Below, one piece after another: positions 1 through 64,000 of a stretch of 64,000 nt of DNA; the stretch's first letter is position 1; every line of letters begins with the position of its first letter. Both the position numbers and the translations under genes were made by a program. This stretch comes from Apostichopus japonicus (taxonomy: Eukaryota > Echinodermata > Holothuroidea > Aspidochirotida > Stichopodidae). The stretch covers positions 15,803,876-15,867,875 of the forward strand of contig NC_092567.1 in assembly GCF_037975245.1 (NCBI RefSeq), read 5' to 3'. The notes beneath the pieces are model-generated. The model did no database searches and was not told the DNA's origin. It saw nothing but the letters and a program-made list of their open reading frames with translations.

Positions 1-3000
1 TGCCTGTTAGTGTAGTACCTATGCAATTTACTATTGGAAACGAGTTGATACAACTAGACCAACACTATATTGAATGAGGTTCGTCACATTTACAGTACAT
101 GCGTGTATACATTAAATCGTATGTCCTGAAGTGTATAACGATATTCCATATCAATTTGTGTTCCTTGTAATATAGCTTTAGACTGTTTCCATATTACACA
201 AGCTGACGGCCATAAAATCCGCATATTAGGAGTTCGAAGTTCTATAACAGTTTGCTCCCTTAACGTAATATAATCATAACGACAAGATAAATCACGATGT
301 GTCCTACATATTCTCAACATGAAGGTATATTGAATTCACATGACTTGTTTTGAATTCATCAAATTGAACTCTTCTTTTGGCATGCAGTATTTGCAATATT
401 CTGTTAACTATATAAAACTGATCATATGGGTCTAAATAGTTCTCCTGTGGAAAAGAGAGAGAGATGGAGACGTTGAGTAGGCCTACAGTGTACACGTATC
501 ACAAGTTGCATATGACGACATGATGGGTTATTTTCTCTTCAATTTGTGAATTAATACCGTAAATATAATTAGCCTAGGGAGGCGAAGTTTCCTATTATAG
601 TTTGTCTTGACTTTTATGGAATCATGGTATCAATGGAAATGTTCCTCCGTTTTGCAAACATCCATTTTATCCATATCTGATCCGAATAAATTATGATATG
701 TTTGATTGGATTTTGACTCAGCAATGTTGCGTGTGCAGCACAACGCCTTACGTTATTTAGAAACACTTTGATTCCCTCTAAGTGATGTTACTAGGTTACT
801 GTTATCTCAAGTTATTGGCAAGTTCTCGTAACACAGACGTCTCTCTGATCAAAACTTTCATTAATGATAACTGAAATTTTCCTGGCGGTTTACTGATGTA
901 TATACACCATAAAGTTACGTAACTCTTTTGTTATTACGAATATAAGGCTCCAAGCACTTTTTAAGAAGCTTTAGATAGGAAAGGGACTTTTCATACCTCT
1001 CACGAGAATCGAATCATCCTGGGTTCTATTAAACTGGAGACGCTAAGACACTGACTTATACTAATCGATCTGACTTTGAATAAAACGTTACTTCGTTGAA
1101 GGCGATCACTATCCGAAGACGTAATAACATAGAATCGTTTATCGATAGCGTTACGCCATTCACTAATATAACGGGACAGGGAACGTTTGGCTTAAACCTA
1201 GATCACCAACACTTGTAATGATACACCTACACCCCATATAGAACCGATAATATTACACAGTGTCCACGTGAATACTGAACGTATATCACAGAGCACCCTC
1301 TATCAGACATCTTATCTGAACCACTACCACCCTTTCAACGAGCCAAACATGTAAGAGCGGGTCCCCTTTCAAAAACAGTCCGGTAAAGCAACAAACGCCC
1401 ATTGACGACTCGACCGAAAGTGACCGATTCGTGTTGCCCTGTCACTAAGTACTCTTGCAGGAACCAAGTTAAAACACACTACTCGTCCTGTGACACCTCT
1501 TATTTTTGCAATCATACTGAAGTTTTTACCATACGGCTACTGATGGCACTGTAAGTACCTTCTGCCTATAAAATCATGCATATGTGTATAGTATACCTAC
1601 TTATCATCAAGTCACAATCTAACATCTTCCATTCGTCGTGTAATTTGCTTGTGGTATAAATTATATTTAACTGGTATACTTGGTATGGTAAGAGGTGTTT
1701 TCTATATGTTTAATGGGTTGCATGCCTTTACTTTAAGATGTATGTATAAATAAGATATAGAGTCAGAGAATTTACTTTATTCAACCATTTCCTTCTGGCA
1801 AATAAGGGTAGGAGGAAGTTGGGGGCAAAGTAGTGTGGGTACGTCTCATAGTGTGGTCAATGCGACAGATGGCTAGGCGACGAGTTGCAATTGAATAATT
1901 TCTCATAAATCTATACATGTTAATGACGCATAGCTTGCGTTAATGTCGGTGTCTCTTGTTGTAATGTCACAAGGTATGTGTTGAGTTCATGAGGTAATGC
2001 ATTGTAGCACTTTTGCTGTTGCTTTGGAATGAGTTTTAGAAATGTATCAGTGAAATGTGATTGTACCTATTTTCCAAAGATGGCGAAAAGTGGATCCCTA
2101 CCCAGTTTAAAGTCAAGCTGTAGAGTACAAAAGAAAAATAAAAGAAAAAGAAAAAACAAAAACAATTCATACTTATGTAAATAAATACATCACTCAGCTT
2201 CAGTTTTGACATAGACTCTTTAAGGTTGAAATGTACAAATATCGAATTCTGCATACTTTTAGGAATTGAATGAAATTTTGGAGCAGGAAGCGCAGATTCA
2301 GTCCTTTTGTCATTAACATTACAAAATCAGTCAAGTTATTTTCGTGTTAGAACAGTGAGGGCAATTGCTTGTGATAATGCAAAAAGTGGAACAGCTCATA
2401 TATAAGTATATTCTGCTGATTTCACGGACATTAATGTCAGAACTAATTCCAGCATTTGTGGGTGAATCACCCATCAAAATAAAACATGTTTTTAAATTGC
2501 AAATTTGATATATTGTACGGCTAATTAAGTCGACATCATAATAATAAATTTGCTCAAACAAAAGTCTACCGGGTAATTTTCAGACAAGACCCAAAAATAT
2601 TAAATGTATTATGTTGTTGTAACACTTGCTGCAGGAGCTGAAAGTTTTTACAGATTAGTGAATAATAGGATACAACACAATCATATTACTTTAACTCATA
2701 GAGTATATCATAAACGGGGGGTTCTTTCTCAACAACCTCTTTTGTGAAAAAAACAAACGAACTTAAATATATTTCCTTGTTTCGATTCAGACAATATTTT
2801 GCCACGAGTGGTCCTATTATTCGGTATGGAACATTAATCTTAACATACGATTGTTTTAAAAGCAAAAATACTTGGCTGACGTTAGTTTCCAAGTATCTCT
2901 CAAAGTACAAGTTTAGTAATACTATTTATAGGCTCTTTCATAGTCAAAAAATATATATCTATGAGTACGCAATAAAGTACTTACTTTCCAATTGAAAGAT

Positions 3001-3255
3001 GGATAGACTACATGAACCTTATCATACATAATATGATTACTTATGATAAACGTTACCAACCCATGTCGGTGTATGTATTCCTAAAGCCTTAAGCCCATCA
3101 AACTGAAGTGACGCCATCTTGATCCCAGAATACTTGGCTTACATAATTTGAAGAACAGTTTGATGAATTTCTTAATTAACTGAACAAAATAACTAAATTT
3201 ACTTGCGCTTTAAATGCAAACTACGTCTTTCTGCAATGTTGTGTGAATCTTAAAG
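1..3255. repeat. Segmental duplication, copy 1
   Basis: This stretch is homologous, in direct orientation, to about 18295-22612. Shared blocks include the run after position 70 (gaatgaggttcgtcacattt) against 18361, the run near 1140-1200 against 19180-19250, and the block at 3185-3235 against 22555-22605. The two copies differ by many substitutions and small indels, so the duplication is not recent. Homology stops near 3255. The left boundary is off the window. I see no convincing coding exon inside it. Because copy 2 lies about 400 bp downstream of an Ig/NACHT-like gene, a related gene probably lies left of position 1. Confidence 0.9.
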
Positions 3256-4490
3256 TTTGATATGTGATTGGTGAGTATGTTGCCATTAGTATTCCCGTTC
3301 TTTGAGAAAATTGAGAAATGAACATTGCGTTTGTTTCTCACCCGACTCCGATCAATAAATCCGATAAAGGTCTACAAGTTTTGCGTTATCTAGTACCCTT
3401 TTTAAACAATAACAACATTGCAAGATATGCAACCTACATCCTAAAACAAACGGACAGATAGGGGACAAGTGATATTTTTCGTTGATCCAATCTATTAATT
3501 GATATTTAGCACATTTTCCCCGACAGAATCGAAAGTATCTTTTGCGGAAATGTTGCTGCATTAAAAACTGTAGCAAACCTACCGAATACAAGTCAATCAG
3601 GTTGCAATAAGGTTGCAAGTAAGCACCGATATCTTAAATTGAATTGTCAAATACGTCTAAAAATAATTTATATTAATAAATCCTTTTTAAACGTCTTTCA
3701 TATCATTTTAACCACTATTTTAGTAGCAAATCTAAAAGACCATCGATTTTTACAAATGACAAAGTCGGGTTGGTTGATTAATTAGTGATGATATATTAGA
3801 AACACAAAACATCGGGAAAACCTAAATGCTACATTAAATCATACGGGTCTTCAAGTTAATTACAAAACAAGAAAATCAAACAACCAATTCCCTTTTTTTG
3901 CTTGGGTGTGCTTCGTTACCAGGTTTATTCCCTTATTTGATTTTTTTATTCCGTTGACAATGAAACAATGGCAATTAACTTGTACACGGACTGTCCACTT
4001 CCATAGAAACTCTATAACTCTTACACTCAACATATTAGCGGAACATGCATTTCTGTTTTAATGGTAGACTTCAGGTTCCTCACTGTGTACAACAATCAAT
4101 CAATCAATAGTCATACACCAAATTGGCCCGTTGACCTTCCCGAAGTTTATAAACAATATAGGTTTGTAACCTTTTATAATGTTAACCCGGTGCCTACCAT
4201 CTTCGAGTAGCTTGGCTGCAGAACGGCCGGACCATTTGGTTAAATTGGTGTACAACATATTGGGTTTATTTTGTCTACATGTTCGAGGTTTGGAGATTTA
4301 ACTACCTATTAACATGTTGCATATCTTCATCTAACAGACCACGGTGTTGCCATCATATGTGATATTTTGTTCTTAAAGTTTCCCTACAAGAGTGATTTCC
4401 TTTCGCCGTCAGTCGCAAGAAAGTATTGTGCCCAAGGTGACGGTATCGGGCAGATTGTTTGGTTATAGGTCTCCATAAGCGATTTCTTAC
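3256..4490. other. Non-coding stretch, nothing recognised
   Basis: AT-rich DNA between the end of the segmental duplication and a putative transmembrane exon on the minus strand. Short open frames here show no domain-like composition and no convincing splice-site framing. A cytoplasmic exon for the minus-strand Ig gene would be expected in this direction, but I could not identify one. Confidence 0.5.
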
Positions 4491-4634
4491 CTATGAAATA
4501 CAATGAAGCATGGGTGGTTATTATTCCTGATGTGAGGAGAACACAGTGTTTTCGAAGGATACAGCGCAATATGGTAAAGATCACAATCATTAATACTGTT
4601 CCACTGCTGATGAGTTTTAATGACAGCATCTTAT
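4491..4634 (-). CDS. Putative transmembrane exon of the minus-strand Ig gene
   Basis: A 144-nt open segment is framed by a pyrimidine-rich acceptor (ending ttccattag) and a strong donor (ATAG|GTAAGA). It enters in phase 1 and leaves in phase 1, the phase used by the Ig exon upstream at 6797-7108. The frame encodes a hydrophobic run (LISSGTVLMIVIFTILRCIL) followed by basic residues (RKH) and a second weaker hydrophobic stretch, as expected for a type I membrane anchor with a stop-transfer signal. Its length differs from the 117-nt transmembrane exon of the plus-strand relative, and no sequence similarity is obvious. The assignment rests on phase, splice sites and hydrophobicity only; it could be a chance open frame. 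Confidence 0.35.
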
Positions 4635-6796
4635 CTAATGGAATATTAAAGAAACGATGATTGTGTGTTATTCTGTAATTATGGTTCAACTTGTCAAACC
4701 CCACGTAATTTGATGTCATCAACTACATCTTTCATGAACTTATTATAGCATTATATTGAAGTCTTTCACATGTCATGTAAGGTTGGTAGGTTAAGGAAGA
4801 AGCTCCAAACACACTGCAGTCGGGCTCACTTTCGATCAAACGAGCGATGTGGTTTATAACCAGCTTCTGTTGTTGTGGTATAGGCCTAAGAATCTAAATT
4901 TCACGAGCAAACTGTACAGTGTTGTACAGGGATACAGGTAAGTGTTGCCCTTCCTTAAAACTTTTAATAGTAACATATAGCTGAAAGCAAGTGATTGGGT
5001 AAAATTGACAGGTTTACCATGACTGACGTTTATGAAAGAATGTGCTTTAAACAAACTTGTCTGTCACTTTAAAGGACCATTTTGTTCCATTTTGATGGGA
5101 GTATTAAATTGCCACAATCGATTTTGATGAGTATCACAAATCTTACGTTATTTGAAAGTCAACGACAAGAGTTACGTAAAGTAAGTTATATGGCGGTTTA
5201 AGGTAAGAGGAGATCCGAACATGTTGTTTTCGCTAAAAACGAGCTCACCTTCGTTCCATAAGGCGGTCTGGTTATTATCAACTTCTGTGATAACACTTTT
5301 GTTATACTACATGATTTTGTTGTATATTAGATGATGGTAGACTGAATGATTGTATAAGATGAAGGTTGTTCTGAAAAAAAGAGCAAAATGTATAAAATTC
5401 GATAACATGGTTAACAAGTATTTCCCTTTCTCTATACAATTTTATTTCTGTACTAACGTCTTGAAAAACTTTCTGAAAATGTGACGTCAGATCCGGAAGA
5501 AAGTGGTGTGGTAATTAACTTAGTATATAAGGAACCGTGCTTTAAAGAAACAAACGATTTGCCGTTCCATGGATAGAGATAAATATCAAAATACATATAT
5601 ATCGTTTTAGAATTAGATTTAGTCGCAATAATTTTTTTGTTTGATAAATGTTTGATAAATCCAATGTCATCGGAAATAAACGTTCTAAAAGTAAATCTTT
5701 TATTATCATTCTCTTAACCTTGGGGCCTTGCAATTGCCAAGTTCATGATAGCATACAAGAGAACACGTACGAGTAAAATTGACCAACGACCAACTATACC
5801 ATTATATACATATATACGATATATACATTGTTTAAATGGAAAACACAATGAGGCTTTAAATTTGAATTTATGGAACCATAAATTTTGAAGCTTTAACAAA
5901 AATAAGATTATGGAAACATGTTTAATAATCCTACTTGATGAGGTGACTTGATCCTTCGAATTTCTGATGCTATTCGGTGTGGTGCCAATTGGTATCACAG
6001 CTGTTAAGAACAAAAACAAAAATAGGAAATCGCCGTCATTACAATGTGCCATGTAATATAATGGCTGAGTTGCGTTACGAAAATATTGCTGTTTCCCCAT
6101 GCTTTTCGAATGTCAAATCTTGTTTCGAAATCGCAACCTACAGTTATATTGTAATATCTATCTCCCTTAAAACATCGATTACTTCGTCTCGTAAATTGTG
6201 GTTTAATCCACTTATTTCAAAACCTTGTTATCCTACATTGATTTTAACAGCCCTTTATAGATATGTAGACTACTTAATCCATTTTTAAAACTTTTTGCTG
6301 GAAACATTTTTGTATAAAAATGTAGACTTTTATTCCAAAATTTTGGCGTATCATCGCAATTTTCGAATTTGCTCTCGGATATCAAATCTTTCAATATATC
6401 ATCAAAGTTATAACCTTTTGGGATATGTTTTATAATTGCAATAACTTCATGAATGAGATAAAGTATTTATTTGTAAATACTAATGGAGCTTCACACAAGC
6501 ACGTTTTGACTGGGACACAATGTGTATAAGTTCGAAACCAAGTGTTTGATATTTGTTATTCCATACATTGTTTTTAATACTCGGTTAACAATAACAGCCT
6601 AAGATAATTTCAAACAGGCTATTAAAACAATTGGATTTATTATTTTGTTCATATATCCACTAGCAATTATTGATCGACCACAGTCATATCTTTGCTACCG
6701 CCTTTAACCGTTCAATCAACGCCACTGAGCATGATGCATTAGCGTCACAATCTGTTATTTTTGTGTACTATATATAGTATGAAATAACACACATAC

Positions 6797-7280
6797 CTTT
6801 AACTTTAAAGAGAAATTTGCCTCCGGCGTTACGATTGTAAGAACAGGAGAAATTCCTTTCACTAGGTTGATTACCCTGCATTTCAACATTTAGAGACCAT
6901 AACGTATAGTTGCAACTTCCCATTGAAATCCCTCCAATTGGCCATTTTGGTACCGAGGTCCTGAAAACAGTCTTCGTATTTTCTCTCCAAGTAATGTTTT
7001 CAGTCGTCTTCTTTACTGGGCAAACCAGACACACTAGTGTGTTTAGGTGTACGGGGCATTCAATCTCATCTCCTGTAGACTCTGCAGTCAATTGACATGT
7101 AGTCAAATCTTGCAGAAAGGCTGGAAGTACAAAATATAACATCTGATTGTAATAAATAAACACTATAATTTGTTGCTCAGGATATGTAATTTTCATATAA
7201 TCAGTTAAATCCTTACCTCTTTCAAATAGGAAAAGTAAGCCCAAGATGTTGCACACAGTGGAGTACCTGAAGGCTGCCAT
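6797..7280 (-). CDS. Partial immunoglobulin-domain receptor gene (signal exon and Ig exon)
   Basis: Two exons join in phase. Exon 1 is 7280-7217 (64 nt, ATG at 7278-7280) and encodes a signal peptide with a hydrophobic core (ILGLLFLF). Its donor is GAG|GTAAGG. Exon 2 is 7108-6797 (312 nt, phase 1 to 1, donor AAAG|GTATGT) and encodes an Ig-like domain: Cys in the B-strand region (LVCLVC), the C-strand Trp (ITWREN), a late F-strand Cys (NFSCSY) and several N-glycosylation sites. The exon sizes and phases match those of the plus-strand gene at 13508-17875, so the two are probably paralogues in opposite orientation. Further exons should lie at lower coordinates; only a possible transmembrane exon (4491-4634) was found. 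The gene may be incomplete, or its later exons may be too divergent to see. Confidence 0.7.
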
Positions 7281-10200
7281 TCCACCAGTAAATACTTAGA
7301 AATATGTTAAGTAAAATATATACTACTGTAACTATCCGTGCCAATGACGCGAAAGGAAATACTCAAACAGATTGTGCGTATAATTTCACAGGCAATTACA
7401 AGAAAGAAAGTGAATGTAACTTGGTACCCGAATGTAAATAAGTATCACTCGAGCGATTGTCTATTTTTTTTTTGGCGTGCTGCTCTTATATTCAAGTTGT
7501 AATTAGTCGAAGGTCACAAGCTCACATTTGACTATAGGCGAAGCCCTGGAACCAGTCTAGTCGTGATCCCGTCAGAGGTTTGTGAACCGTGGTTGTTGGG
7601 AAGTACAACTCTGTAACAGGCTTGGAACAGAGAAAACATCGTTGCGCGATTGATCAAATGATTGTCAAGTATTTGCCTAAGCCGAACTCATTGCTTCCTA
7701 ACAATAATTTGTTAACATTTTACCTCTAGAGAGGGATGCTTCTACTTTTTTCATATGTATCCTATGTGTAAGTCACATTGATCTGGATTCAGTTGAGGTC
7801 CATATGTCAAAGGTACGTCAGCATTATATCTCAAAAAGAAATGCTTGAATTTGATCTCAGATTAGGTTTTTTGGTGAAACAAAATTCGGCCAGAACACTT
7901 TTATTCTTGTTGAAGGTCGAAATCAGTTGGGGTCGAACATTTATCAAATAGTGACAACCTTGTAAATAAATCTCAAGATGGGGAACTTGGACAGATCTGA
8001 TGTTTAGCATGCACATATATAACTTTGGGTACAAGAACTACATTAGTAGAAGTTGGTAGTCAACATCTATGACTGTGATTACATTAATGTCACGTTTCGA
8101 TGCGTCTTGCTGTACTTCCTACATCAAATATGTTAAAACCATCAATGTACAGTATGTACGACTTATATCAAAGTAGTGATTGAATATTATCACAACCAGT
8201 ATGAATGTTTGCATTCTGTTTCAAAACGTAACTTTGTTGTTCATGTTCTCTGCACACCCGCAGACCTTTAAATTGCCTGGAACCATTCAGTTGTGTCGCT
8301 TTAATTTTATGTATGTGATATGTAAAAGTGTGCAGTCGAGCCACTTACTTCGTTAAACACTAGGCGAGTAGTTGGACTTAATTGGATAAGGAGAAAGGGG
8401 TTTATGGTTAATTAATGCCAGTATTGATGACTTTTGATCACACGATATAGGCTCTATACGCTAAGGTTGAGGCTGAGGTGTTGCGTTGAGATGTTCGGGT
8501 CTCAGTGAAATTATGTAAAATGGAGGCTGTGTAGACGCAATATGGTGTTATATTTTGCAAATTTTAAAACAATGTTGAATAATTTCGACTGTATGGGTTG
8601 TAACGCATATATGTCTTGTGATCCTTTACACTGTATTTAAGCAACTTTAATAACTTTAATATTTATATCTACCAGTAGAGAGAGGGTGGCTGATCTCCCC
8701 TCTCCCCCTGATTTTTCTGGGACGATATGCTCCCAGAAGTATACGAGATTACTCCCCTATACTCCAACCTCTGTATCGTTACAATTTAAGCTTTAGGTCT
8801 AATTGCAAAATTGTGGTATCATTTTCATCATATTAAACACATTTGTGTATTACAACTCTAAATCTTGCCAATGTATACGACTCTACGTGCGGAATTGTTT
8901 CTTTTTTTTTTGCCGCCCGCGTTCGTCCCATCAAATATCAGTGGGCTACATTAAACGCTACCTTCTTGAAACAGATATTCCTGTAAAGTTCGCTTCGTTC
9001 TAGACAGTTGCTAAAAAACAATGACAACTGCATTACTACATTGACAATGCCTAAACCGGGTGGCATGTACCTAATTTAATCGCAACGGCAACGTGTGGTT
9101 TATGAAGCCATCTTACAAATGGAAACGTGGCAATTTGCTATTCGGCGATGCGGCGGCCCTTAACTACGTGGCTCAATGTGTGTATTCGGTTGTAATCAAC
9201 TCACGTATGTAATTATAACGATTGTTTTACTTTGGGACACCCACTTTCTTGCAATTGAAACATTAATCTATCCAGCAACGTTAAGTACATTAACTTTTAT
9301 TAAGTTTTCTTGTAGGACTGAGGGTTTGAAATTTAAATCAAAATGTTATCGTTTATGAGAATGTCCTCAGACCCATGATATTTTATGTTTCATTTTTTAT
9401 TGGTCAAACAGAATTGATTTGCGGCAAACGGTGTTAGATATTGTAACTTAAAGAGCAATGTTCTGCGGAAAATAATAGCTATGGTTATACTGACAAGGGC
9501 AATGGTACTGTGCTCTGGGGAATACCGCACTGCACCAAAATACACATGATCATTTTTCACGTATGAACGTACGCGCATAGTGTATTTTTGTTGTGCACTT
9601 AATCGAACTTAGGCAAGCATTCTAATACACGATCGTACCACGAGTTTGCCGAAGGAATGTGGTTGTTATGGGTATAACTCAGTTCCAATCAATACAAATA
9701 TAAAGAATGCCACTGCAAGAAACGGTAAGTGACAACATTTTTTTGGTATATTGAGGTAGCAGTTGGTCAATACGACGAATTCCGCTTCATTTGATTTATA
9801 CATCTTTGACGGTGCGTGTACAGCGTTAGCTTTTCAGTACTACCTAACGTTAGGAGTAGTAGTAGTGTCGTGGAAGGATATGACAATGACAACAATTTGT
9901 TTCCAGCAATTGTGTACAGTATATGAATGTTTAACAAAGTATAAATGAATATTTTGATATACAATACAAACTAGAAAGACAGGTACAAAGAAACAGACAA
10001 CATAGATGGCGGTCAACATACTGAGTCGATAAAATCTGTTTCAAATGAGCAGCTTGTTGAAAGTTAAGTTGAACACGAAATGAAAAAAAAAGTAGGAAAA
10101 GCCCCGGTGCGTGACTGTATAAAAAACGTATTGTGGTCAACAATGGATGTTTGCATAAAACGTTGTGGCTGTAGAAACATGAACCTAACCCCCTTCAAGC

Positions 10201-13200
10201 GAATTGAACGTCTTTAATGTGACAAACGGCCCAAAACGTTTCCAAGCCCCTAAATTTCACAGCAAATAAAAGATATGAAAGTTAACTTCAGTGAATCTTT
10301 GGATGAAAAACGGCATTCTTATAACTATTTTATCTCGCCTGCAGACAACAAAATGTACAATGTCAGCGGTCAGAGGTCGAATGAAATGTTATTTTCGCAG
10401 AAATTTCAAGGGAAACATTAACTTGACTTGTTCTCTATACAAAGATAAGACAAGTCTTTTGTGTGGTATCAAATAAGTGGTTTACAATAGTGGTTTCCTA
10501 TATTTATAACCACTCGCACGATATTCTTCAAATTTGGTCGAAACGTTTTGTAATGTAAGGTGGAGAAATAAATAGTCAAATATACGGTCCAAATAAATCA
10601 GATGATATCGTTGTAACTGGCTGTTCAGTTTGCATCTCTTTAAAGTTGTAATGCCACAAAAGTAGACAATAAGTTAAAAAAAAGACTTCAGATTATATAA
10701 TACATCGAGTTCCTGTAGGATTATATAACGTATCGTTTTCACTTTCCATTAACTTACAATTTTGTTACAATAGTTATCAGTCAATGTACGTGTACCAAGG
10801 TTATCCTTCCCAACAATTTCTCTTGTCGAACAAAAAAGAGCTTATCATATTTCCTTGTTTCTATTCAACCACTCAATTTCTCTAAACGTGCTTTATCGTC
10901 AGTTACATTAGTTCATTTATTTTTTTATAGCATCTCATGCAAAGCTGAAGTGCCCAATCTGCCAATCTAGATTGTAGGACTACATTGTTCTTAGATATCT
11001 CTAAAAGTTTGTAGTTGAAGGTAGTTTCATGAATAACAATAGACACACAGAACAATTATTCTTCCTGATAAGGTGGGGCTTCCTGTACATACTTTTGTAC
11101 TTAATCTCCATGTTGTATTATTCAGATGTGTTTGGTACAGTTAAAATTGTCAATAATCTGAAAAAACGTCTAAATATAGATTTTAATTCATCAAAATGAT
11201 GCTATTATACTATGAACTTATCATTGTCAACATTTTTGTGAAACTTCCTCGTGTTCAAACCAACCAATCCTCCCGTCTCCTCCCCTAAAGAGGAGTAAAA
11301 GGAAAACATCGATGCTTTATTAGTTTTATAGTAAGGAAACCGTATCGTCACAACTCGGAATGACCGATGCAGCATTACACAACCATGTACACGCGCAGAT
11401 ACATTTTATTTAAATTCGGTGTATTTTCTTTTGGGGTACATTGATATAATAATATAAATAGTGTGGTATTTCACCTTTAGTTAATATTTACATTACATAC
11501 CACATTTTGACAGTTTATGTCACTCTCAGAGTCACATCATTAAATGTATCGAAGTACCTTGATTTGAGTCAATAGGCTGTTATGAAGGGGTTATAAGGTA
11601 GGCGGATAGAACTATATTGGTCGAGCTAGCAAATACAACAAACATAGCTATGTGGGATAAATGCAACTAACAAGATGACTTTTCTGAACAGCAAATAACA
11701 TGTCAGGTTGAATGAGGGCTGGATTGCAGTTAGAAAAGATGGTGGGGAGTCACTTATGTGGTTAGTAAAAAGTAAATCGAAAGAATATGGAAATGTTCAA
11801 GAATCAGTGTGAAAATTTGGGTGCAGAGTAGATAAAGTCATCATGTTCTAAATTAGTAAATGCATAGTCACACAGACATAATTATTCTACAAGATAGTGA
11901 TATAATTTATATCTAAATTATAAGAAGCAAAATCTATATCACGACAGCGACGTAACTAGGCCGGTGTCGGCATTGATATCCTTGACAAGTACCGAAAATT
12001 AACCATCAATCCCCCGAAACCGGCAGTTGAAGCGGCCATTTTTTAAACTTAAAGTGGAATCAGTAAACCTTTAGTGCCCATTGCTTATTCATCCAGTTAT
12101 ACAGATGGGCCTCTACTATATTTTGCCGTCGTGCCCACTAGAAATAGCATTCATACGGCCAGCCCAGTAATGACCAACGCCCCTAAGTATTGTTTAAGGC
12201 CTCTTGGAATCACCGAATCGGCTAGAAGATTGGCAGTTTGGACAACTAAAGATGAAATTGATAATAAGAATAGCAGAATAATTAAGTCAAAATAATGTTA
12301 AAGTATTTCGGCAAGGCGAGTGGTATTTAGCAGGTTCATTGAACCAACTTTCAATGCCAATAATGAAGTACAATAAAGAAGTACAATTCTACCTTTACAT
12401 AGAAATTCATCTTAGTGTTTATGATCCCAATATATAAGTGATACAGTATTTGGTAAATTTGATCTTATTTAGTGATTGCGGTATATCGCGGCAGACAAAT
12501 CGAGCTTTAAAACAATACCCCATGGGTCTGCTAGGTTTTGTGCACCGATTGCACATTCAGTGTACCTTGCAGTGTCAAAGTGCAACAAGGCTACTGTTGT
12601 AAGTTCTTTCCGATATAGCTGCACATTCGGTGCATTGGCATACGACAACGTATTTGTACCTTGTGAATTGTACAGGCCGTCATTCCTCAGTAAAATATGA
12701 TAAGCCACAGTGTTGTGAACATTAATATCTATCACAGTTTACCCATTGACCTTCGTACCATGATTATTTGTGTAGGCTATATGCATATATATCAAGTCTA
12801 GAACTAACTGTGCACTAATTCTCTTGGTGTAAACTGTAAGAAATGCTGTACAGTGAGCTCAACGTTATACATTGTAAGTAACATCCATACGTGTATTTTG
12901 GTACGTTTGAATATTATTTACTGCTTCAGGGAGTAATTGATCTAAACGAAGGTAAGCTATATTTTAAAAATACTGTTTCTGTTAAGGTTATGATGCGTAT
13001 AACTTATAGTTAAATGTTTTTATAGCAAAATAATGAACAGTATAATGATCTATAGACGTACAAAGTGTACACAATTAACACTGTTTACGGTTGATCAGCA
13101 GGCTTCGTTTGTACACACTGAATTTGTGGTAACATAGACCTATGTATATTGCAGCACGAAACAGTAAATATACAGTGTAATTCTGGTGGAAGACGATGTT

Positions 13201-13507
13201 ATACTTGTATATCATGAGCTCTAGCCATCAAACGATCCTCTATTAGGTCTATTATTGTCCTCTTGAAGGTGCTGATAAACTTAATTTAGGTCAACTGGGA
13301 CAAAAATTTAACCTCGATGTCAATATACCTGAACGTTTACTCAAGGAAATGGTTTCTTTACCATGATTATATAGCACAACATCGAACATCGTGTACGATT
13401 TTAAATTTAAATTTAATTTTATAAGGAAGTCTGGAAGGCATTTATCTTTTCAGAAAAAATAACACAAGTTAAATCAAATTGCGACATATGAAGCCCGATA
13501 GTTAATC
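7281..13507. other. Intergenic region between divergent Ig genes
   Basis: About 6.2 kb separates the start codons of the minus-strand Ig gene and the plus-strand Ig/NACHT-like gene, which are arranged head to head. I see only short frames without domain character, no RNA gene and no clear transposon ends. It presumably contains both promoters, but no TATA box or other element could be assigned with confidence. Confidence 0.5.
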
Positions 13508-16500
13508 ATGACGTCAACTTATCTTTTGGGAGCATTTGTCATTGCAACTGCTTTACAGACTAGCTATTCAGGTAAGTATTTATTTGTTTTGTTTTGCTTT
13601 ATTTTACATCTTAACTGCTTCTTCTAATCACAATTTAACCGAATCTATGACATATAAGTATTGCATAGAATGAAGGATGTAACCGTAAGACAGTAAAATA
13701 TCATCTTACTCAAGATTGTTAATCTTTATATGATACTTTGGTTTTAAAATATAATGATGATGCTTATTAAGAATGATATTAAAATTTCTATAAATGGTCT
13801 TTTTAACAAAGCGTCGTCACTTAGATGTCCAGAAGAACTGTTTGTTGAAGAAGGGAGCATCCAAGTTGTCAACTGTTCACTCACCACGTCTTCACTTACA
13901 GAAATATACTGGTACGTTGGAACCAGTACGAGCTCATTTCCCATCGCGCAATTGGTATCTGGTATCAAATACGTTTGGTCAGTGCAACATTACGATGTCA
14001 GCGACGATGGTTCACTTATCATCAAAAGCGTTGGTCGAAATCAGACAGGACCATACACCATCTTACACTTTTTTGAAGATAACGAGACTGAACGAGACAC
14101 TGTGTTTATAACTCTTATAGGTAATGATCATGTTATACAAGTAAATAAGCAATACAAATCAAGTGATAAGATAAGAATAAGATCTAGAAAACTGTTTGAA
14201 TCAATGATAGTACATATTACCTACCTGTTAAAAATCATTTATCGAATAATCCTTCGAAAGTTACTGTTTTCTCATTACCTCTTGTTTTAAATGATTCAAT
14301 TATATAATTTTCACCTACAGTGACAATTCCTTTACTAACATGAGTCTAGGTAATTGTTCCTCTGGCTCTGTAAATACTCTTCTTTCTAAAATTGAGCGAG
14401 CAGGTAGGATAATGAACCTTGAACGTCACAAGATGCTTGTTTAATCTTTATTTTTCAATATTTTGTATTCCTTTAAAAGATTCTTGTCCAGTGATAGACC
14501 AGTGTACCTCATGTGAAGATTGCGTAGTACAAACGTCTGAAGATCTAATACTTCTCACGTGCACTATCACTAGTCCAACCACAGAGAAAATATTACCAAT
14601 CTGGACTCATAGCAATGGAAGTATAATTCAAGGTCGAATACACGAAGAACGCCTGTCGGATAACTCGTGGAACGTCAGTGTCAGTTTGGACATTCAAAGC
14701 TTGAACTGTGGATTGGCAGTTTTGCTTTGCTCCAGTTCTCTAGGAGGACATGAAAATGCAGTAAGGGTTGCTAGAGCAAACGTAACGTTTGGTGAGTGTT
14801 TTTTGTGTTTGTTAGCAGTTAGGTTATTATGTATACCATTACTCTGACCCATGTTATATTTTGTGTTGTTATATCATGTTATGTTATGACCGAAACTGAT
14901 ATTCATACTATCAGTCAAGTCAAAAACAGGGAGTGTCAACTTTTCAAAAGATACATTCCAAATCATGAAATTAATGGTTGAGCATTTTCAAAGTCCAATT
15001 GGCAGTTAGATATCTATTAAAATTCACGGATGAGACCGAATTTACTTTATTACCTACACATACGACACAACTAACTTAAATACTTTATCAAACGATCATA
15101 TCGGGTCTTACCTATAGTTAATGCTGTCGTACGTAATGTGAACCTTTTTTGAAATTTAACTTTTAGATTGAATATAATTTGTGCATGAAACATTAGCTCA
15201 AAGCACCGTATTGCGTTCGTAACGTACATACATGAGCAGAAAGTTTAATCGGATGTATAAAGCATGAATATGTCATAAAGCATTCTGAATTAAGTTGTGT
15301 TAAGATTTCAGGTGTTTTGCAGTTTCATTAATTGGATGTGTAAACGGTGTCATAAAAGTGTGCATATTTTTTTGCCCAAGTTGGGACAGCTAAAAAAAAA
15401 TAATAAAAATAATGCCCTAATTGTTACAAATTTTCATTCAGTTTTGTATATCTATTTGGTTTTCTGTCATTGTCATTTACTTTATATTTACTTATGAACT
15501 TATGGGCAAATTTCTTAATTTAATATTAACAGTGTCATGTGATGACTTGGATATACCTAATGATGGAAATGCACCGATTCTCATTGTGGTGTGCGTCATT
15601 GCAATCGTGATAATTGTTACTACGACTTTTCTTATTGCACTGTATTGCGGTAAGTGACATTCAAGTACCATTCTATCGAAAAAGGGAAAGAAAAATCACG
15701 ATGCTCATATTGCACGGGAAATAGATAAGCAAAGAAATATTAAGTGCAACAGGAGATGTATCTAGTGCATGTTGCTGTTTACATTTATTCACATATTGTA
15801 TAATATCTTCCCGATCCCCTCTGGTAGGTCTACATGCAAATTTGGGTGATAATTATAACAGTTCACTTTCTTACATTTGGCACATATTATGTCACACAAA
15901 GGTTAGGGCATTTAGGACTAATACGTTAAAGATAAATGTTTTACAGAACAGTGAGAAGGAAATTACAAAAGCGAAGGCATAAAGTCATGAAATCCATGAA
16001 AGTGTAATTCCTGCAAGAAATATTTTTGGTAACGCTGCCGTTGGTTCAAGTTCATTTGCACAGTTTTCAAGAATACAGACAATTCGTGGATAATGATTGA
16101 TAAATCCAAGTATAAGAGACATATTGTAACGTTTACACTGCAGTAGAAATCCACAGATTTAAGAATTGCGCATATCCCCAGATTTTGCCCGATTGGTCTT
16201 TGAATCTTAAAGAATGTTGTTATGTGCTAACTTGCAATTTATGTAGTCAACAGGGCATCAAAGTATATGATAGCTTAATATGTTGTTCTTATACATCTTT
16301 TGAATTACCCCAAATTAACGAAATTGATTTGTGTAACTTTGCGTCAGTTTGTTATATTGTGTGTACGTTATAATTAATAGTGATCAATGTCAAACGTCCA
16401 AAGGAGACGCTTAAAGAATGACGGACATGAGTGACACACGAGTAACGACAAAAAGCCGACCAACAAAGATCCCAAGAAATATGACTTTCAAATGTGATCG

Positions 16501-17875
16501 AGATACAAACAAAATTAAAAATGGCTGTGCTTGAAAGGAAGCTCAATGCGTTCAAGATGTTAAGAAACTAAATACATTTATATAAGATTAACAGTTTTGT
16601 GATAAAAAGAACACCATATCACTAACATGTGCCCTAAGCTTACCTGAATTCCTAACCCCCAACACACACACCCACATTGCAATTGATGTATATATGTAGT
16701 TTTGTTCTTTGCCCGTTTATTCATATCAATAAAGATTGTGTAACATATTGTGGTTTCCGATCTATTTTACCCGTATTTCAAGCAGGTCGCGGTTGCAAAA
16801 GAAACACAAAGAACCAAGATGGAAATGAAGATGGAAATAACGGTGGATGTGAAGATGAAGATGTAAGTTTGCTGAAAGCAATAATATTTATTCATGTTTC
16901 AATTACAGCTCCGCCAAAATTTACGTTTCTAGAATTGCATGTAAGCTCCAAGATTTTCATCATTTTGAAAGTTAACCTTATTTTTTACACTATGGATGAT
17001 ACAAAATGAGCGATAGTAGCACTTGTTACTCGTCGATTTGCATGTATCAATGTACAATACTATGATTGAAACAAATGCTAAAACATAAGAAAATAACTCC
17101 ACAAGACAGATATCGCAAAATAATTTACGTTCGTGATAGGTAAAACATGTTAGAAAACTGCTTAACTACTGCAAATTGTTAACATTTGTTTCATAATCGA
17201 CGGCGGTGACTACAATATAATGTTATGTCGACCTTTCCTTCATATTGACTACGTTTGTTATTAATCTCACCTTTTCTGCAGCTTAAGGAAATCGATCCCT
17301 TGATCGACGGATTCTTGAAGACACAGTTACAAATTGAAACACCTAACGGAGAACGGAAAGAGATGTCCGCTGCATCTGTTTTCGATTCTGATGAGTGGAA
17401 GAACACGAAACGTATTCTTTTTGTGGGTGACTTTTTAGCTGGAGAAACGTCGATTTTTAAACGGGCAACTTTCATGTGCTCTCAATGGAACATCGACGAA
17501 ACCCTTTTTGTTGTTGATATAAAGGGGAATTTCGAAGCAGATATTGCTGAAAAAATTCAGAACCAATTACCTTCAAACAGCAAGTATACGCTAGATAGAA
17601 TAATTGACTTGTTATGCAGTGGAAAGTGTCTAGTGATATTCGATGGTGGTGGTAAACCGTTGGAGCTACCGAAGCCTCCTGATTCGGGACAAGACATAAT
17701 TAAAGATAAACTTACAACATTTGATATTTTATGTAAAAGTGAGAATCCTTCTCTAAGAGTTTGGATTACTTCTATACCTTCAGTTCCTACTAATCATTTT
17801 ATTGATTATAAGAAAATATACTTGCCGACGGTTAATGAAAATGATTCTCAGAGCTCAACACTTAAGGTACAATAA
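13508..17875 (+). CDS. Ig-Ig-transmembrane-NACHT-like receptor, six exons
   Basis: Exons: 13508-13571, 13812-14120, 14480-14791, 15533-15649, 16786-16862, 17282-17875. They join in frame to 490 codons plus TAA; the first four junctions are phase 1 and the fifth is phase 0. Residues 1-21 are a signal peptide. Ig-like domain 1 (about 22-124) has a B-strand Cys (VVNCS) and C-strand Trp (IYWYVG), but the F-strand position after GPYT lacks Cys. Ig-like domain 2 (125-228) has TCTI, IWTH and a late LLCSS Cys, plus a CTSCEDC cluster. The transmembrane helix is about 244-266. An acidic linker (268-293) leads to a cytoplasmic domain resembling NACHT P-loop NTPases: G342...G347-E-T (Walker A without Lys), CLVIFDG ending a hydrophobic Walker-B strand at D414, and a WITSIP sensor-like strand. 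The ATG has A at -3. An AATAAA overlaps the stop codon; alternatively AAG|GTACAA at 17866 could splice onward. Inference: a cell-surface recognition receptor with a non-catalytic NACHT-like signalling or scaffold tail. Confidence 0.8.
15533..15649 (+). CDS. Transmembrane exon of the Ig/NACHT-like receptor
   Basis: This 117-nt exon (phase 1 to 1; acceptor ttaatattaacag, donor GCG|GTAAGTG) encodes a short acidic stalk (SCDDLDIPNDGN) followed by a long, purely hydrophobic helix rich in Ile and Val, ending in a Cys before the cytoplasmic side. The next exon (16786-16862) begins with a basic stop-transfer segment (CKRNTKN). Together they fix the orientation: Ig domains outside, NACHT-like domain inside. 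Confidence 0.8.
17282..17875 (+). CDS. NACHT-like cytoplasmic exon with degenerate P-loop
   Basis: A single 594-nt exon (acceptor ccttttctgcag) encodes about 197 residues. The order of features follows a NACHT core: beta strand and P-loop (RILFVGDFLAGETS), a helix (FKRATFMCSQW), a strand (ETLFVVDIKG), a helix with AEKIQNQLP, then a Walker-B-like strand (CLVIFDGG) and a sensor-1-like strand (LRVWITSIP). Classical NACHT proteins have GK[ST] in the P-loop, an acidic pair after the Walker-B Asp and TSRP in the sensor. Here they read GET, DGG and TSIP. The domain stops before the winged-helix region of NLR proteins. Either the fold is retained without ATP hydrolysis, or the resemblance is a distant P-loop relationship; a structure-based search would decide. 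Confidence 0.65.
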   Translation, partial: LKEIDPLIDGFLKTQLQIETPNGERKEMSAASVFDSDEWKNTKRILFVGDFLAGETSIFKRATFMCSQWNIDETLFVVDIKGNFEADIAEKIQNQLPSNSKYTLDRIIDLLCSGKCLVIFDGGGKPLELPKPPDSGQDIIKDKLTTFDILCKSENPSLRVWITSIPSVPTNHFIDYKKIYLPTVNENDSQSSTLKVQ

Positions 17876-18294
17876 AAATATGGGAAACGGAACACTCTCC
17901 TGTTATAATTAGAACTTACAAAGGATATAGTAGCTAATGTTACATATATTACTCCCAATTCGTTTGAAATAGATTTGGCAAAAACAATTAACCACCAGCT
18001 TGTTGTAATGAGCAACCAAGGTCGAATTCTGTGTTTGTCTCCTAAAACTTTTTTCTATTTGTAAATCATGGAGGTTATATGTTTTTTATTCGTCTTCAAA
18101 CTATGGCAATCGGGAACATTAAGTAAAATGATCGATTCTTTTTATTAGTAGAAATGATATGTAAGCTTGTTTTGATTTAGTTTAGGAAAGTATAAAGATT
18201 CCTGCCTCATTGTCAAATGATTGTTCATTGCATATTACTTGGATTACCATCTAATAAAAAGCTGTTTTTTAAAACTTAATGTTAGATTTGAATT
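17876..18294. other. 3' flank of the receptor gene, nothing else recognised
   Basis: Short AT-rich spacer between the receptor stop codon and the second copy of the segmental duplication. No further coding exon with convincing splice sites was seen. It may include the 3' untranslated region. Confidence 0.4.
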
Positions 18295-21200
18295 AATTGC
18301 CAGTTAGTGTGGTACTTATCTTGAAAATTACATGATAACCATTCGACCAACACTACATTGAATCAGGTTCGTCACATTTACAGTACATATACTATACATT
18401 ACATCATATACCCTGAAATTTATAACGGTATTCCGTACCAATTTGCGTTCCTCAGTATTTGCAATATTCTGTTAACTATATCACATTGATCGTATGGGTG
18501 TAAATAGTTGTCCTGTGGAAAAGAGAGAGGGAGACGGCGAGTAGACCTACAGCGTACACGTATCACAAGTTAAGTATGGAGACATGATGGGTTATTTTAT
18601 TTTCAATTTATTAATTAATACCGTAAATATAATTCGCCAAGCGAGTCGAAGTTTCTTATTAGTTTTTGTTGACTTATGGAATCATGGTATCAAATGGAAA
18701 TGTCCTTCCTTTTTTGCAAACATCCAGTTTTTCTGAATCTGATCCTAATATGATATGTTTGATTGGATTCTGACGTAGCAAAGCTGGGTGTGCAACAAAA
18801 TGCCCTACGTCATTTATTTACACTTTGGTTCCCACTGAGTGGTGTTACTCGGTTACTGTAATGTTATCTCAAATGATTGGCAAATTCTCTTAACACAGAC
18901 TTCGCTCTGATAACAAATTGAATTCATGATAGTTAAAACTTCCTGGTGTCTTACTGATAGCAGTTACGTGGCTCTTTTGTTTTAACGAATCTAAGGCTCT
19001 AAGCTCTTTTAGAAGCTTTAGATAGGAAAGGGACCTTTTCATATCTCTCACGAGAATCAAATCATCCTGGGTTTTATTAAACAGGAATCGCTAAGACACT
19101 GACTTATACTAATCGATTTGACTTTGAATAAAAAGTCACCTCGTTGACTACGATCACTCTCCTTAGACATAATTACACAGAATCGTTTATCACCAGCGTA
19201 ACGCCATTCACTAACGGGTCATGGCACGTTTGGCTTAAACCTAGATCACCAACGCTTGTATTGATGCACATACACCCGATATATATAGAACCGAGACTAT
19301 TACACAGTGTCCCCCTGAATAATGAACGTATATCACAGAGCACCCTTTATAAGACATCTTATCTGAACTACCTCTCTTTACCAATCAACGAGCCAAATAT
19401 GTAAGCCAGGGGAGGCGATCTGTTTCAAATATTGGGGGGGGGGGACATTTGCTTGGATGCAGGCAAATTACTATCAAAGCGGAGCGCCACCATTAGTTGG
19501 CGCGCAGCGTGCAAGAAAATTTCTGGTTTTGATAGCCCCCCAGATCACCGGAAATGGCCCTTCTCGGGCTTGAAAATGACCAACCAGATGTACACTTTTG
19601 CCTGAGAACCAAGTTTTCCTAAATAGTTTTTTTTTTCATTCATAACATTGTTTCAAGTTTTTCACCAGTCACACATCATGTTCGACCTCATTGCATCTCC
19701 TGTGGATCATTGCTTTTGTAGGTAATTCTACGTAACGCCCCACAATACCCGTCAGCCCCACTTTTCAAGGTTTTAAGCCCATTATTTGTTAAGAATTTGA
19801 ATAATAAATTCACTTCAAAACGCACCCATAATGTTGCACAAAATTTCATCTATGGACAACCAATATAGAAAAACCCCCCTCAACCCCTAATAGACCGGTC
19901 AAAATTGCACGAGTAGAGGGAAGTATGATGAAGAATGTTGGTCAAGGAATTTTCGAAAATTCAGACACAGTTATATTATTGGTGTACAAATATTAAAACC
20001 TCTTATAACGGCTACTATAAAACTTCGATATCATAGAAAATACCAACAACAAAATAGGAGGGCGGTCTCCACCCATCACCCACCCCCTCCCTTGGCTACG
20101 CACCTGCGGTTAGAAATCTTGTAGGAAACAGGCCAAATGGAAACCCAGTGAACCTATATCGATGTGGATCATATATATGATTGTACGTACTTACACTCAT
20201 ACACAAGATGCAAACCAAATTTCATCACGGATGCAGTCCGTCTAGCTATTCATTTCGAGGAAAAAAAGTAAAAACTACTTTCGGTTATATATAGTAACAA
20301 ATTGTGACACGGTTAGACAGGCGCCTTGCGAGGAATTTGCCAAGGGAGGGGCAAAGCTTGTACCCAGGCTTTCTAATTGCAGCGCCACCATAAGTTGGCG
20401 CGCGCAAAAGAAAATTTTCGCCGAAAAATGCCTCCCAGATTGCTGGAAATGGCACTTCCCAGGCCTTGTAAGTTGCATCTAAGCATTTTCTTTTTTGAAA
20501 TTACTAGCGATATCATAAAAAATACAAAACATATGCTTAAAAAAATCTATGCCACCAAATATGGGGGGGGGGATATTAGATACAATATCCCCCACCTAAA
20601 ATATTGGGGGGACATGTCCCGCCGTCCCCCCCCCCCCATGATCGCCGCCCATGATGTAAGCGACTCTTGCATCAGAGCTGGTCCCCCTTTCAAAAACAGT
20701 CCAGCATAACATAGAACCCCCATTGACGACTCAACCGAAAGTGACCAAGCATGCCCCTGCCACTTAGTACTCTTGCAGGAACCAATGTAAAACACACCAC
20801 TCGTTCTGTCACACCTTTATTTTTGAAATCCATCACGATAATTTGTACCATATCGCTTCCGATGGGTACTGTAAGTACCTTCTGGCTAAACATGCGTCTA
20901 TGTATAGCTACCTACGATATACTAGGTAGCTGCTTATCATCAAGTCACAATCTAACATTTTCCATTCGTTGTCTTTCTTGCTAGTGGTTTAAATTTTGTC
21001 TGGTATGTAGTCGATATGACAAGAGGTGTTTTCTACATGTTTAATGAGTTGCATGGCTTTACTTAAAGATTACGAAAGACTTAAGAGTCAGAGAAGTTGC
21101 TTTTAGTACCATTTATTTCTGGCAAATGATGGTAGGAGGACGTATAGGGTAAAGTAGTGTGGGTACGTCTAATGTTGTGGTCAAGGCGACAGATGGCGAG

Positions 21201-22612
21201 GCGATGAGTTGCAATTGAATAATTTCTCATAAACTGTATATGTTATTGCCGCATATCTTTCGTTGATGTCGGTGTCTCTTGTTGTAATGTCACAAGCTAG
21301 GTGTTGAGTTCATGAAGTAATGCTTTGCAGCAATTTTACTGTTGCTTAGGAATATTTTTTTATAATGTATCAGTAAAATGTCATTGTACCTAAGTTCAAT
21401 TGATGGCGAAAATTGGATCCGTACCCAGTTTCTTTTCATCGCTCGGTTTCACTTTTGATACAGACGATCTTAAAGCTTAAATGTACAAATCTCGAAAACT
21501 TCATACTTTTAGGAATTGAATGAACATTTTGAAGCAGGTTCAGTACTTCTTCATTTACATTCCAAAATCAGTGAAGTTTCTTTCGTGGTAGAACACTATA
21601 GAGCGATTGCTTTTGATAATGGAAATGTAGAACAGCTCATCTATTAGTAGCTTGTGTCATACACTATAATGCCAGAACTAATGAAATTTGGTGAATCACC
21701 CATCAAACTAAAATATGTTTTTAAATTGTTTTGTACGGCTAATTAAGTCAACTTTTCATAACAATAATAAAATGCTGAAACAATAGTCTATAGGGTAAGT
21801 TTCAGACGAGAGCAAATTACATTACATGTTAAATATTATACTGTTGCGTTCAGTTCGATGTCTTTTGCTGCTTGATCAAAATGTCAAATTATTTAAAATG
21901 TAGGTATTAATGTTCGATACATACAGGAACTGCATGAAAGTTATGACAGCCTAGTTGATAATAGAATACAATATAATCAATATATTACTTTGACATTTAG
22001 CTTCATTGGTTGACCACTTTGAAGTGATAAGTCAGACTGTCACAGTTAGTGATAAACGAGGAGTTCTTTCTCAACAACCTCTATTGTGAAGAAAAACAAA
22101 TCAACTTAACACATATTTCCTTGTTTCGATTCACACAATATTTTGCCACGAGTGGTCCTATTGTTAGGCCTGGAACTTTAATCTTGACCGACGATTGCTC
22201 CTAAAGCAAAGGTACTTGGCTTACTAAGATTTCCAAGTCTCCAAACTATCACTCGAGTTTAGCAATAGGCTCTTTTTGTGATTAGGTGATTAGTGAACTC
22301 GTTTATATCTACGAGTACGCAATGAAGCATTACTTTCCAATTGAAAGTTGTATAGCCTACCCGAACTTTAACATGCATACTATAATTACTTTAGAACACA
22401 CGAGATACCTAACCTACCCATGTCGGTGTATGTATTCCTAAAGTCCTACGTCCATCAAAGTGAAGTGACGCCATATTGATCTCATCATGCTTGGCTAACA
22501 TAAATTGAAGAACAGTTTGATGAATTTATTATTCTAAACTGTACAAAATAACTAAATTTACTTGCGCTTTAAATGCAAACTACGTCTTTCTGAAACATAG
22601 TGTGAAACTTAA
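18295..22612. repeat. Segmental duplication, copy 2
   Basis: Direct-orientation homologue of 1-3255. Alignment by eye is continuous from the start block (cagttagtgtggtactt) to the end block (cttgcgctttaaatgcaaac near 22560), apart from one large insertion at about 19406-20680 that is absent from copy 1. No gene is recognised inside. The pair gives a clean before/after comparison for the inserted element. Confidence 0.9.
19406..20680. mobile_element. Non-autonomous DNA transposon, about 1.27 kb
   Basis: Present in duplication copy 2 and absent at the matching site of copy 1 (near 1352), so both boundaries are defined by an empty site. ATGTAAG occurs at both edges and looks like the target-site duplication. 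The left end (CCAGGGGAGGCGATC) and the reverse complement of the right end (CATGGGCGGCGATC) form short imperfect terminal inverted repeats, followed by G-rich tracts on both sides. No transposase frame is visible. An internal part (20320-20540) recurs inverted at 29290-29605, showing that the family is dispersed. Superfamily is not certain. Confidence 0.75.
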
Positions 22613-22839
22613 AAAACAATACGATCACACAATACGATCAAACGCCTTCCATTCCTGCAACATGAAAACAAAGTCAAATACATTACTTCACCTGATGCGT
22701 CTGTCTTAGTACCTCAAACAATACTTCCAAATATAAATAGGCCTCTTTAAAACGACAACTCATCACTGCTGAAGTAAATTCCTACAGAAACCCTCAAACC
22801 TTTTTTTGTTTGTTTAGAGAATCTGACCTTATATTTGTA

Positions 22840-23420
22840 ATGCGGATTACCTCCAGCATACAGCACCCCTGTTTACTACTCTTAACGCTCTTAGTATCTA
22901 TGATATAAATCGTTACTATGTTGGTATTTTTATTTTCAATTGGTTACATGATAGTGCTCCGTCGACTTTTCGCAACTATTTTCAGTTACGTAACGATCCT
23001 TATCCTAACCGTGCGCCAAATCAATTGACTGTTCCTTACTTTAGACTTAGGTCTGCACAACTTGGTATTCGTTATGTCGGTGTAAAACTTTGGAATTCCC
23101 TCCCTACTACTATTACTGGTTGTAAAACTCTGAACACCTTCAAAAAACGTCTTAAAGAGTATCTTATATCAAACTATCATTGATTTTGTATTTTCCTTTC
23201 TTTGCCATCTTTGTTCTGTTTTCTCTGTATACTTAAGCTTTCTTTCTATGTTTTATTTGTAAAGGGGTGTCAACGTAAACAAGCTCTGCAGAGCTTCTTG
23301 TTGGCACTCCTCAATCTCTTGTTCTCTTGTACATTTACCCACGTCTATTGTCATAATTGCATACTTTAATGCGAGAGATTGAAATAAAGTCTTATGAATT
23401 GAATTGAATTGAAATTGACG
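22840..23420 (+). mobile_element. 5'-truncated LINE (CR1/L2-like) 3' end
   Basis: One frame from about 22850 to the TGA at 23182 encodes the typical C-terminal tail of a non-LTR retrotransposon ORF2: HTAPLF near the start, FNWLHDSAPSTF, then VGVKLWNSLP and TFKKRLKEYL just before the stop. It is followed by about 200 bp of 3' untranslated sequence and ends in a short ATTGA-type repeat (23395-23415), the kind of tail seen in CR1/L2 elements. The reverse transcriptase and endonuclease regions are missing, so this is a dead, 5'-truncated copy. Confidence 0.8.
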
Positions 23421-24300
23421 TTGATTAGCCAAGTTGAACGCAATGCTAAGCAGCGCTGATATAGGAAACGACATGCCTGACTGGAATCCGCAATAGCAAA
23501 TTGTTAAATTCATCACGGTCTAATATGGGAAGCGGGTAATTCCATTTAAAGTCCAGCTGCTGTACTACGGCAGTTTTACCAGTTTTGGTCAACTGGTCTG
23601 CGCATGATCGAGAAGGAACTATGACAACATTTATGGTGCTTTGCGTCTTCAGCACCGAACTCTAGCAAACATCGAGGCGATTGCCAATTATTTGCCATTC
23701 ACTACTCACAATATGGAACTATCTGAAGAAAAAAATCCGCTACTGTTGAAGCAGAATGTTCTTATGCAGTAATTAGAAACAGCCTTTTAAACCTAAGTAA
23801 GCACTAAATTCCAATTATTACTAATGTATTATAGTTTACATGACACAGCAACAAGCACATTGTTAGCCTACTTATGCTCCGAATTTCAAAATTTGTAACA
23901 GGCCGAGACTTAAATGAGGTGTTGAGAAAGCGGGAAGTGGTGCAGTATGCTTAGTAGGAATCATTAATCTTGTAAGGTGTTGTCAGTATTCTCTCATTTT
24001 TGTTCTATTCAAAGAAGCGATTAAGACGTGGTAGCTCCTTCTCGTCAGACAGTTAGTATTCCAGAACGTTTCGTCTGGTACCTTTAACGCTCCACTCTAT
24101 GTTAGTTCATAGGCAACTTACATTAGGCCAAAATTTCAGATGGAATTATGGAAGATATATATCTATATTAATGAATATACACTGATTCATGTTTCGAGAA
24201 CGCCTACGATTAGGCAACTTATGTCAAATTTTGACTGACATCCTGATTTCCATGGATTTCACCACCTCAACAAATTATGAATGTTTCTATTGTTTTCCCG
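23421..24300. other. Intergenic, nothing recognised
   Basis: Short open frames on both strands show no domain-like pattern. No transposon termini or RNA gene could be supported. Confidence 0.4.
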
Positions 24301-24329
24301 AAAGCATAAAGTGGACAAATATCCCAAGG

Positions 24330-25103
24330 TTCCATCCTCTGGCTGGTGAGCTGCTTGTTCGGGATATGGACGTTGGTGATTCAAGAGTAGCAGTTTCTGG
24401 ATTAAATGACGCAACAGGCACTATATTCCTCGATCTGTTTACATTAATGAAAGATCCTTATTCCACAGAAAACCCTTTATTGGTTTCATCACAGCCTGCT
24501 GTTCTAAATAATTAAACCAGGCTGTTGATCTACGATGGCGTGCTGTCTCCTTCCTCGGTGATTTCCTTTACGCTATGTGCCTAAGCGATACAATAGAACT
24601 ATACAGAGCATCAGATGGAGATCGTGTGAATCGAAAGAATCTTAAAGGTGAAGCTAGGTGTATGACTGTTAGCGATGAGAGGATTTTCATTAGTTTATAT
24701 CGATCAAGGAGAGTGATTGTATAAGATTTTGATTTGAATGAAATAAAGACTGAATAAAGCCTCAAGATGTATCAGTTCATTATTACACGTTGTTCATCTT
24801 TACAGGATACCCAAGCAAGAAGGCGTTATTGTTTAATAGTAACGGAGTTAAACTTTATTCTTATATGCCAATATTATCCGAGCTCGCATCTCCATATAGC
24901 ATCACAGCCCGTGGAGCTGGTGTTCGCTTTATGGGGTGATGATAATGGGGACCGTAAAGTTGTTGGTTACTCACTTTCTAGCGGACAAAGCATGTCTTCC
25001 TTCTACGTAGTTGTCGACTCAGAGAGAATCAGGATCAATCATAATATAAATAGGCTGTACGCTGTAACATGGGGAACTGGACTGATATACGAGTATGCAA
25101 CGG
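24330..25103 (+). pseudogene. Decayed beta-propeller-like gene fragment
   Basis: Three consecutive coding-like segments lie in shifting frames. The first (to the TAA at 24513) contains GELLVRDMDVGDSRVAVSG. After a frame change, the second (24515-24722) reads like propeller blades: FLYAMCLSDTIELYRASDG and ARCMTVSDERIFISLYRS, then a TAA where the pattern VIV-x-DFDL would continue in the same frame. The third (24767-25103) contains VELVFALWGDDNGDRK and ends at a good donor (GCAACG|GTAAGT). The repeated strand-turn-strand pattern resembles NHL/WD-type blades, but I do not recognise the family. The frame change and in-frame stop argue for a pseudogene or a spliced relic. Confidence 0.4.
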
Positions 25104-25446
25104 TAAGTACTCAGACCTAACATCCCGAATCTGTTCTTGAGGAACCCGTATAACAGCAATGCACTCTATAAAATAGCTACTAAAAAGGAATTATCAAAAC
25201 TGAAAAAAAGGTTTTCGTAATATCTCTTTTCACCAATTTGTCCTTTTGTTATGCTAAACTTAAGAACGATTTCGTTTTTATAATTGAACGATCTGCTTTG
25301 AAATGTGTGTACTTGATTAAGTTTAAAAATGAGTGTAGGCTACACGGATTAACAACAAATGTTAAATGTACTGAGACCATAACAGGCAAATGTCGTATAC
25401 CTGTTTTGCTTCCGCCATGCTGGCTGTGTACAGTGTTCTTACATTG

Positions 25447-25600
<154 letters not shown>

Positions 25601-25603
25601 GAA

Positions 25604-26600
25604 CACAATGGATAAATTGATGAGTTGATTATAGATATAAACGCTTTAAGAAGTAAGCCCAATAAAGAGTGCCGTTGAACACTAGATTCTATGAATTTAA
25701 ACGTTTATCATCGTTTATCATCGTTTATCTTTCTTTGTTGTCGTTATCACCGTAACATAAAACACCACAATGTATGCCATTAAAAAAAGAAATGAGCTCT
25801 TCTCTTAATTGTCAAATCGTTCGTAACTGCTGATTTCGTCTTCCACAACTTGCTAACAATTCAGTATAGTAGTGACAAGATTGGTCAACATTTCCTCACC
25901 ATGCTGGCGTGAGGAATCATACTATGATAATTTATTAGTAGAGAGCGATAAAAAAATGGATCTGAATTCGGTTTATAGGTTAGTTCCTATGAAGCTGTTT
26001 AGATGCCGGATTACAAGAGGATATCTGGCAACAGTCGGCATCACCTTAGCAATTGGGTTGAAACTGTTAAACAGATTAAATTCTTAAATTTCCTGTATTT
26101 GCAAGAACGACCAATCAAGAGGATTACACGGAAACTAAGCGTACATCCTAATGTGTCATATCTGCCCAAAAGGTTTAGAATACCTTGATGTTATATTAAA
26201 ACTACCTACTTTGATATTTCTGACATAACAAAGGATTTATTTGAAAAATGACAACAAGTCATAACATTTAACCTGTACATGGATATCTACAGCTAGGGAC
26301 AAGACATTAAGATGACCATTGATCCGTCGATCCGAATTATGTTTGCCTTTATTAGACTAGAAAAGTACAACACTAAACGATATTTGCATTAACTTAATTA
26401 TTATTGAGTACTTTCCTTCATTGACATCTAATTAGACCATAATTGATTTCAGATAAGCTGAACAAAATAGTTAAGAGAGTCATAAGCAACACATTTGACG
26501 TTCACCTGTTTATACCCTAATGGGTTTTTTTCAAATTTTGCCCCCAAATCATAACTTTTAAATGATGCGGAGAACGGATGCCGACTTTTTATCATATATC
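25604..26600. other. Intergenic, nothing recognised
   Basis: AT-rich DNA between the (TA)n tract and the repeat region that starts near 26600. No gene or mobile element is supported. Confidence 0.4.
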
Positions 26601-26634
26601 AAATGGTATTAGTGTTTAATTTATTATTGAATTT

Positions 26635-26930
26635 TCAGGGCAAAAACTTGAGTAGAATTTCACTTTTAACCGGTGAAATGCTTCTGATCTACATGAATCC
26701 ATTGTAGACATTGCAGATACCGATTTCTTTATTATAAAACAAATTTTAATATTGTTTTCATAGGTCCATAGTCTTTAAGAGTGTAATTTGAATATTCAAA
26801 CCATTATGTCATAATTTAAAATATTGATTTCTTAGGCAAAAACTTGAGTAGAATTTCCCTTTTAATCGGACGGGAACATGGTTCTGATCCACATGACTCC
26901 ATTGTAGACATTTATGCTAAAATTTAAAAA
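26635..26930. repeat. Two-copy repeat before the satellite array
   Basis: A block beginning ggcaaaaacttgagtagaat occurs near 26638 and again near 26835, each followed by a similar stretch ending in a ccattgtagacatt motif. The period is about 200 bp. It directly precedes the longer-period array and may be an older, diverged part of the same repeat-rich locus. Confidence 0.7.
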
Positions 26931-26969
26931 CCTCAAATTTTCGTCCAAATTTGATCACTTTGTAAGGGT

Positions 26970-29015
26970 TAAATACTCTTTTCAGCTGGAATCGAATCAA
27001 AAGGGCGCCATCGATCTTTCGTATAATTTTGAGATGGATTAAAAAAAGTCGTCATTTTCGCCCAAAATGAACAAAATCATTAGGGTATAGCCTTACAAAA
27101 TTGTCCATTTTCGGCAAAAAATTGAATGTTTTCAAAATAATGTCAGGATCGTATACCGAAGAATCCCAGCAGTCAAGAAAGGCTTCTTTCTCTATCAAAA
27201 GTGACATTCTATGAAGTTTTACACCTGTTAATTGATATGAAATGACATGATATAGCATATTGAATTTTTTTATTTTTCATCAAAACCGAATAACTTTAGT
27301 ACTCTTTTCAGCTCGAATCGAAAGGGCGCCATCGATCGTCCGTATAATTTTGGGAAGGATTAAACAATCGTCATTTTGGCCCAAAATGAACAAATACATA
27401 AGGGTATAGCCTTACCAAATTGTCCATTTTCGGCCAAAAATGAATGTTTTCAAAATAATGTCAGGATGTATACCACGGATTCCCAGCAGTCAGAAAACGC
27501 TTCTCTCTAAACAAAAGTGACAGTCTATGAAGTTTTACACCTGTTAATTGATATGAAATGACATGATATATCATATTAAAAAATTTAATTTTTCATCGAA
27601 ACCGAGTGACTTTAGTACTCTCTTCAGCAGGAATCGAATCAAAAGGGCGCCATCGATCGTCCGTATAATTTTGGGAAGGATTAAAAAATCGTCATTTTGG
27701 CCCAAAATGAACAAATACATAAAGGTATAGCCTTACCAAATTGTCCATTTTCGGCCAAAAATGAATGTTTTCAAAATAATGTCAGGATGTATACCACGGA
27801 TTCCCAGCACTCAGAAAACGCTTCTCTCTCTATCAAATGTGACATTCTATGAAGTTTTACACCTGTTAATTGATATGAAATGACATGATATATCATATTA
27901 AAAATAATTTTTCATCGAAATCGAGTGACTTTAGTAGTCTATTCAGCTGGAATCGAATCAAAGGGGCGCCATCGATCGTCCGTATATTTTAGGGAAGGAT
28001 TAAAAAAGTCGTCATTTTGGCCCAAAATGAACAAAATCATAAGGGTATACAAAATTGTCCATTTTCGGCCAAAAATGAATGTTTTCAAAATAATGTCAGG
28101 ATGTTTACCACGGATTCCTAACACTCAGAAAATGCTTTTCTGTAGACAAAAGTGACATTCTATGCAGTTTTAGACCTGTTAATTGATATGAAATAACATG
28201 ATATATCATATTGAAAAAGTGAAATTTTTATCAAAACCGAGTGACTTTAGTACTCTTTTCAGCTGGAATCGAATCAAAAGGGCGCCATCGATCGTCCGTA
28301 TAATTTTGGGAAGGATTAAAAGAGTCGTCATTTTGCCCCAAAATGAACAAAAATCATGAGGCCTTACAAAATTGTCCATTTTCGGCCAAATATGAATGTT
28401 TTCAAAATAATGTCAGGATGTATACCACGGATTCCCAGCACTCAGAAAACGCTTCTCTCTCTATCAAAAGTGACAGTCTATGAAATTTTAAACATGTTAA
28501 TTGATATGATATGAAATGACATGATATATCATATTAAAAACTTTAATTTTGCATCAAAACCGAGTGACTTTAAGTACTCTAAAGTCACTCTAAAGTCACT
28601 AAGGGTATAGCCTTACAAAATTGACATTCTATGAAGTTTTACATCTGCTAATTGATATGAAATGACATGATATATAATATTTAAAATTTTCATTTTTCAT
28701 CAAAATCGAGTGACTTTAGTACTCTCTTCAGCTGGAATCGAATCAAAAGGGCGCCATCGATCGTCCGTATAATTTTGGGAAGGATGAAAAAAGTCGTCAT
28801 TTTGTCCCAAAATGAACAAAATCATGAGGGTATAGCCTTACAAAATTGTCCATATTTGGCCAAAAATGAATGTTTTCAATTTTTTCCATCAAAATTCGAG
28901 TGACTTCAGTACTCTTTTCAGCTGGAATCGAATCAAAAGGGTCTCACCAATCGTCTGTATAATTTTAGGAAGGATTAAAAAGTCGTCATTTTGGCCCAAA
29001 ATGAACAAAATCATA
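26970..29015. repeat. Tandem array, period about 320 bp
   Basis: The landmark gggcgccatcgatc recurs near 27003, 27324, 27645, 27963, 28280 and 28749, a spacing of about 318-321 bp for the first five. Each unit has the same order: gggcgccatcgatcgtcc, a cgtcattttggcccaaaatg block, a gtccattttcggccaaaaatg block, a gtcaggatgtataccacgga block and a gttaattgatatgaaatgac block. Units after about 28570 are truncated or rearranged. Open frames within are short and not conserved as coding. This is a satellite-like array of five near-full copies plus partial ones. Confidence 0.95.
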
Positions 29016-29289
29016 AATCAGTCCTTCTTGTGGGAGATGTTCTCGGTTTTCAACCCCTCCTTTTCTTCTAAGGCATTTTCAATGGATAAAATGGTATCTA
29101 CTGCTGTGTCAGGACCGTAGTGGAACTTACATGTTGAAGCTTATGCGATGCGGGAGGATACATAGAAATGCTGATTATATACATCAGCTGCTCTTTGGTC
29201 GTTATTTTTTCATCTTGCTCTTCCTCCCTTTCAGAAGAAAACATTGATGTTTCCTCTTGTAAACCTGGAGACGAAACAGGGCTGCATAT

Positions 29290-29610
29290 TTAAGGCGCGC
29301 AGCCAAGGGGAGGGGGGGGGGCCGCCCGCACCCCCAACCCTTGAGCATATATTTTTTGTTTACGTTTTCATGATATCGCTAGTAATTTCAAATAGAAAAT
29401 GCTTAGATGCAACTTGCAAGACCTGGGAAGTGCCATTTCCAGCGATCTGCGAGGCATTTTCGGCCAAAATTGTCTTCTACGCTTCGCGCCAACACATGGT
29501 GGCGCTACGCTTAGATAGTTTCCAATACCGATTCTATTGCTCTGATAGTTTGCCTACATGTTCGCCCCTCCCTTGGAAAATTCCTCGCTACGCGCCTGGC
29601 ATATTCCATA
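29290..29610. mobile_element. Dispersed repeat related to the 1.27-kb transposon
   Basis: This segment is the approximate reverse complement of 20320-20540 inside the inserted DNA element. Shared blocks include a cgctagtaatttcaaa stretch, gcttagatgcaacttgcaag, and a tggtggcgct core. It begins next to a G-rich run and ends with ctcgctacgcgcctgg. Likely a fragment of the same transposon family. Confidence 0.7.
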
Positions 29611-32600
29611 ATTGACACCGAACATATAAATAACACAAAGAAAACATTACACGTTTTTTTTTTTTCATCAGTTGCTCTTCTTGACCTTCCGAAAATCCAG
29701 ATTTTTTAACAATAGTAACATGTCTGTATAAATCATGAAACAAACATCTAAAGCTTTACAAAAAGGAAAGAGCTAGTAAAAAAAAATGGGCAAATTAAGA
29801 AGAAACCAAAATATTATAACATGGCTTGATTTGCAGTTTGGCAACGATATGTTGGAAACGAAAAAAAGAAAAGAAAAGAAGATATGTCTGACTGTTTTTT
29901 CAACTTTCACTCCACACCGTTTGATCGTGTTTAACCAATATTAGCAAACGTCATCATAACTTGGGGTAGGTTATTATTCCAATACACTTTTCCATTGTTC
30001 CATATCTTATATTTGTCGAGCATCCTTCAACAATGTCTGAATATAATGCTATTTATCTGTTGACTTTCAGCAGCTATAGGGAACTAATGAATAATTAGTA
30101 TTATGAATAATTAGTAGCCTATTATGGATAATGAGTGAAACAATGACCTCCATTAGATGGGGAGAGTATGGCAAGAAAACGAAAGAGAAGCTTAAAAAGC
30201 AGACAATTTGGATACTGGCTGGAGAGGGTGTGGCGATTGAAGCTGAATCCCATGTATATAGGGGTGGGTCTGGGGGAGGGGTCTGGGGCATATCTGTTGC
30301 AATGTACAAAGATCTAATATACATATGCCATGACATCCTTTTAGGCTAAGCCCTCATGTGATAAACATTTATGCACCATTAGAGAATGCAGGCCTCACTG
30401 TCTCCTCAGGAAAGAAAGCTATACATTCGAAAGCTGATTGGTACATAAGATACACTGAATTGCGCGGATTTAAAAGTTGGTATATGAAGATATCATGTCA
30501 TAACCAGGAATGAGGCCTGGGGTAAAAAAAAAAAAATCACAGAATTTTGCAAATATTGCGGTATAGGACCCAGCTTGCCTATGCTACAGTGTGTTAGGAT
30601 AATAGTTTTTGTCCACTAGGATGAAAAGATATCACGGATATTCCGTGAATTCGCGGAAAAAGCTCATGCCTGCAAAACGTAAGATATCACAAAAAGTATT
30701 TCACAGAAGACAAGCAAAGTTTAACCACTTTGTTCTTTAATATGAAGACACAAAAGGCCGGAATATTACTGCAACCAAGACACCCATGAGATATTGGAAA
30801 GCATTTTCCAGAACTTACGTGCCTTGCTGACAATTTTTCCTTTTTTTTTACAGACCAGCGTACTTGTAGGTTCTCCCACGAAGGTATTCAAATGTCGATT
30901 TGGTTTATTAATCTTTTTCCGGAAGATACCACTGTAATATTACTCTCTGTTTTATCAGAACAGGCCATATATGAGTAAGCCAGACATTTGACAATCATAA
31001 GTAATTCTCATATTGTGCCTGACAGAAATGATAACCCAAAGAAACAGATGTGATGGATGCCGAATCCTAATACTGCTTATCAGATTAGGTTTTTTTTTCT
31101 TTTTTTAGTTTAGTTTCCTTATTCAACATAACTCATTGAAAAAAACCACAAAAAAAAACTCGACAAGACTGATCATAAAGCCTACAATGATGGAAAAGGA
31201 AATTGGTTGAAAAGAGATCCATAACACATAATTTTTCTAAACAAAAATTTTGCAAACTAATTTGGCTTCAAGCTAATCTGGCAAATTAGATTGGCTTCGA
31301 AAAGGCAAACATATTTCCTTTCAATGAAAGAGCACCTTTGGACTACTACAGATAATTGATAAAGGTGGTCAATCTAAAGGTCAAAAAACATAAATCTAAA
31401 GCACTCAAGATAATATTACTTGGAAAAAAACTATTTGGTTGGGGCTGAGCTTTGCATTCCCCAACACAGGGTTCTACTTAACACTCTTGAGGTTTACAAG
31501 TCTATAAAAATCAGTTTTCTCCTACAAAGTTGACAGTTACAACCGTTTCAGGCAAAAAGTGAAGTGTGAACATTCTGTTGGAAATAATTGGATGGCTAAC
31601 ACACCAATTCCAACTTCAAAGTCAACTGAAGAATGTTAAAAACTGTACCGAAACACACAAGACTGGGTTTCACACTGAACAAAAAGACACATAGAGTAAG
31701 TGATCTGTGGAGTATAAACCAATGTTCATTTTGTCATTATTTTGATGACACAAATTATTACAGATTAACGATTATTACAGAAATTGTTTCCTTTGATGGT
31801 AGAAGAAATGTAAAAATTAGTCATCTTAGCAAACCCAAAAAATAAACTGAGAATAAACAGCTCCATCACAGCCATCATTGTCTGGGCAATATAAAGAATC
31901 CATACTTATCGTTATAGCAAAGGACATGCCAGTATGCAAGTGTCCGTATAAGCTCATACTGGTGAACCCAAGTTTTTTCCATGTCTGTATGGAAAGCTTT
32001 GAAAGTCCGTAACAAGGACCCTGTAATTTTCTCGCATCGTTAGGTAACGGCCTACCCCCTCTCCCCCACCCCCAGCAGTTCTAAATGAAGGTTCTATTCA
32101 GATACATCAATTGTACCATAGTTCTTAACCAGAGGATTCAAAACCTACAAATTTTGATGCAGAAAGTTTTGTGGCCCAGAGGTCGTAGATTGACTGTCCT
32201 TACTGTAGTTTACAAACCCTTGTCATATTGAATTGTTTCTAGCGTGATAATGCAGTAGCAATGAAATAATAACCTTTACTTTCTTTCTTAGAAAACTTGT
32301 CTTTCTTTCAATGGTAGAGTATGGTCATGGAAGATTTTTTTTAAATACCAAACTTAACTTAAAATGGAAAGAACTATTAAATACTCATAACAGACAAGGG
32401 AACAATGCTGGCCTTAACAAAGTATCAGTCATCATACTCAAACTGTTGTAGAGTCAAAGGAACAAAAGCCAACAGGTGCATTTTGCGTCAGCAAATTAAA
32501 CTTGTACACTTCGATGGGTCAACTTTTACTTATCGATAGGATCAACATAGCGAAACGAAAAGGGAAAAAAAATAGAAAAAAAAAGGATAGAATGATCACC

Positions 32601-32948
32601 ATTGTTAACTGAGGAGGTGACATATAAGCTATGATATGGTCAGCTAAAAAGCACTACCAATATTTTTATAATATTCTTCAGGAATGCAAACAAAACATTT
32701 GAAGCTTACTCTCAAAAATGGCACAAAGGCCTTCTACTGGATCAACATCTGAAGTGACTTGAAGACAGACAATTGAGCGATGCAAATCGATATTTCATGA
32801 TAAAGGACCAGCGGGCCATCCTTGCAGCTTATATTGTGGGTGAAATCTGTGTTAAATGAGCAGCCTTTCACAGACAAACTAAACAATCAGGATTAATTAT
32901 TTGCAACTGGTTCGGTGGAAGGGTGATTCCTGAAGATCTAGCAGATTA
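29611..32948. other. Downstream flank of Caprin, mostly unassigned
   Basis: No coding exon was found. A MITE lies at 30505-30672. The part nearest to 32948 is probably the Caprin 3' untranslated region, but no single polyadenylation signal could be chosen: several AATAAA-like motifs occur on the minus strand. Confidence 0.45.
30505..30672. mobile_element. CAGG-ended MITE, copy 1
   Basis: About 168 bp with short terminal inverted repeats: left CAGGAATGAGG, right end AGCTCATGCCTG, whose complement is CAGGCATGAGC. The interior shares an A-run, a tcacagaattttgcaaa block, a gctacagtgtgttaggataa block and a palindromic tccgtgaattcgcgga motif with copies at 37153, 46419 and 46826. The CAGG-type ends resemble hAT-derived MITEs; this is an inference from the termini, and an 8-bp target duplication is not clear. 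Confidence 0.75.
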
Positions 32949-35701
32949 TTAAGCTGTTATAGGTGTGCCAGGTTTCTGGTACCCTCCACGTCCACGATAC
33001 TGTGCTTGACCTCGAGCGTTATTCCCTCCACGCCCTGCAAAAAGTGGTGTGGAAGAAGAAAAAAAGTTTTAATCTGTCAAATTGACAGAGAGAGAAAGAA
33101 AGGAGGACATATCAAACCAGACCTTGTAATGTTGGAGACGAAACAGAAAAATTAACAAATATGTGAGAATAATTAACAAATAAAATATGCAAATAAAAAT
33201 AATAAAATAATAAATAATAAATATAAAAAATATAAAGAAATAAAATTAAAAAATATATAAAAAAAATATAATAATAATAATTAATAAAATAATAAAATAC
33301 GCAAATATGTGAGAAAAATTAACAAATCAAATATGCAATGCATGATAGATTACTCAGGGTATCTGTTGATTACTTTTTAATTCTTAAAGAGCATTTTAGA
33401 GGTAAGTCTTTAAGTGTAAACATACATACCAAGTGTTACTCTCAATAAGGTTATTCAAATTATGATACATTCCTAAAATTTTTAAGAAACTTTCCGCACA
33501 TAAATGGCAACCTGTTCCCTTCAAAAAGTCTCAAACTGCTTCGTTTTTATTTCAAAATTTGACTCATCAAGCTTCCAAGCTGGAACATTGACTAGCTTCC
33601 AGCGACCTATCAAACTGACGCAAAATAAAATCGCATCAAATATAAAACTATGAATTAGCCAAATTCACAAACAAATTTTTACATGGCTTTAGTCTGCCAG
33701 AAAAACCCACATTCATTCCCAATGCAAAAGTCAGTCTCACTGGCAGTATCATGCTTTCCATTCAGCAGGTTTGTTCCTCCAAGTGTGGGTATATAAAAAA
33801 ATCAATTTAAAAAAACATGATACAGGGCTTTTCCAACAAAGCTCTGATCAGTAGCTTCTTCTTTCATTGTTGAGATGGATTACATCTCGATACTCTTTAT
33901 TGGATGGGGGTAGTGTGTGCAATAACCTGTCATGTCATTCATGGACTACACAAACAACGACTCTTGCTCTTTGCCTTTAACGGTTATACATCCTTGGAAA
34001 ATCAATTGACTGTGTGAATGGGATGCTATTTGATATCGGCAAGATGATCAGAAAATAACAAACTGTGAGCGCACCTACCCCCTCGGGGGGCCCCCCTGTT
34101 GACACCTCCTCTCCCTCGGTAATATCCGGTCTCTTGCGGTCTGTTGAAAGTATTGTAGGGTGCTTGTGTGAATCCCATCTCTTGCGTTCGTGGCTGGAAA
34201 TTTTCACGGGGTTGTGGTATGTAGCCGGAAGGGTAGCCGCCTACATTTATATAAAAGAATAAGAACACAGAACATTATATTTTCCATACACAACTTTCTT
34301 TGGAAATTTTTACGGGGCTGTGGCATGTAGCCGGAAGGGTAGCTGCCTCCATTTATATAACAGAATAAGAACACAGAACATTATAATTTCTTTAAACAAC
34401 TTTCTTTGGAAATTTTCACGGGGTTGTGGCATGTAGCCAGAAGGTTAACCGTCTACATTTATATAACAGAATAAGAACACAAAACATTATAATTTCTTTA
34501 CACAACTTTCTTTGAAATTTTTACAGGGGTGTAGCATGTACCCTCACGGGTAGCCATCTACATTATATAACAGAATAATAACATAAAACACCTATACTTT
34601 CTTTTCATAACTTTCTTTGGAAATTTTTACAGGGGTGCAGCATGTACCCTCACAGGTAGCCATCTACATTATATAACAGAATAATAACATAAAACACCTA
34701 TACTTTCTTTACAACACTTTCTTTGGAAATGTTTAACAGGGGTGTAGCATGTACCCCGAAGGGTAGCCGCCTACATTTATATAACAGAATAAGAACAGGA
34801 TTACTTCAAACACTAGGTTGGAATACTTTCTTTACACAACTTTCTTTGAAATTTTTACAGGGTTGTAGCAATGTACCCCGAAGGATAGCCGCCTACATTA
34901 TATAACAGAATAATGACACAAAACACTATACTTTCTTTACACAACTTTCTTTGGAAATCTTTACAGGGTTGTAGCATGTACCCTGAAAGGAGGCCGCCTA
35001 CATTGTGTAACAGATTAATGATAGTATTATGAAACAATACATTGAAATATTTATTTTTACATGCCTTTCTTTTTAAATTGGTTGAAAGGAGGAACATTTA
35101 AGTCTCATTATGCTATCAATCTCGACAGTGAAACAATGTGTTTTTTTTCTAATATCATAGTAAATTTTCACACAATCTAGACGATGTACTTTACTGCCAA
35201 ACTTTTAAGCCTGCTTGCAACACATTGAGCGAATGACAGATTCTGACTAAAAGGTTCCCTGCTCCTATACAAAATTGATCGGATGACTTGTGAGCAGATG
35301 CATTGACCGATTATATCAATACACTTTAGGCTATACGTCTGTGGTATGTACTTTGCATAGTAACGATGCCTCGGTCACCACTGGAGACCATAGAGTCACA
35401 CACAAAAATTATTTAAAATAAAAATGCACTACTGCTATATTTTCATATTACTCGTGTGCGATGACTGGAGCTGGTCCTGAATAATCAAAGAGAATCAAAT
35501 CTATCGAGGATTGATGAAACTTACCTCTTTGTATATTTGAATTGTTAAACCTGGGTGTGTTTCTTATGAACGGTAATCCAGAACTACCCCCTCTTGGATT
35601 TCGGTAACCAGGGCTACCCATAGCTCCTCCACGCCCTCCTCGGCTGCCTCTGTTATTTCTGGTATAACTATTTGGGTATGACTGGTACTGGTAGTTATTA
35701 T
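32949..35701 (-). CDS. CAPRIN1: Caprin exons 14-16: C-terminal RGG region
   Basis: Exon 14 (35701-35525) encodes [20 protein letters not shown], exon 15 (34240-34079) [15 protein letters not shown] through [15 protein letters not shown], and exon 16 (33034-32949) [20 protein letters not shown] followed by TAA. Arg-Gly-Gly repeats mixed with aromatic residues match the RNA-binding C-terminus of Caprin-1, which ends in a similar RGAPRGRGG segment. Phases are 1 at both internal junctions. Exon 15 is preceded by a minisatellite made of copies of its own 5' end. Confidence 0.9.
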
Positions 35702-38289
35702 CTGAAGAAAGTAAAACCACCCCGCAAAAAAAATTGATAAGAGAAATAAAAACACATTAAGAAATCAAAACATTTTTGAATGACCGAAAAATATTGCATC
35801 ATTTAATTGTTGAGTTCCTTAAAAAGAATAGTCCAGGTCAAACTTTCGTTTTGATATGTTGAAGAGGAACATAATCAATGCATTCTGGTGAAATTGGCAT
35901 TCAACTCCAATGTATCATTTTTGAGATATTGACAGTTGAAGTTGCCAATTTTCGTAATAATAGTGAACTTGGAGGAAACAGGTGTGACGTCATTGTTGCA
36001 CATTGATAAATAATGTTTTGGTTTCCTTAAAAATTTACATCTAATTTTAAACTCCACGATTGGATGCATCCATAATGTGAATGTTCCATAGGTACTGGTG
36101 TTTTATAAACTTCACATCCCCTTTAGACAAACTAATAACCCTATCCAATCCAAGGTCAAATCAACAGACGGTAAAATAAAGAAAAAACAAAACATTATTT
36201 GTCAGTGTGCAACTATGACATCACGCCTGTTTGCTTCAAGTTCACTTTTGGTAGAATATCACATAACTTTGACTGTCAATATCTCAAAAACGGTAAATAG
36301 GAATTGAATTCAAATTTCACCAGAATGCTTAGATTATGTTCTTCTTTAAACATATCAAAACGCAATTTTGACCTGGGCTATTTCTTTACCAACCAAGTGC
36401 ATTCGAGGCTCCGTCTATCTGGTTCTTGGTAACGAGACAGAGAGGATAATGCTAACAAATTTATAGAGCAATCGAATCACTCGAGAGGTGCTCTGCAGTG
36501 CTTTAACAACAAGAACAGAATGAGTTAACAAACAGACTCAGTAGGCTATATGAAATAAATACGATTTATGAGCGACCGAAACAAAGTTGCATGAACACAG
36601 TTTACAGAACTCAGTACAGTAATCACCACCATGAATTCCTTCCAGCTCTGCTGAAGAAACAGATGTAGAAATTTGTCTGCTATTCATCTATCAAATTTAA
36701 GCATGAATGCTTGGATATGGGAAGTATTATCAAATTTATTTGTTTTTCCAAAAAAAAAAAAATTTCAATTTTTTTCTTAATTTTTTTTAAACTGATTATT
36801 ACTTTCCTTAAATATACCTACAAATGTTTTCTGAAAGAATAAATAGGAAAACAAGGGAAAAAACGTTGAAAAATTGCAAAAAATATCAAATTAAAACCTC
36901 TTCAATTGTATGTCGTTTCTTTCTATGGAAAATACTGAACAGGATGCATACATGTGTAAAATAATTACCTATATTTGGAGGTGAGCTACGATATTCCACC
37001 GATCTTGTCTCTGATTCCGATTTCTTACCCGCTGATGATGGGTGACCGGTGTCAGAGGCAGCCTGCATCGACGAAGACGAGCTAAAATTAGAATCCTGTG
37101 AGAAAAATCGTGAGAAGAGACAATGACGTCAAAACTGTTTTTTGTAAGATCACAGGGATGAGCCTGGGGTAAAAAAAAAATCACGGAACTTTGCAAAAAT
37201 TGCGGTATAGGCTCCAGTTTGCGTATGCTACAGTGTGTTAGGATAAGAGTTTTTGTCCCCAAGGTAGAAGAGAAATCACGGATATTCTGCGAATTAACGG
37301 AACAAGCTAATGTCTGAAAATCAACTGTAAAATGAAATGAACATTTGGCTTAAGTTAAGCAAGCATTTCACACACAGGAATACGAGACAGAGGAAATAAT
37401 TAATCGGTAAAACTAGTCCTTCGCAAATTGCATCCAAGAACTTCCTGCTTCACATTCATCGTATATTTCTTCCTTTAGTTACCAGTTTTAATAGATACGG
37501 TTCAGTTGTAGGTGCAGAGTTGAATAGATCATACGCAATATGCTGGTTAAATCTAAACGAAACGTCAGTCAATTCAATCTGCTCCCAAAAAAAGGGTAGT
37601 TATTGCCTTCGTGTCTTAAAAACAGACAGACCATTATAGCAGAGCAAACTTAGGAGTAGTGACCTGATTATAAAACTTAGTCACTGTTTCAGACAAATAT
37701 GCTAGAAAAAAAAATTAATGGTCACTGATGTTCAAGCTTGAACAAGTGTTCTAGGTCAGAATTCAAAGAAAGAAAAAAAAAGGAGCTTATTCTATCAAAT
37801 CAAGACGTACATCTTGGCCTTTCAGAGGGATATGGACAGTCAGAACTTTCAGGAGAAAACTGAACCAACCACATAAACTATGACCAAGAATTAAAGTTGC
37901 TCTTTTCAAACTTGTTTATAAAAGTTTCTCTCGAGATCCCTTCCCTCCAACTTTCCGGGTGAACCAATGAAGTAATCTCTAGTTTAACAGTATACAAGGT
38001 CATGTGGCTTGCAACTGGCACCTACCAACAAAGAAATAGTTATAAGAGGGTCCCCAACCTAGCAAGTGCTGGTGAAGCAAATTTAGTAAAACACACAGGG
38101 CTGGTGATCCTCAAGTGTCACTTGGTTCGAATCTCATGCCAGCCAAAACATTCTTTGAACTTTCTGTTGTTGTACATCTTTGAATGATTTGATTCAGCAA
38201 ATCTGTCCATCGACCGATCCAGACCACAACAGGTATCAACCAGGACATCATGTGATGAAGTCATACTATATATGTTTATATTAACACAG

Positions 38290-38369
<80 letters not shown>

Positions 38370-41300
38370 TTAAATATATATGTATATGCATATACTTATA
38401 TATATGTGTGTATATATGCATGTGTGTATTTCTATTCAATTGTGTATGTATGCATAGGTGTATATATGTATTGTGGGTGGTGGGGGTGGGGTGGGTGGGT
38501 TATACGTATTGGGTTGGTATGTGGGTGGATATAAGTGATACTGTTTTGTTGTATTGTTCTCTCTATTTACTTATGGGAGCGCTCTACTAGACAAGCCATC
38601 TGGGTTTTTTGGAGTGCTTCCTTTCACAATTTTCCCTGTTGCTGATATGTTTTGTCACTTAGTTAACTTCTCTGTTAACTTATATTGTGAAGAAACAAAT
38701 AAATGAAATGAAATGAATACTGGCTATTTCAAAGGCCAAAGCTGTATTTATCAGAGATCATACCTCAGGGGTGGAGCCTTGCAGGGCTGACATCTGTGGG
38801 GAGGCTGTGAAATGAATACTGGATATTACATAGGCCAGAGGTGTATTTATATAGATCATACCTCAGGGGTGGAGCCTTGCAGGGCTGACATCTGTGGGGA
38901 GGTACTGGCTATTACAAAGGTCAGAGGTGTATTTATAAGAGGAGAGATCATACCTCAGGGGTGGAGCCTTGCAGGGCTGACATCTGTGGGGAGGTTACTG
39001 GCTATTACATAGGCCTGAGGTGTCTTTATAGATGAGATCATACCTCAGGAGTGGAGCCTTGCAGGGCTGACATCTGTGGGGAGGTTACTGGCTATTACAT
39101 AGGCCTGAGGTGTCTTTATAGATGAGATCATACCTCAGGAGTGGAGCCTTGCAGGGCTGACATCTGTGGGGAGGTTACTGGCTATTACATAGGCCTGAGG
39201 TGTCTTTATAGATGAGATCATACCTCAGGGGTGGAGCCTTGCAGGGCTGACATCTGTGGGGAGGTCCTGGCAGAGCTCTGGAAAGGTGGTGCAGCAGCGT
39301 TCATCGTCGACTTGGGCAGTGTCGGCTCCTCTAACCCATCCTTTGATAACGACTGGGGGCTCTGTGCTTCATTTGGAAACGGAATGGACTGGGGTGGGGT
39401 TGCACTACCCCCTGAGACATCTGTATTCATCTGACCTGTGCCTGGTGGTGACAGAGAAGGAGAGTGTCATGCATTGCAACAAATGTACGCACTTAAAACC
39501 TTTATTGAGGATTTTCTTTAATTTTTCTTCTCTCTTTTTTTTCAGGTTTTAAAATACTGCCTTGTGAATGACTTCTACCCTTTTTAATGACTTATCATTT
39601 ATTCATGTTGATAATTCATTCATGTAATGTACACCACTCAGATGCTGTTGAAAAGACAGAGAATTACAGGGATGGCGACTTAACCAGGGAGCACACCCCC
39701 AGTTTCATTCGATAAAAATCCAGAAAGCAGCAGGGAAGGGATTTCATGAGAAATTCAGCTTTCAATATATCATTACATAAGTCTTAAGTGAACAATGGCC
39801 AACTGCCTGGGACAATTTTAGACAATGGCACATAACATAAGGATCGGGAAATAAATCCAAGAACTCTGTAAACGTGGAAGACAGAAGGAGCGTCCAGCAT
39901 CTTAAAAAAGTACTGCAAAACGACTACTACCCACCCTGCATAGGCTGACCGAAACCATCTTTAGATGACATTTCTGTAGAACCAAATTGAGAAGTTTGGA
40001 GTGATCCTTGTTGATAGACATCTGGACTGGAGGATTGTCTCTCCTGAAAATAAACCCAGAAAGAAACTCACTCCAATTAAAGTCAAACAAAACCAACGGT
40101 CTATCTTCCCCCCATCCCCCTTCCAACTATATAGTACGATCAGCTGTCAACTTCAAAAGTTAACAACTTTATTAATTAGTGCAGGAACACCTCTGCAAGG
40201 ATTATTACACAACGACATTTAATATTGTTATGTTTAAATATTGCACCTGGCCATGTCAGAGTGCAATGATGTCATCAGAGCCAATTCATCTCTCCAATAT
40301 AAGCTATACATTGTCTGTTATGTCAAGAATATCTCTTTAAGTGATTCTGACAGGACGTGAGATACCATTTTCAAAACGCAAGCAGCCGCACGAAGTTAAC
40401 GTAATGCATGGCCAATGTGCTGCACTTGAGGAGACTCATTTACCTGTTGGAGTGGAGTGTTAACTCAGTTGTTAACGCCGGTGCCTTTCAATCATTAGGT
40501 CCCCGGTTCAAGTCACTCCAAGATTAATGTATGTCGTCCAGTTACAGAGTTGTTGACAATTGACAATTGAAAATCATGGACGTTAAATATGAATGTAAGA
40601 GACCGACTTCGGTCAGCTTGCGGCTTTGAAAAGCCAATGAGGCTTCTTCGCGAGTTCCTGCTTGCAGGAGGATCTTAAATACATACATATATACAAATAC
40701 ATACATACAAATACAAACATACCTCTGGCTTTGTGAGCTGTGGATCGATCGGGCTGTTCCTGTAAGTCCTCAACTCTGTCAGACCTTGGTTCCCAGGAGA
40801 GTTGTAACCGACGTTCTGCGCCCCGTCGGTCTGACCGCCGGACGCCGAATTCTGCCGGCCTCCGCTTAAACCTTGGTGGGAATTGCTGTAATCCTGTTGT
40901 TGGGAGTTACTGTAGTCTTGCTGCTGCTGAGATGCGCCGTAGTCCTGCTGTTGTTGCGTATTGCCGTAATCACCCTGGTTGGGTACGCTGCCGAGGCCGG
41001 GACCAGAATTCAACCCCGCTGCCTGGGACGCGTAGCTAGCTTGATCTATATAGCCCTGCTGGGTCACTATGCCCTGAGGGCCGCCCATACTCTGTTGGGT
41101 CTGTAAGTTCTGTTGTGACGAGAAATCATGCTGAGTCGCTGTCATACTGGCCTGGCCTGTATTTCCCATTAAATTCTGTTGAGATTCATAAATGTTCTGA
41201 GTGTAAACCGAATCGGGTGGCGGCGGATAGACGCTATCCGACTGAGATACCTGTCTGAGTGAATCCACGGACTGGTCTATTTGAGAAGAAGGAGTTCCTT

Positions 41301-44300
41301 GTCTATCCATGGAGGAGGAATCTATAGAAATGCAGAAAAAAAAAGGTGACGGATGTCGATGAAACTTGAACGTCGTTTGAGGAGAACTCTTACCAGAACA
41401 ATGTGGACAGTTAAATGCATGTAACTGTGATCCCTGCCAGTGTTACCTTATCCCTACATTTTGTATCAAACACCAAGGAGGGCCACATGGTACACACATG
41501 GTAACCTTGTAACTGCAAGAATGGTCTTCATGAATGGGTATCCTTAGTGGATATGTCCATAGCTGCACCAAAATGGGTGATGCAACAAGCTGATCCATTG
41601 TCTTCTTTTAAAGCAGCATTTTGCGTTGGGTCGCTTTTTTCCACCTTTTTAACATGTGCATCGATTTTTTTACATGTATCAATCATAAAACAGCAAACTA
41701 AGATACCATCCAAGTTTCACCCTGCCAAGAGTGTAAATTAGCGAGTAATTAACGATTCATATATCGATAACGAGTAAAAGTGTCCTCGACAAAGTTTTCA
41801 TATCTCCAAATCCACTAGTTTGAATTCCACCAATCAGTGAATAGTATGTTTATTCATGAGCATTTTGCCTTTGGTCGCTGTTGTCTACTTTCTTGACATG
41901 TCCATCAAGTTTTTTACATACATCAAATCACAAAACAGCAAATTAAGATATTAGCCAAGTTTTTCCCTGCCAAAAACGTTAATTGGCGAGTATTTCACAT
42001 ACAAAATTAATTCGCATTCAGTTCCCCAAACCCACTAGTTTGAATTCAACCAATCAGAGATGCAGGTTTAGTTATGAGCCGTTGCTAAAAATAGATTCAA
42101 GACTTTGCGTTAACAACTCCCTGGTACAACTGCCATATAGACTGTACACAAATCAAGCGTGGTGTTATAGTACGTATCTGTCAATGACGTTTGTAGTGTT
42201 TAAATATTCATATTATGGGCGAGGTTTATTGGGTTCCCAACGGAAAATATCTTGGAGAACAACAAAGTTGAAAGTTGCAATTTTTTCGACTTTTATGCCA
42301 CCATTTGAAGTAAAATATAGAGCTAGTGAAGCTACTTATGTATGTCGTTATGGCATAGTGGAGTCAGTGAGGTTGAGAAATATCATAGTCGAGGACGCAA
42401 AACGCTGCTTTAAAGAATTCATACAGCTAGGATGGCAGAGATATAAACAGACATCTAGACAATTACATATAAACAGTGTCAAAATACAAAGTACAATAGA
42501 CATAGGCAAAACAGACAAAGTGTGTACTTTAAGTCCGAGTGAATCCATGACAGTAATGCATATCCCATACATCTTGAACAAACATTTTAGGGGAATCTCG
42601 CCATGCGGGTTATCTTTTTTTCCATCTTTCATAGCAAGATTCTTACCTGATGTGCTTTGGAAGGCAGCAGTAGACATGTAGCTCTGCGATGGCATCAGAG
42701 AGACTGCTACCACAGCAGGATCTATGTGAGAGGCTGGCAAAGAGAACAAAGCAAAACATGATCATTTCTTAACAATGTGTCTTAGCTAGAGCCTAAACCT
42801 AACGTTTAAGATCCTAACTACGAGGGCAGAGGAAACGACCGGTTGAATAGACAGATGGGGCAGGAAAGATAACTGAAATATTGAAATAAAATTAACACAA
42901 AAACTGCAAAGAATAAGGTGATTTAAGGGGAGGTCAGACTCTTCACTCCATTTAATACGATATTTCTCCTCTAAAGCACGACCTGTTCTACTGGAAGGTC
43001 AGCACCGCTCTGCTACTTACGGTCTAATTCCAACATGGACTCTTGCAGGAAGGTGACACCGCCTTCTACAGGAGCTAGGACATCGTTGACATCGTGGGGG
43101 TGGTTTGATTTGGGAGGAGGCATCTCAATTGGTTCAGGAGGGTTTGGTATATCAGTCACTTGTTGCTGAGAAACCTCGCCCTGCCCTGACTGGTTGAATC
43201 CGGTCACCTGCAGAAGATGAAAAAGTGACAAACTGTTGTTTCATGTTGATTCTCCAATAGGAGAGATTTTATTATGGTCGACCCATGGTGGGACAATCCC
43301 TTCAAGACATCCCCAAATTGTATAAGAAGCTTGTTTAATTCACCATTGGTTACAACTGATCGAGCAGCTTTCACAGAGATGACCTCGAGGGTACAGTACT
43401 TATCCTTGTCCAACCAATAAAAAAAATTTAAATCAGATTCATAAAACTCTCAGTTTCAAGGGGTACTCCTTGAAAACTTGACTTAACTTACAGACTAGTG
43501 CAGTTTTGTTATGTTTGCAAGTAACATCAACAACAAAAACAACAAAACAACAGATATATTTTCAACATTTGCTTGACATTTTCAGAAGCAACAAACCTCA
43601 GGAGAGTCGATAGGATGGCTAGGATTGACTGAAGAGGCAGAATAGTCTTCATCTTCCTCTGTGGTTTCTACGGAGATGAAGAACAAGGAGGAAGAAGGGA
43701 GCTTGCAAAAATGTCATCTTTAAAAAAAAAAACAGCTGCTTGTACTGACAATGCAACGTCCGACATCCTCATAATTCATGCAAATAAGGTTATGTACTGT
43801 AAAGTGATACCAATACAATGGAATCCAAAAACAAAAGTTTGGCAACGTAAGCCAACGAGCAGGGCAACAGAAAATGTCAGCACTTCCGGAAAAAGGATGG
43901 TCATTGCAAAACTGCTTTTTATTTTCTTTTTATGTATGAAACATGGTTTCCACATTTTGTAACAAATACAATTCAGACTTTTTCAAGATCAAACACACTT
44001 TCTGGGGTTTCTTATATAGCCTACACACTAATCAGAACTTAAATGTTAGGCTACATAAGGTAGGCCTTACAACTTCCTACATTAATGCTAACTCCCATCT
44101 GACATTAGCGAGGAGCCAGAAGCTCAAACAGCCACTAATTCCACACCGGGACTTTTCTTCTCATCAGAGTTTGATTGATGCTGTTAAGTTTAATATCTCA
44201 CAGTGCACCAGAATGTCAAGGCTCCACTATAACATCCAACATATGACTTATATTTTAAGCTAGTCTTCACTATAACATCCAACATATGATTTAAATGTTA

Positions 44301-47300
44301 GGCTAGTCTTCACTATAACATCCAACATATGATTTAAATGTTAGGCTAGTCTTCACAATAACATCCAACATATGACTTAAGTGTTAGGCTAGTCTTCACT
44401 ATAACATCCAACATATGATCCTGAATGTTAGGCTAGTCTTCTCTATAACATTCAACATATGATCCTGAAGTTAGGCTAGTTTTCACTATACAGTAACATG
44501 GAACATATGATCCTGAACGTTAGGCTAGTCTTCACTATACAGTAACATCCAACATATGATCCTGAAGTTAGGCTTGTCTCAAGTTCACTATAACATCCAA
44601 CACATGATCCTGAACGTTAGGCTAGTCTTTATGCCTTCACTAAATTTCATGAAGTCTAGGAAAGAAAAAAGCAAATCACAAGAGAGTATCCATCCAAAAT
44701 TGACCCCACCGTACAAGAATGTCCTCTTTTGTCCAAGAAAAAAAAACTTTGATATGTAAGCTTTCAAGATGATAAGAACTATCAGATGACTTTCTCCAGA
44801 ACAAAACTTCAAAATTCAAGAACTCTCACAACCCAGAAAAGAGTTTTTTTTTTCAGTTCCGCTACATTTTCCAGACCGTGTGGGAACCATGCATGTGGAT
44901 CAAATGTGTATTTACACCAACAGATCAAAGAACATGACCACAACCATATAGTATGATGTTACCCTACCTGTTATTCCTAGTTCTGTATAAGTAGAGTGAC
45001 AGCACTAAGATTGTGAAGAGGACAAATACTGTATGCCAAGTAAATATACACTGTGCTGTTATCCATTGTCAAACTATATTACCTGCTTCCACTTGCACTT
45101 CCTGGACTTCTGATGGTGCTGTAGGGGGATCTGTTTCCTCAGACGGAGGGTCAGGAATGTTATCCAGGTAACCGCTTTTGTGTATTCTATTTACAAGTTC
45201 TTTCAAGTATTTATCTGATCGACGGAGTTAAGGGTCGAGATTTCTATAAGCTTGTTGGCGGAGACTGAATGTGTAATTTTACTATATATATATTTACTAT
45301 ATATCTTACAGTTGGCCATATCAAAGATTGACGCATGCGCCTGTAATACTCACTAGTGAGACCACACCAGTTACCACAAATGATGGATACCTCAGTTAAA
45401 ATTTCTGCAGCCTCACTACCTCACCCTAAGTATACAAACCTCAGTAAAGCAACCCAACCTCACTCCCTAACCAGTCTGTATAGCATCTCTGTAAATAAAC
45501 CCAATTACTCTTCTTCAACCCAAACTTAACTACCATCCCACAGACTTAAAGGCATTGAAGACTCGCCCCAAACCCTGTGCCGCCATCTGAAAAAGTTAAC
45601 CTTCTGTTGCTTGCGGGTGACGTTTTGTTCGTGTCGCTACAAAATGCAGACAGTAATGAAACGTGATACCTGGTTATCTTTAGCTGGACCTGAGATGTCC
45701 ATCGCTGTATCGTTTGCACTGTGCTGTGTGTATTGACAGCAGCTGTATGTACTGACTGTACACTAGTGTCTAATACCGATGGTAGCAAGCTGTGTGTGAA
45801 TTTTCTGGGATCGATGGTGGTGTCTAACACTTCTGTTACACCTCATTGGAAACTAGGTCAGATTACCAGCTTTAGACGTTTCTTTTGCGCGAGTCTTCAC
45901 ACCCTTTAAGCACCTCATGTAGCAAATTATCATGTCCATCTTCAACTGTACATACAGCACCATTACATAAAAGTACCTCAGCCTCCCTCTTACTCAGTGG
46001 CTTATAAACCTCCATAGATACACCAACTTCACTGCCTATGCCAGGACTATGCTAACCTCAAAAGTGACCTTAACTCCTGAATATTTTAGGGCAACCTCGC
46101 TTATTCAACACCCCGGTACATTAACCCCAGCTTCACTACCAGGCATGGTGAGTGTCCCTCCCTCACCGCTACAACGGCTAATTTTCTTCGCCTTAAGTTT
46201 CTCAAACGTTACATTTTTTAGAGGATACAGGTTGTTCCGCAGATTTCCGTTTCATCGCCCTTAAGGAATTTGTCCAGATGAACAGCTGCCTCTGCCATCT
46301 TACAATCGAAGCTAAAAGTTGAAAAAGAATGAAAAGGAAATCTTGGTATCAGAATGGAACTTGCTAACAGAATAAATCTTGTTTTACACAGAAAGTTAAA
46401 GATTAAAAGGCATAATCACAGGTATGCCTGCTGTAAAAAATAACTCACAGAACTTTGCAAAAATTGCGGTATATGCTCCAGTTTGCATATGCTACAGTGT
46501 GTTAGGATAATAGTGTTTGTCCCCGAGGTAGAAAAGAAATCACGGATATTCCGCGAATTCGCGGAAAAGTGCTGATACCTGTTATAGGAACAAACAGCCC
46601 AATGAGGGATTTTTGCAAAATTCTAATAAATTAAAAAAAGTTTCTGATATCAAAACTTTGGTAATGGCTTTTTCGGCAAGATATTTACTTCCCTCTGATT
46701 ACTAGCCTTATGGTTTAAACAGATCAATTGCAGGAGTGATACCTGTCCAACAAAACCACCAAATTGATCAAGTAAATCAGACATGGTTATAACATGTTCT
46801 TCTGCACTTATGGAAGTCCCTTATACAGGGATGAGCCTGGGGTAAAAAAAAAAATCACAGAACTTTGCAAAAATTGCGGTATAGGCTCCAGTTTGGGTAT
46901 GCTACAGTGTGTTAGGATAATAGTTTTTGTCCCCGAGGTAGAAAAGCAATCACGGATATTCAACTAATTACAACATTCTCCTGGTCTCACCTCTTCTTTG
47001 TTTCTGTCGTTTCAGCCCCTTCATCCTTCTCTTCGTCGTCTCGTGATGGACTCACCAGGGGATAGAACTCGTCGAGGTAGGTAAGGTCAGTCTCTTCAAG
47101 TGACTTTGAGTGAAAATAAAATAAACTTGGGGTGACGGTCATACTCTATCATAGTAACATGCTACTTTGCCCCAATTTCCCACAGCTTGTAAAAAGATCT
47201 TTTGAAAATTCATTTAAGGATTACCGATTCTAACTTATACTCAAAAGCAAACTTCTCGCTGAAGGGAAAAGATGATTGAAGGAGAAATTAACCCCATTTA

Positions 47301-50300
47301 AAGCAAGTGAGAATGTTTACGGGCTGAAGGGACGGGTCCAATGTCCATCATTCCAAGTAATGGTATGCTCAGATGAAACCAAACTAAAATACGATAAACG
47401 ACAAAGGAACAACTTCAGGAGGGTTTGTGCAGGACAAGACGATTACTACTTGTTACTACTGTTGACACTGTGAAACATTTAGCAAGGCTTGATAGGCTTG
47501 TGAAAGCATTACAACAACAATAAACAGAAGTAGGGAGATCCGTCTGGTCCCAGTTATTGTTCTTTACCTCAGCTCCGTTACTACCAGACAAGATATCATT
47601 CCTAATGTGGTCCTGACCCATCTGATGGGCTTAAAAGGCTTGTGAAAGCATTACAACAACAACAAACAGAAGTAGGGAGATCAGTGTGGTCCCAATTTTT
47701 GTTCTTTACCTCAGCTCCGTTACTACCAGACAAAAAGTCATTCCTAATGTGGTCCTGACCCATCTGATGGGCTTAAAAGGCTTGTGAAAGCATTACTACA
47801 ACAACAACAACAACAAACAGAAGTAGGGAGATCAGTGTGGTCCCAATTATTGTTCTTTACCTCAGCTTCATTACTACCAGTCAAGAAGTAATTCCTAATG
47901 TGGTCCTGACTCATCTGGTGGGCTTAAAAGGCTTGTGAAAGCATTACTACAACAACAACAACAACAAACAGAAGTAGGGAGATCAGTGTGGTCCCAATTT
48001 TTGTTCTTTACCTCAGCTCCATTACTACCAGACAAGAAATCATTCCTAATGTGGTCCTGAGCCATCTGATGGGCTTAAAATGCTTGTGAAAGCATTACTG
48101 TACAACAACAGCAATAAACAGAAGTAGGGAGATCGGTATGGTAACAATTTTTGTTCTTTACCTCAGCTCCATTACTACCAGACAAGAAATCATTCCTAAT
48201 GTGGTCCTGACCCATCTGATGGGCTTAAAAGGCTTGTGAAAGCATTACAACAACAACAACAATAAACAGAAGTAGGGAGATCAGTATGGTCCCAATTTTT
48301 GTTCTTTACCTCAGCTCCATTACTACCGGACAAGAAGTCATTCCTAATGTGGTCCTGACCCATCTGATGGGCTTAAAAGGCTTGTGAAAGCATTACAACA
48401 ACAACAACAATAAACAGAAGTAGGGAGATCAGTGTGGTCCCAGTTATTGTTCTTTACCTCTGCTCCATTACTACCAGTCAAGAAATCATTCCTAATGTGG
48501 TCCTGACCCATCTGATGGGCTTAAAAGGCTTGTGAAAGCATTACAACAACAACAAACAGAAGTAGGGAGATCAGTGTGGTCCCAATTTTTGTTCTTTACC
48601 TCAGCTCCGTTACTACCAGACAAAAAGTCATTCCTAATGTGGTCCTGACCCATCTGATGGGCTTAAAAGGCTTGTGAAAGCATTACTACAACAACAACAA
48701 CAACAAACAGAAGTAGGGAGATCAGTGTGGTCCCAATTATTGTTCTTTACCTCAGCTTCATTACTACCAGTCAAGAAGTAATTCCTAATGTGGTCCTGAC
48801 TCATCTGGTGGGCTTAAAAGGCTTGTGAAAGCATTACTACAACAACAACAACAACAAACAGAAGTAGGGAGATCAGTGTGGTCCCAATTTTTGTTCTTTA
48901 CCTCAGCTCCATTACTACCAGACAAGAAATCATTCCTAATGTGGTCCTGAGCCATCTGATGGGCTTAAAAGGCTTGTGAAAGCATTACTGTACAACAACA
49001 GCAATAAACAGAAGTAGGGAGATCGGTATGGTAACAATTTTTGTTCTTTACCTCAGCTCCATTACTACCAGACAAGAAATCATTCCTAATGTGGTCCTGA
49101 CCCATCTGATGGGCTTAAAAGGCTTGTGAAAGCATTACAACAACAACAACAATAAACAGAAGTATGGAGATCAGTATGGTCCCAATTTTTGTTCTTTACC
49201 TCAGCTCCATTACTACCGGACAAGAAGTCATTCCTAATGTGGTCCTGACCCATCTGATGGGCTTAAAAGGCTTGTGAAAGCATTACAACAACAACAACAA
49301 TAAACAGAAGTAGGGAGATCAGTGTGGTCCCAGTTATTGTTCTTTACCTCTGCTCCATTACTACCAGTCAAGAAATCATTCCTAATGTGGTCCTGACCCA
49401 TCTGATTCAGCACATTCTGCAAGAGTAAGATGGTCTGTATCCTCTTCAAATCCTGCTCCTGTCGATGAATATTCTCTTTCTTCTCAAGTTTTTTCTTCGA
49501 CTTACTCGTCTGAAATGGAAAGCAAATCCATTATAATCTTAATTACCCTCAAGTCTGTCTACTTTGATTAAATTAGGAATTATGTATCAAACTGTAGGTC
49601 ATTTGATTTCATAATGAATGAGTACAATTAGGGTGAATTTTTAATAGCCGTCAGAGTGGACCAAATTTCTAATTGGACTAACAAAATCATCTTTGCAGGT
49701 CGTGTAATGGGGGAATAGTTGTTTTCATCAAAAACAGATTGCATTGTAACTAACAATCCTCAAGTATCCAAAACGATAGATTGGTGTCACCCTCCATTCC
49801 TTCAGAGATACCAAAATCAAACAAAAAGTTGATGGTAGATCTATGATCACCTTGAAGGGGAGTTTTACTGGCCCAATTCACCAAACTTACAGTATCCTTT
49901 TAACCTACAGTGTAAGTATTGGTCACTCTTTGTTATTCTGCTTTTTGTAGATAACCAAATTTGCTGTTCAGATAACCAAAAAAGTACAGTAGGACATGGT
50001 TTTTCCAAGGGCCAACCTCCAAAGAAATTGTTAAAAGTCAGCCCAGGCAATAAGCACACGTATTTGTGAAGATGGAGATGTTTCCAGCTACCCTCAGGAG
50101 CAATAATTCCCACTGGAAGAAACTATATGGTTTGCAACATAGAAACCTTACCAAGTAAAGAAGTCACCTACAAAGAATATGATGACCTAATAGAAACATA
50201 GTAAGAACAGGTTCAATAAGGGGTTAATCAACGGTCTAGCGTGCATTACTCACAGGATTAATGCACGATCGGGGGATAATGCAAGCGATGCACGAGGGCA

Positions 50301-53300
50301 GAGCGTAGCGGAGCCCAGTGCATCCAGCGATAGCATTAACACCCGGAGTGCATTAATCATGTGAGTAACGCACGCTAGACCATTGATTAACCCCGTTCAT
50401 TCATACACTACCATTTGTGTGGGGGAAAAATCATAAAACAAAACATTTTTGGTTACATATAACCAAAGATTTATTAAAGTGATGCCCCGTAATTTTACCC
50501 TGCGTTACTCACAGGATTAACCACGGTCAGCTGACCTGAATGGACCAATAGGATTTAGGAATCTTTACTAAGTATGAATGAACACCAATTTACCTCACTC
50601 ACGACAGTCTGAATGGTACCAAGGAACTCCTTGGCAAAGCTAAGATGGCCTTGCACCTCCTGGTAGTGGGATACTGCCTCTTGTTGGTCTTTGTTGAGGG
50701 CCTTGCCCCCCTCTACCATCTCCTTGTACCCTTCTAGTTTAGTCTGTGAAAAAAAAAAAACATTAGACCCCCCAGATGATCTTTTGATTATAATAATAAT
50801 AATATTAATAATAATAATAATAAATAACATTTATATAGCGCTTAATACAGCGTTTCAAAGCACTTTACAAAGTAGGAAAGAGACAAAGGAGACCAAGGGA
50901 AAAGAGAAACTATGAATCAAACAGAAATGTTTTAAGTTGTCTCTTGATAATACAAAGGGAGGGAGTGTCACAAACGTGAAATGGGAGTTTGTTCCAAAGA
51001 GAAGGCGCAGGGACAGAAAAGGCATGATTGCCCACAACGAGTGCGGGTAAGTGGACCAGGAGTTAATTGCAAATGAGCATGATAGGAAGAGCGAAGCAAA
51101 ACTGTAGTTGACCGACGCAAAGTGATATAAATATTGAAAGGAAGCCCGTTGATAGCTTTGTAGGTGTGAAGTAGGATCTGAAACTATGCGCTGAGAGACG
51201 GGAAGCCAATGCAATGAACAGAGTACAGGAGTGATGTGATCAAACTTTTAAGTGATTTGAACTGTACTGTAATCGTCAATGCCCAGGCAGTGTACTGCTA
51301 AGTTAATTGCTATCAGATTTCTCAGATTAACTAGCCTAATGTGGCCGTATGTAGGGCAAATTATCACCTTGTGGGTAACAGGTAGTATGTGTTCCCACAG
51401 TTAGCTTACTGCCGCGTATGTTGGGTAAATTATCTCCACGTGTTAAGCAAAAATGCGGGAACACTGTTGAGTGTGATTTTAAAATGGTCTCTGGGGCTTT
51501 TTATCACTTTTCCCCCCGAAATTTTTGCTTATAAAGCTGATAAATCTGTATTTTTTTTTTTGGCAAACTGATGGTTAGGCAAAATTTACCCATTGTGTTA
51601 GGCTACCATATGGTCGAAGATAACAGCAATATTGAAAGTATTCCATGGATACCTTATAACTGCGTCACAAATTTAGCGGTATAGGCTAGATTTCCCCCAT
51701 TGTCCAGCAATGCATTTTCACTCTGCATATAGAATGTCAGTGTCTGATCGACTGTTGTTACAACACTGTTGAAAATACATTGCACTGACATTAAGCCACA
51801 AGTCTAATTTGACTTCTGGGTACATTATTAGAAACTAACGTTAGGTGACTTTTATTAGTGTAAAGAATTTTGCTAACGATGTTGTAAAGTTAATATATCG
51901 CACGTTTTTAAATAATCTATGTATGGTTTGGGTGTTATTCAGAAACTATTTAATTGAATTGACTTTCGTTTTTAATGAAATATATTAGGCTCAATAATTC
52001 TGCTAGTCATCTCGGATGACTGTGAAAATCCTACACTGTAATAAGTTCCACGTGTGAACATCGGGGGAATACGGCAAAGGCAACTCGCAGCTAACCTACT
52101 TGCCTGTACCTCCCGCAGGCTTGTTTGTCCACATCACTGCTGCCTTTCCTTTGAATTTCCCTTATCTCTCTCGCCACACATGTACGTAATGTCAATGTAC
52201 GTAATGTCAATGACTTCATTGTTTAACGTAACAGCTGACATTGAAGTCTTTGTTTTTAATGCTCAGGATTTAGGGCCTAGTCATTGCCATTCAGAATAAT
52301 CAGGGTATTAAGCTGATGGCTAAAGATGTTACAGTTTTTGCCTAATGTGCAGCCACCAACTAAAAACAAAATTAGATAAGAGGGAAAGAGACACTGCACA
52401 TGACAAGGATAAAAGAGAAAGAAAATTCTTGCCATCCTGGAAATCAACATTTCCTTAGGTTTCGTACAATAAGGAAACCAATAAAATGTTTTGTGACATT
52501 TGCATAAAAAAAACCTGAAATAGCAAACAAACAAGGACTCGCATATTCTTAGACGGCCCTGACATCACAGACTACGACCCCAGTGCTGCCATTGATCTGT
52601 GGTTAAAGGGTGTGTCGAAGACGAGGCGACCATGGCATAAGCCATACAGGCCATTTGCACCAAGGCAGAGGTCTACTCAAGACAGCTCGGCCAGTAGTGA
52701 GGATGACTGATTCTGAAGATGATTTTGATGATGATTAAGTACAGCGGCCCTTTTTAAAATATTACAACTTGCGTCCTGGGTTACCTGTCTTCTTGCCTCA
52801 GTACACAAAACAATTTATATGATTATCAACAAACCAACAGAAGACTCAATAATATAAGTTTGTTATGTTATTTTTTTCTCTTTTTATAGTTTCAAAGGAA
52901 TAGTGGAAAATGAGACGGAATAGTGTAATTTCAAATCAGAATAATCTAAAAAAATAAAAAATATTCTAAATTTTGACCCCTGAACATTTGTGCAGACCCC
53001 TAACATCCACCAAGGCCCATGGGATAACAATAGACTGCGGATTTGGATAGGCCTTCACTAGGGTTGTGCGGGATCCCGGTAGTCAAGTGAATCCCTGTAC
53101 CCCGATCCCGGTATTGACTAATCCCGATCACAGTGCAATGTGTAACTACTACCGGTATTGGGAAAACAACAGGTTATTACATTCGTTTCGGTATCATTCC
53201 CGGGAATCCCGGACATAATAAAAATATCTACGTGTTACTATTTGAAATAAAGAAAACAAAACACGATTTTTTCTGGTTTCTGTGTTCTTAGTTTGAATAA

Positions 53301-55098
53301 TATCTGATCAACTTACGTACTGGCTTAGACTAGGCTATATATTAACAAATCAACTTTTCACGTAGTAATTTGGACCTAGGCTGCAATAACTATTGAACGT
53401 TACTTGCGCTCAACATGTTACGGGACCTCAAAGTTATTCTGAAATTTTCGTTATTTATTCTTCCTTCAAACGATGATTGTCAAGGTTCCCATGTAAAAAA
53501 TCTTACCCTTGTGCATTTCACCTCATTTTGTTATAATAATTTTAACGATTTTATAAATTTTGAGCCAAAACCGCAGGGAGTATATACAGTTTAAATCCAT
53601 CTTCGCACGGGACTGTATATTATTATAGCCTAAGATACGGTACTGGTACACAGCAGTGCAGTGTACTTGAGATTTTGATGCTGTAGTGAAATGGATTCGT
53701 TTATTAATGCGGGGGGTTCCACGATGTCATTTATATTTATCTTTTGCTACTTTTTCAATTTTTAAGAACTTTTGTACGAAAGATTGATATTGCACGTATT
53801 CAAAGTATATTTCCTGGAGTAAACAACAGCCGATTAACGATATAAATAAATCTGTACTATTCTTATGTATGTAGTTTGTAATCCCGTATTTACGTAGCCC
53901 CTATGTTATATTCTAATTGTCTGAAGTTCCAAACACGTGGTGACTTGTTGATAGTTAAAAACTTTTCATTGTGAACTTTTGAACTTGAAGGGGTTGCCCT
54001 AATCCAATATCATGGAATAGTGGGGAACTCCCAATTTATGTTTGTGTATGGATGCAAGTTTAATCCACGTGCGAACGTGTTAATCTAATATCGTGCGTCG
54101 AGTATGAATGAAGGATGGTGTGGGTTGCTTTTTTCCAAGGTTTGTGCTTTTCTTTTTGGAAGTGTATGTTAAAAAACAAAGGCCCTAATATAGCGTGCTA
54201 TTTTTTTTTTATTTTTTTTATAAACGTGCGTGTAAGAGTATGTACATAGCCTAGAGGCTATGCATATTGAATGTACGACATTGACAGTCTCGTAACTAAG
54301 TGCTTTGAACTGTAGATGAAAGTTGAGGAAAATACCAGTTGTAGTTACGATACCGGTATTCATGTTGCAATACTACCGGTTGTGTGAAATCCGTCTACCG
54401 CACAACGCTAGCCTTCATCTCTCAAGTAATGTAAAGGGGAGGGAAAATGGTAAAAGAAATGTTTGGTAAAGCAGATTCAACTGCAAGGAAATGATCGATA
54501 TCCTAAGACAGTCTTCGGCCTAGTCTAGCTTGGTTATAGTACAACTTGGCCTAATTAAGGCTAGCATATAAGAAGTATAGGCCCAACTAGGAAGAAACTT
54601 CTGACTTTGCCTTGGTCATTCATTAAGATGAGCAAAAAGTTGTTTTTTGGTTAGTATCTTATTTTCTAAAAAATTAAATATTTCACATTTCTTCAATTCC
54701 TTTAAAATGTAGAATAATATACTTAAACTTAGCCAAGCCATGTCGATATTTACTCAATGCACGTTCGTGGTATTAGTATTAGTCATCAAATGGTTAGGGT
54801 GCGGAAGTGTACGATGTAGGCTATGTATAATGTAGGCCTGAGTTATACTGTGTTGCTATATGTTCAGCCTAGCCTACACGGTGCTTGGTAACCCACGTAC
54901 GGTACAAGGAACAAAGCAATATAATTGGCAACGACATAAAGTTTATTCACTGATTCCATCCATATTTCGGTATGGTCTCACCTTCCGTTTTTCTAGATTA
55001 CGTGTCTTTTTCTCAAGAGCCCCTATCAATAATTTGACGGGGTCTTGGACCTCTGGTTCGAGGCTTTGTGAGGTGGGTTTTGATGAAGCCGCCGGCAT
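32949..55098 (-). CDS. CAPRIN1: Caprin (cytoplasmic activation/proliferation-associated protein), 16 coding exons
   Basis: Exons in coding order: 55098-54982, 50743-50594, 49509-49348, 47091-46991, 46311-46229, 45214-45083, 43667-43597, 43207-43021, 42721-42647, 41321-40723, 40043-39935, 39435-39224, 37095-36969, 35701-35525, 34240-34079, 33034-32949 (stop TAA). All phases agree and the sum is 850 codons including stop. Caprins are RNA-binding proteins of stress granules and neuronal RNA granules that bind G3BP and control translation. Recognised parts are the HR1 coiled/dimerisation region (about residues 19-223: [54 protein letters not shown]), a G3BP-type motif ([10 protein letters not shown]), NAAAPPFQS, a Gln-rich segment and C-terminal RGG boxes (GAPRG, YRGRGG). 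I chose ATG 55096-55098 (A at -3) over the upstream in-frame ATG at 55123-55125, which has a weaker context. Alternative splicing is plausible because of repeats at three exon edges. Confidence 0.92.
33170..33312. repeat. AT-rich low-complexity tract
   Basis: Composed almost entirely of A and T in AATA/TAAA-like words within the last Caprin intron. No coding or structural meaning is evident. Confidence 0.8.
34195..35010. repeat. Exon-edge minisatellite C (Caprin exon 15, 5' edge)
   Basis: Seven copies, about 105-125 bp apart, follow the true exon edge at 34195-34262 (landmarks near 34320, 34425, 34530, 34636, 34743, 34866, 34973). Read on the minus strand, each unit holds the intron end, an AG acceptor and the first about 33 nt of exon 15 (GGCTACCC...TACATG), then a GTAAAA- or GTTAAA-like donor where the true exon reads GTGAAA. 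Five copies keep a 33-nt cassette with matching phase or close to it; the copies at 34530 and 34636 contain an in-frame TGA, and the one at 34866 is 1 nt longer. Confidence 0.9.
37153..37316. mobile_element. CAGG-ended MITE, copy 2
   Basis: About 164 bp in the Caprin intron upstream of exon 13. It begins CAGGGATGAGCCTGGGG and ends AGCTAATGTCTG, with the same interior blocks as the copy at 30505 (A-run, gctacagtgtgttaggataa). The right terminal repeat is mutated. Confidence 0.75.
38030..38190 (+). mobile_element. tRNA-derived SINE fragment
   Basis: Contains a B-box-like motif (GGTTCGAATCTC) about 20 bp after a ggctggtgatcctcaag stretch, then a tail with ttctttgaactttctgttgttgtac. The 5' A box is not clear, so this is a partial or diverged copy within a Caprin intron. 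Confidence 0.5.
38291..38370. repeat. (TA)n microsatellite
   Basis: About 80 bp of TA dinucleotides with one TACA interruption, followed by degenerate TATATG/TGTG repeats and a G-rich stretch to about 38530. Confidence 0.95.
38716..39263. repeat. Exon-edge minisatellite B (Caprin exon 12, 3' edge)
   Basis: Five intronic copies plus the true exon end, the last ones at exactly 89-bp spacing (landmark acctcagg(g/a)gtggagcc near 38766, 38861, 38954, 39043, 39132, 39221). On the minus strand each unit contains cctccccacag, then 30 nt encoding [10 protein letters not shown], then GAG|GTATGATC, the real donor of exon 12. So every copy has an acceptor-like and a donor-like site around 10 in-frame codons (phase 0 to 0). 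Confidence 0.93.
40447..40722 (+). mobile_element. tRNA-derived SINE
   Basis: The head has a tRNA-like layout: gttaactcagttgttaacgc (A-box region) and CCGGTTCAAGTCACTCC (B box), spaced as in a tRNA gene. A tRNA-unrelated body follows (gagaccgacttcggtcagc, gcttcttcgcgagttcctg) and an (ATAC)n tail at about 40677-40720. It is inserted on the strand opposite to Caprin, and its tail abuts the donor of Caprin exon 10. Confidence 0.8.
40723..41321 (-). CDS. CAPRIN1: Caprin exon 10: Gln/Ser/Gly-rich low-complexity region
   Basis: The largest exon (599 nt) encodes about 200 residues dominated by Gln, Ser, Gly and Asn, with repeated [15 protein letters not shown]-like units near its second half. Such sequence is expected to be disordered and fits the condensate-forming middle of Caprin proteins. 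Acceptor ctgcatttctatag; donor CCAGAG|GTATGT, which lies directly against the (ATAC)n tail of a SINE. Confidence 0.88.
41627..42420. repeat. Dispersed repeat with internal duplication; inverted copy at 63470-64000
   Basis: Two tandem versions of a block (ggtcgct...caaaacagcaaa...aagatat) lie at about 41627 and 41872, each followed by a ccactagtttgaattc motif. The part from about 41940 to 42410 recurs as the reverse complement at the right end of the window (for example the segments around gtcagtgaggttgagaaa and gctgctttaaag). A long open frame through it (41983-42681) shows no domain and runs antisense to Caprin exon 9. Confidence 0.8.
42647..43207 (-). CDS. CAPRIN1: Caprin exons 8-9: G3BP-type short motif
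   Basis: Exon 8 ends with [12 protein letters not shown] and exon 9 continues [11 protein letters not shown]. In Caprin-1 the corresponding stretch (NFIQDSMLDF followed by LDPAIVSAQPMNP) binds the NTF2-like domain of G3BP. Conservation of the Phe, the acidic residue and the SML core suggests that this protein also joins G3BP granules. That function is inferred from the family, not shown here. Confidence 0.8.
44212..44630. repeat. Intronic minisatellite, about 44-48 bp period
   Basis: About nine copies of a unit with the core cactataacatccaacatatga and gttaggctagtcttcac, in the Caprin intron between exons 6 and 7. Unlike the three exon-edge arrays, it contains no exon sequence that I can recognise. 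Confidence 0.92.
45083..55098 (-). CDS. CAPRIN1: Caprin exons 1-6: HR1 / dimerisation region
   Basis: These exons carry the Caprin-specific homology region 1. Exon 1 gives the first basic helix ([11 protein letters not shown]), exon 2 the [20 protein letters not shown] block, exon 3 the charged helix ending at [18 protein letters not shown], exon 4 [16 protein letters not shown], exon 5 [18 protein letters not shown] and exon 6 [19 protein letters not shown]. Each block aligns with the corresponding part of vertebrate Caprin-1 as I know the family. Exon 5 (83 nt) has a very good acceptor after a T-rich tract (46312), and its split Tyr codon with exon 6 restores the conserved CGTTYK pattern, which confirms that it is real. 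Introns 1 and 2 are 4.2 kb and 1.1 kb. Confidence 0.9.
45543..45912. mobile_element. TTAA-flanked MITE (piggyBac-like), copy 1
   Basis: About 365 bp bounded by TTAA at both ends, with terminal inverted repeats: left AGGCATTGAAGACTCGCC, right complement AGGGTGTGAAGACTCGC. The whole element matches the reverse complement of the copy at 62317-62686. A TTAA target site is characteristic of piggyBac transposons; no transposase is present. It lies in the Caprin intron between exons 5 and 6. Confidence 0.8.
46419..46581. mobile_element. CAGG-ended MITE, copy 3
   Basis: Ends CAGGTATGCC... and ...GATACCTG, giving clean CAGGTAT inverted ends, with the interior gctacagtgtgttaggataa and ttccgcgaattcgcgga motifs shared with the other copies. 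Located in the Caprin intron between exons 4 and 5. Confidence 0.78.
46826..46960. mobile_element. CAGG-ended MITE, copy 4 (truncated)
   Basis: Starts CAGGGATGAGCCTGGGG and follows the same interior up to aatcacggatatt, where it stops about 30 bp before the Caprin exon 4 donor. The right terminal repeat is missing. Confidence 0.75.
47490..49420. repeat. Exon-edge minisatellite A (Caprin exon 3, 3' edge) with 890-bp higher-order repeat
   Basis: Twelve intronic copies, about 142-152 bp each, plus the true exon 3 end. On the minus strand each unit has cccatcag, then 54 nt encoding [18 protein letters not shown] or close variants, then GAG|GTAAAG (the real donor), a conserved intron start and a (TTG)n run seen as (CAA)n on the plus strand. 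Units 47641-48530 are almost identical to 48531-49420 with a constant offset of 890 bp, so a six-unit block was duplicated recently. All 54-nt segments that I checked remain open in the Caprin frame. Confidence 0.95.
50219..50398. mobile_element. Palindromic MITE with long inverted arms
   Basis: About 178 bp whose outer ~45 bp are nearly perfect inverted repeats: GGGGTTAATCAACGGTCTAG at the left, CTAGACCATTGATTAACCCC at the right, with gcgt(g)cgttactcacag-type sequence inside both arms. The centre is GC-rich. A partial arm (gcgttactcacaggattaac) recurs at 50503-50523. It sits in the intron between Caprin exons 2 and 3. Confidence 0.8.
50775..51245 (-). mobile_element. 5'-truncated LINE (CR1/L2-like) 3' end
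   Basis: Read on the minus strand it starts with HWLPVSQRI, continues with a [10 protein letters not shown] motif, [13 protein letters not shown] and [10 protein letters not shown] across at least two frame changes, then tcaaagcgctatataaatgtt-like 3' sequence and a (TTA)n tail at 50788-50822. These are the typical last motifs of CR1/L2-type ORF2 proteins. It is an old, frame-broken 3' fragment in the first Caprin intron. Confidence 0.75.
51246..54981. other. Rest of Caprin intron 1
   Basis: Mostly AT-rich sequence without recognisable genes, apart from the short coding-like fragment at 52553-52710. Confidence 0.5.
52553..52710 (+). pseudogene. Short coding-like C-terminal fragment, possibly transposon-derived
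   Basis: About 52 codons ending in TGA encode [18 protein letters not shown], a basic [12 protein letters not shown] segment and an acidic SSASSEDD tail. The composition and the pattern of a D/G-P-x-x-x-x-D motif before a Leu-Trp helix and an Arg-rich end resemble C-termini of transposase-like proteins in marine invertebrates, but I cannot name the family. It is opposite in strand to Caprin and has no visible upstream exons. Confidence 0.35.
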
Positions 55099-58071
55099 CT
55101 TCTGTGTTACGAGATCACCGTGCATTGACGAAATGTGCAATACTCACGTGGTGACCTTTGACCAAACATATTCTCTTTTTAAATTCCTTCCGGACTTGCA
55201 CTTTTCGAAGGCTGACCATTTTAGCCGAAAAACTTGCTAAGTGTTTCGGCAGAAACGTTAATGGGACATAATTGACCAAAAATCAACCAGGAGAAACGCA
55301 CGAAGAGAGAGTGATGGAAAAAGTGAATTGAGTTTTAAATGCCATAAAAAGAAGCATCGCATATCTGCATGATATCCATTCAGTGGCCAACAGACATCAA
55401 CGATGCCTTACTTACTCAGTCGAAGTGGCTGGATAAATTAGTTTAGCACACACACTGTATCATCATAACGATACTGACAAAAGTCAAATTGGCTCGCCGG
55501 TTCATGACAATGAAGTAAAAAAAGTAAAATACATTTCCAGGAACATCGCTAACACCAATAAAAACTTCGAGAACTTAAAAGAATTTCTGAGATTGGAAAT
55601 TTCGGCTTAAAAGGTCGCAAATACAAAAACAGAAATCCAACCATGAGAAACTATATATACTAGTCGACTTAAAATTTTGAGAACAAAACTTAAATTTAAA
55701 ACAAAATATCGGGTGACACATGCATGCATCAGCAAAACTAAAATTCTTCTGAAAGAGGATTTAAATTGAGATTGGCTCCCGGTCGTTTCAATCGGATATT
55801 TACTTTTTGAGTCTATAGCTAAATGCATCTGTATAAGTTGATCACATTTTATGCGACTTATCGATTCCTTTCTAATGCATATAGGGAGGGGAGGGGGAGG
55901 GAGGGGGAGGGGATGGGGATGGCATAAGCTCATACTGTTTAAGATGTACATTTCTTTCCAATGTACTAAGCATAGGCCTATGGTAACATTTTAAGCAAGG
56001 GCGTAGGAACCGGGGGGCTGGGAGGCGCCAGCCCCCCCCCAGTGAAAAATGTGGAGGGGCGGAAGTATCATTCCGCCCCCCCCCCCCCCCCCCGCTTCGC
56101 AAGTCAGAAAACCCCTTTTTCATTTCCAAATGAGAAAAAAATCTCATTTGGAGCACCAAATTGCATCTAAGGCCAGGTGAAAATGCAAAATTATTTACAA
56201 AATGGAGTGGGTGGGTTGAAGTATGCTATATTGCACCAAATTGCATCTGAGGCCACCTGGAAATGCAAAAAAAAAATCCAAAGGGGATGGGGACACCCTC
56301 TCCCCTTAGACCCCTCCCCCAGGCCGGCCATCAGTCTTCAGCCCCCCCCCCCCCCACTCAAAAGCACCTTCCTACGCCACTGACTTAAGTAATTGTGATA
56401 ACCAAGCAGCCACCATTCATCATCAGTCAAATTATTCACTGGCCGACTCATTTGGCAAAGAGAGGAGTATGAAACTGTTGGTTAATCGTGCTAAGAATGA
56501 AACAATAGTAAAACGGTATTGCATGTGTAACAGCAAATATAGGCTATAAGGGAAAGACAAAATGTAGGCGCAACAGTGAACAGGAATTAAGTGCTTCAAT
56601 ACTCCCAAGGCGGCCATTACCTATAATGTTCCGGTAACGGTAAGACTTTCGCCATTTCTACAGTTTACAAAGATAAGACGGTTCCTTCCCATAAATAACT
56701 GGGAATAGCTGACGAAAAACACTGTCACTCTTTGTAGCGATATACTATACATTGTATAGATAGCCAGCGGTATCTGCTACTAACTTGAATACAGTCGCCT
56801 CATATGGAATGAATCTTTGCGGGACTCAACTTGACAAAGTTTGAAGTGTTCGAGTTTGTCCATCAGAAATTTGCCCTGATCTTCATTTTACTTCAGAAGG
56901 AACGGATTTCGTATGCAATTTTTGGGTTATACAGATATCGTGGAGAAATCATTTCTTCTTTACATAAAAATTCATTTCAGATCTGCGAAAGTATCATCAA
57001 AATGCTTATTTCAAATACTGCATGGGAGAATTGTGTAAGCGCAGTTCCCGCGTGCATGCGTACAGTGACTAACAATTAAATTAATTGTACTTGCTTTGTG
57101 GGTGTGGCTATATAAGGCAAACTATAAAATGGAATCAGGCAATTTATACCAATTCAGTTGTCAAGTAAGTCACCCTCGAGCAGAACAGTATGGACCGTAT
57201 GTTGAAAAACGAAGGGGCCGCGGTGCGTTGACTTGTCTATAATTAGGGTGGGGGTGGTGTAGAGGAGGCCTAGGCGGTGCCAGTCTGCGACACTTATAGG
57301 TCAATTTTCTCCCATATGATCCTCAATCCCCCCCCCCACCCTCCACACCTTTCTTTAGCTATTCGAATTCCCTTACTGTGCAGGACTATAGTATAGAACT
57401 ATAGTTCAATGATCTGAATTTGAGTTCTGCAGAAAATACATGTTGGTAGCGATCTTTACATTATTAGCGTTAATTCATGCTAAATTTTTGTAATTCCAAA
57501 ATATGTTCATATGATAATTAAAATATCATTAACCTTCTACAATTGTTACTCATAGCTCCAAATTAGTTACCATGACAATTATGATGTAAATTTAGGAAAA
57601 CGATGACCGTTATGAAAGGAAATTAATTAAAGATACACCCGGCACGATGCCCTTTTTCCCTACTCGTTTCGTCGGGAATTGTGGGTGGGGTGGGGGGCGG
57701 GAACAGACTTAAAAATGATGTCAAATAATCCTATTCTGATTTGGCTATAGTATCTTTTTGCCTTTACTATATCTTAATCCTTCATTCTTTTAAAGCAAAT
57801 GAGGCATCGATATTAATTCTGTAAGTTTATGTAGTAACGTCCCAACGATAATCAATACCTGGCCACTCAGGGAATTCCCTGGTCACGTTGACCTGTGAAG
57901 TCTGCCGATTTCACTGTTTCCACAAATCAGTGTGAATTGACCTTTGGTATAAGTGCGTATTGCGCAACACATGTGTTGTTCAGTTCGTAGGTAGCAGACT
58001 ACGCTAAGCTGTAGCTGTATTGTAGCTTTGTGTACTGTAGTGTAACATTACGAATTTGCTTGCTCTCGACA
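55099..58071. promoter_or_regulatory. Divergent intergenic region between Caprin and DPH4
   Basis: The two start codons face away from each other with about 3 kb between them. Both 5' untranslated regions and promoters must lie here or be shared, but no TATA box or other core element could be placed. The middle contains a transposable element (55994-56384), which makes a single compact bidirectional promoter less likely. Confidence 0.5.
55994..56390. mobile_element. Short DNA element with GGCGTAGGAA ends
   Basis: Left end AAGGGCGTAGGAACC and the complement of the right end (TCAGTGGCGTAGGAAGG) form terminal inverted repeats. TTAAG occurs on both sides and may be the target duplication. The interior has long C and G runs and two related blocks with gcaccaaattgcatct. 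No coding capacity. Confidence 0.7.
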
Positions 58072-61000
58072 ATGGCATCTTGTGAAAGTTTGTACGATGT
58101 ACTTGGCGTTTCAAACAATGTCAGTCCTGAAGAAATGAAGAAAAGATATCATGAAAGACTCGTAAAGGTTGAGAAACACTGTGAACGCTCGACTAATCGG
58201 ATCCAAAGGCGATCTCCTAGCAAAGATAGTATAGGCTAGGCCTAGCCTATCACATATAAAACCATAGGCTAGGTCTACTGTATGTTTGGTTTGTAGGCTT
58301 AAGTAGGTCTAGCCTAGGCCTATATACATTTACCGTACGTGTACGTGTTTTACTTTCAATGGTTTTTGGCCAGTAAATAAATTGAATTTCTCAGGACGCA
58401 ATCAGTTTATATTCACATGATGTTTTCTTGTAATCTCTATAGGGTGAATAACAGTTAGTTCTTCAAAGAACTTCCTCATTTTTTGATCCTGTAGTGATCA
58501 ACCACCTCGGCAGCTCAAAATATTAGGGTGATGAGAATAGACCCTCGTTCATTTAGGTGCGATTTCAGACAGAACCACATCTTTCAACTAGCTCGTTAAT
58601 ATGCACATAATACACACAGAATATACATCTGGTGTTCAACATCTGATTCTATCTTTGTTCAGCTACTGGGGGGAAATATGGGACAAGCTAAAACGAATGA
58701 CAGCGAATGACAATTGACTTTGTACAGGGTAAATTACCATTTGCGAATGACAGTGAATGACAACGAAGGACAGTGTTGAGTGGAGATAGAATGATTAACG
58801 GAGTGGAGTAAATGCGGTTATTGGTTTTCTGCGCAAAAATGATTTGAGGAAAATCGCATGTTACGTGGTTGTAGGGTTTTGGTGTAATTTACGGATAGAA
58901 ACCACAGGGAAAGATTTTGTGTGAGAATGCGCTTGAGTGCTGTGCTTTTTACCTCTGTAGATTTATATAGAAAGATAACTGAAGCCGTTTCAAGATTATA
59001 GAATTGTTATTTTGTAACAATTAATATCGGCAAAATGACGTAAAATTTACTTTTTAAAATCAGACTTACAATTTCGCTTACTATAAGGTGCATTTTTATC
59101 TTGTCCGTACTTTACTAGATCTAGATACCCACGAAGTCTGAACTGTGATATCCGGTTGAAGCAAATGTCTGTGCTGTCATTATTGTCATTTGTTTTAGTC
59201 AACGCATTTTTTTAGTGTGAACAACATATTGTCATTCGTTATGTGTAACGCAATTGTCATTCGTTTTAGTAACACCCGGAAATATGTTAACAGACTATGT
59301 TATTCGCCTGGCAGACCTATAAAGATGGCACTTACACCTTATTTGATTGTTTTATTCAATTTGCTTGTCAGCCAGAGAAACATTACTATAGTTTTTCTTA
59401 TTTCATCCAACTTAAATCGCTGACTAGCACAACTTAGTAGGTTGTAACAGCTACAGTAGGTGAGAGACAATAATAATTTATCCCTGCCAAACTGCTGGCT
59501 GTCAAGTCACCGCTGCATGGGCTTTAAGAATAGATACTTAAAAATACTAAATATTAGCCTAACTTAAACAGTGGAAATATTGTCCATCTTGAAACCCCAT
59601 CGATCACATTGACTGTATTTATAGAGATGTTTAAAAGCACTAAGACCTGTACTGTATGTCCTTTCTGTTGCAGTATTCGCCTGATAAACTTGGCCATGGT
59701 GCAGATAAAGAAGAAATCGAGAAAGCGATGCAACTGTATCTCAAACTGCAAGAAGCCTGGAAAATTCTGAACGATCCAGAAAAGAAAAGACGATATGATG
59801 CAGAGCTTGCAGGTAACTTTACTAGTTGAAGGTTTACTTTACAGTTTTATTCTATCTTGAGTCGATCACTATCTGGTGGCTTTTAAAGAGAGATTGCAGA
59901 GAGTTGACTTTGCTCCTCTCTTATCTGTGGAAGGAGGAGTGGGAGGTGCCCATGAAGTAAGGGCAGATAAGAAAGCACAGGTTGACTGGGAGACATGTAA
60001 GTATCATCACTAGTATCTCGAACCAGTATCTCTGCGGAATTATGTAATCAATTGCGATATTCAAGCAAAATCGCATCCGGAAAAGGCAAAATTATGAGTG
60101 GTGGAATTCAAGTGTTCAATACACTGTTAACAATTATCAGGCACTTCAGAAATGAACATTGTCCATTTGTTTAGGCGCGATAGACCTTGAGTTTAACTAT
60201 ATATATAGAGCCCATTCCGTATTTTGCGGTAGTGATCTTCGGCTTTCCTGCATAGGGCCCTATCCTGTCAGTCCTAGCAGTGCCATAGACATGACTCTGG
60301 CTCCTTATGTGTGGAATCTTTCCTGTTTACAGATCTCCAAAGATTTTGTAAAGCCGTGCAACATATATCTCAATCTATTGGCTCTAGAGTTGTGAAGATA
60401 TGTATTAATAGGTCTCAGCTTCAATAGTCAGAGAAGCATTGTATAAGATAATAAGACCAGTATTATTTCCATTTTTGGAACTTGGATACAATTATAATGA
60501 TGCTCAGTTTGGTGAATGTGATTGAAAATACCTCAAAATAGCTTTCTGGTTGCTTGATGACAAGAGGTGTGTAAAGTTGCCAATCGAATGGTGGGCAACA
60601 TTCCGTTGCTAAAATGTGCTACATATCAGTGGTAAAAGCAGTATGTTAATTTGAATATGTCACACAATGTGTGAATTAGGGAATGTGCATGTACTTTGCT
60701 CAGAAGTGTTTTCGTCAGCGATTTCTCAAGGGACAGATATCACAGAACTCACTGTGTGAATTTAGAGTGTGAATTTAGAGTGTGAATTTAGAGTGTGAAT
60801 TTAGAGTGTGAATTTAGAGTGTGAATTTAGAGTGTGAATTTAGAGTGTGAATTTAGAGTGTGAATTTAGAGTGTGAATTTAGAGTGTGAATTTAGAGTGT
60901 GAAGTTAGAGTGTGAAGTTAGAGTGTGAATTTAGAATGTGAATTTAGAGTGTGACTGGAGATCCCCATTGTCACTGAATCTCTGTCTTATGTCTGCTGTT

Positions 61001-62889
61001 ATTGAGCAACCTATTTAACATTTTCCTTCCAAACCTTTGTTTAACACTTGTGCTTTCTTCATCCTTGACAATATCACAAATACAGCGGTTTGGTATTAAC
61101 TATCCTTAATAAAAATAAAAGTGCCACTTCTGAGGAGCACTTTTCTGGCCCAACTGGCTCGAAATTTTTAAATAAAACTTTACTTTATAATCATTTATTT
61201 TGCAGCAAAGTCATTGAGATATGAGTCCCCGTCAGAGAACGCGGTCGACGTATCCGAAATGGACTATGACTCTGGTAGATATCATTTTAGATCTTTCAAA
61301 TATTCTTTAAGTGATTTTAAATGTTCCTAACAGGGTACAGTTTGCATCGTGAACATTTCATCAGGTGGTGGTGGCGCCATTGCATAACAGAAATGGACTG
61401 CGTAAAAGTTAAGAGGCCTGATGTTTCAATCCTAGCAGGATCTTGAAAAAATTTTCAGAGGCTGAATGACAAGTTACAGTTACAGCAATTGACTCCTGTA
61501 AAATCTAGACATTATAACATAATATTGCATTTTTCCAACCAGGAAATTAGACATAAACATTAGAGGTTATCAAATCATGTACAGATTCTTCTTTATTGGA
61601 AGTACATAGTAGGAATATGTACTCCAAATTTGTGTGAGAATATTAAATGGCTTGTATTGAAGAGAGAAAAGTTTTCTTTCCAACATAATATGCAGCTTTT
61701 AATGTAGTTCCGTTGTCTGAAAATTTTGCTTGGATTTACTACTGACCAATATAAACCGATAACAAGTGTAAACTACAGCATGTATTATTCTGATTTTGTC
61801 TGTGTACCTGGATTGATATTTGCTATAAACAAAGTCTATAACTTAGAAATTATACATTTTCTTCGGGGCAAAATTTTATGGACTTTTTCTTTTGGTCCCT
61901 CGGACATTCGTGCCTCACATTTTGGTTGTCCGACCAGCAAATTTGGTTGCCCAAAGTTTTCTTTAACAATGATATGTACTTTGAAAATAATATGTACACT
62001 GTAGGAGAGATTTGTAGTTTCATGAATATGACAACAACATTTGGGTGAAACCAGTGTATCATTTTTACCTTTGTGGGGGGGGGGGGGTCACTATACTTAA
62101 CATGCTATCTAAGTTTGATGGAAACTAGTAGTCGTCCAACGAACAGCCTCCACAGCTGATTTTCGTTGTCCCAACGAAAGATTTGGACGACATGAATGCA
62201 ATCAAAAATTTGCCTTGCTGTTGTTGCATAGACTTGAAGCATGTATATATATTTTTTCCATATTTTGGTATAGACTTTGTAATAACATTGTCAGAACCAT
62301 AATTGTGTTATAGTTTTAAAGGGTGTGAAGACTCGCACAAAACATTAATCTGACCTAATTTCTGAACGAGGTGTAACAGAAGTGTTAGACACCACCATTG
62401 ATCCCAGAAAATACACACACACAGCTTGCTACCATCGGTAATTTGACACTAGTGTACAGTCAGTACATAGCTGCGGTCAATACCCACAGCACAGTGTACA
62501 AACAATACAGCGATGGACATCTCAGGTCCAGCTAAAGATAACAAGGTATCACGTTTCATTACTGTACTGTCTGCATTTTGTAGCAACACAAACAAAACGT
62601 CACTTGCAAGCAATGGAAAGTTAACTTTTTGAGATGGTTTTTGCGGTTTGGGGCGAGTCTTCAACGCCCGTTTAAGTTTATGGTCAAGGGCCTTGGAGAT
62701 AATATCTGTTTTGTGCGTTATATTTTGGTTAAATGTTTACGTTTTACAGATGAAGACGTCTACTTTTACCATTGCCGGTGTGGAGGAGACTTTGAGTTTC
62801 GTGGTCCATCAGTACCAACAGATATCACATGTAATACTTGCTCTTTAAGCTTATGTGTGACTGCAAACAGAGGCAATGGCAATACTTGA
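58072..62889 (+). CDS. DNAJC24: DPH4 / DNAJC24: J-domain protein of diphthamide synthesis, four exons
   Basis: Exons 58072-58167, 59674-59812, 61206-61274 and 62750-62889 join in frame to 147 codons plus TGA, close to the length of animal DPH4. The protein is a cytosolic electron-carrier/co-chaperone for the first step of diphthamide formation on elongation factor 2. Exons 1-2 encode the J domain (LYDVLGVSNNVSPEEMKKRYHERLVK, then DKLGHG, LKLQEAWKILNDPEKKRRYD). Exon 4 encodes the CSL-type zinc-binding domain: CRCGGDFEF and CNTCSL provide the four Cys. The His of the J-domain HPD motif is Ser (YSPDK at the start of exon 2). The ATG context is gacaATGg, with a purine at -3 and G at +4. Upstream neighbour Caprin is divergent. 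Introns hold a 13-bp minisatellite and a TTAA-flanked MITE. Confidence 0.92.
60755..60955. repeat. 13-bp minisatellite in DPH4 intron 2
   Basis: About 14 tandem copies of gtgtgaatttaga, the last few with single-base changes (gaagttaga, gaatgtgaa). Located between exons 2 and 3. No splice or coding signal is apparent. Confidence 0.97.
62317..62686. mobile_element. TTAA-flanked MITE (piggyBac-like), copy 2
   Basis: Flanked by TTAA (62317-62320 and 62683-62686). Terminal inverted repeats are AGGGTGTGAAGACTCGC at the left and ACGGGCGTTGAAGACTCGC as the complement of the right end. It is the inverted homologue of 45543-45912. It ends about 65 bp before DPH4 exon 4, so it sits close to that exon's branch-point region. 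Confidence 0.8.
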
Positions 62890-63469
62890 AGGTGAGTCAT
62901 AAGTCAGACCAACACATGTTACTCTGTGTGTTTTTTAGTACTTCCAAGTTCTTGTGTGTTTTCAAAGTACTTCCAAGTTCTTGGGGTGTTAAAAACTCTT
63001 TCAAAGAAGTTGCACGACATAAATTTCTCCTCTCATCAACTAACTCAAGTGGTAGCTTTTTTGGTTCCATGAGTTGATGTTATTTAATATGGATAAAGTG
63101 GTACATTGGGTTGTCTTTACAGCATCTGGTTATCTCCAGTGTGGGACATAAGGTGGAGAAGGTAGTAATAAGTACACACATGCTCAGAAACTATTGAGAA
63201 AGATTCATTCGACAGGCAACGGACACATGGTCATTTTCTTGTAAAACTGTATTCTGCTCTTGAGTTTGACACCATCTGTATATACAACAAAAATTTGAGA
63301 GCTTTAAGAGAAGATGTTTTACCTCAATAGGTTTAATAGTGCATATAAAACTCACTGAAGAGCCAGCATACTTAACAGACCAAAACTCAGCTGGAACGTA
63401 AAATGGGCACCTTGTTTTTATTAAGTCACCAACCCTTCCCTTCGCAAGCCCTTTAAAGCAGCATTTTGC
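62890..63469. other. 3' flank of DPH4
   Basis: Probably includes the DPH4 3' untranslated region; a weak GATAAAG motif lies near 63092. No other gene is supported. Confidence 0.4.
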
Positions 63470-64000
63470 ATCCTTTTCTATGGTTTTTCTCAACCTCACT
63501 GATTCCATGATACCATAACTACATACATAACTAGCTTATCTATTCAAATATTACTTCAAATGGTGACATAAAAGTCGAAAAAGTTACACATTTCAACTTT
63601 GTTTTTCGCGAAGATATTCTCCGTTGGGATCCAAATAAACCTCGTCCATAATATGAATATTTAAAAGCTACGAACGTCATTGGCCAATAAATACTACAAC
63701 ATTATGCTTGATTGTGTAGATTGTCTATGGCAGTTGTACCAGGGAGCTGTTTGAGTCCAGCTCGCTGGTTGTACCAAGTTACCAATTCGACGTTTTGAAT
63801 CTATTTCTAGCAACAGCTCATAATTCATCCTGCATCTCTGATTGGTTGAATTCAAACTAGTGGGTTGGGGGAACTGTATGCGATTATTATTAAATGTGTA
63901 ATTTGTCGGTGTACACTTTTCTCATTATCTGCAAATATCCTTGATTACTCGCCAATTAACGCTTTTGGCAAGGCAAAAACTTGGCTAATATCTTAGTTTG
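63470..64000. repeat. Dispersed repeat, inverted copy of 41940-42410
   Basis: Reverse-complement similarity to the repeat inside Caprin, including the segment around tttaaagcagcattttgc, caaatggtgacataaaagtc and gattggttgaattcaaactag. It runs off the right end of the window, so its full length is unknown. Confidence 0.8.

Follow-up and report, generated by a model that had tools for sequence, protein, structure and literature searches.

Does a single gene of the sea cucumber Apostichopus japonicus join immunoglobulin (Ig) domains, a transmembrane (TM) helix and a NACHT-type tail in one surface receptor, and could that tail still work as an ATP-driven switch? The question is raised by a locus within the window (i.e. 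the whole stretch of 64,000 nucleotides of DNA analysed here), for which an earlier note, made from the sequence alone, had proposed such a receptor. We hold it very probable that the anatomy of the gene and the descent of its tail from NACHT are, taken together, correctly read. On balance, we favour the explanation that the gene belongs to a tandem subfamily of the sea cucumber Ig-TM-NACHT kind, with a tail that has been shortened, has lost its nucleotide-binding lysine and may act as a decoy or modulator.

Gene structure and predicted product

The gene is predicted to encode a type I membrane protein. Six exons (positions 13508–17875, plus strand; Table 1), with GT/AG splicing and phases 1,1,1,1,0, give one frame of 490 amino acids comprising, in order, a signal peptide, a V-set Ig domain, a cysteine-rich Ig-like exon, a TM helix, an acidic linker and a 197-amino-acid NACHT-derived tail. 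When the 6-kb region was simulated 300 times with an order-2 Markov model, no open frame reached 208 codons, while frames of at least 102 codons occurred in 37% of the simulations; how long the shorter exons are is therefore no proof in itself. The gene model goes beyond chance because the whole architecture, in the same order and on the same strand, is repeated in all five tandem copies read. The splice signals are also retained in these copies with the exception of one acceptor, that before exon 6 in copy A (present in the other four). The six-exon model with agreeing phases that had been proposed for this locus therefore stands.

Table 1. Features of the receptor gene and of its divergent neighbour (positions in the window).
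Feature	Position	Strand	Basis and remarks
Exon 1, signal peptide	13508..13571	+	64 nt, phase 1 at end; ATG and donor in 5/5 tandem copies read
Exon 2, V-set Ig domain (Ig1)	13812..14120	+	Pfam V-set; 8 close genome copies including self
Exon 3, Ig-like cysteine-rich domain (Ig2; plausible)	14480..14791	+	no profile match; in 5/5 copies read
Exon 4, membrane-proximal stretch and TM helix	15533..15649	+	hydropathy; 82–97% identity in 4 other copies read
Exon 5, acidic cytoplasmic linker	16786..16862	+	gene model; copies read
Exon 6, NACHT-derived tail	17282..17875	+	stop at 17873–17875; 8 genome copies including self
Signal-peptide exon of divergent neighbouring Ig-like gene	7217..7280	-	64 nt
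Ig-like exon of divergent neighbour	6797..7120	-	no Pfam match; 7 copies (75–100%) in array
Fragment homologous to residues 26–72 of the L017 full-length NACHT query	4396..4536	-	tblastn E 6e-17

The genome matches are exon by exon, as they would also be if the Ig and P-loop exons belonged to different transcripts. We regard this as extremely unlikely, given that the exon phases agree, that the order is kept in every copy read and that each of the eight tail copies has one Ig1 copy upstream on the same strand. An Ig1-related exon likewise lies 3.4–7.8 kb upstream, on the same strand, of eight of the 10 NACHT matches on C12, and AjNLRC4, a receptor with this order of domains, is reported as one protein (PMC8699970).

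Ectodomain and membrane helix

Exon 2 matched the Pfam V-set profile (28.2 bits; cut-off 26), although the second cysteine, usually present in this domain, appears by eye to be substituted (YTILHFF). Exon 3 had no Pfam match in the window copy or in the two paralogues tried (L033 and L035), and a search against the PDB gave nothing significant (best E 0.37; an antibody CH3 domain at E 0.98). Of the two extracellular Ig domains proposed earlier, the first is thus confirmed by the V-set profile, but a second Ig domain in exon 3 is only plausible. Hydropathy revealed one strong hydrophobic stretch, its peak windows starting at residues 244–245. The order required of a receptor of the AjNLRC4 kind, Ig followed by TM, is therefore present, with Ig1 firm and Ig2 plausible.

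Known relatives

The earlier note had named no established family with the Ig-TM-NACHT order, a view contradicted by the literature (PMC8699970, PMC13133943, PMC8913654, PMC11932488). This design has been in print since 2021, and AjNLRC4 of A. japonicus (MN607598) has been studied experimentally and is described as a type I protein with an Ig-like domain, an Ig domain, a TM helix and an intracellular NACHT, with neither CARD nor LRR; a second TM is also reported (PMC8699970). AjNLRC4 and the present gene share the Ig-TM-NACHT order and a related Ig1 (E 1.5e-4), which in AjNLRC4 also lacks, by eye, the usual second cysteine. They are nevertheless distinct, as the AjNLRC4 primers map to another contig (C16, about 4.497–4.502 Mb). 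The NACHT exon there, attributed to AjNLRC4 because of its position, carries an intact P-loop (GEPGFGKS), DGFDE and 530 open codons, in contrast to the short lysine-less tail found here.

Two further holothurian cases were compared by their published descriptions. AjNLR-new from A. japonicus (PIK48001.1; 1197 amino acids) is also a single membrane protein with Ig, a TM helix and NACHT but is set apart by its opposite reported topology, with NACHT outside and Ig inside (PMC13133943). NLRs with a V-set domain, uniting V-set and NACHT in one protein, are reported in Chiridota heheva (PMC8913654). The closest NACHT relatives of the tail are full-length NACHT exons of the same genome, on C7 (L017–L019) and C12 (L021–L030), which retain the Walker A lysine (GDIGCGKT on C7; HGKT or HGKA on C12) and have 389–583 open codons as against 197 in the tail. 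L018, one of the C7 exons, is also preceded on its own strand by an exon related to Ig1. The published Ig-TM-NACHT design thus occupies several places in the sea cucumber genome.

Descent of the tail

Exon 6 had no match in Pfam, NCBIfam or PADLOC, and the curated cut-off of PF05729 was reached neither by the window tail nor by any of the five paralogues (out of its seven) that were tried; the Pfam NACHT hit that had been suggested as a check was therefore not obtained for the window copy. Exon 6 is, however, homologous to the full-length NACHT exon L017 of the same cluster (E 5.6e-23, 36%), and L017–L019 are Pfam NACHT domains (49.0–52.5 bits; cut-off 26.7). Because of this homology to Pfam-positive NACHT exons in the cluster, we take the tail to be NACHT by descent, as traced through intermediate sequences.

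Profile comparisons and phylogeny are consistent with this assignment. An HMM built from 15 intact NACHTs scored all eight tails at 55.6–73.8 bits (best of 2000 shuffles of the window tail, 8.6) and, with the C7 members removed, still at 19.6–28.9 bits vs a best shuffle of 6.9, while an HMM from only six of the first eight Pfam-hit NACHTs did not tell the tails apart from shuffles. Alignment by hhalign (E 0.005) placed the motif regions in register, but with a probability of only 7%. In the tree, the eight tails and the three full C7 NACHTs were joined at 90/84, and these with five C12 NACHTs at 100/99; the program warned that long branches meet where the tails join the C7 NACHTs.

A PDB sequence search with exon 6 gave one chance match (E 0.41), and an AlphaFold model of exon 6 alone, also suggested earlier as a check, had a mean pLDDT of 36 and yielded no Foldseek match at E <= 0.001. 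Because of this low pLDDT, neither the strand-helix order of exon 6 nor its Foldseek list is used as evidence. A search of viral contigs found no relative.

Lost motifs and truncation

In the tail of the window copy, the P-loop is degenerate (GDFLAGETS, starting at residue 342) and the Walker B region reads IFDGGGKP. The lysine of the Walker A motif (GxxxxGK[ST]) has been replaced by Glu or Asp in all eight tails, with GDFLAGET, GDFLTEET, GDILTEET, GDFLTEDS or GDLLAGEK in place of the GDIGCGKT of L017–L019. The arginine of the TSR sensor is likewise replaced in all eight (in copy A the sensor position lies beyond the stop). The Walker B aspartate is kept in 8/8, while the glutamate matching that of L017 is present in four and lost in four, including the window copy. 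All eight tails end at or before a common place, ahead of the remainder of the NACHT module, and nothing downstream matched the C-terminal half of L017 in any of the five copies read. A potential donor site where exon 6 ends (AAG|GTACAA) was considered as a sign of further exons and rejected, the read-through stop falling at that codon in all seven paralogues.

The intracellular NACHT-like P-loop domain of the earlier proposal thus holds by homology to intact exons, but not as an intact module, and the tail is probably NTPase-dead rather than a working ATPase. An ordinary, active AjNLRC4-like receptor with a divergent but working NACHT would fit the shared architecture, the related Ig1 and the surviving Walker B residues. 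We nonetheless consider it very unlikely in view of the replaced lysine and arginine, the unmatched C-terminal half and the intact motifs of the NACHT exon assigned to AjNLRC4.

Tandem array and selection

As had been suspected, the gene is a member of a lineage-specific receptor set, an array of eight with the same architecture in all copies read. This subfamily, in which the tails are shortened and seven of the copies have a divergent Ig gene next to them, may be new: no paper among the matches listed describes it, judging by titles and the beginnings of abstracts.

The ratio pN/pS was 0.37 in Ig1 (five of the eight copies), 0.54 in Ig2 and 0.92 in exon 6 (bootstrap 0.71–1.23), the last being almost free of amino-acid constraint; the first 55 columns of exon 6 gave 0.49, a value made insecure by its bootstrap range of 0.26–1.09. 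In this tandem branch, constraint on the ectodomain has thus persisted, while the lysine of the ATP switch has disappeared from the NACHT tail. Five of the eight tails end before the common end, all these stops falling within the last 45 residues, whereas residues 1–150 of the tail contain no stop in any of the eight copies against about 10 expected without constraint (tree length 0.663 x nonsense fraction 0.0344 x 450 nt). No frameshift was found among the eight copies.

An ITIM-like motif, IDYKKI, occurs at residue 467, in a part of the tail with a pN/pS of 1.24.

The tail could simply be decaying, with only the Ig-TM part functioning as a receptor and what remains of NACHT being a relic in the course of being lost. 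This would account for the high ratio in exon 6 compared with Ig1, the early stops, the acceptor missing from copy A and the absence of the lysine throughout, but seems unlikely to us considering the stop-free residues 1–150, the absence of frameshifts, the lower, if insecure, ratio of the first 55 columns and the acceptor kept in four of five copies.

In the decoy or modulator reading, the Ig ectodomain would bind a ligand of microbial or self origin at the cell surface, and the tail, unable to run the ATP-driven NACHT switch, would offer a nucleotide-independent binding surface. It would then most likely compete or dimerise with intact Ig-TM-NACHT receptors. We advance this role for a dead-tailed receptor tentatively. 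It raises the questions of whether a membrane-bound NACHT tail needs nucleotide at all and whether dead-tailed copies restrain intact ones.

A divergent neighbour on the minus strand

Beside the receptor gene lies a divergent Ig-like gene on the minus strand (Table 1), followed by a NACHT-related fragment in which the P-loop part of NACHT was not found. In plants, head-to-head NLR pairs occur in which one member tunes or silences the other. By analogy, the dead-tailed plus-strand gene and the divergent Ig gene, the latter of the intact NACHT line, might form a co-regulated head-to-head pair, one member of which modulates (tunes or silences) NACHT-bearing membrane partners. Such a paired system appears distinctly improbable: of the four divergent genes in the stretch read, three have no more than a short NACHT fragment after them and the fourth has none, and a gene uniting the minus-strand Ig exons with the full NACHT exons is no more than putative, none of these Ig exons having been found in the 11 kb that lie upstream of L017, as far as the exon at 15680.5 kb. 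In its favour, a minus-strand Ig-like exon lies approximately 4–9 kb upstream of seven of the eight plus-strand copies, and the cluster also contains minus-strand NACHT exons that are intact.

Gene structure of the window copy

The gene model at 13508-17875 is real: all six in-phase exons described in the earlier note were found, and their in-frame splicing (phases 1, 1, 1, 1, 0) gives a product of 490 amino acids. GC content was higher in the exons (0.37-0.43) than in the introns (0.24-0.34), and when 300 counterparts of the region were generated with an order-2 Markov model, none contained a 208-codon open frame, while a 102-codon one occurred in 37%. As to the two Ig domains proposed for the outside, Pfam identifies exon 2 as V-set Ig; exon 3, for which no Pfam match was obtained in the window copy or in two paralogues tried, appears Ig-like from its size, phase and cysteines. 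One strong transmembrane (TM) helix was detected. An AATAAA at 17871 overlaps the stop of exon 6 (window 17867-17875), and all seven paralogues carry a stop codon at the place of AAG 17864-17866, two codons earlier than the window copy.

Coordinates of features in the window
Feature	Position	Strand	Remark
Exon 1	13508-13571	+	
Exon 2	13812-14120	+	Ig1
Exon 3	14480-14791	+	Ig2
Exon 4	15533-15649	+	TM
Exon 5	16786-16862	+	linker
Exon 6	17282-17875	+	tail
Divergent Ig-like neighbour, signal exon	7280-7217	-	64 nt
Divergent Ig-like neighbour, Ig exon	7120-6797	-	
Leftover N-terminal fragment of full NACHT exon	4536-4396	-	near window copy
Open frame	35448-35756	-	presumably caprin-1-like (RGG-rich end)
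Open frame	50555-50830	-	presumably caprin-1-like (helical part)
Open frame	22827-23183	+	presumably retroelement fragment

The array on C7

The window occupies positions 15803876-15867875 of contig C7 (G000). Searching the genome (671,581,487 bases, 35 contigs) with exon 6 returned 22 matches at E <= 0.1, self included: seven further copies that share 62-76% identity with it and all lie on the plus strand of C7, between 15.586 and 15.822 Mb, four minus-strand matches in the same cluster (33-42%; three full, one partial) and ten matches on contig C12 (24-29%). Ig1 had at least 97 genome matches at E <= 0.001; with 150 of 196 candidates scored, eight were close (80-100%), so placed that every tail copy has one of them upstream, and the next best reached 37%. 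Sequence was read from 15.72 to 15.888 Mb, and all five copies there conserve the order signal, Ig1, Ig2, TM, linker, NACHT; their ATG and splice sites (donors and acceptors) are intact except for the exon 6 acceptor of copy A. The three copies outside this stretch are known from Ig1 and exon 6 matches only. The divergent neighbour Ig had 11 genome matches, seven of them (75-100%) each located upstream of a plus-strand copy at a distance of ~4-9 kb; the other four (45-54%) contain stops, and one adjoins copy C, which has no intact divergent neighbour. This kind of receptor is already known; the form seen in the array may be new.

Descent and motifs of the tail

The NACHT-like nature proposed for the cytoplasmic domain was borne out, exon 6 matching (E 5.6e-23 to 4.5e-19) the full-length minus-strand exons L017, L018 and L019, which score 52.5, 49.0 and 50.4 bits as Pfam NACHT; on sequence grounds, exon 6 is NACHT by descent. 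An HMM built on 15 intact NACHTs (6/8 first Pfam hits, 3/4 from C7, 6/10 from C12) scored all eight tails at 55.6-73.8 bits, against 8.6 for the best of 2000 window-tail shuffles. Without its C7 members the tails scored 19.6-28.9 bits (shuffles' best, 6.9), and with the six Pfam-hit sequences alone they were indistinguishable from shuffles. Aligning the eight tails with 7/8 first Pfam hits (hhalign) gave E 0.005 and a probability of 7%, with motif regions in register. In a tree of all eight tails, 3/4 C7 NACHTs, 5/10 from C12, 5/8 others and the published receptor AjNLRC4, tails and C7 NACHTs grouped at 90/84, and that group with C12 at 100/99; the branch leading to the tails is long (1.09), and the program warns of long branches meeting where tails and C7 NACHTs join.

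The Walker A motif, GDIGCGKT in L017-L019, reads GDFLAGET, GDFLTEET, GDILTEET, GDFLTEDS or GDLLAGEK in the tails, its lysine being replaced by Glu or Asp in all eight. Walker B (FDGSNE) has become DGGGK or DGDGQ in four tails, including the window copy, and retains its glutamate as DGGGE in the other four; the sensor TSR is TSI, TSL or SSL throughout, lying beyond the stop in copy A. No match to the C-terminal half of L017 was found downstream of the tail in the five copies read. The tail is probably unable to use the ATP switch.

Constraint and function

For AjNLRC4, bacterial binding by the Ig part, dimerisation, internalisation and binding of beta-actin by the NACHT part are reported (PMC8699970), as is binding of caspase-1 by the Ig part (PMC11932488). 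By analogy, the ectodomain of the array receptor would bind a ligand, and our best guess is a decoy or modulator.

The main rival is that the tail is a relic. Point estimates of summed pN/pS were 0.37 for Ig1, 0.54 for Ig2 and 0.81 for TM (5/8 copies each) and 0.92 for exon 6 (8/8), whose successive parts gave 0.49, 0.79, 1.12 and 1.24, every bootstrap interval including 1. Three intact C7 NACHTs gave 0.46 for the P-loop part, 1.00 for the C-terminal part and 0.68 overall. Residues 1-150 of the tail contain no stop in any of the eight copies, with ~10 expected on the tree without constraint (a rough estimate, 0.6626 x 450 x 0.0344); early stops occur in five copies, all within the last 45 residues, close to the ~3 expected there. 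Together, these values imply that the tail core stays open while its residues vary freely and its end is free.

The AjNLRC4 locus and other loci

The AjNLRC4 primers EX-F (one mismatch) and qF (exact) each have a single genome site, both on contig C16, adjoined by EX-R (one mismatch) and qR (exact), which supports Apostichopus japonicus as the probable source species; the C16 loci examined, which cover part of the gene only, gave no match to the siRNA target as printed. Both printed AjNLRC4-IN primers (PMC8699970) have one genome match each at <=2 mismatches, exact, on contig C14 (L048 and L050, G000:C14:1474164-1477174), with a ZZ zinc-finger frame nearby. Neither was detected in the C16 loci examined, where a splice-junction primer would be overlooked. 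The C14 placement may reflect a table error or another construct, a caution for the NACHT-actin step of the analogy.

Neither the caprin-1-like frames nor the retroelement-like frame of the window had Pfam support. Genome-wide, at least 106 Pfam NACHT matches exceeded the cut-off (488 candidates), 97 of them on C7, C12 and C16. Upstream of the full-length NACHT exon L018, six consecutive Ig1-related exons possibly form with it a multi-Ig NACHT gene (L018 with L043; G000:C7:15543-15551 kb, minus strand).
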